The position numbers and the translations under genes are program-made. From Nostoc sp. NMS2 (lineage in GTDB: Bacteria; Cyanobacteriota; Cyanobacteriia; Cyanobacteriales; Nostocaceae), in the NCBI RefSeq assembly GCF_017115105.1, contig NZ_JABXKH010000042.1, positions 124,001-188,000 of the forward strand: DNA of 64,000 bases. The letters are read 5' to 3'. Shown here one piece after another: positions 1 to 64,000 of this stretch (position 1 is its first letter; each line of letters opens with the position of its first letter). Under the pieces are notes generated by a model. That model was not told the DNA's origin and ran no database searches. It was given only the letters and a program-made list of their open reading frames with translations.

Positions 1-629
1 AGACTCAAGATTTGATCGTAAAGTCCAGGACCCAAATTGCGGGGGAACATAATAAAATTTTCGTTCAATATCTCGCGCACTGAAATATTTTCTTGTCTAG
101 CTAAGAAATGAGTTTCTAGCAAAGCTACAATTAGTCCTTCTTGCTGAATGCATTCTTGATTGAGAGTGTTGTCTTCTAGAGGTGGATGGGCAAAACCTAC
201 ATGGATGCGGCGATTGAATAGCGCTTGCTCTTGCTGAGTTGTCGTTAATTCTTGCAATACTAACTCCACCTCTAGAAACTGTTCTCGAAATTGCCGTAAA
301 ATTACAGGAAGCAAATCGTAAGTTACCAAGCTAGTGAAACCTACTCGTAGTTGTCCTTTCTCACCCCTACCTGTCCGTTGAGTCAGATCAATTGCCTTGG
401 ACAGTTGAGCGAACAATTGATAAGCTTCTTGCAAAAATACTTGTCCGGCTTCCGTTAGCTGCACCTGTCGTTTGGTTTTGCGTTGAAAAAGTTCTACCCC
501 AAGTTCTGCTTCTAGCTGCTGAATTTGCTGGCTTAAGGGAGGTTGAGCGATATGAAGTCGCTCTGCGGCTTTACTAAAGTGCAGTTCCTCAGCTACAGCA
601 ATAAAGTAGCGCAGGTGTCGCATTTCCAT
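1..629 (-). CDS. LysR-family transcriptional regulator (C-terminus cut by window edge)
   Basis: The reverse strand from position 629 reads MEMRHLRYFIAVAEELHFSK followed by AAERLHIAQPPLSQQIQQLE, the standard N-terminal winged helix-turn-helix of LysR regulators. The effector-binding domain starts around residue 90 (GQLRVGFTSLVTYDLLP). About 209 residues are visible, so roughly the last third lies outside the window. A second ATG two codons downstream (623) could also be the start. The gene is divergent from ilvD across a 105-bp AT-rich spacer, the usual arrangement for a LysR protein that controls itself and its neighbour. Control of branched-chain amino acid synthesis is an inference from position only. 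Confidence 0.9.
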   Translation of the reverse strand, partial: MEMRHLRYFIAVAEELHFSKAAERLHIAQPPLSQQIQQLEAELGVELFQRKTKRQVQLTEAGQVFLQEAYQLFAQLSKAIDLTQRTGRGEKGQLRVGFTSLVTYDLLPVILRQFREQFLEVELVLQELTTTQQEQALFNRRIHVGFAHPPLEDNTLNQECIQQEGLIVALLETHFLARQENISVREILNENFIMFPRNLGPGLYDQILS

Positions 630-734
630 AGTTTTGATATTTTATAAGTCTCAAATATTCATAAATATATATTGGACATCGGAAAAATTGCTATTTATGA
701 TACTCATACACGGAAGTTATAGGATGATGTAACT
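630..734. promoter_or_regulatory. Divergent LysR/ilvD promoter region with inverted repeat
   Basis: This AT-rich spacer separates the two divergent starts. It contains an imperfect inverted repeat: TATTCATAAATA at about 656-667 and TATTTATGATA at 692-702, whose reverse complement is TATCATAAATA. LysR proteins bind AT-rich interrupted palindromes of this kind between divergent genes. Binding here is inferred, not shown. Confidence 0.4.
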
Positions 735-2423
735 ATGTCGGAGAATTTGAAAAGCCAAGTTGTGACGCAAGGAGTACAGCGATCGCCAAATCGAGCTATG
801 CTGCGGGCAGTTGGTTTTAAAGATGAAGATTTCAATAAAGCTATTGTCGGTATTGCCAACGGTTACAGCACGATCACTCCCTGTAATATGGGGATAAATC
901 AACTAGCGCTCATAGCAGAAGTTGCGATTAAAACCGCCGGAGCAATGCCACAAATGTTTGGCACAATTACCATTAGCGATGGGATTTCGATGGGAACTGA
1001 AGGGATGAAATATTCCCTCGTGTCGCGGGAAGTCATTGCAGATTCCATTGAAACCGCCTGTACTGGGCAAAGTATGGATGGTGTACTAGCCATTGGCGGT
1101 TGTGATAAAAATATGCCAGGGGCAATGTTAGCGATCGCTCGGATGAATATCCCTGCAATATTTGTTTACGGTGGCACCATTAAACCCGGACACTATAACG
1201 GTAAAGACTTAACTGTCGTCAGTTCTTTTGAAGCGGTAGGACAATACAGTGCTGGAAAAATTGACGAAAAGGAATTATTAGAAGTTGAAAGTCGCGCTTG
1301 TCCTGGCGCGGGTTCCTGTGGGGGAATGTTTACCGCTAACACCATGTCTTCAGCATTTGAAGCACTGGGAATGAGTTTGCCCTATTCCTCAACAATGGCA
1401 GCAGAAGATGCCGAAAAAGCCGACAGCACCGAAAAATCAGCGTTTGTGTTAGTCGAAGCGATTCGCAAACAAATCTTACCCCGGCAAATTATCACCCGAA
1501 AATCTATAGAGAATGCCATCTCTGTGATTATGGCGGTGGGTGGTTCCACAAATGCAGTATTGCATTTCTTAGCGATCGCCAGGGCTGCTAATGTAGAGTT
1601 AACCTTAGATGACTTTGAAACAATCCGTGCCCGTGTTCCCGTTTTATGTGATTTAAAACCCAGTGGTAAATATGTCGCTACAGATTTGCACAAAGCTGGT
1701 GGTATTCCCCAAGTAATGAAAATGCTACTCGTGCATGATTTATTACATGGTGATAGCCTTACCATCAGCGGCCAAACAATTGCAGAGATATTGGCAGACA
1801 TCCCAGAAGAACCATCTGCCAATCAAGATGTGATTCGGACTTGGAATAACCCGATGTATGCTCAAGGACACTTAGCCATCCTCAGAGGTAATCTGGCAAC
1901 CGAAGGCGCTGTCGCTAAAATTACCGGGGTGAAAAAGCCAGTAATTACTGGGCCTGCGAGGGTATTTGAATCAGAAGAAGCCTCTTTAGCTGCAATTTTG
2001 GCGGGTAAAATTCAAGCAGGTGATATTTTGGTTATCCGCTATGAAGGGCCTAAAGGCGGCCCTGGAATGCGGGAAATGTTGGCTCCCACTTCGGCAATTA
2101 TCGGGGCTGGTTTGGGTGATGCGGTGGGATTAATTACCGACGGACGCTTTTCTGGCGGTACTTACGGCATGGTGGTTGGTCATGTGGCTCCAGAAGCAGC
2201 AGTTGGTGGTGCGATCGCTCTTGTAGAAGAAGGCGATAGTATTACTATTGATGCACCCGCTCGTTCATTGCAGTTAAATATATCTGAAGAAGAATTGGGC
2301 CGTCGTCGTGCCAACTGGCAACCCCCGACTCCACGTTATACAAAAGGCGTGTTGGCGAAATACGCCTTTTTGGTATCTTCTAGCAGTCTTGGTGCTGTGA
2401 CAGATTTGGATTTGTTCAAATGA
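735..2423 (+). CDS. ilvD: Dihydroxy-acid dehydratase
   Basis: Fe-S enzyme of valine, leucine and isoleucine biosynthesis that dehydrates 2,3-dihydroxy acids to 2-keto acids in the cytosol. The 562-residue length is normal for the family. Three cysteines typical of cluster ligation are visible: C50 in TPCNMG, C123 in [10 protein letters not shown] and C195 in [16 protein letters not shown]. The C-terminal swivel domain shows [20 protein letters not shown]. The ATG at 735 begins [20 protein letters not shown], the usual cyanobacterial N-terminus. It stands alone, divergent from the LysR gene. Confidence 0.97.
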
Positions 2424-2518
2424 TAAAGGACAGAAGCGAAATTAGGCGCTGCTGAATTAAGGGATGATTCTTGTAGGGTGGGCATTCTGCCCGCCCGGAA
2501 ATACAAAGCATCGGCATC

Positions 2519-2640
2519 TTGCCCATCTCTGATAGTTGTTTACGGGCAATTGAGATTCAACCTGATTTAGCGATCGCCTGCTTCCAAGAAACGCTGCGGA
2601 TTAACCCGGACTTGAAGTTACACCTCTGTAACAGAAGGCT
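2519..2640 (+). pseudogene. TPR-repeat remnant
   Basis: In one frame this short stretch reads CLRAIEIQPDLAIACFQETL then RINPDLK, matching the ends of tetratricopeptide repeat helices (AIEIQPDLA and ETLRINPDL). Only about one and a half repeats remain. There is no upstream ATG, and the frame runs into the 3' end of the convergent NADH dehydrogenase gene. It looks like the decayed end of a TPR protein gene. A palindromic GGGTGGGC/GCCCGCCC stretch lies just upstream near 2477. Confidence 0.4.
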
Positions 2641-3964
2641 GTTGCACCCTATTCTTAATAGTTTTTGCTTCTACCAAACCTTCTCGACCTGTAATCAATC
2701 TAGAGCGACGATTACGAGTAATATAATTCCATCCCCACTGAATTGCTACTACTAATTTAGTATCAAACTCGATTAAGAAGTAGATGTGAATTACTAGCCA
2801 AAAGAGCCAAGCAATGAAACCTTTGAGTTTGATTAAGCCTAAATCTACAACAGCTAAATTTTGCCCAATCATCGCCAAAGTACCCACGTCATTGTAACGA
2901 AATTGTGGCAAAGTATCACCTTGAAGCCGCCGTTTAATGAGTTTAGCTACATACTCTCCTTGTTGTTTAGCTACAGGTGCAACACCAGGTAAGGGTTTAC
3001 CATTTTGATGGGAGAAGTTGCCTAAATCTCCCACAACAAAAATGTTTTTATAACCCTTGATAGACAAATCCGGTTCTACAATTACACGTCCTGAGCGATC
3101 GCATTCTACACCTGTACTTTTTGCTAGGGCTTTCCCCATAGGCGAACCTTGAACACCTGCTGCCCACAATATAGTTTTTGAGACAATTTCTATCAATTCA
3201 TCGCCTTGCTTGAAAGTAACGATGTTATTTTCAATATTTGTCACTCTGGTGTTAGTGTAGACAGCCACACCCAACTTTTGCAAAGATTCTACTGCTACTT
3301 TCGATAACTCTGGCGCAATGTGTGGGAGGATGCGATCGCCCCCTTGCAATAGTAAAATTCTCGCTTCTGAAGTGTTGATGCTGCGGAAATCTTCTGTGAG
3401 AGTTTGGTATGCCAATTCCGCGATCGCACCTGCTAATTCTACACCAGTGGGACCACCCCCCACAATCACAAAAGTCAACAAAGCCCGGCGAATTTCTGGA
3501 TCAGTTTCTTTTTCTGCCGCTTCAAATGCCGAAAATATCTGGCGACGCATTTCTATCGCATCTTCAACAGTTTTCAAGCCAGGAGCAAACTCTTTCCATT
3601 TATCTTTACCAAAATAGGAATGGTTAGCACCTGTAGCGACAATCAATGTATCATAAGGTACTACTTCATCACCCAGAATAACTTGTTGCGCTTTTGGATC
3701 AATATCATTGACTTCTCCCAACAACACTTTTGTATTCTTGCTTTTGCTGAATACAGATCGCAATGGTGCAGAAATATCAGCAGGTGATAGCGTCCCTGTG
3801 GCAACTTGATATAAAAGCGGCTGAAATAGGTGAAAGTTACGTTTATCAATGAGAGTAACATCTACATTTGCTGTCTTTAGAGCTTTTGCCGTATACAGTC
3901 CACCAAAGCCACCACCAACAACTACGACCCGATGTGGTGCATTCTTTTCAAGTGAGACCACCAT
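2618..3964 (-). CDS. Type II NADH dehydrogenase (NDH-2/Ndb family)
   Basis: Single-subunit, non-proton-pumping FAD enzyme that passes electrons from NAD(P)H to quinone at the membrane. Two Rossmann dinucleotide motifs are visible: VVVVGGGFGGLYTAKAL near residue 13 for FAD, and FVIVGGGPTGVELAGAIAEL near residue 165 for NAD(P)H. The active-site region GVAPVAKQQGEYVAKLI is present. The C-terminus has the hydrophobic membrane-anchoring stretch GFIAWLFWLVIHIYFLIEF expected of NDH-2. Length (448 residues) is normal. Cyanobacteria carry several paralogues (NdbA, B, C), and I cannot say which this is. Confidence 0.93.
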   Translation of the reverse strand: MVVSLEKNAPHRVVVVGGGFGGLYTAKALKTANVDVTLIDKRNFHLFQPLLYQVATGTLSPADISAPLRSVFSKSKNTKVLLGEVNDIDPKAQQVILGDEVVPYDTLIVATGANHSYFGKDKWKEFAPGLKTVEDAIEMRRQIFSAFEAAEKETDPEIRRALLTFVIVGGGPTGVELAGAIAELAYQTLTEDFRSINTSEARILLLQGGDRILPHIAPELSKVAVESLQKLGVAVYTNTRVTNIENNIVTFKQGDELIEIVSKTILWAAGVQGSPMGKALAKSTGVECDRSGRVIVEPDLSIKGYKNIFVVGDLGNFSHQNGKPLPGVAPVAKQQGEYVAKLIKRRLQGDTLPQFRYNDVGTLAMIGQNLAVVDLGLIKLKGFIAWLFWLVIHIYFLIEFDTKLVVAIQWGWNYITRNRRSRLITGREGLVEAKTIKNRVQQPSVTEV

Positions 3965-4347
3965 AATAAATATTTCCTTGTGTTAAGAACTTGTAACTAT
4001 TCTTAACAAAGATGTAACAGCATTTTGATACTGGTTGCTGTTTATTTAGAACAATTGAAAAAATCATGAAAGTAGTCAATAAGAAGAAAAGGGGCAGGGA
4101 GCAGGGGAGCAGAGATTTTCAGCGTAGTCTTACCAAGGGGAAAGGAGACAAAGCGTAGCTTTGGCGGGGTGGGATAAAATGCCTGTGGGATAAGCGTTTG
4201 CTTTTAAGTTGACACCAACGAGCATTGCAGTGTCACTACTAGGAAACTACTACTTTGAATTGGGTATAACCCGTATGGTCTATGGCTTTAAGTCACTTTT
4301 CTAGATTTTACAATATAAGTAAGACTTAAAAATAACGCCTCAATTAT
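3965..4347. other. Intergenic region between divergent NDH-2 and RemA-like genes
   Basis: No convincing gene. It holds the back-to-back promoters of both neighbours and a short purine tract (GGGGCAGGGAGCAGGGGAG near 4091), a fragment of the tract repeats seen elsewhere in the window. The tract is followed by a GCGTAG/CTTTGGCG-rich stretch of Nostoc repeat character. Confidence 0.5.
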
Positions 4348-4704
4348 ATGAAAATCCTCTCATCAGAGCTAGTCCATTTAGGATTTGGCAAATATGTGCG
4401 TTCTGACCAAGTGACAGCAGTTATACCAATAGAAGAGGAGCGAGGACCAGGACGGCGAACCTTTGTTCACATTCAAGGGCAAAGCGATCCAATTATCGCC
4501 TCTCGCGCCGAAGATACCATCGTGCGTGATTTAGTACAAGAGCCACGCGAAGTTACCCAAGCCCGTCAGCAGCAGGAAATTCTTCAAGATTTATTGGTTA
4601 ATTTAGGTAATGTTAATTCGACTGTGCGACGAATTAGCCGTGATGAAGGCACTTTGGATCTTGATTTGCTAGAGCGACGACTTAAGCAAGTGCTTGAAAA
4701 TTAA
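4348..4704 (+). CDS. RemA/DUF370-like small regulator
   Basis: 118 residues. The first 65 or so follow the RemA pattern: LVHLGFGKYVRSDQVTAVIP corresponds to the family's L-N-I-GFG-xxV-xxNRVIAIV, and GRRTFVHIQ corresponds to its GRRT-x-V-I-I. RemA proteins are small DNA-binding regulators of matrix genes in Bacillus, and homologues are common in cyanobacteria. This one lacks the central insert of classical RemA and carries an extra roughly 45-residue charged, probably helical tail (QARQQQEILQDLLVNLGN onward). Family membership is likely; the function here is unknown. Confidence 0.65.
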   Translation: MKILSSELVHLGFGKYVRSDQVTAVIPIEEERGPGRRTFVHIQGQSDPIIASRAEDTIVRDLVQEPREVTQARQQQEILQDLLVNLGNVNSTVRRISRDEGTLDLDLLERRLKQVLEN

Positions 4705-4717
4705 TTGCAGAAGTCAT

Positions 4718-4893
4718 CGAAGGGGAGCAGGGGCAGGGGGTAGGGAGCAAGAGAGCAGGGAGCAGGGGGCAGGGGGAAAATAGAAGCAGGGGAAGAGAAG
4801 AATTACTGAATAAGATAGCTATCTTTCCTCCCCTGCCTCCCCTGCCTCCCCTGCTCCCTGCTCCCTGCCTCCCCTGCCTCCCCTTCCTCTTCG
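4718..4893. repeat. Purine-tract / AT-centre / pyrimidine-tract inverted repeat
   Basis: About 80 bases of G-rich repeats (AGGGGCAGGGGG, GAGCAGGGAGCAGGG) lead into an AT-rich centre (GAATTACTGAATAAGATAGC), followed by about 80 bases of CCCCTGCCTCCCCTG repeats. The two arms are roughly reverse complements, so the RNA or single strand could fold into a long hairpin. It is one of several members in this window. Confidence 0.8.
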
Positions 4894-4922
4894 GTCAGCA
4901 AACTAAATAACGGAGAACGATA

Positions 4923-6008
4923 TTGCTAAATACAATTACAGACCAGGTTTCAGTATCAGAGACACAAACAAGATCGCCAAGGTTGTGGATGCCTGAACGG
5001 GTACTGTTTACACCTGCTGCCCTCAATGAGGTCTGGGGGCAGCAGATTCTTGCACGTGTGCAGTCACTCAACTTAGCAATAGAAGAGTTATCACAGAACC
5101 GCCTGAAGGGACTGCGCGGTGAGTCTGAGCGCGATACTTACAATATCGCCAAACGTACTTTAGCTGTGGTTACTGCACCACCCAGTTCTTTTAAGCTGAG
5201 TCCAATCCCACCTTCTGCGGATTGGCAGTTTCACATTGCCGAAGGTTGTCCCGCTCATTGTCAATACTGCTACCTAGCTGGTAGCTTGTCGGGGCCACCT
5301 GTCATCCGAGTTTTTGCTAACTTACCGCAGATATTAAAGAACTTAGCAAACTACGAGCAACAGGAGAAAACCACGAGTTTTGAAGTTAGCTGTTACACAG
5401 ACCCATTGGGTATTGAGCATTTAACTGGAAGTCTGGCTGAATGTATCCGTTACTTTGGCACTCGTACCAATGCACATCTACGTTGGGTATCGAAGTTTGA
5501 TGCTGTGGATGGATTACTAGATTTACCACACAATGGCAATACTCGCTGTCGGATGAGTGTTAATGCTGCACCGATTTCTGGCAAATTTGAAGGTGGCACA
5601 GCATCCGTAACATCCAGACTAAATGCGTTGCGACGGTTGGCGCTACCATTAGATGGCGGTGGCGGTTATCCAGTAGGCTTGGTTATCGCGCCAATTATGC
5701 CGATAGACGATTGGCAGATGCACTATAGTCGTTTGTTTGACCAGATAAACGAGGCACTGGATTTTGACTGTAACCTTACCTTTGAGTTAATCTCGCATCG
5801 GTTTACACCTGGGTCAAAAGAAGTGTTACAAACTTGGTATCCCCAATCAAAATTAGAGATGGATGAGGCAAAACGCAGTGTCAAGCGTAATAAGTTTGGT
5901 GGAACGAAGTACGTTTATGATAAGGACACAATGAAAGCGTTACGTTGCTTTTTTGAGAGTGAGATTAGTAGACGCTTTCCAAATGCTGAAATTCTTTATT
6001 GGACTTAG
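4923..6008 (+). CDS. Spore photoproduct lyase-like radical SAM protein
   Basis: Radical SAM enzyme of the SplB family. The CX3CX2C cluster motif is in AEGCPAHCQYCYLAGSL near residue 110. SplB in spore formers repairs UV thymine dimers; cyanobacterial homologues are common but their substrate is not established. The start is TTG at 4923, supported by a GGAG Shine-Dalgarno at about 4913 with good spacing. An in-frame ATG at 4989 (MPERVLFTPAAL) would drop 22 residues. The 361-residue length fits the family. Confidence 0.85.
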   Translation: MLNTITDQVSVSETQTRSPRLWMPERVLFTPAALNEVWGQQILARVQSLNLAIEELSQNRLKGLRGESERDTYNIAKRTLAVVTAPPSSFKLSPIPPSADWQFHIAEGCPAHCQYCYLAGSLSGPPVIRVFANLPQILKNLANYEQQEKTTSFEVSCYTDPLGIEHLTGSLAECIRYFGTRTNAHLRWVSKFDAVDGLLDLPHNGNTRCRMSVNAAPISGKFEGGTASVTSRLNALRRLALPLDGGGGYPVGLVIAPIMPIDDWQMHYSRLFDQINEALDFDCNLTFELISHRFTPGSKEVLQTWYPQSKLEMDEAKRSVKRNKFGGTKYVYDKDTMKALRCFFESEISRRFPNAEILYWT

Positions 6009-6180
6009 TACAGCATTTCATTAATTTGTAGCGAATTAAATTTGGCAATATTCTGTAATGCCAATGCGTCGGCTTACATTGTTAATGCATCGGCTTGCAT
6101 TGTTAATGCTTCGGCTTGTATTGTTAATGCTTCGGCTTGCATTGTTAATGCATCAGCTTGCATTGTTAATGCTTCGGCTT
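6009..6180 (+). repeat. 21-bp tandem repeat with conserved head, copy 1
   Basis: A head of about 45 bases beginning TACAGCATTTCATTAA directly follows the stop codon of the SplB-like gene. It leads into about five and a half tandem units of 21 bp (CGGCTTGCATTGTTAATGCT plus one base), starting at 6070. Units differ from each other at one to three positions. A second copy of head plus array lies on the other strand at 38103-38267, again directly behind a stop codon. Confidence 0.9.
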
Positions 6181-6360
6181 CTCTATGAGACGCTACGCAA
6201 ACGCTAAGTACAAGTGACAAAGGACAAATGACAGCCCTTGCCAGTTAACTTTAATTGCGCCAACCTACTTACGCTACATTTTTACGCAAAACTGTACTTA
6301 GAAGACTACTTTGCTCAAATACAGGCTGTAATTATTGAGTAAGAGAGCGATCGCATAATA

Positions 6361-6478
6361 TATAGCAGTCCTAAATCATTTGTGAAAATTATATATTTAT
6401 TCCTTTTTTTTTTCCTTGGCGTTCTTGGCGGTTCGTTTCCTTGTCTATATTTTTCACGAATCAAATAGGACTGCTATA
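6361..6478. repeat. MITE-like element with 28-bp terminal inverted repeats
   Basis: The left end TATAGCAGTCCTAAATCATT (6361-6388 in full) and the right end at 6451-6478 match as inverted repeats at 24 of 28 positions. The element is 118 bp and has no coding capacity. The interior contains CCTTGGCGTTCTTGGCGG, a sequence type common in Nostoc spacers. The ends are flanked by TA-rich DNA, so no clear target duplication can be defined. Confidence 0.75.
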
Positions 6479-6636
6479 TCACTCTACGCTTTTTAAGCGC
6501 TTCCGGTAGTTCTAAGGCTTCTCCAACTACGCAAAACGGCATAATTTGAGCAGACGACAGGCGGCGTTATACATTAATAAGTGTATCTGCAATACCGGAC
6601 TTGTTCTGGCTTAGTCTCAATAGCAAAGGTTTGGAG

Positions 6637-8118
6637 ATGTTTACTTTATCAGAAACTTCTATCCTGGCGGCAATCCTACTGGTAGCTTTAGGCATTTTGG
6701 GCTGGGGCTTTTATCGCGCCAGACCTTTTGGTAAACTGGGAATCTTAGCCTGGTTGCAGTCGGTGGTGTTGATGACTCCCTGGCTCCTGTTTTTTGGATT
6801 GTTTGCCGCAGGGATTTACATCAATATAGCGGGTATATTGTTCTTAGTGGTGACTTCCGCCGGATTGTATGTCTACTTAGGCAGACAGTTACGCGCAGCT
6901 GGGCAAGATGCTATCCTCAAACAACGCGCAACAGAAAGACTTGCTGCTAATTCCTTACTTGAAGCCAATTCTCCGCAACCAACACTAGCAGAACTCAAAA
7001 CCGAGATTCCGCCGATACCAGAAGAGGACTTGAATGTAATTAAAGGTATCTTTGGTATCGATACGTTTTTTGCCACAGAAACCATTGCCTATCAAGATGG
7101 AGCTATTTTCAAAGGCAATTTGCGGGGAGAACCAGAAGAAGTTCACAACCGTCTAACTGCAAGTTTACAGCAACGCCTTGGTGAGCAATATCGCCTGTTT
7201 TTAGTGGAAAACACCGATGGCAGACCAGTGGTAATTGTCTTGCCGAGTCGCAATGATCCCCGGCCGATGTTGTTATCGCAAAAAGCTTTTGCAGGTATTT
7301 TGTTAATAGCAACCATTGCCACAAATCTAGAAGCTGCGGGATTATTGCTGAATTTTGATTTATTTGCTAACCCAGAGCGATTTCAAGAAGCTTTGCCTAT
7401 AGGTGCTGGGATATTTGCAATTTTAGTAGCTCACGAAATAGGTCATTGGTTACTTGCTAAACGTCACAAAATCCGTCTTAGCTGGCCTTTCTTTCTACCC
7501 GCCGTGCAAATTGGCTCCTTTGGTGCAATTACTCGCTTCGAGTCTCTGTTGCCCAACCGCAAGGTATTATTTGATATCGCCTTAGCAGGGCCAGCCGCAG
7601 GTGGTATCGTCTCTTTAGTAATGCTGGTGACAGGCTTACTGCTTTCTCACCCTGGTAGTTTATTTCAATTGCCCAATCAGTTTTTCCAAGGGTCGATTTT
7701 GGTGGGGAGTTTGGCGCGAGTTGTCCTTGGTTCGGCGTTGCAATCATCCCTGGTAAGTGTTCATCCCCTAGTGATAATTGGTTGGTTGGGGTTAATTATC
7801 ACCGCTTTGAACTTGATGCCCGCAGGACAACTAGATGGTGGACGAATTATTCAGGCGATTTATGGACGCAAAACCGCAGGACGCGCAACGATCGCAACTT
7901 TAATTTTACTGGCGCTAGTGTCTCTTGGTAATATGATTGCCATGTACTGGGCGATCGTGATTTTCTTCTTGCAACGAGATCAAGAACGCCCCAGTTTGAA
8001 TGAAATCACTGAACCTGATGATGCTAGAGCCGCTTTGGGGCTTTTGGCTCTATTCTTAATGATTACTACACTCTTACCTCTAACTCCCGGCTTGGCTGGG
8101 CGTTTGGGAATAGGATAA
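6637..8118 (+). CDS. Site-2 protease family membrane metalloprotease (EGY-like, M50)
   Basis: Intramembrane zinc protease with the HExxH motif in VAHEIGHWLLAKRH and the second zinc/active-site motif in LNLMPAGQLDGGRIIQAIYG. Several hydrophobic segments surround these, and the soluble N-terminal part (about residues 85-210) resembles that of plant and cyanobacterial EGY proteins. Substrates in cyanobacteria are largely unknown; anti-sigma factors are typical for S2P enzymes. I chose ATG 6637 (MFTLSETSILAAILLV), giving 493 residues. An upstream TTG at 6601 is in frame, but its extension is not hydrophobic or conserved-looking. Confidence 0.9.
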   Translation: MFTLSETSILAAILLVALGILGWGFYRARPFGKLGILAWLQSVVLMTPWLLFFGLFAAGIYINIAGILFLVVTSAGLYVYLGRQLRAAGQDAILKQRATERLAANSLLEANSPQPTLAELKTEIPPIPEEDLNVIKGIFGIDTFFATETIAYQDGAIFKGNLRGEPEEVHNRLTASLQQRLGEQYRLFLVENTDGRPVVIVLPSRNDPRPMLLSQKAFAGILLIATIATNLEAAGLLLNFDLFANPERFQEALPIGAGIFAILVAHEIGHWLLAKRHKIRLSWPFFLPAVQIGSFGAITRFESLLPNRKVLFDIALAGPAAGGIVSLVMLVTGLLLSHPGSLFQLPNQFFQGSILVGSLARVVLGSALQSSLVSVHPLVIIGWLGLIITALNLMPAGQLDGGRIIQAIYGRKTAGRATIATLILLALVSLGNMIAMYWAIVIFFLQRDQERPSLNEITEPDDARAALGLLALFLMITTLLPLTPGLAGRLGIG

Positions 8119-8159
8119 TACTGAGTTAAACCTCATATAAGTTGAGAACCGTAGTTTTC

Positions 8160-8339
8160 GCCCTCACCCTAAATCCCTCTCCCATATCTGGGAGAGGGAC
8201 TTTGAAATTCTAGCTCCCCGAATCCCATATCTGGGGGATAGGTTGGGGGATGAGGGCAAATCCTTATTCATTAGAGTTGAACTACAGGTTTCAAGATAGA
8301 CGTGGTTTAGCAATACAGACGCGATTAATCGCGTCTGTA
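8160..8339. repeat. Palindromic intergenic repeats after the site-2 protease gene
   Basis: Two units. The first (about 8160-8258) is an imperfect inverted repeat running from CCCTCACCCTAAATCCCTC to GGTTGGGGGATGAGGG, with an inner hairpin CCCTCTCCCATATCTGGGAG. The second is a perfect 26-bp palindrome at 8314-8339 centred on GCGATTAATCGC. Both are of the dispersed type found in Nostoc spacers. They could end transcription, but neither is followed by a clear T-run. Confidence 0.7.
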
Positions 8340-8404
8340 CAGGAAAAGTTGATGCTTAACCAACCAATGAGTTGTAGTTGGAGATTTTGCGATAGAATTT
8401 ATTG

Positions 8405-8438
8405 AAAAACCTGCTAATCTTTTAAAAAGACTAGCAGG
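8405..8438 (-). terminator. Rho-independent terminator of tRNA-Pro
   Basis: Reading leftwards after the tRNA, CCTGCTAGTCTTTT pairs with AAAAGATTAGCAGG to form a hairpin followed by TTTTT. Confidence 0.8.
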
Positions 8439-8454
8439 CATGGCTTATCATCAA

Positions 8455-8528
8455 TCGGAGCGGCGGGATTCGAACCCACGACCTCCACTACCCCAAAGTG
8501 GCGCGCTACCAAGCTGCGCTACGCCCCG
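8455..8528 (-). tRNA. tRNA-Pro (anticodon GGG)
   Basis: The reverse strand folds as a full cloverleaf: acceptor CGGGGCG/CGCTCCG, D-arm GCGC-AGCTTGGTA-GCGC, anticodon stem CCACT/AGTGG with loop TTGGGGT, and T-arm GTGGG-TTCGAAT-CCCGC. The discriminator is A. The CCA end is not encoded. With a 5-bp stem and 7-base loop, the anticodon is GGG. Confidence 0.95.
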
Positions 8529-8578
8529 GTCAGAATTACTATCATATAGCAAAACTATAAAATAATCAAGAAGCTAAT

Positions 8579-8944
8579 TTAAAAAACTTTAAGCATCCCA
8601 GCAGCTTGCAGTAAATCTGGAACAGCAGAAGCACTCCATTTACCCTCTACACATCGCCCTGTATTCAAAATAAAGCGCAAACTGTAATCGTGAGAATAGC
8701 CTTCTACCTCCATCCATAATAAATCGCTTTCGGCTTCACAAGCAATTTTTTCATCTTCCATTAATTCCGTTGCGAGTTGCTTCATGGTGTCTGCTAACTG
8801 TGCTAGTAGACGGCAAAAATCATTCAACTCGGCTTCGGTTAACTCAATTGCCCAATCATCTGTACCGACTAAACCTTGAAACTGAGATGCATCGGGGTTC
8901 CAGCCAATACGCCAACCAAATCCGATTTTTACAACACGTTCCAT
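8579..8944 (-). CDS. DUF1818 family protein
   Basis: A 121-residue protein starting MERVVKIGFGWRIGWNPDAS, with the family pattern FQGLVGTDDWAIELTEAELNDF and a C-terminal GRCVEGKWSASAVPDLLQA. DUF1818 proteins are small, almost exclusively cyanobacterial, and of unknown function. The frame stays open upstream to 9097, but that extension lies inside a palindromic repeat, so ATG 8944 is preferred. It is followed downstream by the tRNA-Pro gene on the same strand. Confidence 0.8.
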   Translation of the reverse strand: MERVVKIGFGWRIGWNPDASQFQGLVGTDDWAIELTEAELNDFCRLLAQLADTMKQLATELMEDEKIACEAESDLLWMEVEGYSHDYSLRFILNTGRCVEGKWSASAVPDLLQAAGMLKVF

Positions 8945-8982
8945 AATTAGCGCTCTTTTATACTCCGAAAAAATCAAATATT

Positions 8983-9108
8983 CGTAGGTTGGGGAGCCAC
9001 TGCGTTGGACGGGTTTCCCGGCTTGAAGCAAGTGGCATTTGAACGAAGTGAAACCCAACAAAATCAGAGATTGTTGGTGTTGGGTTTCGTTCCTCAACCC
9101 AACCTACG
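8983..9108. repeat. Palindromic repeat element
   Basis: The ends CGTAGGTTGGG and CCCAACCTACG are perfect inverted repeats. The interior carries GAACGAAGTGAAACCCAACA facing TTGGTGTTGGGTTTCGTTC, a second inverted match. It is non-coding and lies just upstream of the DUF1818 start. Confidence 0.7.
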
Positions 9109-9187
9109 CCTAAGTTCATCAAAGTCCTTAAAAATAAGGGTGGATGATTTTTATCCCACGAGAGTCATAAAAGAGCGTTAGTTAGGA

Positions 9188-9224
9188 GTTAGGAGTTATG
9201 AATTTACAACTTATAACTCCTAAC
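9188..9224 (-). terminator. Stem-loop after the secreted-protein gene
   Basis: GTTAGGAGTTAT pairs perfectly with ATAACTCCTAAC across a 13-base loop, just beyond the stop codon at 9232 of the minus-strand gene. No strong T-run follows, so termination is only likely. The GTTAGGA unit is duplicated on one side. Confidence 0.4.
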
Positions 9225-9231
9225 TTTCCCA

Positions 9232-9840
9232 CTATCTAAGTAGTTCAGCACCTCCTCGTTGGGGTGGTTGTGGGGTAGTTGATCTACTAGGATTAGGTGG
9301 GGTATTGGGTTTAGGAGATAGGGTATTTTGGGAAGTAGGATTAAATATGTTGACTAAGACTTGCACTAAGTCATCTCGCTGAGTGCGGGTAAGATTGGTT
9401 ATGGCTTTGCGATCGCCTTCTATCGGATTTTCCTTTAATGAATCATTCCCTGGATAGGTAGTATCATACATAATTTCATTCACACCCAGGTAATCAGCTA
9501 AAGTCAGCTTCCAATCTAAGCGATAAATTGGTGCCCGCCCTTTGGTATAAATGTGATATCTAATCAGGCGATTTGCCAGGGTGTTGTTTTCGGCAACTTT
9601 CCCATTTTCTTTGCTGATATACTTATTTTCCCGTGGGAAATCTGGCAATTGCTGGTACACTAACTGCCAAACATCACTAGGTGTGATTCTCTGAGCATAA
9701 ACAGGTTGGATACTAAACAAACTTGTGTATATTGATTTGCCCACCCCTGAACTCAAAGCAATTACACCCACTACCATTAAGGCAGTGAGTGTTTGCCAGG
9801 GCTTGAGTAGGGGTTGAATGAACGATTGATGTTTGCTCAT
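9232..9840 (-). CDS. Conserved hypothetical exported protein
   Basis: I recognise no named family. The 202-residue product has an N-terminal hydrophobic segment (LTALMVVGVIALSSGVGKSI, about residues 18-40) followed by QPVYAQ, suggesting a signal peptide or membrane anchor. The soluble core (ITPSDVWQLVYQQLPDFPRE onward) ends in a Pro/Thr-rich low-complexity tail. It lies 24 bp downstream of rpoZ on the same strand, so the two may be co-transcribed. Confidence 0.65.
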   Translation of the reverse strand: MSKHQSFIQPLLKPWQTLTALMVVGVIALSSGVGKSIYTSLFSIQPVYAQRITPSDVWQLVYQQLPDFPRENKYISKENGKVAENNTLANRLIRYHIYTKGRAPIYRLDWKLTLADYLGVNEIMYDTTYPGNDSLKENPIEGDRKAITNLTRTQRDDLVQVLVNIFNPTSQNTLSPKPNTPPNPSRSTTPQPPQRGGAELLR

Positions 9841-9864
9841 CCTGCCTTTTCTAAAGCCTTTTTT

Positions 9865-10101
9865 TTATAGTTCGCCAATAATCTCTGGTTGAGTCAATTC
9901 ATCGGACATTTCGATAATTGCTCTTAGCACTGGCTTCATCATCGCATCTTCGTTATTTTCAAAATCTTCATAACGCCGACGTTTAGCACGATTTGCCACC
10001 TGAACCGTAATGCGGTAACGATTTGAGGCTGCACTAATCAGTTCCTCAGCCCGATGCATAATCTGAGACTGAGTTGTCTCGAACTTAGAACGCTTTAGCA
10101 T
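9865..10101 (-). CDS. rpoZ: RNA polymerase omega subunit
   Basis: The 78-residue sequence is typical of cyanobacterial omega: [40 protein letters not shown] and [20 protein letters not shown]. Omega assists folding and assembly of the beta' subunit and, in cyanobacteria, influences recruitment of the primary sigma factor. The exported-protein gene follows closely on the same strand. Confidence 0.95.
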
Positions 10102-10260
10102 AATCAGTGGTTCTTGGGGTCATTCCCCAGTGTAGCAGTACTGATAAATCTGTTGCCGTGTATTTAATCGCCAGCAACCTTTCTGTTGATAGAGGCTAAG
10201 AGCCTTCTAGTCATTTTATAAGTTACTTATAATACTACCTGACTAAAGTCACATATCCTT

Positions 10261-10680
10261 ATGGCTGACCTTGTGGAAACTGCTATCAATGCGGGAAACT
10301 TCAATACCCTGGTGAAAGCTGCTCAAGCTGCAAATTTCATAGAAACTCTAAAAAGTCCTGGTTCTTTCACACTATTTGCACCAACTGACGAAGCTTTTGC
10401 CAAGCTGCCAGAGGGAACTTTAGATTCGTTACTACAAGATATCCCCAAGCTCCAGAAAATTGTGGCATATCATGTCGCTAGTGGGGATGTTCGGTCTGAT
10501 GACTTGGTACAGATTAATGAGGCAGAGACGCTTGAAGGGTCAATTGTAGCCATTGAATCTGCCGATGGCAAATTTAAGGTGAATAACGCCAATGTCCTCA
10601 AAACAGACATTTTGGCAGATAATGGCGTGATCCATATTATTGATGCGGTGTTGATGCCTGCAATGGTGGCAGGGAGATAA
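10261..10680 (+). CDS. Fasciclin (FAS1) domain protein
   Basis: A 139-residue protein made of one FAS1 domain. The H1 motif GSFTLFAPTDEAFAKLP and the H2 region ILADNGVIHIIDAVLMP are clear, with YHV before the second half. No signal peptide is evident, unlike many FAS1 proteins, so it may be cytoplasmic, as are several small cyanobacterial FAS1 proteins. The domain is an adhesion-type fold; the role here is unknown. A TTATAAT box near 10227 is a plausible -10 element. Confidence 0.92.
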   Translation: MADLVETAINAGNFNTLVKAAQAANFIETLKSPGSFTLFAPTDEAFAKLPEGTLDSLLQDIPKLQKIVAYHVASGDVRSDDLVQINEAETLEGSIVAIESADGKFKVNNANVLKTDILADNGVIHIIDAVLMPAMVAGR

Positions 10681-10689
10681 GGGAATTGG

Positions 10690-10805
10690 GCACAAGAGGC
10701 AGAGGGCAGAGGGGCAGGGGGACAAGGGGGACAAGGGGGAATTATTGAACAAGTCTCTCCTGTCTCCCCCCTCTTCCTAGTCTCTTCTTCATGCCCCTGC
10801 CCTCT
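10690..10805. repeat. Purine-tract / AT-centre / pyrimidine-tract inverted repeat
   Basis: G-rich tract (GGCAGGGGGACAAGGGGGAC), centre GAATTATTGAACAAG, then CTCTCCTGTCTCCCCCCTC and CCCCTGCCC. It occupies the whole spacer between the convergent FAS1 and amylase genes and could act as a bidirectional terminator. Confidence 0.8.
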
Positions 10806-10807
10806 TC

Positions 10808-12262
10808 CTAGTACCCAGTCCCCAGAATGCAGCCACTGCGTGCGGGAAGAGTGAATAACAACTGTTCACCATTCCACTCAACTTCAGCAGTACCATATAA
10901 CAGCTTGTTGGGTTGAGTATGCAAACTAGCCACATCTGCATTCGCAGTTACCGAACTTGTACCAGCGTTTATAGCAATTATCAATTCCTCTGTGCCTAAA
11001 GTTCGTGCAAAGATATAAAGTTGTCCTTGAGCATGGAGAACTCGGTAATCACCTGTACGCAAAGCTGGGTAAGTTTGGCGGATGGCAATTAATTGACGAT
11101 GAGTATTGAAAATTTCTTGATTCCAGTTAGCCTCTAAAGGAAAGCCACGTCGTGAATCTGGATCTATGCCACCAGGTAAGCCAACTTCATCACCATAGTA
11201 GATGCTGGGGGCACCGGGAAAGGTGAGTAACAGTAGAGTTGATAATTCTACACTCGCTATATCACCGCCTGCAATGGTCATCAATCGGGCTGTATCGTGA
11301 CTTGCTAACAAATTGAGTTGAGTTAGCTGAATTTCCCAAGGGTAAAGTTGCAGTACTTCTTGGATTTTGGTGGCGTACTCGGCAGCAAATAAGGGTGGGT
11401 AGGGTTGATAGTCGCGGCTTTGGACTTGTTCTAAGACTACGCGATCGCCAGCTGCAAAGGCAATTGTCGGCCCAGCAAATAAATAATTCATCACGCCGTC
11501 AAATTGCGTTCCATCCAACCACTGGCGGGAATCTCCCCACACTTCTCCCACAATATAAGCTTCGGGATTGATGGCTTTAGTGCGATCGCGGAATTCCTGC
11601 CAAAAACCAGGAGTTTTTATTTCAAATGGTACATCCAATCGCCAACCATCGATGCCGAACTTAATCCAATATTCGGCAATCTCCATAATGTATTCCCGCA
11701 CTTCTGGATTGTCGTGGTTAAATTCTGGAAGGGCACGATTTCCCCCCCAACCTACGTAGTTTGCAGGAAAATCACCAGTGTAGGGTGCCAAAGGCCAGCC
11801 TTCAATTTTGAACCAATTTACCCAAGGTGAATGGGGGCCATTCTCTAAAACGTCGTGGAAGAAGAAAAAACCACGGCTAGAATGGTTAAACACGCCATCT
11901 AGAACGACTTTGATATTTCGTTGATGAGCTGCATCAAGCAATTCTTTAAAAGCTTCGTTGCCCCCTAACATCGGGTCAACTTGGTAATAATCGTGGGTAT
12001 GATAGCGATGATTGCTGGCGGATTGAAAGATGGGTGTGAAATAAATCGCGTTAATCCCCAAATTCTGGATGTAGTCTAAATCCTCCATAATGCCCCATAA
12101 ATCACCGCCTTTATAACCCTGGAGTGTTGGCATAGCCTCCCAATCTTCCCAACGGGCTTCGTGCAACAGCCGTTTGCGTGGCTGTTTGCTTCTGGCAAAG
12201 CGATCTGGGAAAATTTGGTAGAAAACAGCGTGCTTTACCCAGTCTGGTGTTTGAATTTGCAT
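10808..12262 (-). CDS. Glycoside hydrolase family 13 alpha-amylase-type enzyme
   Basis: Cytosolic alpha-glucan hydrolase, 484 residues, with no signal peptide. The (beta/alpha)8 motifs run in order: VVLDGVFNHSS, GWRLDVP with nucleophile D210, IVGEVWGD with acid/base E240, and ASHDTAR with D323. The sequence begins at the barrel (TPDWVKHAVFYQIFPDRFAR), so it lacks the N-terminal domain of neopullulanases. The F-Y-Q-I-F-P-D-R-F pattern is nonetheless typical of the cyclomaltodextrinase/neopullulanase side of GH13. Likely role: breakdown of maltodextrins from glycogen. Exact specificity cannot be read from the sequence. Confidence 0.92.
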   Translation of the reverse strand: MQIQTPDWVKHAVFYQIFPDRFARSKQPRKRLLHEARWEDWEAMPTLQGYKGGDLWGIMEDLDYIQNLGINAIYFTPIFQSASNHRYHTHDYYQVDPMLGGNEAFKELLDAAHQRNIKVVLDGVFNHSSRGFFFFHDVLENGPHSPWVNWFKIEGWPLAPYTGDFPANYVGWGGNRALPEFNHDNPEVREYIMEIAEYWIKFGIDGWRLDVPFEIKTPGFWQEFRDRTKAINPEAYIVGEVWGDSRQWLDGTQFDGVMNYLFAGPTIAFAAGDRVVLEQVQSRDYQPYPPLFAAEYATKIQEVLQLYPWEIQLTQLNLLASHDTARLMTIAGGDIASVELSTLLLLTFPGAPSIYYGDEVGLPGGIDPDSRRGFPLEANWNQEIFNTHRQLIAIRQTYPALRTGDYRVLHAQGQLYIFARTLGTEELIIAINAGTSSVTANADVASLHTQPNKLLYGTAEVEWNGEQLLFTLPARSGCILGTGY

Positions 12263-12985
12263 GAATAACTTTTTGTACCTTCAGAAGCGATCGTTGCAAA
12301 TATTAGCTTCTTTATGGCTCTTACTTATGATAGAGAATCTCTAATTTGCCAGTAGTCATTAGGAATTTATACCAATTTAACTATTTTGGCTACAGGACTC
12401 ATCTTTGATTTTTGCGAAGCTAAGTACAACTTAAAGAGTCTTATTGCCTATTGCGCTGCGCGAACACAAATCAAAGCTGATTATTACACAACTTGTTAGT
12501 ATTTAGTGTTTTTTAAATTTATCTTTTTTATTCATTACTTAATCATTCTTAATTTTCTTGTTTTACCAATTCTGGGGGTTTAAGTCTCCCGCCACAAAAC
12601 TTAATTACGAATTACGAATTACGAATTATTTTAACTTTGTCCGTAATGATTTAAGCAGATAGTGGATTAGTTTAATAGCTCCATAAAAATTACCTGTTAC
12701 CTCAGTCTTGGGTAATTCTGAGATGCGTCTGCTCAAAGATGTCTCATGAGTACAGAAAATCACTATAGGAGACATAATTCAAGAATATGAGTTATGAATT
12801 AGCCATTGTCTTAGGAATTACTTCCCGCCTCCTAAGCTTATTTGATGTTATCTATAAAAAGATAGATAACTATAGTCGCATCAAATAATCAAGGCGAAAA
12901 AACTACATAGTTTGCATTAGTGCCATAGCGACTTATGCTAATAAACTACTTTGCTTTCACCCAATAAATTGAATTTGAGGTAAAA
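12263..12985. promoter_or_regulatory. Long upstream region of the subtilisin gene with nested inverted repeats
   Basis: No gene is supported. Three tandem TTACGAA heptamers lie near 12603-12626 (the reverse complement of the TTCGTAA repeats seen elsewhere). At 12838-12888, two nested perfect inverted repeats occur: outer arms TTATTTGATG / CATCAAATAA and inner arms TTATCTAT / ATAGATAA around AAAAAG. This structure sits about 100 bp before the subtilisin start and may be an operator or an RNA hairpin. Confidence 0.5.
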
Positions 12986-14713
12986 ATGAGACACGAAAAA
13001 CTTTCTCCCGGACTACTGTTGGCATTTCAAGACTATCAAAATGAGGGAGATAAAGCTTTAGTTACACACAAGCGATCGCTTGGCATCATTGCCCACAAAA
13101 GCCCAGTCAAGCCAACAAAGAGCGTCGTTTTTATCTATTGCGATCCTGATGCAGACTTGAGTTACTTATCACAATATAACATTGAAGTCAATCAAAACTC
13201 TGGGAGTGTGCGGACGGCTTTTTTACCGATAGAGAGTTTAGATGTCTTGTCTGAAGAAGATGTTATCCAACGCATCAAGCCATCACGCAAACTTCATTTG
13301 AGGATGGACACTGCAATGGGAACAGTCAAGCTGCCGGAGTTCCAGAATAAAACCGGACTGACTGGTAAAGGAGTAATCATCGGCATTATAGACAGTGGCA
13401 TCGATCCAAAACACCCCGCCTTTGCTGGACGAATTTTACACATTTGGGATCAAACACTGCCAGGGCCAGGAGTAACGGAGGGCGGCTATGGGGCTGAATT
13501 TACGGGAGCGCAACTGACAATTTCTCAGGATACTGGCGGTCATGGTACTCATGTTGCCGGAATTGCCGCCGGTGCCGATGCTAGCTATGGCGGTGTCGCA
13601 CCAGAAGCGGAATTAGTTGTCGTCAGGTCAGATTTACAAGATGCCCATATTGCTGATGGTGTGCGTTACATTTTCCGAATTGCTAGAGAGTTAGGACGCG
13701 CAGCTGTAGTAAATCTCAGCTTGGGTGGACACGCTGATGCCCATGATGGTAGTGATTCCTTATCCAAAGTTATTGACGCGGAAACCGGCCCTGGAAGAAT
13801 AGTTTGCTGTGCTGCGGGTAATGAAGGGAACGCTAACATTCATGGTCAAGCGATAATACCCAGTGGACGCACTCGTGGTATGCGCTTTAATGTTCCTTTG
13901 AATCAAATAGGCATAGTTTGGTTAAACGCCTGGTATTCCAAAGACAGCGAATTAGAAGTGTCTGTGCGGAGTCCTAACGGTTTTGTCACCCCCTTCCAAA
14001 AAATAATTACTGACGGTAATGCCGCACAAGATTACCAGTTACCAGATGCAAGAGTACAATTAGCGACACCAGCGCCAGATAAAGCCAATGGCGATCATAA
14101 TTTCTTTGTGCAAATCCGGGGTATTGACCCCTCGCCAGTAATGGGAGGTATTTGGCAGCTGCGAGTCCGCAACAGTTCTGCAACTGACACACGTTTGGAT
14201 GTGTGGACATTAGATGACACTTCGTCAGTATTTTTTACAGGTAAAAGTGTAAAAGATGCGCTAAAAATTGGTTCACCAGGAGCCGCCAGCAGTGCAATTA
14301 CAGTTGCCGCCTATACTACTAAAACCAAGTACACAGATATTGATAACCAAGTGCGAGAAATGGGCTTAGAATTGCAAACTATTTCGGAATTCAGTAGTGA
14401 AGGCCCACTACGGAATGATGGACATAAGCCAGATGTAGCAGCACCAGGAGCAATGATTGTTTCTACCCTTTCTGCCGATGCCAGTTTTGACCGCTCATCG
14501 ATGATTAATTCCAAGTTTGTGGTACAGGCTGGTACGAGTATGGCGACACCATTTGTTAGTGGATTAGTAGCATTACTATTGCAGCGAGATCCCAACCTCG
14601 ATCCGGCTGCTGTGAAAGACTTACTACGTAAAAATAGTGCAATTCCCGGAAAACCCGCAGGCACATTTGATGAGAAATGGGGTTATGGAGTGATTAACGC
14701 TTTAAATCTGTAA
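12986..14713 (+). CDS. Subtilisin-family (S8) serine peptidase
   Basis: 575 residues with the full catalytic triad: D136 in GIIDSGIDPKHPAFAG, H186 in GGHGTHVAGIAAG and S518 in GTSMATPFVSG. The oxyanion Asn lies in CCAAGNEGN. Residues about 46-106 form a propeptide-like domain (I9 type) ending RKLHLRMD. There is no classical signal peptide. A large insert (about residues 300-420) between the Asn and Ser motifs resembles the beta-sandwich insert of long cyanobacterial S8 proteases. The small gene at 15192 resembles its propeptide domain. Possible roles include turnover of cytoplasmic or envelope proteins. Confidence 0.93.
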   Translation: MRHEKLSPGLLLAFQDYQNEGDKALVTHKRSLGIIAHKSPVKPTKSVVFIYCDPDADLSYLSQYNIEVNQNSGSVRTAFLPIESLDVLSEEDVIQRIKPSRKLHLRMDTAMGTVKLPEFQNKTGLTGKGVIIGIIDSGIDPKHPAFAGRILHIWDQTLPGPGVTEGGYGAEFTGAQLTISQDTGGHGTHVAGIAAGADASYGGVAPEAELVVVRSDLQDAHIADGVRYIFRIARELGRAAVVNLSLGGHADAHDGSDSLSKVIDAETGPGRIVCCAAGNEGNANIHGQAIIPSGRTRGMRFNVPLNQIGIVWLNAWYSKDSELEVSVRSPNGFVTPFQKIITDGNAAQDYQLPDARVQLATPAPDKANGDHNFFVQIRGIDPSPVMGGIWQLRVRNSSATDTRLDVWTLDDTSSVFFTGKSVKDALKIGSPGAASSAITVAAYTTKTKYTDIDNQVREMGLELQTISEFSSEGPLRNDGHKPDVAAPGAMIVSTLSADASFDRSSMINSKFVVQAGTSMATPFVSGLVALLLQRDPNLDPAAVKDLLRKNSAIPGKPAGTFDEKWGYGVINALNL

Positions 14714-14787
14714 TTAGCCTCAGAGATGCGATATATTTAACACAATAGATATATCGCGTCTCTTGAACAAGATTAGAATTCTCTCGA

Positions 14788-15030
14788 TTGCAAGAAATAA
14801 TACTAGGAAATCCAAAAATTAGAAAATTGCTAGTAAATAAAAGAGGAAGTGATGAAGATTATACGGCTGCCAAATTAAACGGTGCTAATTTAAAAAATGC
14901 TGACTTTACAGAGGCAATTTAAATCGGAACAACTGCTTTAGATGCTGATTTTTCAGGAGCAACTTTGAGCGGTGCTTGTATCCGAGAATGGAGTATTAAT
15001 ATAAAAGTATACTGGTCATTTAGGCTTTAA
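14788..15030 (+). pseudogene. Pentapeptide-repeat protein remnant
   Basis: One frame reads LGNPKIRKLLVNKRGSDEDY, then AAKLNGANLKNADFTEAI, a stop codon near 14920, then in the same frame ALDADFSGATLSGACIRE. The A(N/D)L-x-x pattern is that of pentapeptide repeats, and the preceding GNPKIRKLLV-type sequence often introduces them in Nostoc proteins. There is no good start codon, and the frame carries an internal stop, so it is a decayed gene copy. Confidence 0.6.
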
Positions 15031-15191
15031 ATAAACCTCGAAGCCAGAGATAACAGCAATTAATCTGTAATTGGACATAGTAAATCGCCCCTTAAATCTA
15101 TACAAAGATAGGCAATGAAAACTCGTAAGTTTGATAAATTAATTGTACGATAGGCTAAAAATCGCCTGCCTTTTTTACCCACTTACTGCTC

Positions 15192-15491
15192 ATGAATTTT
15201 CAAAAGCTAGATGCTGCTCTTGCTACAGCGCTCAATGATGTTCAAAACCCAGAGGAACCGAGTTTAGATGTTTTCATTCATACTGAACCAATTTTAGACT
15301 CTGCTGCAACTGCTGTTTTAGAAAATTTAGGTGTCAGTGATGTTACCAGTGGAAAAGATATATTTACGGCAGCACTGTCACTAAATGCAATTTCCCACCT
15401 GTCAGAGGAACCTTGGGTGAAATATTTGAAGCGATCGCAGCAATTGCGTTTGGTTAATAGGAGAATCAATACAGGCAAGTTGGGTGTTTAA
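15192..15491 (+). CDS. Small protein resembling a subtilisin propeptide (I9-like)
   Basis: 99 residues. By eye it aligns with residues 47-106 of the upstream subtilisin. DVFIHTEP matches VVFIYCDP, FTAALSLNAISHLSEE matches RTAFLPIESLDVLSEE, and VKYLKRSQQLRL matches IQRIKPSRKLHL. This spacing and the beta-alpha-beta pattern fit the I9 propeptide/inhibitor fold. Stand-alone I9 proteins can act as folding chaperones or inhibitors of subtilases. It is 480 bp downstream on the same strand, separated by a pentapeptide pseudogene. No signal peptide. The gene looks genuine; the function is inferred. Confidence 0.6.
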   Translation: MNFQKLDAALATALNDVQNPEEPSLDVFIHTEPILDSAATAVLENLGVSDVTSGKDIFTAALSLNAISHLSEEPWVKYLKRSQQLRLVNRRINTGKLGV

Positions 15492-15534
15492 TGGCCATTG
15501 TCTAACCCTACACTAGGCGGATATTTTTTTGCAT

Positions 15535-15666
15535 TTACTGTGAATTAGGTTGTTGTTTATCTGGAAACTTACACTTCACCTCAATTTCCAGATTACTTGC
15601 AGCAGAGCCTTGAGTAATTTCACTAGTAATAATTTTTTGAAGAACAGCCAAGAAATCTGTCATCAT
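15535..15666 (-). CDS. Small hypothetical ORF, 43 residues
   Basis: Reads MMTDFLAVLQKIITSEI then TQGSAASNLEIEVKCKFPD, in the gap between the I9-like gene and gshA on the opposite strand. The frame is open for about 20 codons upstream of the Met pair without another ATG, so it could be the 3' end of an older gene. I recognise no family, and coding status is doubtful. Confidence 0.25.
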   Translation of the reverse strand: MMTDFLAVLQKIITSEITQGSAASNLEIEVKCKFPDKQQPNSQ

Positions 15667-15783
15667 TACTTGGCATAAATTATCAATTAAATGATTCTTA
15701 ACCTTTGATTGACTGAAAGATAGATCCTAAGGATACGTCTAATTCGATACAATTTATAGGCAGAGAGAGCCGAGGAGAACAAG

Positions 15784-16923
15784 GTGGTCTTATTAAAAGG
15801 CTTTGAGATCGAGATGTATACTGGCACGCCTCAAGGTGAAATCGTCGGTCTCTCCGACAAAATTGTTGCAGCCTTGGATGGATTTATGCGGGAGCCAGAT
15901 AGCCGCAATGTAGAATACATAACCCAACCATCACATAATTACGAAAATTTATTGTGTGCCTTGCTGCGTCCCCGGCGGGAGTTGCGAAACTATCTCAATC
16001 GCTTGGGCGATTACACCTTGATACCGGGAAGTACTTTATCTTTGGGTGGCAGCGATCGCTTTCGGCGTTCCGATCCGGCAAATCCTTATCATGACTACAT
16101 TGAGAACACCTACGGGACAAAAGTAGTTACCGCCAGCGTACACATCAATATAGGCATCAGCGATCCAGAAGTATTAATGCGGGCGTGTCGGGTGATCCGC
16201 ATGGAAGCACCCTTATTTCTCGCCCTCAGCGCCTCATCTCCCTTCCTAGATGGCAAAACTACTGGCTATCACTCCACTCGCTGGGGCCTATTTCCGCAAA
16301 CGCCTAACCACGTACCGTTATTTGCCAGCCACGCCGATCATATCCAGTGGGTGGAAGATCAACTCGTTGCCGGAACCATGCAAAATGTTCGGCATTTGTG
16401 GACATCAGTACGACCAAATGGCGATCGCCGCCCTTACGATCTAAATCGCCTAGAACTACGAATTTGCGATTTAGTCACAGATCCCATTGTCTTGCTAGCC
16501 ATTACTGCCTTATTAGAAGCACGTTTATTGCAAGTAATCGAAAATCCCAACATCGATCCTTTAACTCAAAGTACCTTCTCTGGCGAAGAACTCGTCACCC
16601 TGACTGCTGACAACGAAGCGGCGGCGGCTGCTGGTAGCATCGATGCTCATTTGAGACATTGGCAAGATGGTAGAAGTATCCTAGCCAGAGATTGGATTAC
16701 CCAAATGTACCAAGATGTTTGGGCGATCGCTAAACAACGAGGCTTTAGCTGTTTCCTTTCCCCACTGCACAAAATTCTCCGCGAAGGCAATGAGGCTCAA
16801 CAGTGGTTGCAGCTCCACGCAGTCGGTTTTGATAGCCAGCGCGTCATCACCCAGGCTATTCTCGCCACCCAAGAACGCGAAATCGAACTCGAAGACAAAT
16901 TGTGTTCGTCCCTATCGGCTTAA
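15784..16923 (+). CDS. gshA: Glutamate-cysteine ligase, cyanobacterial type
   Basis: ATP-dependent first step of glutathione synthesis, joining the glutamate gamma-carboxyl to cysteine. The 379-residue protein opens LLKGFEIEMYTGTPQGEIVG and has SVHINIGISDPEVLMRACRV and SASSPFLDGKTTGYHSTRWG, typical of the cyanobacterial family. The start is GTG at 15784 with GAGGAG about 8 bases upstream. No ATG is available before the conserved FEIEMYTGT region. Confidence 0.93.
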   Translation: MVLLKGFEIEMYTGTPQGEIVGLSDKIVAALDGFMREPDSRNVEYITQPSHNYENLLCALLRPRRELRNYLNRLGDYTLIPGSTLSLGGSDRFRRSDPANPYHDYIENTYGTKVVTASVHINIGISDPEVLMRACRVIRMEAPLFLALSASSPFLDGKTTGYHSTRWGLFPQTPNHVPLFASHADHIQWVEDQLVAGTMQNVRHLWTSVRPNGDRRPYDLNRLELRICDLVTDPIVLLAITALLEARLLQVIENPNIDPLTQSTFSGEELVTLTADNEAAAAAGSIDAHLRHWQDGRSILARDWITQMYQDVWAIAKQRGFSCFLSPLHKILREGNEAQQWLQLHAVGFDSQRVITQAILATQEREIELEDKLCSSLSA

Positions 16924-17397
16924 TTGAAGAGGCAGGAGAGCAGGGGGCAGGGAGCAGGGAGCAGGGGAGGATGAGGGGGATGAGGGAGACAAGGAGGACA
17001 AGGGGGACAAGGGGGAATTATTGAATAGTCTCTTCCTTGTCTCCCTTGTCTCCTATGCCCCTCTGCCTCTTTTCCATGCCCCATTCCCCATTCCCAATTC
17101 CCCATTCCCAATTCCCAATTCCCCATTCCCAATTCCCAATGGTAGATTTCCTTGGAGATACTACCAGCCCTAAAATACACAAGTAATTAATTTTTCTACA
17201 TAAAACTTAATGTTTACTAATTTTAGCCAAATATCCTCTCAGGGATTGCTCTGGGAAGGTTTGTGCTATTGTTTTAAAAATCTAATCGATGGAGGATGCT
17301 TGATTATTATTAACAAAACCTATGAATAGCCTCTACCCTTTGGTAGATTTAACATTGACAATAAATTGTTTTATACAATACTTAGATTATACGGACA
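16924..17397. repeat. Spacer with tract inverted repeat and ATTCCCA tandem heptamers
   Basis: From about 16930 to 17060 lies a member of the purine/AT/pyrimidine family (GACAAGGAGGACAAGGGGGA, centre GAATTATTGAATAG, then TCTTCCTTGTCTCCCTTGTC). It is followed at about 17085-17138 by tandem variants of CCCCATTC/CCCAATT heptamers. The rest, to 17397, is AT-rich and must contain the trmL promoter; I see nothing else. Confidence 0.75.
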
Positions 17398-17859
17398 ATG
17401 CCGCAGGTCGTTTTAGTTAACCCACAAATTCCTCCTAATACAGGTAATATTGCTCGTACTTGTGCAGCGACAGGTACGGAGTTGCATTTGGTAGGGCCCT
17501 TGGGGTTTGAAATTAGCGATCGCTACCTCAAAAGAGCCGGCTTAGATTACTGGCCTTATGTCAAACTGCACTATCACGAATCTCTAGAAGCCTTTAAAAC
17601 CGTACATCAAGAGCGTGGAGGCAGATGGTTAGGTTATACCGTTGGTGGAAATTTTAATTACGTCAGCTTTCAATTTCAAGCCGATGATTGGCTACTATTT
17701 GGTAGTGAAACTACGGGCTTACCAACAACAATTTTGTCAGATTGCGATGCTACTCTGTATATTCCCATGAGCCAACCAGGGGTTCGCAGCTTGAATCTGT
17801 CGGTAAGTGTGGCAATTGGCTTATTTGAAACCCGTCGTCAGTTGGGCTATCTACAATAA
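17398..17859 (+). CDS. trmL: tRNA (cytidine/uridine-34 2'-O)-methyltransferase
   Basis: SPOUT-fold methyltransferase that modifies the wobble ribose of tRNA-Leu using SAM. The 153-residue length is that of minimal TrmL/YibK. Motifs: LVNPQIPPNTGNIARTCAAT at the N-terminus, and the knotted SAM site LLFGSETTGLP, IPMSQPGVRSLNLSVSVAIG. Stand-alone gene. Confidence 0.95.
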   Translation: MPQVVLVNPQIPPNTGNIARTCAATGTELHLVGPLGFEISDRYLKRAGLDYWPYVKLHYHESLEAFKTVHQERGGRWLGYTVGGNFNYVSFQFQADDWLLFGSETTGLPTTILSDCDATLYIPMSQPGVRSLNLSVSVAIGLFETRRQLGYLQ

Positions 17860-18650
17860 TTGTTTACATTCACCAGCTAAGTATATTTACTTGTAAAATC
17901 TAAAAACATCTATCTAAACAGGAGAATTGTAGCAGCAAATTTTTTTTGGTTACGGTAAAATTTGTAAAAGAATATACCGAAATTTAGATTTATTCGCCAA
18001 TTGTAGTGGAAGATACTTACAAACAGAGGAAGGTTATTATAAGAAATTTATATATAAAACTTGAGATAATGCCAAATTTGAATGATAGATTTTGATGAAT
18101 TTGAAGCATCCTAAATTGGGAACAAAAGCGCTAAAATGCAGTCATGTCATGTATTTGAGCTATTTTTGCTCGATGAACTCCCAAAAGCAGCCCAAAAGTA
18201 GACGATAGTTAATACGGTTGTTTTTTAGGGAATAATCAACGTAAAGTCTCGTGTTGAGAAGACTGATGGGGTAGAAATATCTTGAAGATATCTACAGCAG
18301 GGCACATCACTTTTCCAGAAGTCGCAGCAATTTCATTTTCGGCAGCGACTATGGACTAGGCAAATAATTTGTCTAGTCCCCGTGATTGACGCAAGACAAG
18401 CGCGGATAATGGTAAAGAGTTAAAACGTCCTAAGTGGTGTTAGGAGTGGTTCGGACAAGTAAACACAGCAAACTTTAAGTTTTGCTAATTACGTGTAAAC
18501 TTGTCTAAATCAGAGAAGCAGGTTAATCTTGCGTAAGCATCTCTGGTGAATGTGATCTTGATCTATCATTTATTGTGATCTAAGTCATTGACTTGTATCC
18601 AACTAAAAAATCGAGGTCAGTTAAGCGCTAGTGATCATAGGAGGTCGTCT
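17860..18650 (+). promoter_or_regulatory. Long structured leader region of the LysM-M23 gene
   Basis: No gene is seen in about 790 bases. Several hairpins cluster in the last 300. GGACTAGGCAAAT/ATTTGTCTAGTCC (18353-18379) matches at 12 of 13 positions. CCTAA-GTGGTG-TTAGG spans 18429-18444. A nested set has GACAAGT/ACTTGTC on the outside and AGCAAAC/GTTTTGCT inside (about 18454-18508). AGAGA/TCTCT forms around 18513-18545. Such a leader suggests RNA-level control. I looked for the ydaO (c-di-AMP) riboswitch core, which precedes envelope hydrolases in some bacteria, and did not find its GGGGTGAA or CAGCTAAC-type signatures. Confidence 0.4.
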
Positions 18651-20966
18651 TTGAAACGAGCATTAAAAAAGAGAGTAAAAGCTGTGTTGAACAATAACCC
18701 CAACAGCGATGATGCCCCGGTAGAACTGCTAAATGTGATGAATCCAAAAGTTAACCGCCGGGTGCGGACAAAAGCCGCCATGATTGGCTTGGCAATCTCT
18801 ATGGGAGCAACCAGCCTTTTGGTGACTCGACAAAGCGATCAAGCCCAAGCAGCAGTGCCAGTAGGCAGCCAAAAGGCAACATCAACGATTCCTGCTGTTC
18901 CTGACACTGAAATGAAATTTGCCTCCACAAAGCTGGAGTCCCAAGCAGCCTCATCAGCGAGCGTGCCGGAAAATCCTGCGATCGTGGAACCAACGGCAGT
19001 CTCACAAGTGCCTGGGCTTGAAGCTAAATGGCAAGTCGCGGCGAATGGAATGTCTTTACAAATTCCGGCATCAGAAACATTTTCCCAAGCAAAAGCTAGT
19101 TATAAAAATTCCACCAACCTGAAGCCGCAAGTGGCACAGGGATTGAACAACACATTAGCCGAGACTAGTTTCCCAACAGTCAATAATTTGTCTGACTATA
19201 GTGCTGATGGTGTTGGCAGTACAAATGTTTTATTGAATGCCCAGCCACAAACAGTGGCAACATCTGGTGCAGTCAACGGTGAAATAAATGCACAACTTAA
19301 GGCACAACAAGAGTTTGCACTAAATCGCTTACAAGAAAAATCTAATCGGTTAAGAAAAAGTCTGGCACAGTTACAGTCAGGGGAGACTGAAAACTTATCA
19401 CAAGCTGATATTGGTTTGGCACGGCCAACGACTGGAGTTGAGAAAACTGCATTAGCCCAGCCGAATACTTCTGACGATGCAAGCAAAGCAAACTTGATAT
19501 CGAAGTTAAAACAGAAGAATCAGACGAGTGCAATTGCACCAGTACCAGCTACACCAACAGTTATTGCGTCCTCGGCTCGAACCGCCTACGAAGTTAAGCC
19601 TGGAGACACACTAGCAGCGATCGCCAGCAAATACAATACTTCAGTATCAGAACTAGTTAAGGCAAATAACCTCAACAATCCCAATGAACTGCAAATTAGT
19701 CAAAAACTAATTATTCCTGCTGGTCAAGTTGAGGTAACAATAGCGAACCAACCTACTGTAGCGAGTAAACCTACTTTTGTGGAATCCAGCAAAACTCCAA
19801 AAGTATCTACCTCTCCTATGAACATTGGTAGTGCCAACTCCTATCTACCAACTACTTCACAGTCACCATCTATTGCCGACAACAGCAGCGTTACCGTCCC
19901 TACACCAGTAATTGCGAACAATCAGAGTCAGGCAAATAGTTCCACTGACTTAGAAGTCCGCCCTACCACTTCTACTAAGTCTTATGGTGTTGGTGGTGAA
20001 GATGCAGTACCAACAGCTTTTGCTGAAATACAACAGCCCAAAACACCAGCAAATAGGGTAGCACGAGGAAATAATAATGACCGGTTGCACAGCTTGCAAG
20101 CGGAAATTCAGAGATTACAGCAGAAATACCGCGCTCAACAGTCTGGTAATTTAGTTGTGCCAGCAGCTAGCGATACTAATAATGCTGCAATGCTCACTCC
20201 TATTTCTACTCCCAATAATTTCATAGTACCTAACTCTGCTGCTAGACCAAATAGTGTAGCGATACCAATTCCAGTTCCTACACCTATTAGAGCTACCTAT
20301 ACCGCTCAACCAATCAAGTCCCAATTCCGTACCAGTGTACGTCCTACCGAACTAGTAAACCCAGAATTCTTGCCCAATCTTGGTTCTGCTAGTCAGTGGA
20401 CTCCTGGTCGCACTCAAGCTGCTACAAGAATTGCAACCCCTCCTGGAAGAGTAAATGCCTCTGACTCCTTAGGAAAGATGCGGGGAACAACAGTTACTCC
20501 ACAGATATTACCGCCTTTGGCAGCAGTGGATCAATATCTGCCCAGACCCATTGACGAACTGACACCTCCTCCATCTTCCTCAACCATAGCTTACACATGG
20601 CCGGCAAAAGGTACCCTTACCTCTGGCTTTGGTATGCGTTGGGGAAGACCCCACAAGGGAATTGACGTTGCTAACTCCACTGGCACGCCAGTTGTCGCCT
20701 CAGCTGAGGGGACGATAGAAAAAGCAGGCTGGAACAATGGTGGCTACGGCAACCTTGTCGAAATTCGCCATCCTGATGGCAGTACGACTCGCTATGCTCA
20801 TAACAGCAAGATTCTAGTCCAACCTGGTCAGCAGGTACATCAAGGAGAAACAATTGCTTTAATGGGTAGCACTGGTCACAGTACAGGCCCACACACCCAC
20901 TTTGAAATCCATCCATTAGGTAAGGGTGCTGTCAACCCAATCGCCATGTTACCGGATCGCATATAA
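18651..20966 (+). CDS. LysM and M23 peptidase-domain envelope protein
   Basis: Cell-envelope protein of the NlpD/EnvC type. After a basic N-terminus there is a hydrophobic signal/anchor (KAAMIGLAISMGATSLLVT). A long Ala/Ser/Thr/Pro-rich linker follows, with one LysM domain at about residues 311-357 (YEVKPGDTLAAIASKYNTS) and a C-terminal LytM/M23 domain from about residue 648 (GFGMRWGRPHKGIDVAN and GPHTHFEIHPLG). The HxxxD and HxH zinc motifs are intact, so it may be an active peptidoglycan hydrolase. I chose TTG 18651 because a perfect AGGAGG (18639-18644) precedes it by 6 bases. The frame is also open from a TTG at 18588 with no ribosome site. Length 771 residues. Confidence 0.9.
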   Translation: MKRALKKRVKAVLNNNPNSDDAPVELLNVMNPKVNRRVRTKAAMIGLAISMGATSLLVTRQSDQAQAAVPVGSQKATSTIPAVPDTEMKFASTKLESQAASSASVPENPAIVEPTAVSQVPGLEAKWQVAANGMSLQIPASETFSQAKASYKNSTNLKPQVAQGLNNTLAETSFPTVNNLSDYSADGVGSTNVLLNAQPQTVATSGAVNGEINAQLKAQQEFALNRLQEKSNRLRKSLAQLQSGETENLSQADIGLARPTTGVEKTALAQPNTSDDASKANLISKLKQKNQTSAIAPVPATPTVIASSARTAYEVKPGDTLAAIASKYNTSVSELVKANNLNNPNELQISQKLIIPAGQVEVTIANQPTVASKPTFVESSKTPKVSTSPMNIGSANSYLPTTSQSPSIADNSSVTVPTPVIANNQSQANSSTDLEVRPTTSTKSYGVGGEDAVPTAFAEIQQPKTPANRVARGNNNDRLHSLQAEIQRLQQKYRAQQSGNLVVPAASDTNNAAMLTPISTPNNFIVPNSAARPNSVAIPIPVPTPIRATYTAQPIKSQFRTSVRPTELVNPEFLPNLGSASQWTPGRTQAATRIATPPGRVNASDSLGKMRGTTVTPQILPPLAAVDQYLPRPIDELTPPPSSSTIAYTWPAKGTLTSGFGMRWGRPHKGIDVANSTGTPVVASAEGTIEKAGWNNGGYGNLVEIRHPDGSTTRYAHNSKILVQPGQQVHQGETIALMGSTGHSTGPHTHFEIHPLGKGAVNPIAMLPDRI

Positions 20967-21007
20967 TCGCTTGGCTATCTGTAACTAAATCATTGCCTTG
21001 TTTTGTT

Positions 21008-21026
21008 GAGGGAGGTAAACTCCCTC
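21008..21026 (+). terminator. Hairpin after the M23 gene
   Basis: GAGGGAG-GTAAA-CTCCCTC, a perfect 7-bp stem about 40 bases after the stop codon, followed by ATTTGCTTT. A moderate rho-independent terminator. Confidence 0.6.
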
Positions 21027-21134
21027 ATTTGCTTTCTATAAACTCAACAGAGATGAAAGCTGCAAAAAAATTGCAAAAGGGGCTAGCCTCAAGCAAATTT
21101 GTATGCTATAGTAGTAAATGATTTGAAAAGATAT

Positions 21135-21208
21135 GGCTCAGTAGCTCAGTTGGTTAGAGCACGGGACTCATAAGCCTGGGGTCGTTGGTTCAACTCCGAC
21201 CTGAGCCA
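21135..21208 (+). tRNA. tRNA-Met (anticodon CAT, elongator type)
   Basis: Cloverleaf with acceptor GGCTCAG/CTGAGCC, D-arm GCTC-AGTTGGTTA-GAGC, anticodon loop CTCATAA and T-arm GTTGG-TTCAACT-CCGAC; discriminator A, no encoded CCA. The pairing at 31-39 is A-G. A CAT anticodon can also belong to tRNA-Ile2 (lysidine-modified), but the overall sequence is closer to elongator Met. The integrase remnant begins 81 bp downstream. Confidence 0.9.
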
Positions 21209-21640
21209 CTTTAAAATAACGATAATATAAGGGTTTCAGCTTCTGTACGTTGGTGGTCATGGAAGCTGAATCTTTGTTTTAACTCTCCAATGACTATCCA
21301 AAATAGTCAAAGGATTACCATTAAAGTTGGTATTGAAGTATCTAAAGGTTATCTTAGATTAAGATTTCCTAGAGCTTTATTTAATGGCAATCAGAAATAC
21401 TTATCATTAAATCTAACTGACACTCTTGAGAATAAAGTTGCTGCTGAGATTCAGGCACGACGAATAGAGTTAGATATCCTAGCTGGTTATTTTGACCCTA
21501 CCCTTGCCAAATACAAAGCTGACTACACCGCTACCCCTAAGAAACAAAAGGTATACAGCCTCCTTGAGTTATGGGAAAAGTATACTCAGTGTGACGTACC
21601 TACACCTCTCTTCGAGTAGGTGTAGGCTTCTCAAAGACTC

Positions 21641-22177
21641 CTAAGAAGAGGACATTGATTGAGCTTTAAGACCGTGCGTCCCACGGTTCTTTATGTTGAT
21701 AGCCGCGTTCCAATCCCTGCACAAACTTGCATGACAAACAGGACAATTGTGCATTCTTTGAGACAACGGTTTTTTTACTTTGTGACCACAACTAGAACAT
21801 TCTTGACTAGTACCATTTGGGTTTACAGCTATTACCTTTAAACCAGCATTTTCGGCTTTGTTTGAAAGAATAGAAATAAATTGTCCCCATCCAGCATCAT
21901 TTACACTTTTAGCCAATCGTGACTTAGCTAGTCCTTTAATATTCAGTTTTTCTACTGCAATAACATCATATTTTTTCAGTAGATTGTTAGCGGTTTTGAA
22001 ATGAAAATCTTTTCGAGTATCCGCTACTTTTTTGTGTTGAATAGATAGCCTTTTTATTGCTTTCTTTCGTCGATTAGAACCTTTTTTTCTCCGAGAAACT
22101 TTGCGTTGTGCTGACTTTAATTTACGTTCAGCTTGCTTTTTAGTCGGCTTTAATCGGTATTGGTAGGATGTTCTCAT
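21641..22177 (-). CDS. tnpB: TnpB-family RNA-guided nuclease, internally deleted
   Basis: 178 residues against roughly 400 for complete TnpB. The N-terminus [15 protein letters not shown] is intact, then the sequence jumps in frame to [20 protein letters not shown], normally found past residue 200. Lost are the RNA-binding part and the RuvC-I aspartate. Retained are the RuvC-II Glu ([11 protein letters not shown]), the zinc finger (CSSCG and CPVC) and the RuvC-III Asp ([10 protein letters not shown]). The protein should be nuclease-dead. The 3' end leads into the right-end hairpin, where a guide RNA would normally be encoded. Most likely a decaying copy. Confidence 0.85.
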
Positions 22178-22243
22178 TTTGTTCCCCTTGTTTTTCGACC
22201 TGCATTTATACTAACATTAATGGGTAGCGTTTAACCACCCACA

Positions 22244-22408
22244 ATGAAAGAAAAAAGACTAAGTTTGAGACTCAGTGCGAAACGAATGTATGCTTTGCAA
22301 GTTTATGCAGCCTCAAAAGAGAAGAGCATTACGGCTGTTATTGAAGACTGGATAGATTCTTTCAACTCAGAAAAAGTTCGTTCGTCATCGACCAACGATT
22401 CTAATTGA
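22244..22408 (+). CDS. Small ribbon-helix-helix-like protein carried by the IS
   Basis: 54 residues: MKEKRLSLRLSAKRMYALQV, then YAASKEKSITAVIEDWIDSF. A short beta strand followed by two helices with an S-I-T-A-V-I-E-x-W second helix is the ribbon-helix-helix (CopG/Arc) pattern. It lies inside the IS, 66 bp from and divergent to tnpB, so it is in a position to repress tnpB. No strong Shine-Dalgarno is visible. Too short for usual ORF cut-offs. Confidence 0.6.
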   Translation: MKEKRLSLRLSAKRMYALQVYAASKEKSITAVIEDWIDSFNSEKVRSSSTNDSN

Positions 22409-22740
22409 ACTGCGTTCAATATCGCTTGTTGGTCAATTCCTTACTCACGCGCATTCATGAGCGAAAATGCGGTGTAGCTCTGCTTCCCGCATTATTCGCG
22501 TCCCACACTGACTGAGTACAGTACAGATGTGGGACTTCTGCTGTTTTAGTTAAAAGTGGTCAGGTACAGGAATCAACTCTTGCCCGTGACTACTCATTAG
22601 TAGAGAAGCGGATCAGAGCATTACCTACTACTGATGCTAATCAAGCAGTGATGATAAGGAATCATTTACTGAGTACTTATTCTGCTGAAACAGCCAAGCG
22701 CACTCTTAAACAAATGAATGCCTTCCCCAGTAACCAGTCC

Positions 22741-24078
22741 CTAGTCAGAACGAGAACGGCGCGATGCCGACGAACGAGCTCCAGGTTTATCGCCATTAGT
22801 CGCAGGTGGCGCTGCTTTCCGTTTAGCCGATGTCCGTGGTAACGGTTTAGGAGTCCGAGGCGAACGCTTTTCACCTCCTGATTTGGGTCTGTGTTGCCGT
22901 CCATTGGGAATTGCTTCGGGTTTTATATCGGGGTTAGGGCCAAAGCCAGCCACCACTTCCCTTGGTAAACGCTGCTCAATCAGTTTTTCGATATCTGTCA
23001 ATAAACTGTATTCATCGACGCACACCAGCGATACGGCTTCACCTGAAGCGCCAGCACGACCAGTTCGCCCAATGCGATGAACATAATCTTCTGGTACATT
23101 GGGTAGATCGAAGTTGACTACATGGGGTAGTTCGCTAATGTCAAGACCCCTAGCAGCAATGTCTGTCGCCACTAATACCTGTAAGCTACCATTCTTGAAC
23201 TTTGCCAAAGCATTGGTACGCACCGGCTGGCTTTTATTCCCGTGGATTGCCAGTGCTTGAATTCGGTCTTCACCCAACTGCTTAACTAAACGGTCTGCGC
23301 CATACTTGGTACGAGTAAACACTAGCACTTGATACCAATTATCTCGCCGAATTAAGTGAGCAAGTAATTGGCGTTTCTTGTCACGGTCTACTTGGTAAAT
23401 TTTTTGGGCGATTGTCTCGGCAGTAACGTTGCGGCGTGCCACCTCAATCATCTTCGGGTTATTGAGCAGTCCGGCGGCTAGTGCTTTAATTTTGTCCGAA
23501 AAAGTAGCGAAGAATAGCAAATTTTGGCGATTTTTGGGCAAAAGCGCAAGGATGCGGCGGATATCATGGATAAAGCCCATGTCCAGCATCCGATCTGCTT
23601 CATCTAGTACTAAAACCTCAATATGTGACAGGTTCAGCGTGCCTTGCTGCACGTGGTCTAGCAGTCGCCCTGGAGTAGCCACTAAGATATCGACTCGGTT
23701 CTTCAAACGCTGTTTTTGCAGATTAATACCGACTCCGCCAAACATCACCATCGAGTTTAACTGCAAGTATTTGCCGTATTCGCGCACGCTTTCTTCCACT
23801 TGTGCGGCGAGTTCACGAGTCGGGGTGAGAATCAGTGCCCGAATCGGGCGGTATCCATTCGATGTAACTTTGACGTTCTTATCGGACGATAACCGATGTA
23901 GAAGTGGTAGGGTAAAACTAGCAGTCTTTCCAGTGCCCGTTTGGGCCCCAGCTAGCAAATCGCTACCCGATAAAACGGCAGGAATCGACTGGATCTGAAT
24001 TGGCGTAGGTTCGGTGTACCCTCGCTCTGTAACCGCACGGATAATTTCATTGGACAAGCCGAGAGTAGAAAAATTCAT
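22741..24078 (-). CDS. DEAD-box ATP-dependent RNA helicase (RhlE-like)
   Basis: 445 residues starting [20 protein letters not shown]. The helicase motifs are in order: Q-motif [61 protein letters not shown] and [10 protein letters not shown]. Motif III reads FATFS where SATF-S is usual. A basic, Pro/Ser-rich tail ([19 protein letters not shown]) probably binds RNA. The frame is open to 24207, but the extension is unlike a protein N-terminus, so ATG 24078 is used. RhlE-type helicases act in ribosome assembly and cold adaptation. Confidence 0.93.
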
Positions 24079-24315
24079 AAAACTCCATAAATAACATCGG
24101 CCTGTCGCCAATGGCGGCGTCAGTCTTAGGCGGACGGATAAAAAAGTCTTGAAGGGCTGAATGGGCAGTAACGCAAAGACTGAAGAGCGAGTGCCGCAGT
24201 CCCACATTCTAACAGATTGTAGTCTATTGTGTGGTTAAAGTTGCTCTGATTCAGTGTTGTGTTAAATTAGCATTACTTGGAATGTAAAGTGTTGAACAAT
24301 TAGGAGAAATTCGTT

Positions 24316-24804
24316 ATCGCAATCCAAAAGCAACTGATTAATTCACAAATCAAGTCACCTCATGTCTTCTTGATTGACCATGAGAACAACAATCGTGGTC
24401 TGATCGACACCAATGAGGCGCTACAGTTAGCCGAGAGCTTGGAGCTTGACTTGGTTGTAGTCTCTCAAGGCAAAGAGGCCCCAATCGCCAAAATCCTGAA
24501 TTATGGCAAGCTTCAGTATCAAAAGAAAAAACGTCAAAGCCAGAGTGCTAGACCGACGGTAAAAGAAGTTCGGTTTGGATTAAACGTGGGTGTGGCTGAT
24601 TACAATTTACGTATTGAAAAAGCAGTTGGTTGGTTGAGTAAAGGCGATTCGGTGAAGTTTGCCATTCGTTTACGAGGCCGAGAACATCAATATCGTGACC
24701 AAGCGGGAGAACTGCTAGACAGAATTGCAAAAGACCTCAGTCAAGTAGGTAAAATCCAGTCACTGGATAAACGCTCATTAATTGTTCAAGTCATTCCTGC
24801 CTAG
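24316..24804 (+). CDS. Translation initiation factor IF-3 paralogue with apparent non-AUG start
   Basis: IF-3 N-domain pattern KQLINSQIKSPHVFLIDHEN with NEALQLAE; C-domain RPTVKEVRFGLNVGVADYNL and GDSVKFAIRLRGREHQY. It is divergent from canonical cyanobacterial IF-3, so probably a paralogue. Homology reaches upstream of the first TTG in frame (24370), yet between the in-frame TAG at 24301 and that TTG there is no ATG, GTG or TTG. The codons after TAG are GAG AAA TTC GTT ATC GCA ATC. A Shine-Dalgarno AGGAGA (24302-24307) sits properly for ATC at 24316. E. coli infC starts with AUU and the Myxococcus IF-3 gene (dsg) with AUC, which supports this choice. 162 residues. Confidence 0.8.
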   Translation: MAIQKQLINSQIKSPHVFLIDHENNNRGLIDTNEALQLAESLELDLVVVSQGKEAPIAKILNYGKLQYQKKKRQSQSARPTVKEVRFGLNVGVADYNLRIEKAVGWLSKGDSVKFAIRLRGREHQYRDQAGELLDRIAKDLSQVGKIQSLDKRSLIVQVIPA

Positions 24805-24852
24805 TTAATTTTGCGATCGCTGGAGGATGTTTTGGTGCCAGCTTTTGAAACT

Positions 24853-24907
24853 CCCACGGCCATGAAAACATTGCTATTGCTTGTTTTCAGTTCAAGCCGT
24901 GGGATTT
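24853..24907 (+). terminator. Terminator hairpin after the IF-3 gene
   Basis: CCCACGGC pairs with GCCGTGGG, with an inner stem TGAAAACA/TGTTTTCA, followed by ATTTTAA. It lies about 50 bases after the stop codon. Confidence 0.7.
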
Positions 24908-24984
24908 TAACTCAAAGCTCAAAAACCAAAAAAGCCAGAGGATAGGCAACAGCACTCCATCAGCTAAGAATGGGACATAGCCAA

Positions 24985-25599
24985 TCAATCGGCGCATTTA
25001 GTGATTAGGTGTGTCAACGCATCAATCAGGCGATCGCTTTCCATTGGTATAATGTCCTGTCCATGCATTACATTTTGAGTAATATGAAAATGCACTAATG
25101 CTCCTAAGAGAATTCTCGCTGTTGCCTCTGGGTCAGGTATCTTTAATTCAGGAGCCGCCAAGTAGTGAGTGAGAGTTTCCGCTACTGGCTTAATCATCAC
25201 CCGAACACAAATTTGAGCTAACTCAGGAAAACGCCCAGATTCACCGATTACTACCCGCATAAATGCACTATGTTCTTGGTCGTTAATCATCTGCTCTAAT
25301 GCTTTGGTTGCTATTTGGCGCAGTATGGCGGCTGGTTCTCCCTCAATCGGTTCTGTGCCAAAAATGGAGCTGTTCTTTTTGCTTGTCAGTTCCTCTAACA
25401 GTACTTTAAAAAGTCCTTCTTTATCTTGAAAGTGGCTGTAGACTGTCGCTTTAGAAACACCTGCTGCTACCGCTACCCGATCCATGCTTGTACCAGCATA
25501 GCCATGTTGCAGGAATTCTTGCATTGCCCCTTGCAGAATTTGCTCCACTTTATCAACAGAATTGTCTCGATCCGCTTCGCCAGTTTTGATGCGTACCAT
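24985..25599 (-). CDS. TetR-family transcriptional regulator
   Basis: 204 residues. The N-terminal helix-turn-helix is clear: ILQGAMQEFLQHGYAGTSMD followed by VAVAAGVSKATVYSHFQDKE. The C-terminal helices resemble the ligand-binding part of AcrR/TetR regulators (FPELAQICVRVMIKPVAETL). It is divergent from the devBCA-type exporter operon, with a cluster of GTTTAGT boxes in between, so it probably represses that operon and is released by an exported compound. The ligand is unknown. Confidence 0.93.
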   Translation of the reverse strand: MVRIKTGEADRDNSVDKVEQILQGAMQEFLQHGYAGTSMDRVAVAAGVSKATVYSHFQDKEGLFKVLLEELTSKKNSSIFGTEPIEGEPAAILRQIATKALEQMINDQEHSAFMRVVIGESGRFPELAQICVRVMIKPVAETLTHYLAAPELKIPDPEATARILLGALVHFHITQNVMHGQDIIPMESDRLIDALTHLITKCAD

Positions 25600-25664
25600 T
25601 TATTAATCATCCTTTCTTATAAACAATATTAATAGATGCTGCAAAATGCCCTAGTACCGCTTCG

Positions 25665-25699
25665 CGTAATTCGTAATTCGTAATTCGTAATTCGTAATT
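25665..25699. repeat. CGTAATT tandem heptamer repeat, five copies
   Basis: Five perfect tandem copies of CGTAATT in the spacer between the TetR gene and devB. Similar arrays of the same heptamer, in either orientation, occur at 12601-12628 and 35988-36045. They are of the STRR (short tandemly repeated repetitive) type known from heterocystous cyanobacteria. Confidence 0.9.
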
Positions 25700-25860
25700 A
25701 CCGTTGCGTAAGGATTTTAGACATTTCAAATGGTCTGTTTATTTCCGCCGTACTGTACTAGTACAAAATGGCGAAAATAAATATACCCTTTTTTGGAGGG
25801 TGCAGGGGGAAGGGGGAAGGGGAATGCTATTCCTCTGCACAATGCCTTTGCAAATTGATT

Positions 25861-25945
25861 GACAAGTTTAGTTGTATCATCTTGACTAAACTAGTCCGTT
25901 TAGTTTAGCATAAATTGAACTGGACAGTTTAGTACAGGTTGCTAC
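25861..25945 (+). promoter_or_regulatory. Candidate TetR operator cluster and NtcA-like box before devB
   Basis: Four related boxes fall in 73 bases: GACAAGTTTAGTT (25861), ACTAAACTAGTCC (25885; reverse complement GGACTAGTTTAGT), GTCCGTTTAGTTT (25894) and GGACAGTTTAGTA (25922). The middle two face each other as an interrupted palindrome, the usual form of a TetR operator. A perfect NtcA consensus GTA-N8-TAC (25932-25945) overlaps the last box, 21 bases before the devB start. About 16 such matches are expected by chance in a window this size, so it is weak evidence alone. Confidence 0.5.
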
Positions 25946-25966
25946 TGGTGGTAAGGGGAAAATAGT

Positions 25967-27274
25967 ATGGAGCAAAACAGGAATTCAGAGGGTTTAAGGT
26001 CTTCTCAGAATTTTTTGCGATCGCCACTTCTACTTACAATACTTGCATCTCTAGCAATAGGTGGAAGCATTGTTTATGCTGTGATGAAGTTTCAGGCTAC
26101 AGCTAATGAGAAACAAAAAACACCAGTAGCAGTTCAGCCTGTGGTAAAAACAGTCACAGCATTAGGGCGGTTGGAACCAAAGGGAGAGGTAATAAAACTA
26201 TCAGCGCCTTCTTCTACAGAAGGAAATCGAGTAGAGCAACTATTGGTGAAAGAAGGAGATAGCATTAAAGCTGGACAGGTAATTGCAATTATGGATAGTC
26301 GCGATCGGCTCCAAGCGACTTTGGGTGAAGCACAAAAACAAGTTAAAGTTGCCAAATCCCGCCTTAACCAGGTAAAAGCTGGAGCTAAACAGGGAGAACT
26401 TGGAGCTCGTCAAGCTGGCGTAAATCGTCTGCAAGTAGAACTAGAAGGAAATATAAAAACTCAGCAAGCCACAATTAATCGTATACAAGCAGAACTCCTT
26501 GGGCAACAACGCAGCTTGCAAGCAACAGTGGCTCGCGTCGCAGCCGAGAAACGTAATGCCCAAGCTGAGGTGCAGCGCTACGAGACTTTATATAAAGCAG
26601 GAGCAATTTCTAGTCAGGAAGTTGATAGCAGACGTTTAAGTGCAGAAACTTCCACTCAAGCGTTAATTGAAAGCCAAGCCACTCAGACAAGAACTGTGGC
26701 TACCCTACAACAGCAACTTAACGAAGCAAAAGCTAACCAGGAGCAAACACTCGCCAGCTTGCAACAGCAGATTAACGAAGCAAAAGCCAACCTGAATCAA
26801 ACTGCTGAAGTCCGTCCAACAGATATAGCAAATGCACAAGCAGAGATAGAAAGCGCTCAAGCCACCGTAGAGAAAATTAAAGCAGAACTGGCGCAAGCTT
26901 ATGTTGTGGCTCCTAAAGCCGGTCGAATTTTGGAGATTAATACACGAGCCGGAGAAACTGTTGGCGATGAAGGAATTGTGGCTTTAGGTCAAACCGACCA
27001 GATGTATGCAGTAGTAGAAGTCTACCAAAGTGATATTAAGAGAGTGCGTCCGGGACAGGAGGTGCGGGTAAGCAGTGATTCCTTACGCAATGAATTAGAG
27101 GGAAGAGTGGATTGGATTGGTATGCAGGTAAAGCGGCAAAATCTGATCAACGCTGATCCCTCTAGCAATATTGATGCCAGAGTAGTGGAAGTCCATGTGC
27201 AACTGAATAAACTATCTAGTCAAAATGCTTCTAGCTTAACTAATTTGCAAGTCAAGGCGGTAATTGAACTTTAA
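25967..27274 (+). CDS. devB: DevB-like membrane fusion (HlyD family) subunit of ABC exporter
   Basis: Periplasmic adaptor of a tripartite exporter. One N-terminal membrane segment (LLLTILASLAIGGSIVYAVM) is followed by a lipoyl-like half (GNRVEQLLVKEGDSIKAGQV), a long Gln/Ala-rich coiled coil (about residues 115-300) and the second half (AYVVAPKAGRILEINTRAGE) with a beta-barrel domain. In Anabaena, DevBCA exports heterocyst glycolipids with TolC. Heterocystous genomes carry several such operons, and the TetR partner suggests a stress- or compound-responsive paralogue here. First gene of devB-devC-devA. Confidence 0.9.
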   Translation: MEQNRNSEGLRSSQNFLRSPLLLTILASLAIGGSIVYAVMKFQATANEKQKTPVAVQPVVKTVTALGRLEPKGEVIKLSAPSSTEGNRVEQLLVKEGDSIKAGQVIAIMDSRDRLQATLGEAQKQVKVAKSRLNQVKAGAKQGELGARQAGVNRLQVELEGNIKTQQATINRIQAELLGQQRSLQATVARVAAEKRNAQAEVQRYETLYKAGAISSQEVDSRRLSAETSTQALIESQATQTRTVATLQQQLNEAKANQEQTLASLQQQINEAKANLNQTAEVRPTDIANAQAEIESAQATVEKIKAELAQAYVVAPKAGRILEINTRAGETVGDEGIVALGQTDQMYAVVEVYQSDIKRVRPGQEVRVSSDSLRNELEGRVDWIGMQVKRQNLINADPSSNIDARVVEVHVQLNKLSSQNASSLTNLQVKAVIEL

Positions 27275-27284
27275 AGGGAATTGG

Positions 27285-27442
27285 GAATTGGGCATGGAGA
27301 AGAAGCAGGGGAGCAGGGGAGCGGGGGGCAAGGGAGAGAATACAAAATTACATCTTTCTCCTCTGCACCCTTCCCCCTGCCCCTCTTCATCTCCCTCATC
27401 TCCCTCATCTCCCTCATCTCCACCATCTCCCCACTCCCTATT
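27285..27442. repeat. Purine-tract / AT-centre / pyrimidine-tract repeat inside the devBCA operon
   Basis: G-rich repeats (GAAGCAGGGGAGCAGGGGAG), an AT centre (GAATACAAAATTACATC) and a C-rich arm with tandem CTCCCTCAT units. It fills the devB-devC spacer up to the devC start, so a foldable repeat lies within the operon mRNA and could dampen expression of the distal genes. Confidence 0.8.
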
Positions 27443-28615
27443 ATGAAATTAATCGAACAAATGCGGCGGCGAACACCTTTAGGATGGCTGCAACTGAGTC
27501 ATGAAAAAGGTCGTCTTTTGGTGGCATTGTCAGGCATTGCCTTTGCCGATGTTCTGATGTTTATGCAGCTAGGGTTTCAGACTGCTTTGTTTGAAAGTAA
27601 CACAATCCTGCATCGCAGTATGCAGGCTGATATGTTTGTCATCAGCCCCCAAGCACGTAACCTAGCAAATATGTCTAGCTTTACGCGGCGGCGGCTGTAT
27701 CAAGCAATGGATGTACCAGGTGTAAAGTCGGCAGAAGGAATGTATGTCAACATTGTTGATTGGAAAAATCCTCAAACACATCAGAAGACGACAATATTAG
27801 TTATGGGGTTCAATCCCGATCGCCAAGTGTTTTACTTAGCGGATGTCAATCGCCAGCTAGATGCTGTGAAGCTACCAGATACCGTTTTGTTCGATCGCGC
27901 TTCTAGAGGAGATTATAACGAAGCGATCGCTAAAATTGACCAAGGTAAAACTGTCACAACCGAAATAGAACGGCGAACAATTACCATTAGCGGCTTATTT
28001 TCAGTCGGGGCTTCCTTCATAGCAGATGGTACTTTGATCACCAGCGACCAGAACTTTCTGCGACTATTTCCTAGACGAGAAGCCAGCAGTGTCAGTCTTG
28101 GTTTGGTGCAACTGCAACCAGGCTATGACCCAAAACAGATGAAAGCAGCTTTAGAATCTCATTTAGATGATGATGTCAAAGTTTTAACCCAAGCAGAATT
28201 TATCGAATTTGAAATAAATTACTGGAAAACAAATACTGCGATCGGATTTATCTTCAGCCTGGGTGTAGCAATGGGGTTTATGGTGGGCGTGATTATCGTC
28301 TATCAAGTTCTTTCTACAGATGTGAATTCTCATATCAAAGAATACGCTACTTTCAAAGCAATGGGGTATAACAATCTCTACTTATTAGGTGTGGTGCTTG
28401 AAGAGGCGATAATTTTGGCAATCTTGGGCTTTATCCCAGGAGCGATCGCACCTTTAGGACTTTATCATTTAACTCGTAATGCTACTAATTTACCACTTTA
28501 CATGACCGTAGCACGGGCTTTGACAGTATTAACGCTAACTATGATTATGTGTATAATTTCTGGTGCGATCGCAACTCGTAAATTACAGTCCGCCGATCCC
28601 GCAGATATGTTTTAG
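27443..28615 (+). CDS. devC: DevC-like permease of ABC exporter
   Basis: 390 residues, MacB/FtsX-type permease: one N-terminal membrane segment (LLVALSGIAFADVLMFMQLG), a long periplasmic domain, and three C-terminal segments (FIFSLGVAMGFMVGVIIVYQ, AIILAILGFIPGAIAPLGLY, LTLTMIMCIISGAIATRKL). MKLIEQMRRRTPLGWLQLSH is the typical DevC start. The frame is open to 27281, but only through the tract repeat, so ATG 27443 is preferred. It ends 68 bp before devA. Confidence 0.92.
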   Translation: MKLIEQMRRRTPLGWLQLSHEKGRLLVALSGIAFADVLMFMQLGFQTALFESNTILHRSMQADMFVISPQARNLANMSSFTRRRLYQAMDVPGVKSAEGMYVNIVDWKNPQTHQKTTILVMGFNPDRQVFYLADVNRQLDAVKLPDTVLFDRASRGDYNEAIAKIDQGKTVTTEIERRTITISGLFSVGASFIADGTLITSDQNFLRLFPRREASSVSLGLVQLQPGYDPKQMKAALESHLDDDVKVLTQAEFIEFEINYWKTNTAIGFIFSLGVAMGFMVGVIIVYQVLSTDVNSHIKEYATFKAMGYNNLYLLGVVLEEAIILAILGFIPGAIAPLGLYHLTRNATNLPLYMTVARALTVLTLTMIMCIISGAIATRKLQSADPADMF

Positions 28616-28683
28616 AAATTGTCATTGGTCATTTGTCATTGGTCATTTGCAAATGACAACCATCATTAGTAATCAAGCTATTT

Positions 28684-29388
28684 ATGATTAGTCAACCCGT
28701 AATCTCTGTTAAAAATCTTGACCACTACTTCGGTCATGGTCAACTTCGTAAGCAAGTTCTCTTTGATGTCAACCTGGATATTAGCGCTGGTGAAATTATT
28801 ATTATGACTGGGCCTTCTGGTTCTGGAAAAACTACACTTCTCACCTTAGTCGGCGGCTTGCGTTCTGCCCAATCTGGCAGTTTGCAGATATTAGAACAAG
28901 AACTGTGTGGCGCGAACAAAGCCCAACTTACCCAAGCGCGACGTAGTAACGGTTATATTTTCCAAGCGCACAACTTGCATGGTAGCCTAACAGCACTCCA
29001 GAACGTCAGAATGGGTTTGGAGGTGCATAATAATATTTCGCCAGCAGAAATGAAAACTCGGTCAGCCCAAATGTTAGAGGAGGTAGGATTAGGAGAGCGC
29101 CTCAATTATTATCCTGATGACTTATCTGGTGGGCAAAAACAAAGAGTTGCGATCGCTCGTGCGTTGGTCGGTCGTCCTAAAATTGTCTTAGCAGATGAAC
29201 CCACCGCCGCCCTTGATAGTAAATCAGGACGAGATGTGGTCAACCTCATGCAAAAACTAGCTAAAGAACAAGACTGTACCATTCTCTTGGTGACTCATGA
29301 CAACCGCATTCTAGATATTGCCGATCGCATAGTCTACATGGAAGATGGCAAATTAGTAAATGACGGTGCTGTTGTTGCAGCTAGTTAG
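28684..29388 (+). CDS. devA: DevA-like ATP-binding subunit of ABC exporter
   Basis: 234 residues with Walker A GPSGSGKTT, the Q-loop in IFQAHNLH, signature LSGGQKQRVAIARAL, Walker B KIVLADEPTAAL and the switch His in LLVTHDNRI. It closely fits the DevA/LolD/MacB class of exporters. Last gene of the devBCA operon. Confidence 0.95.
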   Translation: MISQPVISVKNLDHYFGHGQLRKQVLFDVNLDISAGEIIIMTGPSGSGKTTLLTLVGGLRSAQSGSLQILEQELCGANKAQLTQARRSNGYIFQAHNLHGSLTALQNVRMGLEVHNNISPAEMKTRSAQMLEEVGLGERLNYYPDDLSGGQKQRVAIARALVGRPKIVLADEPTAALDSKSGRDVVNLMQKLAKEQDCTILLVTHDNRILDIADRIVYMEDGKLVNDGAVVAAS

Positions 29389-29539
29389 TTACGCTGGTTG
29401 TTTTTGATGAAGCGTAACTATCCTGCGACTACGCAGATAAAGCGGTAATGTTGTAGTACTATAGGAAATAGAATAAAATTTCCCTAAATTCACGGCATTT
29501 GAATATAGAATAGATACTCAAGTGTGTGAATAAATATCT

Positions 29540-29624
29540 GGAGAGGTGTCCGAGCGGTTCATGGTGACGCACTCGAAATGCGTTTTGGGGAAACCCAACG
29601 GGGGTTCGAATCCCCCCCTCTCCG
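29540..29624 (+). tRNA. tRNA-Ser (anticodon CGA)
   Basis: 85-base class II tRNA: acceptor GGAGAGG/CCTCTCC, anticodon stem ACGCA/TGCGT with loop CTCGAAA, long variable arm (TTGGGGAAACCCAAC), T-loop TTCGAAT, discriminator G. No encoded CCA. Confidence 0.96.
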
Positions 29625-29795
29625 TTTAAAAATATTCCTAAAAAACTGGACAAACAGATGGTGTTTGGCTTGATAACTGGCACGTATAATTATTTGCAAG
29701 TGAAACGAGCTTATATTTCCGTGACTACTGAGTAAAATATTGCCCAAGAAATACTAAAATATACAGCGATAGCACAGATTTTTGGGATAAACTAA

Positions 29796-29824
29796 TGCCA
29801 TCGTGTGAGGAGTGAACGATGGCA
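29796..29824 (+). promoter_or_regulatory. capA start-site hairpin with loop complementary to the Yfr1 core
   Basis: TGCCATCG (29796-29803) pairs perfectly with CGATGGCA (29817-29824), which contains the capA ATG. The 13-base loop TGTGAGGAGTGAA carries the Shine-Dalgarno. The 11 bases GTGTGAGGAGT (29803-29813) are the exact reverse complement of ACTCCTCACAC, the conserved single-stranded core of the cyanobacterial sRNA Yfr1. Pairing would cover the ribosome site. The structure is visible in the sequence; regulation is inferred. Confidence 0.6.
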
Positions 29825-30991
29825 AATCTCAGCCTGGGGAGAGGGCTTTCATTTAGTTTTATTAGTATCTGTTTATATATGGGTATTAGTATAGGAGTCT
29901 TTATTCGGCTTGGGCAATCACAGCAATTAAACGCTGCTACTACACCCACTGAACCTGTATCATTACCGTTTGCTATTCCTGAACCTGCGGCATTAAAACA
30001 AAAACTGCAAACTTCTTCAGATATTATTACGATCAAAGCCGTTGGAGATATTATTCCCGGCACTAATTTTCCTAACTATAGATTACCCCGGTTTCGAGAT
30101 CAATTATTACCAAAGTCAGTGAGATCCCACTTGCAAGGATCAGATATTTTATTTGGTAACTTTGAAAGTAGCTTAACTAATTATCCTTACACTACCAAAG
30201 ATACTAGTAGGGGACAAGTCTTTGCTTTTCGCTCTCCGCCTGGATATGCTCGGCTATTTGCTGAGGCTGGTTTTAATGTGTTTAATATGGCGAATAACCA
30301 TGCAATGGATTTTGGCCCGGTAGGGTTCAAAGATACAAAGAAAAATCTTGAGGCTGTGGGCATTGCAACATTAGGTCATAAAAATCAAATTCTCTATTTG
30401 AAAGCTAACAATATCCCTGTGGCAATGGTAGGTTTTTCTCCTTATGAAATGTATAATTCCATCCATGATTTAGGAGCAGCCCAAGCACTTGTAGCAGAAG
30501 CTAAAAATAAAGCAAAGATTGTAGTAGTATCGATGCACGCTGGAGCCGAAGGAACGGGGGCACTACATATTAAGAATCAGACAGAGTTTTTTTATGGAGA
30601 AAACCGAGGTAATTCAATCCAGTTTGCTCGAAAAATGATTGATGCGGGTGCAGATTTAGTATTAGGACATGGGCCTCATGTTCCGAGAGCGATGGAAATT
30701 TATAAGGGAAAAATTATTGCCTATTCTTTAGGAAACTTTCTAGGATATCGGACTTTATCTACAAATGCCCAGACAGGTGACTCTATGATTTTAGAAGTTA
30801 AACTCAACTCTCTGGGAGATTTGGTATCAAGTAAAATTATCCCTGTGCGAATGGATAGGCAAGGAATTCCTCAAATTGATCGGTATTTTCAGACTGTGAG
30901 ACTTATGCGTGATTTGAATAATCAAGCTTTTCCCAAAAATCCGGTGAAGATTAATAAGAAGGGGGAAGTTGTTGTACAGAAGAGGAAATAA
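29819..30991 (+). CDS. CapA-family (PGA synthesis-like) protein
   Basis: 390 residues with an N-terminal signal/anchor (LSFSFISICLYMGISIGVFI), then a calcineurin-like metallophosphatase fold of the CapA type. Motifs: KAVGDIIPGTNF (Asp metal ligand), LFGNFESSLTN, FNMANNHAMDFG (the N-N-H-x-x-D motif), VVVSMHAGAE and LVLGHGPHVPRAMEIYKGKI. CapA proteins are tied to poly-gamma-glutamate capsules in Bacillus; in cyanobacteria the substrate is unknown and probably envelope polymer-related. GAGGAG lies 6 bases before the ATG, inside the hairpin described separately. Confidence 0.88.
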   Translation: MANLSLGRGLSFSFISICLYMGISIGVFIRLGQSQQLNAATTPTEPVSLPFAIPEPAALKQKLQTSSDIITIKAVGDIIPGTNFPNYRLPRFRDQLLPKSVRSHLQGSDILFGNFESSLTNYPYTTKDTSRGQVFAFRSPPGYARLFAEAGFNVFNMANNHAMDFGPVGFKDTKKNLEAVGIATLGHKNQILYLKANNIPVAMVGFSPYEMYNSIHDLGAAQALVAEAKNKAKIVVVSMHAGAEGTGALHIKNQTEFFYGENRGNSIQFARKMIDAGADLVLGHGPHVPRAMEIYKGKIIAYSLGNFLGYRTLSTNAQTGDSMILEVKLNSLGDLVSSKIIPVRMDRQGIPQIDRYFQTVRLMRDLNNQAFPKNPVKINKKGEVVVQKRK

Positions 30992-31034
30992 ACGTTGAGA
31001 TGAATTTTGGATTGAAGAAAAAATCTAAAATTTA

Positions 31035-32636
31035 CTAATTATTGTCATCTTGTAGCTTTTCCGGCAATTTGCGATCGCTCTGTGGTAGATTATCACTCGG
31101 TGGATTTTGCTTTTCCAGTGTTGGTACTACTACAGCAGAAGGATCTGACTGTTTGGATTGTGGCGGTGGTGCTGCTGGTATAACCACAGAATTTGACGGA
31201 ATTACCGATTCAGGGGAAGCAGAATTCTGATTAGAAGCGGGTGAGTTATTTTGTGGCAATGGTGCGGGGGAAGCACTACGAGATGACCGGATAGCTCGGA
31301 GTTTTTCCACTAGCGAGGGTGTGGAGGAAACGCTAGGTGCAGGTGCAGATTTCTTCAAATCGCCCCGTTGTGATTCTCCTCGAGAGCTGCTAGGAGTTTC
31401 TTCGGGGGAAGAACGGCGATTCCGTCGGCGCTGCTTGGAATTAGAAAGAGGTGCTGATTCTGTTCTTGAGGTGGTGTTAGTTTTTTCACCATTTTCTAAG
31501 CTAGGTACTTTCGCGGCTGGTTGTTGAGTAGGCTGTTCAAAAAGCGGCTTTGTGGTTGGCTGCGGCTGAGATTTGGGTAAAATGCTAGTGATGCCAAAAC
31601 CTGCTGTAGCAGCAACCAAGGCTACACCTATACCAATGAGTATTTGAGATGAACCCGGTTTTTTTGCTAGTAGATTTTCTTTAGCGATGCCTGGGTTGGG
31701 CTGTGCCAACACAGATGGCTTATGAAGACGATTTTGGGCAGTTTTCCCAAGTAAAGTTGCAGATTGTTGGGCAGATAAATTGACAGTTGGGACTGCATAA
31801 GTTGCTAAGGCTTGCGGTGTCATACCCTCATTTCCAGGTAGCAGTTGTAACCACTCGGCAACTGTCGCTGGACGAAAACGAGACTCCACCGCCATCCCGC
31901 GCATTACTGCCTGGTTGACAGCAGCACTCAAGTGTGGTTGCAGTTCGCGGGGGGAAGACATTTGTTCGCGATCGCGCAATAATGCTGGTATAGGAACTTG
32001 TGCTGTCAACAGTGCATACAAAGTTGCGGCTAAACCATAAACATCTGTGGCGGGTGTGCGCGGCGCTTGCGTCAAATACTGCTCAATTGGAGAATAGCCT
32101 TCAGAAACTAGACCAGTGTGAGTCTGTCTGACACTGCCATTAAATTCCCTGGCAATGCCAAAATCAATTAGTACTACTTCTTGTGTTCCTTGACGAAGAA
32201 TAATATTATCTGGTTTGACATCTCGGTGCAGCAAACCATTGTTATGTACTACCTGTAAAGCTGCTCCAATTTGCCGGATGTAATGAATTGCTGTGGCTTC
32301 AGGCAAACTTATTCCTGGTAATACAAATGCATCTCCCAAGGTTTCACCACGAATGTATTCCATCACCATGTAAGGCAGTCCAGCTTCCACAAAAAAGTCA
32401 CTGACTCGGACTATATTTGGATGAATACACGTAGCTAATCGTCTGGCTTCATCTTGGAATTGGCGCTCAAACTTCGCAAAATCAGGATGTTGTCGCAGCC
32501 GTTCATTGATGGTTTTCATCACCACCTCCTGGCCCAAGTAGCGATGGGTAGCTTTAAATGTAATACCAAAGCCACCCCGCCCTATTTCTTGAATTAGGGT
32601 ATATTTTCCATCTTGCAAAATTGTGCCTGCTAACAT
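31035..32636 (-). CDS. Serine/threonine protein kinase, membrane-anchored
   Basis: 533 residues. The Hanks-type kinase domain occupies about residues 12-270: glycine loop [18 protein letters not shown] lysine, [12 protein letters not shown] catalytic loop, IDFGIAR, and [10 protein letters not shown] at the P+1 loop. One membrane segment follows ([20 protein letters not shown], near residue 335), then about 175 residues of Ser/Pro/Gln-rich low-complexity tail, probably exported. There is no recognisable sensor domain. It is the most downstream gene of the minus-strand 37.5-31 kb block but separated by about 590 bp, so not obviously co-transcribed. Confidence 0.92.
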
Positions 32637-33221
32637 AAAGAGTCCTGAGTCCTGAGTGAGCAGATAAATAGCGAATCCTGAGTCTTGAGGAATTTCTAAA
32701 AATTTTCCCGTATTTTACATGAGGCAGGGTTTTCACCTGTCTATTTTACGGGATGATTTAGTTGTCGGAACTCCCTAAGCGAGAAAACCTCCCCACGCTC
32801 ACAAAAGTTTTATCTTTTTCAGATGATAACGCGGGGTAAAGAAATTCTGAAGTAGGAAACAGACTTAAGCTATCTGCTACATCCGTAATGTCAAGGAGAA
32901 AGTACGACTCGACGCGCTAGTTGATACAACATTGTTTGTTAATTGACGCTTTAATTTTGTCCTATTTCAGCACATAAGTAATTTAGGACTAGCACTTTCA
33001 ATGTGGTGAAATTTTTGGACAATAATTCATATTTTCTCTGTGTTCCCTGCGTCTCTGTGGTTAAATAAATTACTTTTAAACCGCAGAGGCACAGAGAACG
33101 CAGAGAGAAGGAAAGAGATGTTACTAGTCACCTTGAAAGGGCTAGTCCTATAATCTTCCAGTAGGTTAGAAGCAAGCAGGAAAGCTATAAAAGCGATAAA
33201 GTTGAGTGTCTTTATCATTAA
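32637..33221. other. Intergenic region with a MITE-like palindromic element
   Basis: No gene is supported. Between 32984 and 33150 lies an element whose ends (TAGGACTAGCACTTTCAA and, on the other strand, TAGGACTAGCCCTTTCAA) match at 17 of 18 positions. Its interior is itself palindromic (CTCTGTGTTCCCTGCGTCTC facing GAGGCACAGAGAACGCAGAG). The remainder is AT-rich and would hold the kinase promoter. Confidence 0.7.
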
Positions 33222-34550
33222 TCACAAACTAAATTCTGCTGCGCCATCCTCATCCACATTTGCATCTTTACCCATAGCAGTAGGTTTAAATTTAGAGCCA
33301 TGAATTAATTCAGCAAACGCAATTCCTGGATTTTGGTGAAGAATATTCAGCACACTCATAAAATCTCGCACAATTTCCCCTGGTGTCATTAATGCTTCTG
33401 CACCCAAGCGATTAATAATTTCTTGTACAAACTCCTTCAACTCACGATTTGTCAAAGTCTGTTCATACCCAAAATTGAGTGCATGAATCTCAGCTAAACG
33501 TTGCAAAAGCGTCAATATTTCTCCTTCACTCAACGGATTTAGCCGAATCACTGGCCCAGAATGTTCTTGAACATTAGCTTGGGCAACAAAACGGCTTTCT
33601 TTTGTGCGTCTTTGCCAAGCTTGGTCTGCAAAAAGTCCCCGTTTGGGGTCTTCTAAAAATTTGGTTGTTCCACCAACAACAATGCCAAGATGTTCTGCTT
33701 TGCACTGCATGGTATCGTTAAACATGGTCAGGAGTCGATTATAATTCTTTTCTCGCGTGACTGTAGTAGATATTTGATATAAATGTACGGCTTCATCAAA
33801 TATAATTAAAAGTCCTTTATAACCAATTTCAGCGACAAATTTCGCAAATAGTTTTATATAGTCATACCAGCTATCATCATCAATAATGACGCGCACTCCT
33901 AAAGCAGCCTTAGCCTCAACTTTAGTAGTAAATTCTCCACGCAACCAGCGCATCGCCGCATTTTTTAAATCATCATCATCCAATCGGTAGCCACGCCAAT
34001 AAGCAATAATCACGCTACCAAAATCAAAACCGTGAACTAAGTCTTCAATATACTGAACTACTTCTCTAATTTTTGATTCAACTTTGTCATCAAAACCATC
34101 GTCATTGGGACGCATTTCAGTTTCTTTAACTACTTCTTGTTGAATTTTATTAATCCATCCTTCTAAAATCGAGACTAAAGCACCACCATCAGGACGAGTT
34201 TTTGTAGCTAGGTGGCTCATCAATTCTCGATAGGTGGCTACACCTTCATTGTTGCTTCCAGCTAATCGGCGTTCAGGGGATAAATCAGCATCCGCTACTA
34301 CAAAACCTTGCTCCATAGCGCGGTTACGAATTAGTTGCAGTAAAAAACTTTTCCCGGAACCGTAGTTACCAATTATAAAGCGAAACGCTGCTACACCTTC
34401 GGCAATATCATCAAGATTTTGTAATAGGCTTTTTAGTTCTTTTTCTCGACCTACTGCGATATATTCAACTCCCAATCTTGGTACTACCCCCGCACCAAGG
34501 GAATTAATTAAAGCAGTGGAGATTTTTTTCGAGATTTTGAGTTTTGCCAT
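33222..34550 (-). CDS. DUF2791/BrxD-like P-loop ATPase
   Basis: 442 residues. Walker A GNYGSGKS at 61-68, Walker B LLIIFDEAVHLY at about 247-258. The stretch VVADADLSPERRLAGSN near residue 84 is typical of the DUF2791 family. Members include BrxD of BREX phage-defence loci and ATPases found beside TerB-domain proteins in Ter-type stress systems. The partner upstream here (stop 97 bp away) is a TerB-C-like protein, which favours the Ter-type setting. No methyltransferase, PglZ or BrxL is nearby, so it is not a complete BREX locus. Molecular role unknown. Confidence 0.8.
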   Translation of the reverse strand: MAKLKISKKISTALINSLGAGVVPRLGVEYIAVGREKELKSLLQNLDDIAEGVAAFRFIIGNYGSGKSFLLQLIRNRAMEQGFVVADADLSPERRLAGSNNEGVATYRELMSHLATKTRPDGGALVSILEGWINKIQQEVVKETEMRPNDDGFDDKVESKIREVVQYIEDLVHGFDFGSVIIAYWRGYRLDDDDLKNAAMRWLRGEFTTKVEAKAALGVRVIIDDDSWYDYIKLFAKFVAEIGYKGLLIIFDEAVHLYQISTTVTREKNYNRLLTMFNDTMQCKAEHLGIVVGGTTKFLEDPKRGLFADQAWQRRTKESRFVAQANVQEHSGPVIRLNPLSEGEILTLLQRLAEIHALNFGYEQTLTNRELKEFVQEIINRLGAEALMTPGEIVRDFMSVLNILHQNPGIAFAELIHGSKFKPTAMGKDANVDEDGAAEFSL

Positions 34551-34646
34551 GTATTACACTTCACTTTATTCTAAACGCATAAGCACGCAGTAAATAGGTA
34601 AGGTACACATTTACCTTACTACTAATCTTACGACGGCAATAATATT

Positions 34647-35984
34647 TTAGTTTGACGATGTATGTCTAGCCATGAGACTTTCATGCATTGCAATCATTTT
34701 TTTGACATGGGTAATATGCTCATGGTAAACTTCTGGAATTGCCGAATCTGAGTTAATTATTAATTCTCCAATAGTATCATTTGCCCGTTCATTTATAGAA
34801 TCGATTAAAAGATTCGGCATAGTGATGTTTGCTTCGGCAATTTTTTTTATAGCAGCTTTGGGATTATCTTGTTCAACTATAGCTTTTAATACTTGTAGTT
34901 CGTATTCTGGGAGCTTTTCTAAAAAATTAGTCCATTCTTCAGGTATATTCTCTGATGTATCAATTTCCGAATTGTCTATGACTGCTGTAGTTTCCATTAT
35001 TTCAGAAAAGGGAAACAATTCAGTATCATCTTCTTGGGAATTATCAACTAAAGGTTCTTGATTAAATGTTTCTAGTTGTTGGAGTAATTCCCATACTTGA
35101 TTTTGCAATGAATCTCGTTCTTCTTGCAATAATGAAATTTGCCCTTGCAACTGCTGTAATTCGGCTTTGTGTTCTGCTAGTTGGGTTTGTGAAGAATGCA
35201 GGATGATTTGGATATTTTCTCTTTCGGTTTTTGTCGCTACCAATAACTGATTTTTTTGGGTTGTCTCAACTTCTAACTCTTGAATTGCAATTCGTAGTTC
35301 GTATAGTTTTTCTTCTAATTGGGGTTTGAGTCTGCCTAAAAGAGTTAAATTACTTTCAACTTCTTGTTTCTCTTGCTGGAGTTCGGAAATTTGGCTTTGC
35401 AATTGGGTGATTTCAGCACGGGATACATTACAATTCGACTCTAGACGACGCTTCTCTGCTGTGAGTATAGAAAAAGCATTGTTCAATTCTGTTTGATTTT
35501 TCTGCAAGTTATTAATTTCAGTTTGCAGAGTATTTATTTCAGTTTCTAGCTGTTTTTTTTGTCCTGCGAATGTTCTTAATTCCCGATGTAAACTATCCCT
35601 TTGGTTACGACTTTCTGTGACTTGATTTTGCAGTTGTTGTGATTCTGCATATAATAAATTATGATGTTGTTCGATTTGATTTATTTCTCTGACAACACGA
35701 GCTTTCAATTCCTCCATTTCTTTAATTCGTTTGCGGAGAGAACCTAAAACAAACATTTCATAATTTCTCCGCCGCTTATCTACGAATAATGCTGCTGCAT
35801 AGATAGTAGCGGCAGTAATTAAACCTGTGAGAAAAGCTTTATTGAAATCCCAGCTGGGGACGAGACTAAGACCAAAACTCACACTAAAGGCAACTATTCC
35901 TAGTATAAATCGATTGCTGATCGTTACTGATTGCATATTGCTCGTTTTTAGCGTAGTGAAATTATCAAAATAAGTAACTCTCAT
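34647..35984 (-). CDS. Membrane-anchored coiled-coil protein with TerB-C-like domain
   Basis: 445 residues. Two hydrophobic segments (FILGIVAFSVSFGLSLVP and FLTGLITAATIYAAALFV, residues 26-68) are followed by a basic patch, then about 230 residues of Gln/Glu/Leu coiled coil (about 80-310). An acidic linker leads to a C-terminal domain (about 350-440) with ELQVLKAIVEQDNPKAAIKK and NLLIDSINERANDTIGELII. The latter fits the TerB-C pattern (helix, then D-x-INE-x-A-x-D-x-IGE). A second ATG at 35936 (MQSVTISNRF) is an equally plausible start. It is likely an inner-membrane scaffold for the neighbouring ATPase. The domain call is by eye. Confidence 0.65.
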   Translation of the reverse strand: MRVTYFDNFTTLKTSNMQSVTISNRFILGIVAFSVSFGLSLVPSWDFNKAFLTGLITAATIYAAALFVDKRRRNYEMFVLGSLRKRIKEMEELKARVVREINQIEQHHNLLYAESQQLQNQVTESRNQRDSLHRELRTFAGQKKQLETEINTLQTEINNLQKNQTELNNAFSILTAEKRRLESNCNVSRAEITQLQSQISELQQEKQEVESNLTLLGRLKPQLEEKLYELRIAIQELEVETTQKNQLLVATKTERENIQIILHSSQTQLAEHKAELQQLQGQISLLQEERDSLQNQVWELLQQLETFNQEPLVDNSQEDDTELFPFSEIMETTAVIDNSEIDTSENIPEEWTNFLEKLPEYELQVLKAIVEQDNPKAAIKKIAEANITMPNLLIDSINERANDTIGELIINSDSAIPEVYHEHITHVKKMIAMHESLMARHTSSN

Positions 35985-35987
35985 ACT

Positions 35988-36045
35988 AATTCGTAATTCG
36001 TAATACTTCGACTTCGCTCAGTACAAGTTCGTAATTCGTAATTAG
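35988..36045. repeat. TTCGTAA heptamer repeat
   Basis: TTCGTAATTCGTAA, an interruption (TACTTCGACTTCGCTCAGTA), then TTCGTAATTCGTAATTAG. Same heptamer family as at 12601 and 25665. The interruption resembles the CTTCGGCTTACCTCGACTTC-type sequence near 47040 (read on the other strand). Confidence 0.75.
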
Positions 36046-36189
36046 AATACACAGGTTGTTCTGTTTGGTTAAGTAAGACATTTTTCTAAGGTTTTGTATC
36101 ATAGTAGTTCTGAAATATATAGTTTTAGTTACGGGTGCATAATATTGTTATCTAACTAATAAGAAAGTGTAATCATCAATAAATTAATT

Positions 36190-37545
36190 TTAATCAGAAG
36201 TATTGGATGTATTGTTATTTGCATGAAAAAGTCTTAAATCTGCTTTTAAAAAATCAACAAATTGTCTTGCTGTGCGTCCAGAACGTCCGTTGTGGCGAGT
36301 TGCCCACTGTAATGCTTGAAACTCCAACTCTTCTTGGGTAATATTAATTTCAGCTTGTGCCGTTAGATGTTGTACAATCTTCAAATAAGTTTTTTGATCG
36401 GCTGGTTCAAAGGTCAAGGTTAAACCGAAGCGATCGCTAAACGAAAGTTTCTCCTGCATCGTATCCCAAGCATGGATTTCCTCATTATCCTTGGGAGTAG
36501 GTCTATCCACAAAAAATTCCCGTATCAGGTGGCGGCGATTGGAAGTCGCATACACAACTACATTTTGCGGCCGCGCGGTTAAATTACCTTCTAAAACTAC
36601 CTTGAGCGCTTTAAAGGCATCATCATCTTCTTCAAAGGAAAGATCGTCAACAAAGATAATAAATTTTTGTGACACTCCTCGTAAATGTTCCACAATTTCT
36701 GGTAAGTCTTTTAAATCAGATTTTGTTACTTCTAACAAGCGGAGGCTGCGATTACTATATTCATTTAACAAAGATTTCACTAAAGAAGATTTGCCAGAAC
36801 CGCGACTACCGTAAAGTAATACATGGAGTGCCATCTCTCCTGATAATAAAAACTCTGTATTTTTTAGCAAAGCATCTCTTTGAGACTCGTAACCTACAAG
36901 CGCACTCAGCTTAACCGGATCAGAATATGGGATACCGATAAACTGCCCAGCTTGCCAACGTAAAGCGCGATATTCTGCAAATAAACCAGAGCCACATTGC
37001 CGATAATAAGCCGCTAACTCTTCTACAGCATCACCCCAATTATCTAATTCTTGTAGATATGTAGCGAACTTTGTCTCTACTCCTACCAATTCTTGCTCTT
37101 TATACCACACTACTGGCGAAATCGGCATGTGAGCTACGCTTTGTATCCACTCACTCAAAGAGGCGCTGCTACATTCATAAAGACTTTGCAATATTTGTAA
37201 ATCATGCTGTACTGCTGCTAATAAAGCTGGGGGCAATTCTTTAAATTCTTTCACTTGGGCCAGTTTTGTAAAAGGATTCTTAGAGAAGAGAAGTTGAGTA
37301 ATTAAATAGTCTTCCCAGGTTTGATTTTTAGCAGCCAAAGCGTGGAAGTAACTACCGTAGGCTTGGAGACAACCCCGTGCATCGGAATCGGTGTAACGTA
37401 TAGCTTGCAACAGTTCCAGAAATGCCATCCCCACTTCGCCTTGGAGAACAGACTGGTACAGTAAAAGTGAGGCTGCTTGACGCTGGAGATATTGGACTTT
37501 TGTATATGAAGAAGTACTTGTTATTGGCATCGCTTGATTATCCAT
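36190..37545 (-). CDS. DUF815-like AAA+ ATPase
   Basis: 451 residues. The N-terminal half is helical and unassigned. The C-terminal half matches the DUF815 family: LVGYESQRDALLKNTEFLLS, Walker A GSRGSGKS at 246-253, Walker B FIIFVDDLSFE, YATSNRRHLIREFF (sensor 1) and FSDRFGLTLTFEP (arginine-finger region). A C-terminal lid domain follows. DUF815 ATPases are widespread single-gene ATPases of unknown role. It lies upstream of the coiled-coil/TerB-C gene on the same strand with a 205-bp gap, so co-expression is possible but not shown. Confidence 0.85.
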   Translation of the reverse strand: MDNQAMPITSTSSYTKVQYLQRQAASLLLYQSVLQGEVGMAFLELLQAIRYTDSDARGCLQAYGSYFHALAAKNQTWEDYLITQLLFSKNPFTKLAQVKEFKELPPALLAAVQHDLQILQSLYECSSASLSEWIQSVAHMPISPVVWYKEQELVGVETKFATYLQELDNWGDAVEELAAYYRQCGSGLFAEYRALRWQAGQFIGIPYSDPVKLSALVGYESQRDALLKNTEFLLSGEMALHVLLYGSRGSGKSSLVKSLLNEYSNRSLRLLEVTKSDLKDLPEIVEHLRGVSQKFIIFVDDLSFEEDDDAFKALKVVLEGNLTARPQNVVVYATSNRRHLIREFFVDRPTPKDNEEIHAWDTMQEKLSFSDRFGLTLTFEPADQKTYLKIVQHLTAQAEINITQEELEFQALQWATRHNGRSGRTARQFVDFLKADLRLFHANNNTSNTSD

Positions 37546-37555
37546 CAGTGAAAAA

Positions 37556-37611
37556 GCAGGGGAGCAAGGAGCAGGGAGCAGGGGAGCAGGGAGCAGGGGA
37601 GCAGGGAGCTT
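37556..37611. repeat. GAGCAGGGAGCAGGG purine-tract repeat
   Basis: Tandem variants of GGGGAGCAGGGAGCA just upstream of the DUF815-like gene. Only the purine arm of the tract-repeat family is present here. Confidence 0.8.
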
Positions 37612-37734
37612 TTGCCCACAATGGGTTTGTAGCTTTTCCCTTGCCTCTTATCAACTGTGTGATGTAGCTATTTAGCTATGGTAAATTGTCTGCTGACCTT
37701 GGCAGTAAAGTCAAAATCTACAGATGTTTTAACA

Positions 37735-38055
37735 ATGAATTTAAGTATAATTGCTGCTTTCGCCTACGGCATATTAGCGATCGCTGGTGGCATTATTGGC
37801 TATATTCAAGCTAGAAGTAGGGTTTCACTGTTAAGTGGTGGCATTAGCGGTTTATTGCTAATACTTGCCGCTTACTTTCAACTCCAAGGACAAACCTGGG
37901 GTTCAATTTTAGCAGTGTTAGTTACTGCTGTTTTAGTGGTAGTTTTTGCAGTTCGACTAGCTAAAACACGTAAGTTTATGCCGGCGGGATTAATGACGAT
38001 TTTAGGGATGTTGGTCTTGGTGGTGATGGTAAATCAAATGGTGGCTTTAAGGTAG
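37735..38055 (+). CDS. TMEM14-family small membrane protein
   Basis: 106 residues from ATG 37735 (MNLSIIAAFAYGILAIAGGI). Four hydrophobic segments cover nearly the whole length, with the family's Gly-rich pattern GGIIGYIQARSRVSLLSGGISG and KTRKFMPAGLM. TMEM14/UPF0136 relatives include chloroplast FAX fatty-acid exporters, so lipid transport is a possibility. The longer frame from 37678 adds a polar stretch and is not preferred. Confidence 0.85.
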   Translation: MNLSIIAAFAYGILAIAGGIIGYIQARSRVSLLSGGISGLLLILAAYFQLQGQTWGSILAVLVTAVLVVVFAVRLAKTRKFMPAGLMTILGMLVLVVMVNQMVALR

Positions 38056-38102
38056 CATCAGTCTACAAGCAATAATCACCTTCCTGTTTTTTTCAAGAGT
38101 AT

Positions 38103-38267
38103 GCATTCACAATGCAAGCCGACGCATTCACAATGCAAGCCGACGCATTCACAATGCAAGCCGATGCATTCACAATGCAAGTTAACGCATTCACAATGCA
38201 AGGCAACGCATTCACAATGCACAGTATTGCCAAATGAAATCCGCTACGAGTTAATGAAATGCTGTAG
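38103..38267 (-). repeat. 21-bp tandem repeat with conserved head, copy 2
   Basis: Read on the minus strand, directly after the stop codon of the fructosamine kinase gene comes CTACAGCATTTCATTAA and a head matching that at 6009. It is followed by about five and three-quarter 21-bp units (+ strand form GCATTCACAATGCAAGCCGA plus one base). The units match copy 1 except for a few positions. The array stays open in one frame, coding a repeated NASACIV, but this is not credible as a protein. Confidence 0.9.
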
Positions 38268-39128
38268 TTAGCGCAGAATCTGCTCAATCATCCGGTTCGC
38301 TTGGGAAGCATAACCGCCCCCGAATAAATTGAAGTGATTCAAAATGTGATAAAGGTTATAGAGTGTTTTTCTCTGCTCATAGCCTGCATCTAAAGGAAAA
38401 ACTTCGTTATAACCTTTGTAAAAAGCTGCGGGGAACCCACTAAATAATTCTGTCATGGCAATATCAACTTCGCGATCGCCAAAATAAGTTGCCGGATCAA
38501 AAATCACGGGTTCTCCTGAGTTGGTACATCCAGCATTTCCACCCCATAAATCGCCATGCACTAAAGAAGGTTGCACCTGGTGCGCCAATAGTTCAGGGAT
38601 AGCTGCTAGTAATTTTTCTTCCTGGGGGAAATTTCCTCCCCGTCGCCTTGCTAACTGAAATTGATAACCCAGGCGATGTTTAAGATAAAATTCTGTCCAG
38701 TCTGCTGTCCAAGTATTGATTTGGAGCGTTGAACCAATGGTATTGTTAATTTTCCAACCAAAACCTTGACTACTGCTAGCTTGATGCATCGTCGCCAACT
38801 TGCGCCCCATCTCTTCCCACGAATTGCTGTTGCCATTACCAAGTTCTAACCATTCCAGCACCATGTAGCTAGAATTATCAGCTACACCCCAGCAAATAGG
38901 TTTGGGGATGCGAATACTAGCTGTTGCTAGCATTTCCTTTAAACCCAATGCCTCAGCCTCAAACATGGCAATTTGGGATGCAAGGTTCAGCTTGACAAAG
39001 TAGATAATCTCACCATTAGAAACAGCATAACCTTGGTTGATACATCCGCCACCAACCGATCGCCGTTGCTGACTCTGAAATTTTTCGCCAGTCACTTGGG
39101 TAATATGGGTGTCGATTTGAGTCCACAT
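38268..39128 (-). CDS. Fructosamine kinase family protein
   Basis: 286 residues, phosphotransferase fold related to choline and aminoglycoside kinases. Motifs: GGCINQGYAVSNGEIIYFVK at the N-lobe, VLEWLELGNG at the hinge, catalytic loop SLVHGDLWGGNAG and EPVIFDPATYFGDREVDIAM. The family phosphorylates sugar adducts on protein amines (ketosamines or ribulosamines), leading to deglycation. Length is typical. The 21-bp repeat element begins immediately after its stop codon. Confidence 0.93.
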   Translation of the reverse strand: MWTQIDTHITQVTGEKFQSQQRRSVGGGCINQGYAVSNGEIIYFVKLNLASQIAMFEAEALGLKEMLATASIRIPKPICWGVADNSSYMVLEWLELGNGNSNSWEEMGRKLATMHQASSSQGFGWKINNTIGSTLQINTWTADWTEFYLKHRLGYQFQLARRRGGNFPQEEKLLAAIPELLAHQVQPSLVHGDLWGGNAGCTNSGEPVIFDPATYFGDREVDIAMTELFSGFPAAFYKGYNEVFPLDAGYEQRKTLYNLYHILNHFNLFGGGYASQANRMIEQILR

Positions 39129-39804
39129 GATTGAATTGGGGATGAGGGAGTCGCTACTTTATGACAGGTTAGTGTTGGAGGTGCTGTTGATGCTAATTTG
39201 TCCATTACTAGTTTAGATAAGCTACCACAAACTCATGTTGCACGACGCAATTTTCAAAATAGTGTCTTCCATCGTTGTCTCTCAAATTACCTTCTCCACT
39301 GCTTGATTTTTAAATACCTACCCTTGAAAGGACAAGTCTCCCCCCTCTCCCTTGTCTCTTCTTAATGCCCCCCTGCCCCCTTCCTTGTAAATTGCAGTTT
39401 TTAGCTAACTCACAGCCAAATATCATGAAAACTTGACATTGCCACTAGCGGCAATACGATGCTAGCTCAAAATGTCATAGTTTCATGACAATAAGATCCC
39501 AGAAAAGCTTATAAATTCGTAATATACGTAAAAAAGCTATAGAAACCACTTGATCCCTAGATATGCTTAGTGGTTAATATTGACTTAACAAACAGAACTT
39601 CTTCGATCCCAAAGAAATGCTAACTTTGGCATAACCAGGAATTAGTTAGAAGTTACCTCAATTTAAAAACAGATTAAAAAACTTAAAACTGGGCAACACC
39701 AGGAGTCAGTAATAAGAAATTCATCTGGATGTGGATGAGCTTTTACATAGCATTCTTTAACCAGGGGAAATCATTTACCGCTTACACTACTGGAGGCCAA
39801 ATTA
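39129..39804. other. Intergenic region upstream of the DUF4912 gene
   Basis: No gene is supported. A C-rich stretch (CTCCCCCCTCTCCCTTGTCT, near 39340-39385) is a half-member of the tract-repeat family. Further on, GCCACTAGCGGC near 39440 and TGTCATAGTTTCATGACA near 39471-39488 are short inverted repeats that could be operator sites. GGAGG about 11 bases before 39805 is the ribosome site. Confidence 0.5.
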
Positions 39805-41067
39805 ATGGCAAAAGAACGCCCGCCACTAGAAGAGATGACCTTACGGCAACTACGAAGAGTTGCTAGCGAATATAGCATCTCTCGCTATAGCCGAATGCGT
39901 AAATCACAATTGCTGGCATCAATTTTAGAAGTCCAGCGAAGCAAAACTTTGCTCAGTCCATCTCGTTCATTGGAGGCACAGGAAACCGTGGAAGCTGCTA
40001 AGTTTGAATTAGGTCAGGAAGATCGTACAGGTGGATCTCTAGCTGATGTTGATGAAGGACTCGCAGATTTGCCTTCTGGCTATGGTGACAGCCGGATTGT
40101 CCTCTTACCGCGCGATCCACAGTGGGCTTATACTTACTGGGATATCCCCAATGAACATAAAGAGGAACTGCGCCGCCAAGGGGGACAACAACTCGCACTA
40201 CGGATTTATGATGTCACCGACATCAATATCGAATACCAAAGTCCCCACAGCATTCAAGAATATCCTGCTGATGAACTAGCTAGAGAATGGTATTTACCAG
40301 TTCCAGTTAGCGATCGCGATTATGTGATAGATATCGGCTATCGTGCTGCTGATGGTCGCTGGTTAGTACTAGCTCGTTCTACTAAAGTACATATTCCCCC
40401 CGTCTATCCTTCAGACTGGATTGAAGATGTCTTCATCACTGTCAACTTTGAAGAAGATTTGCGCGCTAAGACTCAGTACGAACTAGTTCCCCCCGCCAAA
40501 AAGATTGCAGCTACTACCGCCAATGGTAATGCTGTGAATACCAACGGCAATCCTATCTACGACCAAATCTTTGGTTTAGCCGAATCTGCCGAAGCACTAC
40601 GGGTTGCTGGTTCTATCTTCGGTTCTCAGCATCAAGTACCAGGTTCAGCGCGTCCAGAACAAGCCCTTAGTTCCTACATTTTCCCATCTGGTGTAGGTAT
40701 GTGGGCAGTTCCCACCGTCTCAGGCTTAACCGCTTCCGGTGCAGGAATGTCAGGTGTTGGCTTCTCCGCTTCCGCCGTCCCAGTGCGTCCGCGAAAGTTC
40801 TGGTTAATCGCCGATGCAGAATTGATAGTTTACGGTGCAACTGAACCCGACGCTACCGTAACCATTGGCGGCCGTCCAATTCAGCTAAATCCAGATGGGA
40901 CATTCCGCTTTCAAATGTCCTTCCAAGATGGTTTAATTGACTATCCAATTTTGGCTGTAGCTGCGGATGGTGAGCAAACCCGGTCAATTCAGATGAAATT
41001 TAATCGTGAGACACCATCTCGGAATACTAACACCAAAGAAGAAGCTGTTTTAGAATGGTTCTCTTAA
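39805..41067 (+). CDS. DUF4912 protein with Rho-N/SAP-like N-terminus
   Basis: 420 residues. The first 45 (LEEMTLRQLRRVASEYSISR and MRKSQLLASILEVQ) resemble the Rho N-terminal/SAP helix-extended-loop-helix, a nucleic-acid-binding motif. Residues about 90-215 form the DUF4912 domain (RIVLLPRDPQWAYTYWDIPN, EWYLPVPVSDRDYVIDIGYR). A Gly/Ser/Ala-rich spacer follows, and then a C-terminal beta-rich segment (LIVYGATEPDATVTIGGRPI) like a bacterial Ig domain. Common in cyanobacteria; no experimental function known to me. Confidence 0.85.
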   Translation: MAKERPPLEEMTLRQLRRVASEYSISRYSRMRKSQLLASILEVQRSKTLLSPSRSLEAQETVEAAKFELGQEDRTGGSLADVDEGLADLPSGYGDSRIVLLPRDPQWAYTYWDIPNEHKEELRRQGGQQLALRIYDVTDINIEYQSPHSIQEYPADELAREWYLPVPVSDRDYVIDIGYRAADGRWLVLARSTKVHIPPVYPSDWIEDVFITVNFEEDLRAKTQYELVPPAKKIAATTANGNAVNTNGNPIYDQIFGLAESAEALRVAGSIFGSQHQVPGSARPEQALSSYIFPSGVGMWAVPTVSGLTASGAGMSGVGFSASAVPVRPRKFWLIADAELIVYGATEPDATVTIGGRPIQLNPDGTFRFQMSFQDGLIDYPILAVAADGEQTRSIQMKFNRETPSRNTNTKEEAVLEWFS

Positions 41068-41221
41068 GCTGTGGTTATCAGATTAATTTCAGACTGAAAC
41101 TTTAAAGCAAGAATTCAGAATCCAGAATCCAGAAGTCAGAATTAAGAAGACTTTGAAACCCAAGCTTAATAATTTGAACAAAATTAAGAAGCTATAGCAC
41201 CCTTGATTTTCTAATCATTCT

Positions 41222-41262
41222 GGATTCTGACCGGAGGCGGAGCGTCTCCGGCTCCGCTCCTG
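41222..41262. repeat. GC-rich palindromic repeat, copy 1
   Basis: A roughly 39-base sequence with core GGAGGCGGAGCGTCTCCGGC then TCCGCTCC, capable of forming a hairpin. An identical copy occurs at 42461-42500. The flanks (CAGAATCCAGAATCCAGAAG nearby) are also repeated. Confidence 0.85.
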
Positions 41263-41293
41263 ACTTCTGAATCCTTACATTTTAAATTATTCC

Positions 41294-41322
41294 CCGCTAT
41301 AGTAATTCTGTAGCGGTTTTTT
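41294..41322 (+). terminator. Hairpin with T-run directly before the lipoprotein gene
   Basis: CCGCTA-TAGTAATTCTG-TAGCGG followed by six T residues: a good rho-independent terminator for the DUF4912 gene. It ends only 7 bases before the ATG of the next gene. Confidence 0.75.
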
Positions 41323-41329
41323 GTATTAT

Positions 41330-42256
41330 ATGTCAACAAAAAAATTATTTTTATTATTTATCTCGATAATTGGTGCAAGCTTGTTATCAGGTTGTCAACA
41401 GATTGAAGCAAATTCAGTCCCCAAAGCATCTAAAACTTGCCCTGGCAAAGATCCTAAATTCAGTATCGATTTTTTTAAAACCAATAATCAAGGTAAAAAA
41501 AATTCCAAAGGTATTAATAATGTGATTATTTTTAATCCAAAATCAGCAAAATTAGATTTTAAAGTTAATGTTGGTCTATCTCATAAACTCTACGCCAAAG
41601 ATGCCAAAGGTAAACTGCGTAAAGAATACATTCCAAAACAGTTTCATGAACTCATCAGCGATGAGAATGCCAAATTAAACGGACAGCTACCCATTGCCGC
41701 AATTAATGCCGACTACATAGGTACTGATAATAAACCACAAGGCTTAAATGTCTCTCGTGGTGTAGAGTATTCAGGAGCATTTAAAAACAAGCGTTCTTCC
41801 TTTGGGATATCAGGAGGTACACCCAACCAAAGGCAGGCTACTATCCAAGCCGGTAGAAGAGAGAACGATATTCTCAATTATAATTTAGTGGGCGGTAATG
41901 GCAGATTCTATCGTCAGGGTAAGTTTAAAGATATTTGTCAAGATTTGGGAGAATTTGCTTGTAAAAATGCGACTAATCGTTCTCTGGCAGCTATCACTAA
42001 TCAAGGTTATGTAATACTATTAGTTAATGATTTGAAAGCTCATTCAGAGATTGAATTATCTCAACTTAATCAAGAGTTATTGCCAAATATGTTTGATAAT
42101 GTCCTACAAGGCATTGCTAGTAATAACTGTTTAGGTAATATTCAAGAAGGGATTTTATTTGATGGAGGGATGTCTCCAGGATTGCATTATAACCAGAAGA
42201 CTTATGTAGAAAATCTTGGGCCAATTGGTTCAGTTTTTTTGATTTACAAAAAATAA
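41330..42256 (+). CDS. Lipoprotein of the phosphodiester glycosidase (DUF2233/NAGPA-like) family
   Basis: 308 residues. The signal peptide ends in a lipobox (IGASLLSGCQQ), so it is a predicted lipoprotein. The body has INADYIGTDNKPQGLNVSRG and a C-terminal ILFDGGMSPGLHYN. These correspond to the family's N-G-x-F and L-D-G-G-x-S motifs (NAGPA, DUF2233). ATG 41330 is chosen over the TTG at 41321, which lies in a terminator T-run. No Shine-Dalgarno is visible. The substrate is unknown. Confidence 0.75.
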   Translation: MSTKKLFLLFISIIGASLLSGCQQIEANSVPKASKTCPGKDPKFSIDFFKTNNQGKKNSKGINNVIIFNPKSAKLDFKVNVGLSHKLYAKDAKGKLRKEYIPKQFHELISDENAKLNGQLPIAAINADYIGTDNKPQGLNVSRGVEYSGAFKNKRSSFGISGGTPNQRQATIQAGRRENDILNYNLVGGNGRFYRQGKFKDICQDLGEFACKNATNRSLAAITNQGYVILLVNDLKAHSEIELSQLNQELLPNMFDNVLQGIASNNCLGNIQEGILFDGGMSPGLHYNQKTYVENLGPIGSVFLIYKK

Positions 42257-42276
42257 AACAGTTGAAAATTATCGAA

Positions 42277-42545
42277 CAGAATTCAGGAGTCAGGACGGGC
42301 TAAACGCCCCGCTATCGCTAACAGAATAATGCCTCCGGCACGCTCTTCGCGTTCAGAATGAATTCTGTATGACTGGCGGATGAATAACCGGGTTGAAGAC
42401 CACCAAATCTACGATTTGGTGGTCTTCAAGATAGTCGCGGGTCTGAATCCCCGACTGATTTATTCTGACCGGAGGCGGAGCGTCTCCGGCTCCGCTCCTG
42501 TTAGCGGTAGCGGGGGTTTAGCCCATTCAGAATAGCTGAATTCTT
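42277..42545. repeat. Composite palindromic element with 27-28-bp inverted ends
   Basis: GGGCTAAACGCCCCGCTATC (42297 onward, to 42323) is an imperfect inverted match of 42498-42524 (CTGTTAGCGGTAGCGGGGGT onward). The centre holds a perfect 16-bp hairpin with a 5-base loop (42393-42429, TTGAAGACCACCAAAT stem). The right half includes copy 2 of the GC-rich repeat (42461-42500). GAATTC-containing sequences flank both ends. No ORF is present. It fills most of the spacer before the hybrid kinase. A fragment related to its edge occurs near 57065 (GAATTCAGAACGGGCTAAAC). Confidence 0.8.
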
Positions 42546-42661
42546 CTTCAATTGTATATGTCTTTGAATATCCTCTAAAATGACTCTTTAGGAGCATCAA
42601 AGTCTAATGTAGATGATATGTTGACGAAAAGACGACCACCGATGTAGCCTGTAACCGACGC

Positions 42662-45600
42662 ATGACCAACCGAGAGGAATTAATGAAGAACGAGTCAACG
42701 TCAGCAAGCAACGCCGACGCAAATTTCCTTATCTGCGGGGGTGAAATGGGTGCTAGGATGCGAGAATGTGACTGGTCAAAAACCTCCCTTGGCCCAACAC
42801 AGCAGTGGCCGCAGAGTTTAAAAACTGCCGTGCGAATTATGCTGACTTGCCGCCAACCTATGTTTGTTTGGTGGGGCGAAGAACTGATAAACCTTTATAA
42901 TGACGCTTACAAGGCTATTATTGGCGGCAAACATCCAGAAGCACTTGGGCAGCCAGCTTCCTGCGTGTGGCGGGAAATATGGGATCAGGTTCGGCCTCGC
43001 GCTGAATCAGCAATATTGAATAACGAGGGCACTTACGACGAAGGGCTGCTGCTAATTATGGAGCGCAACGGCTACCCGGAGGAAACCTATTATACTTTTT
43101 CATATAGCCCAGTTCCTAATGACCAGGGTGAAACAGGTGGGATCATCTGTGCAAATACAGATGACACTCAGCGCATAATTGGTGAGCGTCAGTTAGCACT
43201 TTTGCGCGACCTAGCGGCGAAGACAGCAGATGCGCGAACATTCGATGAAGCCTGTACACTGAGTGCAAATTGTCTGGAGAGCAACCCCTACGACCTCCCT
43301 TTCGCAATGATTTATCTGGTTGATCCAGATCAGCAGGAAGTTTTTCTGGCTGGAACGTGCGGCATCGGGCAGAATCATGTAGCCGCTCCTGAAACAGTCA
43401 ATCTGGATTCTGATTCAGTTTGGCCCTTTGCGGAAGTTATCAGAACGCATCAGGCAAAACTGATTTCTAATTTGGAAGTGTCTTTTAGTAGCTTACCCTG
43501 TGGTGTTTGGGAGCGATCGCCCCATCAAGCGATCGCAGTGCCAATTGCACCATCCGGTCAGACAGGAAAAGCTGGTATATTAATTGCTGGGTTGAATCCC
43601 TTCAGGCTATTCGACGATAATTACAGAAGATTCATCGATTTAGTTGCGGCTCAAATTGCAGCCAGCATCGCCAACGCCCAAGCTTACGAGGAAGAACGCA
43701 AACGCGCCGAAGCCTTGGCAGAAATTGATCGCGCTAAAACTGTTTTTTTCAGCAACGTCAGCCACGAGTTTCGTACCCCTCTGACCCTGATGTTGGGGCC
43801 ATTAGAGGAAACCTTAGCTAATTGTGCCACTCTGCTTCCAGCCAACGAACGAGAGCAGTTAGAAATGGTGCAACGGAATGGACTCCGGCTGCTAAAACTG
43901 GTCAACAGCCTGCTAGATTTCTCGCGCATCGAAGCCGGACGGGTTCAAGCTTCTTATGAACCAACCGATCTAGCTACTTTCACAGCAGAACTAGCGAGTG
44001 TATTTCGTTCAGCAGTAGAACGCGCAGGGATGGAATTATCAGTCAATTGTCCTTCCCTTCCAGCACCAGTGTATGTAGATCGGGAAATGTGGGAAAAGAT
44101 TGTTCTTAACCTGCTCTCGAATGCCTTCAAGTTCACGATGGCTGGAAAAATCGCGGTAAGCTTGCAGTGGGCAAACGAACATATTGAGTTTGTAGTTAAA
44201 GATACAGGAATCGGTATCCCAGCCGAAGAAATCCCCCATCTTTTTGAACGATTCCACCGCGTCAAAGGGGCGCAAGGACGAACTTTTGAAGGGTCAGGAA
44301 TTGGATTATCACTGGTGCAAGAATTGGTGCAAATGCATGGCGGAACAGTCATGGCGACAAGTGTTTTAAGAGCAGGTAGTTGCTTTACTGTATCAATTCC
44401 AACGGGATATGCTCATTTGCCTCTAGACCGGATTAGCGCCCCTCGAACCTTAGCTTCAACTGCATTAGGTGCAATACCCTATCTAGAAGAAGCTCTGCGT
44501 TGGCTGCCGGAAGAAGAGAGCAGGGGGAGAAGAGAAGCAGGGGGAGAAGAAATAATTCAAGAAGACTACACATATATAAATTCTTCCCCTACCCCCTCTG
44601 CCTCCCCTGCCCCCCTGCCCCTCCGCACCTCTGCCCGAATTCTTCTGGCTGACGATAATGCAGATATGCGCGATTATGTCAAGCGACTGTTAAGTCAGCA
44701 GTATGAGGTGGAATCAGTGGCGGACGGTTTAGCTGCTTTGGATGCTGCTCGTGGGCGTGTCCCAGATTTGGTACTGACGGACGTAATGATGCCTGGATTA
44801 GATGGCTTTGGACTGCTGCAAGAATTACGAACCGATCCGCAAACGAAAAAAGTTCCCATCATTCTGCTGTCGGCGCGGGCGGGGGAAGAGGCACGGGTGG
44901 AAGGTTTAGAAGCGGGAGCCGATGATTACTTAATTAAACCGTTCTCGGCTCGGGAATTGTTGGCGCGGGTAGAGGCAGCCCTAAAAATGGCTCGTCTCCG
45001 CGAAGAGGGAATGCAACGAGAGCAAGGTCTACGAATTGAAGCTGAGGTGGCAAAAGCACACCTAGAGACTGTCCTTGCTGGCATCCAAGACCAATTTTTT
45101 GTGTTGGATCGGGAGTGGCGTTATACCTTTGTCAACGATCGCGTCGCAGAAGTTGTGGGCATCCAAAAGGAAGAGTTGCTAGATCGGATCATTTGGGAAG
45201 TGTTTCCAGATGTGGCCAAAAGCGAGTTTTATACCCAGGTTCATTGGGCGATGGCACAACAGACGGTTGTTCAGTTTGAATACTTTTATCCCCCTTGGCA
45301 ACGCTGGTTTGAGAATCGCGTTTACCCCTTTGGTGAAGGAGTAAGCGTCTTTGTTACAGAGATCAGCGATCGCAAACAGGCAGAGAAAGCACTTCGTGAA
45401 AGCGAAGAACGGTTCCGCAACATGGCTGATAATGCTCCGTTCATGGTTTGGGTAACAGATACCAGTAGCTACTGCACCTATCTGAGCAAAAGCTGGTATG
45501 ACTTTACCGATCAAAGCGAAGAAACGGGTCTGGGATTTGGCTGGTTGAACGCCGTACATCCCGAAGATTACGATGACGTTAGGAATATTTTCCTGGAAGC

Positions 45601-46957
45601 TAGCAAGCTGTGTGAGGCTTTCCGTATGGAATACCGCTTACGGCGCAAAGACGGCGAGTATCGCTGGACAATCGATGCTGCTAATCCTTGGTTTGGGGTG
45701 GATGGTCAATTTAAAGGTTACATTGGCTCAGTAATTGATATTACAGAACGGAAGACAGCAGAAGCCGAACGCGATCGCCTCCTGGAACTTGAGCAAGCTG
45801 CTAGAACTGAAGCCGAAACAGCTAACCGGATTAAAGATGAGTTTTTGGCGGTGCTTTCCCATGAATTGCGATCGCCTCTCAATCCCATTCTTGGTTGGGC
45901 AAGACTTTTACAAACCCGTGAATTTCAACCAGCAGAGATCAAAAAAGCGATCGCAACCATCGAGCGGAATGCTAAATTACAAGCTCAACTAATTGAAGAT
46001 TTGCTCGATGTCTCTCGGATCTTACAAGGCAAGCTCAACCTGAAGATGTTTCCCGTCAACCTAATACTGGTGATTGAGGCGGGATTGGAGACAGTCCGTT
46101 TGGCAGCAGAAGCTAAAGATATTCAAATTCAGACAATACTGGATGCTTCTTTGGGGCAAGTTTTGGGTGATTTTGATCGCTTACAACAAGTAATCTGGAA
46201 TCTGTTATCGAATGCCGTCAAATTCACTCCTGAAGAAGGAAAAATTAATATTCAACTCGAACGCATTGATTCTCAAGCTCAAATTACCGTCAGCGACACA
46301 GGTAAAGGGATCAGCCCGGAATTTCTCCCTCATGTATTTGAATATTTTCGTCAGGCGGATGGCACGACAACTCGAAGGTTTGGTGGTCTGGGGTTAGGGT
46401 TAGCAATTGTCCGTCATTTGATAGAATTACATGGTGGCACGATTTGGGCAGAAAGTTTAGGGGAAGGACAAGGAGCTATTTTTAGAGTTAGGCTCCCCTT
46501 GATTAAAAAAGAGTTAACCCCAAAACAACAGATAAACATTGATCCTTTAAATGCCTCTTCTACAGCTGAAATCCTTACAGGCATTCAAATCTTAGTGGTG
46601 GACGATGACGATGATACCCGTGAGTTTCATACATTTGTGCTAGAACAGGCTGGGGCAAGGGTAATTGCTGTGGCATCAGCAAAAGAAGCACTGCAAGCAT
46701 TAGCAGAGTCAGAACCAGATATTTTGCTCAGTGATATTGGAATGCCAGAGACAGATGGCTATATGCTGATCCGCCAAGTTAGAGCATTACAGCCAAAGCA
46801 AGCTAAACAGATTCCCGCGATCGCTTTAACTGCTTATGCGGGAGAAATCAACCAGCAACAAGCGATCGCATCAGGATTTCAAAGGCATCTGTCTAAACCC
46901 GTTGAACCAGATGAGTTAGTCAAGGCAATTGCAACTCTGATTGGCAGGAATGGCTGA
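42662..46957 (+). CDS. Hybrid sensor histidine kinase with two kinase cores and two receiver domains
   Basis: 1431 residues, no membrane segment. In order: PAS-like region (about 30-170), GAF (about 195-340), HisKA with H368 ([20 protein letters not shown]), HATPase ([22 protein letters not shown]), receiver 1 ([13 protein letters not shown]; phospho-acceptor D707), PAS (about 805-905), PAS-PAC (about 920-1040), second HisKA with H1067 ([20 protein letters not shown]), second HATPase ([10 protein letters not shown]), receiver 2 ([12 protein letters not shown]; D1358). Both cores look competent, suggesting an internal phosphorelay. The linker at about residues 617-657 is encoded by a spacer-type repeat (see 44513). 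Signal and partner unknown. Confidence 0.93.
   Translation: [1431 protein letters not shown]
44513..44635. repeat. Tract repeat captured in frame inside the hybrid kinase gene
   Basis: GAGAGCAGGGGGAGAAGAGA and GCAGGGGGAG, then AT centre GAAATAATTCAAGAAG, then TTCTTCCCCTACCCCCTCTG and CCCCTGCCCCCCTGCCCC. It has the same architecture as the intergenic purine/AT/pyrimidine repeats. It is translated as a Gly/Arg/Glu stretch and a Ser/Pro/Ala stretch between the first HATPase and receiver 1, where a flexible linker is tolerated. Confidence 0.85.
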
Positions 46958-46965
46958 GTTCCAAC

Positions 46966-47215
46966 GAAGAGGCAGGGGGAATGGGGAATGGGGCATTGGG
47001 CACTTGTACTGAGCGACTTGTGCCGAGCCTGTCCTGAGCGTAGCCGAAGGGCGAAGTCGAGGTAAGCCGAAGTATTGGCCAAATAGGGTATAGAAAAGAG
47101 ACAAGGGAGACAAGGAAGAGGGGGGAGACAAGGGAGAGACTTAATTTTAATAATTCCCCCTTGTCCTCCTTGTCCTCCTTGTCCTCCTCATCTCCCCCTA
47201 CCCCCTGCGGTCTTC
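46966..47215. repeat. Tract repeat between convergent genes
   Basis: Contains GAGGCAGGGGGAATGGGGAA, a CGACTTGTGCCGAGCCTGTC stretch with CTGAGCGTAGCCGAAG (a dispersed Nostoc sequence type), then GAGACAAGGGAGACAAGGAA, centre TTAATTTTAATAATT and TCCTCCTTGTCCTCCTTGTC. It fills the spacer between the hybrid kinase and the response regulator genes. Confidence 0.75.
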
Positions 47216-47224
47216 ATAATATGA

Positions 47225-47698
47225 CTAATACTCTGGCAAATCAGGCAGTGTCGTCACTTCAAACCAATATTCCACTAGCATCTGAATATCTCGTTTCAGT
47301 TGAGCAAAATTGATTGGCTTAACAATATAGCTGTTAGCACCATATTGATAACATACTTCAATATCTTTGGGATTGTTAGAGGTAGTAAACACCACCACTG
47401 GAATCATTTTCAAGTTGTCATCCTGTTTAATCCGGCGCAACACTTCTCGGCCATCGGTTCCGGGCAGGTTTAAGTCAAGGACAATCAAGCCGGGACGGGG
47501 CGCACTTTCGCGTTCAACATAGCTGCCAGTCCGGTAAAGAAACGCTAAGGCTTGTTCCCCATTTACACACCGTTGGATGGCGATCGCAATGGAAGATCGC
47601 CCTAAAAATCTTTGCAGTGCCTCAAAGTCTTCGTTGCTGTCCTCCACAATTAAAAGTATTGGCGTTTGCTGGATTAGGGAGGCTGAAATCTGAGTCAT
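47225..47698 (-). CDS. Single-domain response regulator partner of the phytochrome (RcpB-type)
   Basis: 157 residues, one receiver domain: ILLIVEDSNEDFEALQRFL (acidic pair), LIVLDLNLPGTDG (phospho-Asp), VVVFTTSNNPKDI, NSYIVKPINF (Lys). The long insert after helix 1 and the PGLIVLDLNLPG style are typical of Rcp regulators cotranscribed with cyanobacterial phytochromes. ATG 47698 overlaps the stop of the upstream kinase gene (ATGA), indicating translational coupling. No output domain, so it signals by protein contact or phosphotransfer. Confidence 0.92.
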   Translation of the reverse strand: MTQISASLIQQTPILLIVEDSNEDFEALQRFLGRSSIAIAIQRCVNGEQALAFLYRTGSYVERESAPRPGLIVLDLNLPGTDGREVLRRIKQDDNLKMIPVVVFTTSNNPKDIEVCYQYGANSYIVKPINFAQLKRDIQMLVEYWFEVTTLPDLPEY

Positions 47699-49953
47699 AC
47701 GTCTGCCTCCGCCGACAGGGTAAAGTAAAAGGTACTGCCAAGAGTTGGGGTAGATTCCACCCAAATTCTACCACCATGCCGTTCCACAATTTTGCGGGCA
47801 ATGGTTAACCCTACGCCAGTCCCACCACCAAAATCGTCCCTTCCATGTAAGCGGCGGAAGATTTGAAAGATTTTGTCGAGATGTTCTGCTGGGATGCCAA
47901 TACCGTTATCACGAACGTAGAAAGTCAGAGAAGTAGGAACAACTTTGCTTTCGCCATTCCCTTCAATGCAACCAATTTCAACCCACCTTTGGGGTTTATC
48001 ATTGTACTTAATGGCGTTGCTGATTAGGTTGCTGAAGAGTTCATTAATCTGAGCGCGATCGCATTGAACGCTTTTTAGGGGTTGAGGAATGCGAAACTCG
48101 ACTTCGCTTTGTGGTCTGGCAATGGTCAAAGTGCTGATTACCTGCTGCACTAACTCATTCAGATTCACTGGTTGCCGAATCAGTTCGGCGCGTCCCAAGC
48201 GGGAGAAATGGAGGAGTGAGTTGATCAGGTCTTCCATTCGCTGCGTCAGGCGCACTAGGGTTTGGAGTTTGGCAATTCCATCGTCATTCAGTATGTCTGC
48301 ATAGTCTTCCATTAAGAAGTTGGCATAGTTGTGAATCCCCCGCAGAGGTTCCTTTAGGTCATGAGAGGCAACGTAAGCAAAGGAATCGAGTTCTTCATTA
48401 CTCCGTTGTAATTCAAAATTCATCGATGCCAGTTTGTCTGCCTGCCGCAACACAACACCCACAACCAGGCTTCGCAGTTCAGTAACCGCTTCAATTTCGC
48501 AAGGTTTCCAAGGTAGGGCACACCCTTGCACCGTTTCTTGCCACAATGCAAAAGATTTGCGAGGAGACATTCGTAAACTGCCATTTGACAAAACTTCTAC
48601 AGGTTTGTTGGGGTTGCCGCCCCAATTCACGCTTTGAATTACTTCTGGACGAAACCAGAGAATGTAATTGTGATGAACTCTAGAAATTTCCAGGGCTAAC
48701 ACCCCACTGGCGATCGCTTTATATGACTCGGCGGCAGGATAATTTTTCGTGAGCGATCGCGTCTCAAACAAGTTATGATAAAGCTGCGGCTTAATCCAGT
48801 CGAGTAAGGTATGAACATCTTCCTCAGATGGCGTTTTACCCACTCGAATACACTGGTTGCCACTGCATATCGCCGCTCCCGTGGCGCTGACCAGATTAAG
48901 TAATTGAGATTTTAGTTGCACCATACCATCCAGGAAATACTCAGCCTGAGACAACTCTTCAACAAATTGAGTTTGCAATGATTTCAATTGACTTTTGTAA
49001 TCAATGTCTTCACTTGCTTCTTTGTTTGCCAGTTCCACAGACATCACCTGTCCAATAAACTCGCACACAGTGCGAATATTGTAAGAAATATATTTGGGCG
49101 AAGAATGATGACAGGCAATCAATCCCCAAAGCTTTTTTTCGTGCATCAGGGAAATAGACATAGAGGCAACAACGCCCATATTTTGCATATACTCTAGATG
49201 AATCGGAGAAACACTCCGCAACACCGATAGACTGAGATCGAGCGGTTGATTCGTTACCGGATTGTTCACTGGAATTAAGGCGACAGGCTGGTAACTGGCA
49301 TCTGGAATTAGCCTTAGCCAATTAAGAATGTATAGCTGTCGGGCTTGCTTGGGAATGTCAGAGGGCGGATAGTGCAAGTCCAGATAGGGCGTTTCCTGAT
49401 TGGTGTCTTCAGCGATGACACTGCCTGCCCCTTCCCGATCAAATTGATAGACCATGACGCGTTCAAAGCCAGTAATTCGCCGGACTTCTGTCACCACAAT
49501 CTGGCACATTTCCAGTAGCGTGGGTGCTTTTTGAATGCGGGTGATGGTTCCTCTTACCTGTTGATAGAAGTCAAAAAAGCCTATTTGTCCCTTCGCTTGT
49601 TTCAGTTCCAATTCCAGAATAACGATCCTATCTAAACGATGTACAATACCATCAAAATAGATTGATTTATTCAGACGCTTGATAGACAAGTTGAGGGGAT
49701 TGATGCTCTCAAAATCCTCCGCCAGACATTGTTGAATTAGCTTAATCTGCTTGGCATTGAATAAGTATGACAGAGGCTTACCCAGCAATTCTTCTGGTTG
49801 ACGCGCAACAAATTCCTGGGTATTGCTACTCACCTGAAGAATTTCCAAAGTGGGATTTTGCAAAACCAATAAAACCCCGTGAGGCTGGATCAGATTTGGA
49901 ATGTGGATCAGTTCGCGATCGCAGTTCGTTAAATCAATCGTCTCATCAGTCAT
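47695..49953 (-). CDS. Bacteriophytochrome-type sensor histidine kinase (CphB/AphB-like)
   Basis: 752 residues: PAS, GAF, PHY, HisKA, HATPase. C11 in NCDRELIHIPNLIQPHG is the N-terminal biliverdin-binding Cys of bacteriophytochromes. The GAF domain has the PxSDIP motif (PPSDIPKQAR, D199) and the conserved His252, but Ile251 stands where Cph1 has its phycocyanobilin Cys. It should therefore bind biliverdin and absorb in the red/far-red, like CphB/AphB. Kinase: H531 in YVASHDLKEPLRGIHNYA; DNGIGIP and GGGTGVGLTIA for ATP. Downstream regulator overlaps by 4 bp. Confidence 0.94.
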   Translation of the reverse strand: MTDETIDLTNCDRELIHIPNLIQPHGVLLVLQNPTLEILQVSSNTQEFVARQPEELLGKPLSYLFNAKQIKLIQQCLAEDFESINPLNLSIKRLNKSIYFDGIVHRLDRIVILELELKQAKGQIGFFDFYQQVRGTITRIQKAPTLLEMCQIVVTEVRRITGFERVMVYQFDREGAGSVIAEDTNQETPYLDLHYPPSDIPKQARQLYILNWLRLIPDASYQPVALIPVNNPVTNQPLDLSLSVLRSVSPIHLEYMQNMGVVASMSISLMHEKKLWGLIACHHSSPKYISYNIRTVCEFIGQVMSVELANKEASEDIDYKSQLKSLQTQFVEELSQAEYFLDGMVQLKSQLLNLVSATGAAICSGNQCIRVGKTPSEEDVHTLLDWIKPQLYHNLFETRSLTKNYPAAESYKAIASGVLALEISRVHHNYILWFRPEVIQSVNWGGNPNKPVEVLSNGSLRMSPRKSFALWQETVQGCALPWKPCEIEAVTELRSLVVGVVLRQADKLASMNFELQRSNEELDSFAYVASHDLKEPLRGIHNYANFLMEDYADILNDDGIAKLQTLVRLTQRMEDLINSLLHFSRLGRAELIRQPVNLNELVQQVISTLTIARPQSEVEFRIPQPLKSVQCDRAQINELFSNLISNAIKYNDKPQRWVEIGCIEGNGESKVVPTSLTFYVRDNGIGIPAEHLDKIFQIFRRLHGRDDFGGGTGVGLTIARKIVERHGGRIWVESTPTLGSTFYFTLSAEADV

Positions 49954-50088
49954 TCTCAGCTTCTCAAACCCCTAATTGGAACTCTGGCAAGTAATCAGAA
50001 ATGTTTAATTAATTGAAAACGGAGATTTACATTATTTCTTTTTAGCTTTTTAATTATATTTAACTGACTAATTTAACTACTCTGGCTT

Positions 50089-50322
50089 CTACTCTTCACT
50101 CAAAGTTTCAATCAACAAATCCACCTGCTGCTGTCGCTGCTGCAAAAAACTTTCACACTGACGCAAATACTCAACAGCACTTGCAAATTGGTCAAACACC
50201 GCTTCCAATTCCAACTCACCCGCCTCAATGCGAGTAATAATGCCCTCTATTTCAGCAACCTTCGCCTCATAATTCCAACCTTCTACTAAATCAGAACTAG
50301 AGGGACTTTTACGTTTAACCAT
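50089..50322 (-). CDS. xseB: Exodeoxyribonuclease VII small subunit
   Basis: 77 residues with the XseB helical hairpin: [20 protein letters not shown] then [20 protein letters not shown]. Forms exonuclease VII with XseA. Its start overlaps the xseA stop by 8 bases, so the pair is translationally coupled. Confidence 0.93.
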
Positions 50323-51583
50323 TAAACTCTTCGCGTCCTTCGCGCCTTCGCGGTTTGTTTACTTCCACAACCTTTACTTTAACCCCACCCTGCCCCAACT
50401 GAATCACTAACTCTTGCCCCACAGCCAACTCCGCCGCAGAACGAGCGATCGCTCCATCTTCCCTTCTCACCACTGCATAACCACGCTGCAACACCGCTTT
50501 CGGGTCAAGACTAGCCAACTTTTGCCGTAATAATTCTAAATGCTGCGCTGCTTGCTGCGATCGCCCCGTGGTAATTTGCACTAAATGCTGACGCTTCCAA
50601 GCTAACTTTTCCACCTCCTGCTGCACTTGCCGGTCTAACCGCAAACGGCGCAAACGGTTTCGCAATCCTTGCAGTTTATTCTCAGCATTTTCCCAAGATT
50701 CATGCACCGCCTCATGTAAAGCCACAACTCGCTGCCGATGCTCAGTATACAACTCTGAAAGGGCTGGCACAACTCTTTCAGCCGCCGCAGTTGGTGTATG
50801 CACACATACATCTGCAACTAAATCTGCCAACGATTCATCCCGTTGATGGCCGATACCAGTAATTACCGGAATAGAACAACTAGCCAGCGATCGCACCACT
50901 CGTTCATCATTAAAACAAGCCAACTCTTCCACCGCGCCACCACCCCGCGATAAAATTAGCACTTCGGCGCGTCCATCTCTTTCCACCCGCTCAATTGCTT
51001 TGACGATATATTCTGGTGCTTGCTCACCTTGTACTGTCGCCGGAGAAAATAAAACGTGTAAACCTGGATACCTTTGCTTGAGAGTTTTTTGAATATCACC
51101 CCAAGCAGCAGCCGTTGGGGAAGTGACAACAGCGATCGTTTGGGGGTGGATGGGGAGCGATCGCTTTCTTTGCGCGTCAAATAACCCCTCAGCCAACAAG
51201 CGATTTTTGAGTTGTTGATAGCGCAACGCCTGTAAACCAACACCAGCAGGTAAAGTCTGCCAAACTGATAACTGATACTCTCCCCGTTGTGGATATAAGC
51301 GAATACTACCCAAAATAATTATTTGCTCACCGGCAACTGGCATTTGGGCGAGTTTTGGCAATTGGCTATTCCATACCACACATTTAATTCCAGCGGTGCG
51401 ATCGGTATCTTGCAGCGTAAAAAATAAACCACTGCGATGGTGGTTAGCACTAGAAACTTCGCCAGTTACCCAAACTTGCCGTAATTGTTCATCTTGCTCT
51501 AACAGCAAGCGGATATAGTCAGTTAATCCAGATACTGAAAGCGCTGTATCGAGAATCAGAGAGTTGGAAAGGTCGAAAGTCAT
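50315..51583 (-). CDS. xseA: Exodeoxyribonuclease VII large subunit
   Basis: 422 residues. N-terminal OB-fold: [39 protein letters not shown]. Catalytic domain: [56 protein letters not shown] and [12 protein letters not shown]. The long helical C-terminus binds XseB. Single-strand DNA exonuclease of repair. ATG 51583 is used; a TTG one codon earlier is also in frame. Followed directly by xseB. Confidence 0.95.
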
Positions 51584-51866
51584 CAAAAATATGTAAAAGC
51601 CTAATCAAATCTTAGCAAATAATGTTAATTGATAGCTATTGTGTTGAATTATCAAATTTGAAATATTAAAAAATTCCATTAAACATAAATCATGCAAGGA
51701 ATTATTTAAGTTTTATAGATTGATAAGAAATTTATTCACCAATTTTTCATTACAAACAAACAACTCTGCACTTCTAACAAATATTTGTGCCCCACTGCAC
51801 CGCCATTAATGCTGAGTTATACTAGGCTAATTGACCCTAATAATTGATATGGGAGTTTAAAACATC

Positions 51867-52100
51867 ATGGAAAAAATAGAACTTGAACTAGATAGACTCA
51901 CCTTTGAGCGAGCAAAAACTCTGGCAATAGTCAATCAATCAACTCTATCAGAATTGATTACTTATGTAATTGAGCGTTTAGCAGAAATTCAGGAGAAAAA
52001 AGATCCATTAATGGGATTATATGCTGATGTCCCAGAAATTGTTGATGAAATTGTTGCTGAGGCGATGGAAAAAAGAGGATATCCTGGATCAGATGAATAA
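51867..52100 (+). CDS. VapB-type antitoxin
   Basis: 77 residues: a short beta strand MEKIELELDRLTFERAKTLA, then NQSTLSELITYVIERLAEIQ, a ribbon-helix-helix DNA-binding pattern, and an acidic C-terminal arm (VPEIVDEIVAEAMEKRGYPG) that would wrap the toxin. GGGAG precedes the ATG. It overlaps the start of the toxin gene by 8 bases, as is normal for TA operons. Confidence 0.8.
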   Translation: MEKIELELDRLTFERAKTLAIVNQSTLSELITYVIERLAEIQEKKDPLMGLYADVPEIVDEIVAEAMEKRGYPGSDE

Positions 52101-52521
52101 AGGAGAAAAGTCCCTACTTGATACAGATATTCTTTCAGAAATTATAAAACGAGCAAATCCTCGTATTATTGCCAAAGCCAATAATTACCTAAACCAATTT
52201 GATAAATATACAATTTCTGTAATTACAGTTATGGAAATTGTAGAAGGTTGGCAAAAACGTAAGCAATAACAACGCCTTCAGCAATTTTTAACTATCCTGA
52301 CTTCACAGGAAATATTATCCTTTGATTTGACAGAAGCAGTATTAGCAGGAAAAATCTACGCTGATTTAGAGACAACCGGAAAAAGAATTGGTTATCCTGA
52401 TTGTATGATTGCAGCAATTGCCATCAGTCATAATCTAACTTTAGTTACTGGTAATTTATCACATTACCAAAGAATTCAAGATTTAGATTATTCACTAAGA
52501 CTAGATAATTGGCGTTTATAG
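52093..52521 (+). pseudogene. VapC-type PIN-domain toxin, interrupted by one nonsense codon
   Basis: In one frame: MNKGEKSLLDTDILSEIIKR (first PIN Asp), SVITVMEIVEGWQKRKQ (Glu), a TAA at 52267-52269, then QRLQQFLTILTSQEILSFDL, GYPDCMIAAIAISHNLTLVT (third and later acidic residues) and NWRL. Codon 59 was probably CAA. Everything else is intact, 142 codons in total, so the mutation is recent. The product should be inactive unless the stop is read through. Confidence 0.85.
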
Positions 52522-52596
52522 TAACAATGCTGATGAATGATTTGGTATCAAGTCTCGCCATTAGCTAAATGCTCTAATGCAGATGTATTTTACAAC

Positions 52597-54150
52597 TTAA
52601 TTTTTATACCCTGTATTACAGTATGGATGGGTTATCTGTCCGTTATCTACACTTGCTAATCCGCCATCTTCCTTGCGCTGTATATGATCAATCGAAATTG
52701 AGTTTCTATGGATAAGACCATTGCATATTTTACACTTTGGTGCATTTATTAATGCATCTTTTATATAAATTTCACTCTTTTTGTTTGTATTAAAATCTGT
52801 TGCGGATGAATTATTTTCCTGATCTATTGTACGAATAGTCAAATACTGAAAATCATTGCTAGATATAATCTCATTTATAAAATTGTCAATTGCTTTTCCA
52901 GCTTGTAAATTAATCACAATTTGCTGAAATAATTTTGACACATCTTTGTAGCTTTTTTGAACAGACTTATATTTTAAATAAATCTGCTGAATCAAATAAT
53001 CATATTTAATGATGCATTCCTCGAAATATTCTCGTACTTGAATGAAATCATTGATTTTTTTTCTTTTATCCAGTTCCATTACAAAATCAACAACAGCAAG
53101 GAAGGATACTGTTCTATATCGCCCATCTTTTGAATAAAAGTATATAACTGGGTGTAAACCCAAAGATGAGGGATGATTACTGTTTAATCTATATACAATC
53201 TTTCTGGTATTTTTTAAAATTTGTATTGTTGCTTCACCAGTTACATCATCATTAATTTCCTTGTTATTAAAATCTAGATTATTAACAACATTCACAAAAT
53301 CTAAAAGTAGTGGTAAAGTTTGAGATGAATAGAGTTTTCCTCCAACTGGTATGTCCAAAGTTTTGATTGGGGTCTGCAACTTAGGTGAAAAAAGTACCTC
53401 ATTAATTTCCTTAGCTATTTCTTGTATCTGATGCTGTATTTCATCTGAAAAAGATGACCAATATTTATGACCTTTACCACTTCTGATAATTGCACGTGCT
53501 GCAATGCTATTAGGCTTTTTCCTGGATTCAATAAGTTTTAGCTCAGTTTTATCAATTGGTGCAGCTTGTTGATTAATCTTGAAAAATGAACTTTCTGCTT
53601 TAGTTGCATCACCTTCAACCCATTGAAGCTGAATTGCTGCAGCTGCCAGATTTTTGGCGTATTTGACAACTTCCGGTTTAACTTTATCAGGGTGTATAAT
53701 AGCCAACTTAAAATCTTCGTATGAGCCGACTGTCTTGTTGACCAATTTTCGTGTTTCTTGAGCAACCTTTATTTGTTCATCAGAAATTACCCCATCATAG
53801 AAAAGCTTTGAAATTTTACCATCTCCGTAATCATCATTTACCCAAGCAGATAAAGCACTCAATCTATGGCTACCATCAATTACAAATAGGTAGCCCCCTG
53901 TGCTTCGCCACAAAATAATTGCTGGGATTAAATCGCCTTCAATAAAACTCTTAATAAATTCACAAATTCTATTTTTGTCCCATTCGTTAGTTTCTCTTTG
54001 AAAATCAGGCTTTCTGATGTTTGAAAAGAAGAATGAGTCTATTTTAAGGTCTTCAATAGAAATTGTTTCTTTTTTCTTACCTAGATTAATATTTTCTTGC
54101 ACATCAAAATCTTCTCGTGGAATTAGAGCATCTACATTAACTTTAGCCAT
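52597..54150 (-). CDS. DUF262 (GmrS/ParB-like) protein with C-terminal HNH nuclease domain
   Basis: 517 residues. The N-terminal half has the DUF262 pattern: RKPDFQRETNEWDKNRICEF, then YLFVIDGSHRLSALSAW, the DGxxR motif of the ParB-like nucleotidase fold. The C-terminus (about 470-515) is an HNH endonuclease zinc site: CKICNGLIHRNSISIDHIQR and QITHPYCNTGYKN. DUF262-HNH proteins relate to the GmrSD type IV restriction enzyme and to stand-alone phage-defence genes. It stands alone, convergent to vapBC, in a low-GC stretch compared with its neighbours. GGGGAA precedes the ATG. Confidence 0.8.
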   Translation of the reverse strand: MAKVNVDALIPREDFDVQENINLGKKKETISIEDLKIDSFFFSNIRKPDFQRETNEWDKNRICEFIKSFIEGDLIPAIILWRSTGGYLFVIDGSHRLSALSAWVNDDYGDGKISKLFYDGVISDEQIKVAQETRKLVNKTVGSYEDFKLAIIHPDKVKPEVVKYAKNLAAAAIQLQWVEGDATKAESSFFKINQQAAPIDKTELKLIESRKKPNSIAARAIIRSGKGHKYWSSFSDEIQHQIQEIAKEINEVLFSPKLQTPIKTLDIPVGGKLYSSQTLPLLLDFVNVVNNLDFNNKEINDDVTGEATIQILKNTRKIVYRLNSNHPSSLGLHPVIYFYSKDGRYRTVSFLAVVDFVMELDKRKKINDFIQVREYFEECIIKYDYLIQQIYLKYKSVQKSYKDVSKLFQQIVINLQAGKAIDNFINEIISSNDFQYLTIRTIDQENNSSATDFNTNKKSEIYIKDALINAPKCKICNGLIHRNSISIDHIQRKEDGGLASVDNGQITHPYCNTGYKN

Positions 54151-54675
54151 AAGGTTTTCCCCTGTATTGGTACTGTATAGTGTTTAATTAGTAATTATAC
54201 GTCAAGCCGATAGGCAGCAAGTAAGACTGAGCATCATAGCCTCTCAAAGCTGAAAGTCACCTAAAGCATTGAAAATCCCTTCACTATTCCCATAGAAGCT
54301 TTCTACAGCTTATCCTGATCCCTATGAAGTAGCTGTAGATGATATGCTGACTGGCATAGTGATCGCTCCTAATTGAGCAACCTCCGCAAATGCTCACGAG
54401 TCCGATTCTACTTACAGGGTTGTTTAGTTAATTTATTTTTTCTTTGAAAACCCTTGCTTACCCAGCCCAAAAAAGCTATCTCTGAATGCAAGTTGGTATC
54501 ATTGTGCAAAACTACCCTAATCTGGTAGCGATCGAGTTACGATCTTGTCACACCCCTTTTTTGATTTGAGAAGTCCTATTCCAGAATTTTCTGGTTAAAA
54601 TAGTATATCTGTTCTACTCAAACTCCGAAACCAACACTCCTTAAAACCATATATTTAGAGGCATTAGAGGCAGAA
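54151..54675 (+). promoter_or_regulatory. recA upstream region with candidate LexA box
   Basis: No gene is seen in this roughly 525-bp gap. AGTATATCTGTTCT at 54602-54615 matches the cyanobacterial LexA box as I recall it (RGTACNNNDGTWCB) at 13 of 14 positions, about 60 bases before the recA ATG. CCAGAATTTTCTGG (54581-54594) is a short palindrome just upstream. LexA control is inferred; cyanobacterial recA is not always damage-inducible. Confidence 0.45.
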
Positions 54676-55755
54676 ATGGCTATCAACACCGATACTTCCG
54701 GCAAGCAAAAAGCACTGACTATGGTGCTAAACCAGATTGAGCGCAGCTTTGGTAAAGGGGCAATCATGCGCCTGGGCGACGCTACCCGGATGCGGGTGGA
54801 AACAATTTCTAGTGGAGCGCTTACCCTAGATTTAGCATTGGGTGGTGGTTTACCCAAGGGGCGGGTAATAGAAATTTATGGGCCGGAAAGTTCCGGTAAG
54901 ACTACAGTAGCGCTACATGCGCTCGCCGAAGTGCAAAGAAATGGTGGTATTGCTGCCTTTGTTGATGCTGAACACGCCCTTGATCCTACTTATGCTGCGG
55001 CATTGGGTGTAGATATTGACAATTTGCTGATTTCTCAACCTGACACTGGCGAATCAGCTTTGGAAATTGTCGATCAGCTTGTGCGCTCTGCTGCGGTTGA
55101 TATTGTAGTCATTGACTCAGTAGCAGCACTGGTTCCCCGTGCTGAAATTGAAGGCGATATGGGTGACACTCACGTTGGCTTGCAAGCGCGATTAATGAGC
55201 CAAGCCCTACGTAAAATTACGGGTAATATTGGTAAATCTGGTTGTACAGTAATTTTCATCAACCAGTTGCGGCAAAAAATCGGTGTTACTTACGGTAGCC
55301 CAGAAACTACTACTGGCGGTAACGCATTGAAATTTTACGCTTCGGTACGCTTGGATATTCGTCGAATTCAAACCTTGAAAAAAGGTACAGATGAATATGG
55401 TAATCGCGTTAAAGTCAAAGTCGCCAAAAATAAAGTAGCACCGCCTTTCAGAATAGCGGAATTTGACATTATTTTTGGTAAAGGTATTTCTACCTTGGGT
55501 TGTGTTGTTGACTTAGCAGAAGAAACTGGCATCATTGTCCGCAAAGGAGCTTGGTATAGTTACAACGGCGATAATATCTCCCAAGGACGAGACAACGCCA
55601 TTAAGTATCTAGAAGAAAAGCCTGAATTCGCTGAAGAAATTAAGAAACTGGTGCGTGAAAAGCTAGATAAAGGCGCTGTTGTTTCTGCTAACTCTGTAGC
55701 TAAAGCCAGTGAAGAAGATGAAGAGGAAGATGTCGATTTAGAGCCAGAAGAATAA
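54676..55755 (+). CDS. recA: Recombinase RecA
   Basis: 359 residues. Walker [30 protein letters not shown], Walker [13 protein letters not shown], the L2-region [20 protein letters not shown] and the acidic C-terminus ([14 protein letters not shown]). DNA strand exchange and homologous recombination. The N-terminus [20 protein letters not shown] is cyanobacterial in type. A strong terminator follows. Confidence 0.98.
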
Positions 55756-55792
55756 GGAATGTGGATTGATTAATCTGCAATTTTGAATGTGT

Positions 55793-55825
55793 AGTGGGTT
55801 ACAAAAACAGCTAACCCACTTTTTG
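55793..55825 (+). terminator. recA terminator
   Basis: AGTGGGTTA / TAACCCACT perfect 9-bp stem with a 10-base loop, followed by TTTTT, about 40 bases after the recA stop. Confidence 0.85.
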
Positions 55826-55973
55826 TAAGGGATTGATAAGTTATTCGTTAGGTATTTCTAGTTCTAATCGGGTAAATTAGGGGTACAACAATGTTCATTG
55901 TTGTGCCCTTACTAATTGTGTGTACTTTACGCAATTAAAAATTGCCATAATTTCCAACTTTTTCACTGAGATT

Positions 55974-56696
55974 TTATGGTATTTGTCTGCTAAAAAAGCG
56001 GTCTAAAATTTCTGATTTCTGTTCTGAACTGAAGTTGTCATAATAATGTTCAAGCTTCTCAAATAGTCGAGAATTTCTAAAAATCTCTAAATTATCATCT
56101 GCTTTATCAGGTATATATTTTTGTCTATCACGGGGAAAAGCAAGTATTTCTACTTGATTGTCATTTTGACGATGCACAAGCTGCATCAATAACTCCATTG
56201 CTACAGTTGGCAAAACACGGCACGTATAATTCATAAAAAAATCAAAAGTCATATTGCCTAGACGGATGCGATCGCCATCTTTGAGCTTGATCGGAACTAA
56301 AGCGCGATCGCCATTCACAAATGAGCCATTGGTGCTGTTGAAGTCTATGAAGTAGAAGCCTTGATCATCAATATATTGAATAGCAGCATGGCGACGAGAC
56401 ATATAATTATCAGCAATGCAAATACCACTGTTCTGATTACGACCTATTGTCCATATCTGCTGTGGCTGTCGTAAACTTTGGGTCTGATTGTCGCACAAGT
56501 TAGTTATCAAATAAACAGTAGCCGTATCCACTACACCATGTACGTAACGTACCTTCGCCTTTTTCAACGACGGTTGAGATAGGTTTTCTAGCTGAAGAAT
56601 TTCATCTAGAAGGCTGCTGTGGTGTTCATACAACTTAAGAAATACTTGATATAAAGTTAATCGCCGTTCTATTTCCGTTTGTGCAAAGTCAGCCAT
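55974..56696 (-). CDS. FHA domain protein
   Basis: 240 residues. An N-terminal helical region (about 1-50) is followed by an FHA domain at about residues 80-160: WTIGRNQNSGICIADNYMSR, RHAAIQYIDDQGFYFIDFNS, TNGSFVNG. The conserved Gly-Arg, Ser-Arg-x-His and Asn-Gly residues are present, so it should bind phosphothreonine. The C-terminal 80 residues are unassigned. Its partner may be a Ser/Thr kinase; one lies upstream on the same strand (57360-58964), about 660 bp away. Confidence 0.88.
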   Translation of the reverse strand: MADFAQTEIERRLTLYQVFLKLYEHHSSLLDEILQLENLSQPSLKKAKVRYVHGVVDTATVYLITNLCDNQTQSLRQPQQIWTIGRNQNSGICIADNYMSRRHAAIQYIDDQGFYFIDFNSTNGSFVNGDRALVPIKLKDGDRIRLGNMTFDFFMNYTCRVLPTVAMELLMQLVHRQNDNQVEILAFPRDRQKYIPDKADDNLEIFRNSRLFEKLEHYYDNFSSEQKSEILDRFFSRQIP

Positions 56697-57359
56697 GATA
56701 TATAAACCTTGTATTGCCTGATTTCGGTTGTGACTATTCTGCTTCAGCCTACAATCAGGGATAATTAATTAATTTTTCACTTTCTGCTGCAATCTGAAAA
56801 ACTTGAGTGGCTTAAGATTAGATTTTACAGCTTTTACGTGCGAGATCCCCTGTTGTTTATAGCAATAAAAAGCATATAAATACCTATGAAAAATTATTGT
56901 AATGCTTTATTGTTTATTGTAAATAATCATTTGTTATTTGTAACAGATGATTACTATAAAGATTTGATTAAGAATTGCCAACCGTCTCCGTATTTTTGCT
57001 AGATAATCGGATACTTTTTAATATTTGCAAGAGCTTTGGGTATCGAGCGAAGCAACTTTGAAGAAGAATTCAGAACGGGCTAAACGTCTTGACTCCTGAA
57101 TTCTGTTCGATAAAAATTCTGAGTTGTTCATGATAAACAAGATCCCCGACTTTTACAAAGTCAGGGATCTGCGGGTTCCAGAATAAATCTGAGTTTTATC
57201 GAGAAAAATAATGGTTAATTTATCAAGCTAAAAAGAAAATCGAATTGTGAAATAATACAGTTTAAATTAAGACTTGATTTTCTCTAAGCCTCCTTAAAAA
57301 GTAGGGAAATAGTCTGCAAACCAGAGTAAGCCACTGGCTCTAAAATCTAAAATTTCAAC
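56697..57359. other. Intergenic region between FHA and SpkB-like genes
   Basis: No gene is supported. Contents: AT-rich DNA to about 57050, a fragment (GAATTCAGAACGGGCTAAAC, near 57065) related to the edge of the palindromic element at 42277, and a hairpin at 57140-57170 (AGATCCCCGACTTT / AAAGTCAGGGATCT, one mismatch). Confidence 0.5.
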
Positions 57360-58964
57360 TTATAATAAGCCTCGTTTACCATTAGGGCGGATGGTCATCC
57401 AATTTGTTTTTGCTAGTGCTAGCTGCTCATCAGAAATCTTGGCACTGGTCAGATTAGCACCACATAGATTAGTTCCTCGGAGGTTGGCATTGCTGAGATA
57501 AGCATTACTTAGGTCTGCACCTCGCAGGTCTGCGCCTTCTAAATCAGCATGGTTAAAGTATGCCTTGCTCAAATTAGCATCCTTGAGATTTGCTTTAGTG
57601 AGGCTGGCTCTGCCAAAGTCACTATTGTGAAGATTAGCTCCCTGGAGATTAGTTTTTTGCAATTGAGTGGAATGGAAATTTGTTCCTGATAAATCAGCAC
57701 CTTGCAGGTTCAGTAAACTTAAATTGTGGAGAGCAAAATCTCGTCTTCCCTTTTGATAGGCGGTTAACAAACCTTGGGTATCTAACTTACGCTCAACTTT
57801 AGAATTTTGAACTTGCGAACCATTACTGTTGCTGTTAGCTAAAGTCGTTGATTTGCCCATCCCAGAACCCTGATGCAATCCAGCCGCTTCTGCTGTTTTA
57901 GCTCGTCTGGCACGAATTGCTGCCGCTACCTGTGCCACTCCTGCACTGGTGACAGCAACAGAAGAGTTGTTACATAAAACAGCAGAATTTTCTAGGTGCT
58001 TGTGTGTTCGCTCTTTAGACCCAGTATCTGATTTAATCAGTAAACCCTTTGCTAAACTTTCTAAGTATGGTTCTATTTCCAATGCTCTGAGAACTTCTGC
58101 GGCTGACTGATAGCGATTACGTACAGAAACCTCTAACATCTTTCGTAATACATTGCTCAAGTGATCGCTCACTTGCACAATTTGCTCCCACATCATCTCG
58201 CCAGTATTGGGATTGTAATCTAAATCTTTAGGAGTTTTGCTAGTTAGTAAATAAATGCATGTCACCCCCAGAGCATAAATATCACTGGCATAGACTGGAC
58301 GCATAGCCATTTGCTCTGGAGGTGCAAAACCAGGAGTACCAATCGCATAAGCAGTTAATGCTGTTTGTCCTGATTGACTGATCGCACCTTGGGTAACTTG
58401 GTTTTTGACGGCACCAAAGTCGATAAGTACCATTCTGGCATCTTGAGTGCGACGAATTAAGTTGGCTGGCTTGATATCACGGTGGATCACCTTTTGCTCG
58501 TGGATGTATTGCAGTAGTGGTAGAATCTCGCTTAAGAATTGCTTGACTCCAGTTTCGGTCAAGATGCCGTTAAGTTTGACCTCTTCCTGCAAGGTATCAC
58601 CACTGATATATTCTTGAACTAAGTAGAATTGTTCATGATCTTCAAAATAGTCTAGCAATCTTGGTACTTGGGGATGATTGCCAATCTTACCTAGAGTTTT
58701 GGCTTCTCGTTCAAAGAGTTCTCTGGCCATCTGTAAAACGTGTGGGGCGCTTCCTGATGGGCGTAATTGTTTGATTACGCAACTCGGTTCACCTGGTAAG
58801 CCTCGATCGTTGGCTAAGAAGGTTGCTCCAAAGCCACCTTGACCTAATGGTTTGATCACCTGATAGCGATCGCGCAACAGTAGTTGCGAGCCACAAGACT
58901 GACAACTTTGGCTATTTACCAAATTTTCTGGATTGGGACAGATAGGATTTAAGCAGTAGCTCAT
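57360..58964 (-). CDS. Serine/threonine kinase with zinc-ribbon and pentapeptide repeats (SpkB-like)
   Basis: 534 residues. The N-terminal Cys cluster (C4, C9, C21, C24; MSYCLNPICPNP and SCQSCGSQ) is a small zinc ribbon. The kinase domain spans about 34-300: LGQGGFGATFLA, CVIKQLRP, IHRDIKPANLI, IDFGAVK, GTPGFAPPEQM. After a variable linker, residues about 415-515 form pentapeptide repeats (ADLSGTNFHSTQLQKTNLQG, ADLRGADLSNAYLSNANLRG). This order matches Synechocystis SpkB, linked to oxidative stress and motility. Soluble. Confidence 0.92.
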   Translation of the reverse strand: MSYCLNPICPNPENLVNSQSCQSCGSQLLLRDRYQVIKPLGQGGFGATFLANDRGLPGEPSCVIKQLRPSGSAPHVLQMARELFEREAKTLGKIGNHPQVPRLLDYFEDHEQFYLVQEYISGDTLQEEVKLNGILTETGVKQFLSEILPLLQYIHEQKVIHRDIKPANLIRRTQDARMVLIDFGAVKNQVTQGAISQSGQTALTAYAIGTPGFAPPEQMAMRPVYASDIYALGVTCIYLLTSKTPKDLDYNPNTGEMMWEQIVQVSDHLSNVLRKMLEVSVRNRYQSAAEVLRALEIEPYLESLAKGLLIKSDTGSKERTHKHLENSAVLCNNSSVAVTSAGVAQVAAAIRARRAKTAEAAGLHQGSGMGKSTTLANSNSNGSQVQNSKVERKLDTQGLLTAYQKGRRDFALHNLSLLNLQGADLSGTNFHSTQLQKTNLQGANLHNSDFGRASLTKANLKDANLSKAYFNHADLEGADLRGADLSNAYLSNANLRGTNLCGANLTSAKISDEQLALAKTNWMTIRPNGKRGLL

Positions 58965-59338
58965 GCACTGTCAACTCGCTGCACGAATAATCACGGGGAG
59001 CGTTACACTCTCTTTCAATTATTTAGACATTAATCAATTCTTGCCAGGTAATTTTTGCTGGAAATCCTTTGAAGAGTTCCTAAAGTTTACCTGGTATTAC
59101 GTAAATACCCGTAAAAACAATGCAATTGATTATACTGAATACTAATAACTAATGTTTGAGCTACTTGTTTACATTGCCAAATCCCAGTTGCACTCTAAAC
59201 GCCCCAAAGTTGCCATCCAAAATTCAACCAAAATTGGTATTAGAGGGCAGTGCCCATCCTACAAAAATCACTGTAGGATTTTGGATGCCCGAATTTGGAG
59301 GCAATTTAGAATCATCTCCATTAGTTTTTAACCGACCA
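58965..59338. other. Intergenic region between SpkB-like kinase and terpenoid synthase genes
   Basis: No gene is supported. CCTACAAAAATCACTGTAGG (59247-59266) is a hairpin of dispersed-repeat type within GGGCAGTGCCCATCC. A 70-codon plus-strand frame at 59156 overlaps this repeat and the 3' end of the next gene and is not convincing. Confidence 0.5.
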
Positions 59339-60169
59339 TTAGCTGGCTTTCATGTTCACACTAATTAGCTGTTCGATAAGTGCAAAAACATCACTGCGGC
59401 TGAGTTTCTCTTTACCATTAGCAAGAGCATCAAGAGTGCCATTAGCCAAGGTTAAGGGAATTTGGCAAAAATCTAAGGCTGGGCCGGTAGGAAGGTCTTT
59501 GGTGTAAGCTTCTGCCAAAGCTAGATTGCGGCGTGCATACTCTTGCATATTTTCCGCACTCCAGCCTTCTGGAAAAAAGTCTACCCCACGCCCTAAATCT
59601 TCAGTGTGATTACGCAGGATATTAACCGCTTGCAAACCGCGACCAAACCCAATCGCCTGGGTACGGTTCGTTTGCGTTCCATCGTACCAAGTCCATAAGT
59701 CTGAAAGTAACAATCCCACTGCGCCTGCAACCCCAAAGGTATAACGATCTAAATCAGATTCTGTATAAATTTTCCAGTTTCTTTCTGCCCAGTAAGCCAT
59801 TCGGTCTGACATTGCAGCAGTGGCATCCCAAATTCGAGGTGCAATAGTCTCAGGTGCTAGCAGCAACCATTCTCTAATCCTCAGAGTGACTTCTTCTAAG
59901 GTATTCTCATACCCGTTAAATCCTGTAAAGAAAGCCTCTACCGCGAAGCCATCAACCCCTGCCTGTAATGTCAGGCTAATGGTTCTTAACAGCTTTGCTT
60001 TAGTCGCATTATCTATTTCGGGATGATCTTCAATTTCATCAATGGCACGCATACACAAATATGCTGATGCTACTGCTTCTTGTAATCCTGGCGGTAAAAG
60101 ACTAATTGGGATATAAAAAGTTCGGCTAGTTTCCTTGAGGATTTGCAATGCATCTCTACGTAAATTCAT
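59339..60169 (-). CDS. Squalene/phytoene synthase family protein
   Basis: 276 residues. The two Asp-rich motifs of trans-isoprenyl head-to-head synthases are present: AYLCMRAIDEIEDHPEID (DxxxD) and NHTEDLGRGVDFFPE (DxxxD-type). Also RTFYIPISLLPPGLQEAVAS and GRGLQAVNILRN. It could condense FPP to squalene or GGPP to phytoene. It is not a typical crtB sequence to my eye (no SFYLGSLLL-type start), so squalene synthase-like (hopanoid route) is as likely. ATG 60169 is preferred over the upstream ATG at 60202. Confidence 0.85.
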   Translation of the reverse strand: MNLRRDALQILKETSRTFYIPISLLPPGLQEAVASAYLCMRAIDEIEDHPEIDNATKAKLLRTISLTLQAGVDGFAVEAFFTGFNGYENTLEEVTLRIREWLLLAPETIAPRIWDATAAMSDRMAYWAERNWKIYTESDLDRYTFGVAGAVGLLLSDLWTWYDGTQTNRTQAIGFGRGLQAVNILRNHTEDLGRGVDFFPEGWSAENMQEYARRNLALAEAYTKDLPTGPALDFCQIPLTLANGTLDALANGKEKLSRSDVFALIEQLISVNMKAS

Positions 60170-61113
60170 GTTTCCACTCCCCGATTGATTTTTGCACCAC
60201 ATGAAGTTTGCAGTTTTTTGATGATACTAGATATAGTTTTGACTAAACCTTAAAAACTATAGACTATAAGATACGCTAGTATTTCATCTAAAAATTAATA
60301 GTTTTTGGTGTTGCAATTAACAAAACTCTCAAATTTATCAAAGTCTAGTCTAGTATATAGGCTTTTGGTTGCAAAAATATGTGAGGTGTTGTTTGATATA
60401 GCTTTCATAAAGTTTTAGTGTAGATATAAAGAATTATGCTAATATTTGGTTAATTAGCACAAAATTTATCCATGAGCAAACATCCCTTTTAGGGATTTAT
60501 AAAGTCTTTTAAGTCTGCGTTAATCTAACTAACTCAGTGGATTAAATTGCCCTTGCCTCCTCTTTACCGTGCATTTGCTCCAATTAGTGGTAGCAATAAG
60601 TTAGTAAAATCGATAAGTGGGGCGTTGTTTTTGCTGTTTGCCCGCTATCAATGGGGCCATCATTCAGCACGACCACTAATTATTTTACCTGCGTTGGTTA
60701 AAGCACTTGACATCCATGCTATCCCAACGCTGACAACGCACACATCTGCATGAGTATTTTCGGTAAGCACGCATTGAACTAGGACTACTGCCGTTATCAT
60801 CCCAATAGAAATAGGTTTACCAAAGTCGTTTTGCATATTTTTTCAGAGTTTTGAGCCTAACTTCTCTGCTGGAAATAAAGTTATGGAGGTAAGAGTAATG
60901 AGAAAGTAATCTTAAACAAAAGGATGCTGCACGCTTTACTTTGCTCTACTCTACACCGTATTTGTTTTTTCGCCTTGTTACTGATGGTATTTGATATTTA
61001 AATTGCAAAATTGTAAGGGCACAAATATATTGCGCCCCTATGTATGTGATCTATATTTAATTGAAAGTCGATTAATGTTTGGATTACACTTCCACTCAGT
61101 TTACCCAACCCAA
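60170..61113. other. Large intergenic region with doubtful small ORFs
   Basis: AT-rich, about 940 bp. The best minus-strand candidate is a 58-codon frame at 60660-60836 reading MQNDFGKPISIGMITAVVLV; the plus strand has a 68-codon frame at 60547. They overlap each other, neither has a ribosome site or a recognisable family, and I do not call either. The rest holds the promoter of the terpenoid synthase gene. Confidence 0.35.
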
Positions 61114-64000
61114 CTATGCTTGAATGATGAAGTCGGAGGCAGTAAGAGTGGGCGCACCTGTAAGTTGTGCAAATTGGCCGCCAGTTCCGAAACCAGCAGC
61201 GCTACTATTTTGATTGTATAGTAACTGGCCAGTCATAGAGTCGTAGACAATCACAGCATTACTAACTGCTCCTAAGCTAGTAATTTGAAAATCACTGTTA
61301 CTAAAACCCGTTCCTACAGCCGAAGTAATGGCACTAAAAGTAGTCTTATCCAGAACAATCTTATCACCACCAGAGTGATTGAAGTCAGCGATGGTATCAA
61401 TACCCACAGTAGCGCTAGTAAAGGCAGCATTGGTGTTGTAGACGAAAGCATCAGCACCCATACCACCGATGAGAATATCATTACCTTGTCCACCAATGAG
61501 AAGATCGTCACCAGCACAACCGCGCAGCAGGTCATCACCACTCTTACCATTGATGGTATCATTGCCACCTTGACCATTAATCACATCGTTGGAGTTGTCA
61601 AAACCGACGATGTTATTGTTCAAGTCATTGAGAAAGGTGACGGTATTTTTGTTGAAAATGCTCGTTTGAGTGGAGTTGGCATTAATCACATCAAAGTTGT
61701 CTATAACACTGGCTTGTCCGTCAAACAGAATATTACCAATGACGGGTCTTGTTGCCGATGCGCTTAAGTTCTCTAGGTTTTCTAACTGAAAGTTTTGCAG
61801 AGTGACTTTGGTATTAGCCACGTCTTCAAAAGTAACTTCTAAGTCATTGCTATTTTGAGTTAATTGCAGATTTCTCGCAGTCAAGCCAGCCCCAACAAAT
61901 TGCAAGGTATCTACTTTGGCAATCACCGCAGATGAAGGGTTTGAGTTAGTACCTATACCACCAAAGTCTGTGATGATGTCATTGCCATTGTTTAGCTGGG
62001 TAATAAAAGTGTCATTGCCAACGGTGCCATTGATAACTTGAATTTTGGGTTTAACTATGCCACTAATAGCAAAGTCAAAGGAGCTTTCATCACTATCATT
62101 GTTGCCTAAAACCAGAGTGCCACCATAAGTACCAGGTGTAGTGGTGTTGAGTGCCACCGTAATTGTGGTGGAAGCATTTGCAGCCACACTTGTTGGAAGA
62201 GTTTCTACCAAACTAAATCCGTCGGGAAGCTTGAGATTACTAAGGTTGAGTGCAGCTGTACCCGTGTTCTTGATGGTAAAGGTTTTGGTCAGAGAATTAC
62301 CAGTAATTACATCGCCAAAGTTAATCGCGGTAGTACTACCATCTGCAATGTCAACAGTGCCATTAAGGACTTGAATTTCAGGAGCCGGAGCGGGTTTAAC
62401 TATGCCACTAATAGCAAAGTCAAAGGAGCTTTCATCACTATCATTGTTGCCTAAAACCAGAGTGCCACCATAAGTACCAGGTGTAGTGGTGTTGAGTGCC
62501 ACCGTAATTGTGGTGGAAGCATTTGCAGCCACACTTGTTGGAAGAGTTTCTACCAAACTAAATCCGTCGGGAAGCTTGAGATTACTAAGGTTGAGTGCAG
62601 CTGTACCCGTGTTCTTGATGGTAAAGGTTTTGGTCAGAGAATTACCAGTAATTACATCGCCAAAGTTAATCGCGGTAGTACTACCATCTGCAATGTCAAC
62701 AGTGCCATTAAGGACTTGAATTTCAGGAGCCGGAGCGGGTTTAACTATGCCACTAATAGCAAAGTCAAAGGAGCTTTCATCACTATCATTGTTGCCTAAA
62801 ACCAGAGTGCCACCATAAGTACCAGGTGTAGTGGTGTTGAGTGCCACCGTAATTGTGGTGGAAGCATTTGCAGCCACACTTGTTGGAAGAGTTTCTACCA
62901 AACTAAATCCGTCGGGAAGCTTGAGATTACTAAGGTTGAGTGCAGCTGTACCCGTGTTCTTGATGGTAAAGGTTTTGGTCAGAGAATTACCAGTAATTAC
63001 ATCGCCAAAGTTAATCGCGGTAGTACTGCCATCTGCAATGTCAACAGTGCCATTAAGGACTTGAATTTCGGGGGTGGCAATGGTGGTGCGGGGGGCTTCG
63101 TATGCACCAATATCAATCACTGCTGTGCTATTACCATCCCCATCTTGGGGAGTTTCATTAGTTATGCTATTGAAGATATTAGAACCAGCATCGATTGCAG
63201 GACTTCCAGGTTGGAGACTAAAGTTACCATTCGCTGGATTAACAAACAACGGGTCTTGGTTTAAAATATTCCCTGAACCTGTAACCTTAAAAACTCCGTT
63301 GTAAGCAAGGTTATTATTGAATGTAATATTAGTAGACTTATTGTTGGCAATGAGAGACTCTCCCTTACTTCCATACAGAATATTGTTATAGACTCGAACA
63401 TTTTTAGCGTAGTTAAGAAAAATTTCTCCGTCTGAAAGTACTTTTGAATTTTGGTAAATTGTATTATTCACAATGTCTACAGGGTTTTCTCCTTTGAAAA
63501 TCTGAATACCTGCCCCGCCATTGTTGTAAGTTAAGTTGTTACTGATTAAAGCTTTACCAGTGTAAGCAACATTTCCGACATAAGAAGTGTCAAGCATTAT
63601 TCCATGACCTTCAGTTATTTTTCCTACTACCTTCCAAGGAACTAATGATTGATTATCAAAAACAGTGTTACCTTGAATAATTACTTTGTAATCTGCCGTG
63701 TTGTTATCGGAATTCCAAAGTCTAAGCATTGAAATTCCTTGGGTTCCAAAAGGTGAGTACCAAGCATTTCCAGAAACGACATTATTCTCTACCTTAATGT
63801 AGTCTACTTCTGTTCCTCCAATCCCTGCTCCTGGAAACTTGGAAATATTGTTATTACTAATTGTGATATGACTTGAATGTTGATTTGGATTGTCACTGCT
63901 GACTGTAACAAAAATACCATTTCCAGATGTTGCCGGATTATTTAAATTGTCTTTTTGCTTAAGTGCATCTTCTAATTTAATATTGTCCCGATTTCCTACC
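61114..64000 (-). CDS. Giant secreted beta-helix / choice-of-anchor D / RTX protein (N-terminus outside window)
   Basis: The minus-strand frame is open to the window edge; 962 residues are visible. In order: right-handed parallel beta-helix with Asn ladders (SHITISNNNISKFPGAG, ALISNNLTYNNGGAGIQIFK), a SPAIDAGS / DIGAYEAP motif, three nearly identical 115-residue choice-of-anchor D (Ig-like) domains (TKTFTIKNTGTAALNLSNLK), and then RTX nonapeptide repeats (GQGGNDTINGKSGDDLLRGC, GGQGNDILIGGMGADAF). The C-terminus ALTASDFIIQA-like end fits type I secretion. Calcium-binding exoprotein, possibly polysaccharide-active or adhesive. The internal ATG at 63729 is not the start. Confidence 0.9.
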   Translation of the reverse strand, partial: VGNRDNIKLEDALKQKDNLNNPATSGNGIFVTVSSDNPNQHSSHITISNNNISKFPGAGIGGTEVDYIKVENNVVSGNAWYSPFGTQGISMLRLWNSDNNTADYKVIIQGNTVFDNQSLVPWKVVGKITEGHGIMLDTSYVGNVAYTGKALISNNLTYNNGGAGIQIFKGENPVDIVNNTIYQNSKVLSDGEIFLNYAKNVRVYNNILYGSKGESLIANNKSTNITFNNNLAYNGVFKVTGSGNILNQDPLFVNPANGNFSLQPGSPAIDAGSNIFNSITNETPQDGDGNSTAVIDIGAYEAPRTTIATPEIQVLNGTVDIADGSTTAINFGDVITGNSLTKTFTIKNTGTAALNLSNLKLPDGFSLVETLPTSVAANASTTITVALNTTTPGTYGGTLVLGNNDSDESSFDFAISGIVKPAPAPEIQVLNGTVDIADGSTTAINFGDVITGNSLTKTFTIKNTGTAALNLSNLKLPDGFSLVETLPTSVAANASTTITVALNTTTPGTYGGTLVLGNNDSDESSFDFAISGIVKPAPAPEIQVLNGTVDIADGSTTAINFGDVITGNSLTKTFTIKNTGTAALNLSNLKLPDGFSLVETLPTSVAANASTTITVALNTTTPGTYGGTLVLGNNDSDESSFDFAISGIVKPKIQVINGTVGNDTFITQLNNGNDIITDFGGIGTNSNPSSAVIAKVDTLQFVGAGLTARNLQLTQNSNDLEVTFEDVANTKVTLQNFQLENLENLSASATRPVIGNILFDGQASVIDNFDVINANSTQTSIFNKNTVTFLNDLNNNIVGFDNSNDVINGQGGNDTINGKSGDDLLRGCAGDDLLIGGQGNDILIGGMGADAFVYNTNAAFTSATVGIDTIADFNHSGGDKIVLDKTTFSAITSAVGTGFSNSDFQITSLGAVSNAVIVYDSMTGQLLYNQNSSAAGFGTGGQFAQLTGAPTLTASDFIIQA
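62038..63072 (-). repeat. Three tandem 345-bp repeats coding choice-of-anchor D domains
   Basis: Three copies at a 345-bp period, in phase with codons (115 residues each). By eye the copies differ at one base within the unit (ACTGCC versus ACTACC near 63026) besides the outer edges, so the array is very young or kept uniform by gene conversion. Confidence 0.92.

Follow-up and report, generated by a model that had tools for sequence, protein, structure and literature searches.

The capA leader of Nostoc sp. NMS2 as a predicted target of the small RNA Yfr1, with a conserved hairpin at the start codon

INTRODUCTION

The small RNA Yfr1 is said to occur in nearly all cyanobacteria (PMC6778093); it has an unpaired undecanucleotide, ACUCCUCACAC (PMC2190773). 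The closest described system is its regulon in Nostoc sp. PCC 7120, which includes mraY, murC and others: of 11 Nostoc fusions tested, 10 are reported to be lowered by Yfr1 by way of its core, mostly at translation start; the genes concerned are envelope genes, most sites lie a short way ahead of the start, and porins and outer-membrane proteins are the class that it represses (PMC6974561). The same report gives PCC 7120 four repeats of a second small RNA, Yfr2, and finds by EMSA that Yfr2 binds Yfr1 in Nostoc (PMC6974561). For Prochlorococcus MED4, Yfr1 is reported to repress a PMM1121 5'UTR fusion 4.7-fold in E. coli, and Yfr2 to relieve that repression (PMC6778093).

Other small RNAs meet ribosome sites in comparable ways. 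RNAIII of Staphylococcus aureus acts on coa and rot through a C-rich motif that pairs with the G-rich ribosome site, its stem-loops being described as suited to first contact (PMC2837412); RNAIII pairs through C-rich hairpin loops, whereas Yfr1 pairs through a single-stranded linker. The likeness of RNAIII to Yfr1 is only an analogy of mechanism, not one of family. In E. coli, OxyS encounters the ribosome site of fhlA within a hairpin; there two loops kiss, and the sequences are unrelated.

The locus described here, the capA leader of Nostoc sp. NMS2, shares with the PCC 7120 regulon both the small RNA and its core; it differs in that the leader sits in a covarying hairpin. It differs from PMM1121 in the gene concerned, and the terms ‘hairpin’ and ‘start codon’ are absent from the main text of that work (PMC6778093). 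The terms ‘capA’, ‘capsul’ and ‘PGA’ are likewise absent from the main text, as distinct from Table S1, of the Nostoc Yfr1 study (PMC6974561). Among the titles listed, a literature search showed no described work on Yfr1 with capA, on PGA_cap in cyanobacteria or on Nostoc capA. Yfr1 has been linked to genes of the cell wall and the outer membrane; capA would extend its regulon to surface-polymer functions. Surface polymers in Nostoc matter for the sheath, for drying and for symbiosis.

THE capA LEADER AND ITS SURROUNDINGS

The window is the whole stretch of DNA that was analysed, 64,000 nucleotides long. Its features around the start of capA are as follows.

29788..29793, + strand: probable -10 promoter element TAAACT (hexamer TAnA(A/C/T)T; related leaders)
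29796..29804, + strand: hairpin 5' arm (direct reading and RNAfold; given as 29796-29803 in the first-pass annotation)
29803..29818, + strand: 16-nt perfect complement of host Yfr1, GTGTGAGGAGTGAACG (comparison with the host Yfr1 sequence)
29805..29815, + strand: hairpin loop GTGAGGAGTGA, holding the Shine-Dalgarno sequence (minimum-free-energy and centroid structures)
29807..29812, + strand: Shine-Dalgarno sequence GAGGAG, 6 nt upstream of ATG (direct reading)
29816..29824, + strand: hairpin 3' arm, including the start codon 29819-29821 (direct reading and RNAfold)
29819..30991, + strand: capA, encoding a 390-aa protein of the PGA_cap capsule-synthesis family (Pfam PF09587)

The first-pass annotation had described an 8-bp stem that includes the start codon and encloses 13 bases with the Shine-Dalgarno sequence. 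Direct reading agrees: the arms TGCCATCG (29796-29803) and CGATGGCA (29817-29824) stand 13 nt apart, GAGGAG lies within those 13 nt, and the start codon lies within the second arm. RNAfold adds a ninth pair, 29804-29816, to give a 9-bp stem and an 11-nt loop. Folded alone, the 29 nt of the hairpin reach -13.4 kcal/mol (z -4.1); with downstream sequence (56 nt from 29795) z is -2.2. For a transcript beginning at 29799 (52 nt), z drops to -0.1, a fold no better than shuffles; the fold therefore stands out only with the entire 5' arm transcribed. The spacing of the -10-like element may permit transcription to start inside that arm. A scan for promoters found no sigma-70-type site; the TAnA(A/C/T)T hexamer is present in 93 of 103 distinct leaders, at 28-34 nt ahead of the start, a count made without a chance control. 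Just within the coding sequence, at 29831-29847, is a terminator-like hairpin, probably there by chance.

The capA product matches PF09587 at 6.1e-47 (160.7 bits, cut-off 27) and no NCBIfam model above cut-off; by eye, its sequence has an N-terminal hydrophobic segment. Upstream lies an exporter operon of the DevB-DevC-DevA type (25967-29388; TIGR02971, TIGR01185 and TIGR02982 above cut-off), and a tRNA gene (29540-29624) stands between devA and capA. As tRNA-Ser (CGA) lies upstream of capA in 14 of the 17 related loci scanned, out of 54, the order of tRNA and capA is widely shared. An Rfam scan of the 64-kb window at gathering scores gave three tRNAs and nothing else.

COMPLEMENTARITY TO THE HOST Yfr1

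The host genome holds one copy of Yfr1 (RF01116 covariance-model match, 62.2 bits, cut-off 38), adjoining ORFs read as thioredoxin and IMP dehydrogenase. It has the ACUCCUCACAC core, and its predicted fold keeps that core unpaired between two hairpins. The linker is complementary to the capA leader over 16 nt without mismatch. The 11-nt complement singled out earlier, GTGTGAGGAGT, is real, occurring once in the window (29803-29813) and in none of 100 shuffles, and proves to be part of this longer match. The first base of the 16-mer (29803) and its last two (29817-29818) are also stem bases, and so these are not independent of the hairpin.

Within 7,571,466 bases there are two perfect 16-mers, one at capA and the other on the antisense strand of Yfr1 itself. 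With up to three mismatches there are 31 sites (2 perfect, none with one mismatch, 2 with two and 27 with three), against 38 for the reversed-pattern control; as the total is no higher than the control, only the exact match carries weight. Pure chance as the source of the match was rejected on this genome-wide count and on its conservation.

The duplex of the capA leader with Yfr1, at -31.6 kcal/mol, ranks first in a sample of 312 ORFs, each 100 aa or longer, from 448 kb (the window and 384 kb of host genome); the next stands at -24.3, and the mean is -12.7 (sd 4.2). For every ORF the start with the strongest duplex was taken, a choice in favour of the background, and the energies leave out accessibility, which favours capA. 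When both structures are opened, the net co-fold gain is still favourable, at -14.0 kcal/mol. Five other candidate leaders of the host gain -15.8, -22.5, -22.7, -12.9 and -19.4 kcal/mol; the capA gain is weaker than four of these five, which fold less, because the capA hairpin must open.

A PROPOSED MECHANISM

The earlier prediction that capA is a Yfr1 target thus finds strong computational support in a host that has Yfr1, in the only non-self perfect 16-mer of the genome, in the first rank among 312 ORFs and in conservation beyond the needs of a Shine-Dalgarno sequence. We propose that Yfr1 acts directly on the capA mRNA. The small RNA would pair through its CGUUCACUCCUCACAC stretch with 29803-29818, a duplex that masks the Shine-Dalgarno sequence and ends immediately ahead of the start codon; with that sequence covered, the 30S subunit would be kept off and CapA synthesis would drop. 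Separately, there would be a selected short hairpin, whose loop holds the Shine-Dalgarno sequence and whose stem holds the AUG, and which most likely throttles initiation by itself. The hairpin loop would offer Yfr1 a seed for first contact, and the duplex would then open the top of the stem.

The whole of this, a capA leader targeted directly by Yfr1 and a separate, selected hairpin at the start codon, is given a probability of roughly 0.78. Within it, Yfr1 very probably turns capA down. capA is best read as a predicted new member of the known Yfr1 envelope regulon, the start-codon hairpin being a second layer.

THE HAIRPIN AS A POSSIBLE LAYER OF ITS OWN

The comparison of leaders drew on 134 sequences (29 from the genus, 47 named and 58 from the family), 97 of them distinct over 50 nt; counts were made on distinct leader sequences because some genomes came through two collections. 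Left aside were L009 (for its orientation; its contig is that of L048), L087 and L092 (no N-terminus matched), L093 and L095-L098 (weak non-cyanobacterial relatives) and L157 (no start found).

For the stem, the -10-like hexamer and the ATG served as anchors for the two arms, so that 93 of 103 distinct windows were usable and the 10 without an anchor were omitted. Pairs form in 611 of 744 stem cells, against 571.7 +/- 6.1 when the arms are dealt at random (none of 2000 shuffles reaches this), and in 288 of 400 over the 50 distinct arm combinations, against 271.7 +/- 5.3 (2 of 2000 shuffles); these shuffles ignore relatedness, which a count on a tree partly addresses. In register, 643 of 776 cells pair, against 186-365 with one arm slid by 1-3.

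Nearly all of the covariation signal is held by pair 7 (29802/29818, the latter the base before the ATG), which forms in 36 of the 50 arm combinations against 21.2 +/- 3.1 when shuffled (0 of 2000 reach this), in the states C-G, A-T, T-A, T-G and G-T. On a FastTree tree of 97 sequences this pair has 27 parsimony changes, 18 of them to a paired state and 6 both-sided between pairs. Pair 8 (29803/29817) gives a weaker signal (it forms in 26 of 50, with 23.5 for the shuffles; 21 changes, 7 to a paired state, 3 both-sided); the 5' arm accordingly covaries at 29802 and less at 29803. Pair 6 has no excess (35 of 50 against 35.0), and pairs 1-2 offer nothing beyond composition (59 of 100 against 60.5). 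Selection on the upper stem, then, seems to act at the level of RNA; the same may hold for the lower stem, or that part may be kept as promoter sequence instead.

One perspective starts from the hairpin: it would be the functional element, by occluding the start codon, protecting the 5' end or serving as a protein operator, and the match to Yfr1 would be secondary. The covariation just described and the position of the AUG within the stem speak for this, as does the division of the 104 distinct 62-nt leaders, of which 53 have both TGTGAGG and a stem, 25 a stem only, 10 the motif only and 16 neither (a stem being at least 6 pairs over the ATG, found in a generous search without a chance control). 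Those 25 leaders with a bare stem are what a hairpin of independent function would leave, but the 10 with a bare motif are not, and a genome-unique 16-nt match to one small RNA is needless for any of these roles. We regard a hairpin to which Yfr1 is incidental as possible, if rather doubtful.

The motif-only leaders include L082, L084, L085 and L086 (Fischerella, Pelatocladus and Westiellopsis), which keep GTGTGAGGA though the stem is lost. Compared in this way, stem and motif are separable across the capA family. The first-pass annotation had also called the loop shaped for contact, and this part of it fares less evenly: the upper stem does covary, but stem and motif come apart, and opening the hairpin costs binding energy, so the hairpin is no help to Yfr1 at equilibrium. 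It could help first contact or could control translation by itself. The start-codon hairpin of the capA leader is unusual and conserved.

A wider and tentative extension of direct targeting by Yfr1 would make the capA leader a two-layer switch of ~30 nt near the transcript 5' end: the hairpin would gate the start codon and its loop would dock Yfr1; the synthesis of a capsule-type protein would depend on envelope status (by way of Yfr1 and Yfr2) together with RNA folding; and lineages of the family would differ in having both layers, either one of them or none. Natural leaders with the hairpin only, the motif only, both or neither offer a direct test of the role of a hairpin in small-RNA recognition. 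In three motif-poor leaders (L115, L122 and L128) a stem of 10-11 pairs is possible across the start region; by eye, this stem would extend into the -10-like element.

CONSERVATION OF THE MOTIF AND THE NEEDS OF THE RIBOSOME

A second perspective supposes that the leader has only a strong Shine-Dalgarno sequence: the Yfr1 core resembles an anti-Shine-Dalgarno sequence, and good ribosome sites therefore look complementary to it. GAGGAG is indeed a good Shine-Dalgarno sequence and supplies 6 of the 16 bases; moreover, the shorter 9-mer TGTGAGGAG with at most one mismatch is not enriched in the 64-kb window (6 found, 11.0 expected), nor is the 16-mer at three mismatches in the genome. The bases around GAGGAG, shuffles that preserve it and other starts argue against this account.

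Around the Shine-Dalgarno sequence, conservation within the genus is high. The capA protein has a match in 47 of 53 genomes of the genus; from the 30 loci given, 29 leaders entered the comparison. In ungapped comparison with the window, identity over the leader (-31..-1) is 840/868, or 96.8%, against 78.4% at fourfold sites (2189/2791) and 57.9% further upstream, at -100..-46 (892/1540). TGTGAGG is kept in 27 of the 29 leaders. The four positions of GTGT ahead of the Shine-Dalgarno sequence are kept in 27, 28, 29 and 29 of 29, and those of TGAAC behind it in 28-29; as both are as conserved as the Shine-Dalgarno sequence, conservation exceeds what that sequence needs. Among 41 GAGG-ATG starts (ORFs of at least 100 aa, 448 kb) GTGT precedes two, one of them capA. 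The stemless leaders of Fischerella, Pelatocladus and Westiellopsis, with their GTGTGAGGA, also speak against a bare ribosome site.

Energies over the wider set point the same way. Shuffling all but the Shine-Dalgarno sequence loses ~9 kcal/mol on average: the mean Yfr1 duplex is -22.4 kcal/mol, against -13.6 for the shuffles, in the 74 distinct leaders with a Shine-Dalgarno core (the 10 of 84 without it were left out), and 69 of the 74 beat their own shuffle mean. Plain Shine-Dalgarno bias was found insufficient on these shuffles and on the sample of GAGG starts, and a bare ribosome site is an improbable account of the leader.

Conservation of the complement, which the first-pass annotation had named as a check, is firm in the genus, with the whole 16 nt kept in 20 of 29 leaders, and patchy in the family, where the capA protein has a match in 160 of 217 genomes: TGTGAGG is present in 63 of 104 distinct leaders and absent from 41. 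Among 84 leaders distinct over 38 nt, GTGTGAGG is found in 41 and GTGTGAGGAG in 27. Complementarity to Yfr1 is nearly absent from four leaders (L108, L120, L124 and L156; -1.7 to -4.7 kcal/mol), and in the motif-poor L115, L122 and L128 it is no better than in their shuffles. No seed was found in the fetched stretches of 20 homologues outside the family (47-54% identity), whose true starts are uncertain. On the side of the small RNA, the pairing stretch of Yfr1 is identical in all 59 sequences read, out of 205 genomes with a match.

A PALINDROME IN DNA?

A third perspective takes the inverted repeat to work in DNA, as the binding site of a regulator at the transcription start. Its place directly behind the -10-like element would suit this, and pairs 2 and 3, like pair 6, show no double change on the tree of 97 sequences. 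Yet 29802/29818 reads T-G in 8 of 93 rows, which pairs in RNA and breaks a palindrome in DNA, and the loop is conserved too, so that we hold a DNA operator to be quite unlikely.

OTHER Yfr1-COMPLEMENTARY SITES IN THE GENOME

A capA leader that is chiefly a sponge titrating Yfr1, as Yfr2 might be, is the least credible of these accounts: the leader does hold the longest Yfr1 complement found in the genome, three Cyano-1 (RF01701) copies carry the 10-nt motif, and Yfr2 is reported to bind Yfr1, but Yfr1 is described as rather strongly and steadily expressed (PMC6974561), so that great abundance would be required of one mRNA.

Other sites in the host speak for direct targeting of capA by Yfr1. 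The 10-nt Yfr1 complement GTGTGAGGAG occurs 13 times in the genome, and its reversed control twice. Five of the 13 sites directly precede an ATG, at capA and at four further ORFs, two of which read as porins, one as an outer-membrane protein and one as another exported protein. The remaining sites are the antisense strand of Yfr1, three in a cluster of small-RNA genes and four without clear context. The cluster consists of three adjacent Cyano-1 (RF01701) genes on host contig C162, at ~90,025-90,619 (L042, L043 and L044), each with GTGTGAGGAG. Cyano-1 we take to correspond to Yfr2, and the three small RNAs probably titrate Yfr1.

Two further leaders stand out. On host contig C42, GTTTTAGGAGTGAACG (102758-102773; L239) has two mismatches to the 16-mer and lies directly before a GTG-started ORF of 281 aa that reads like an outer-membrane barrel protein, another candidate Yfr1 target. 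ATGTGAGGAGTGATAG (L230, ~13,580) precedes a porin-like ORF, also a candidate target, with a net gain of -19.4 kcal/mol.
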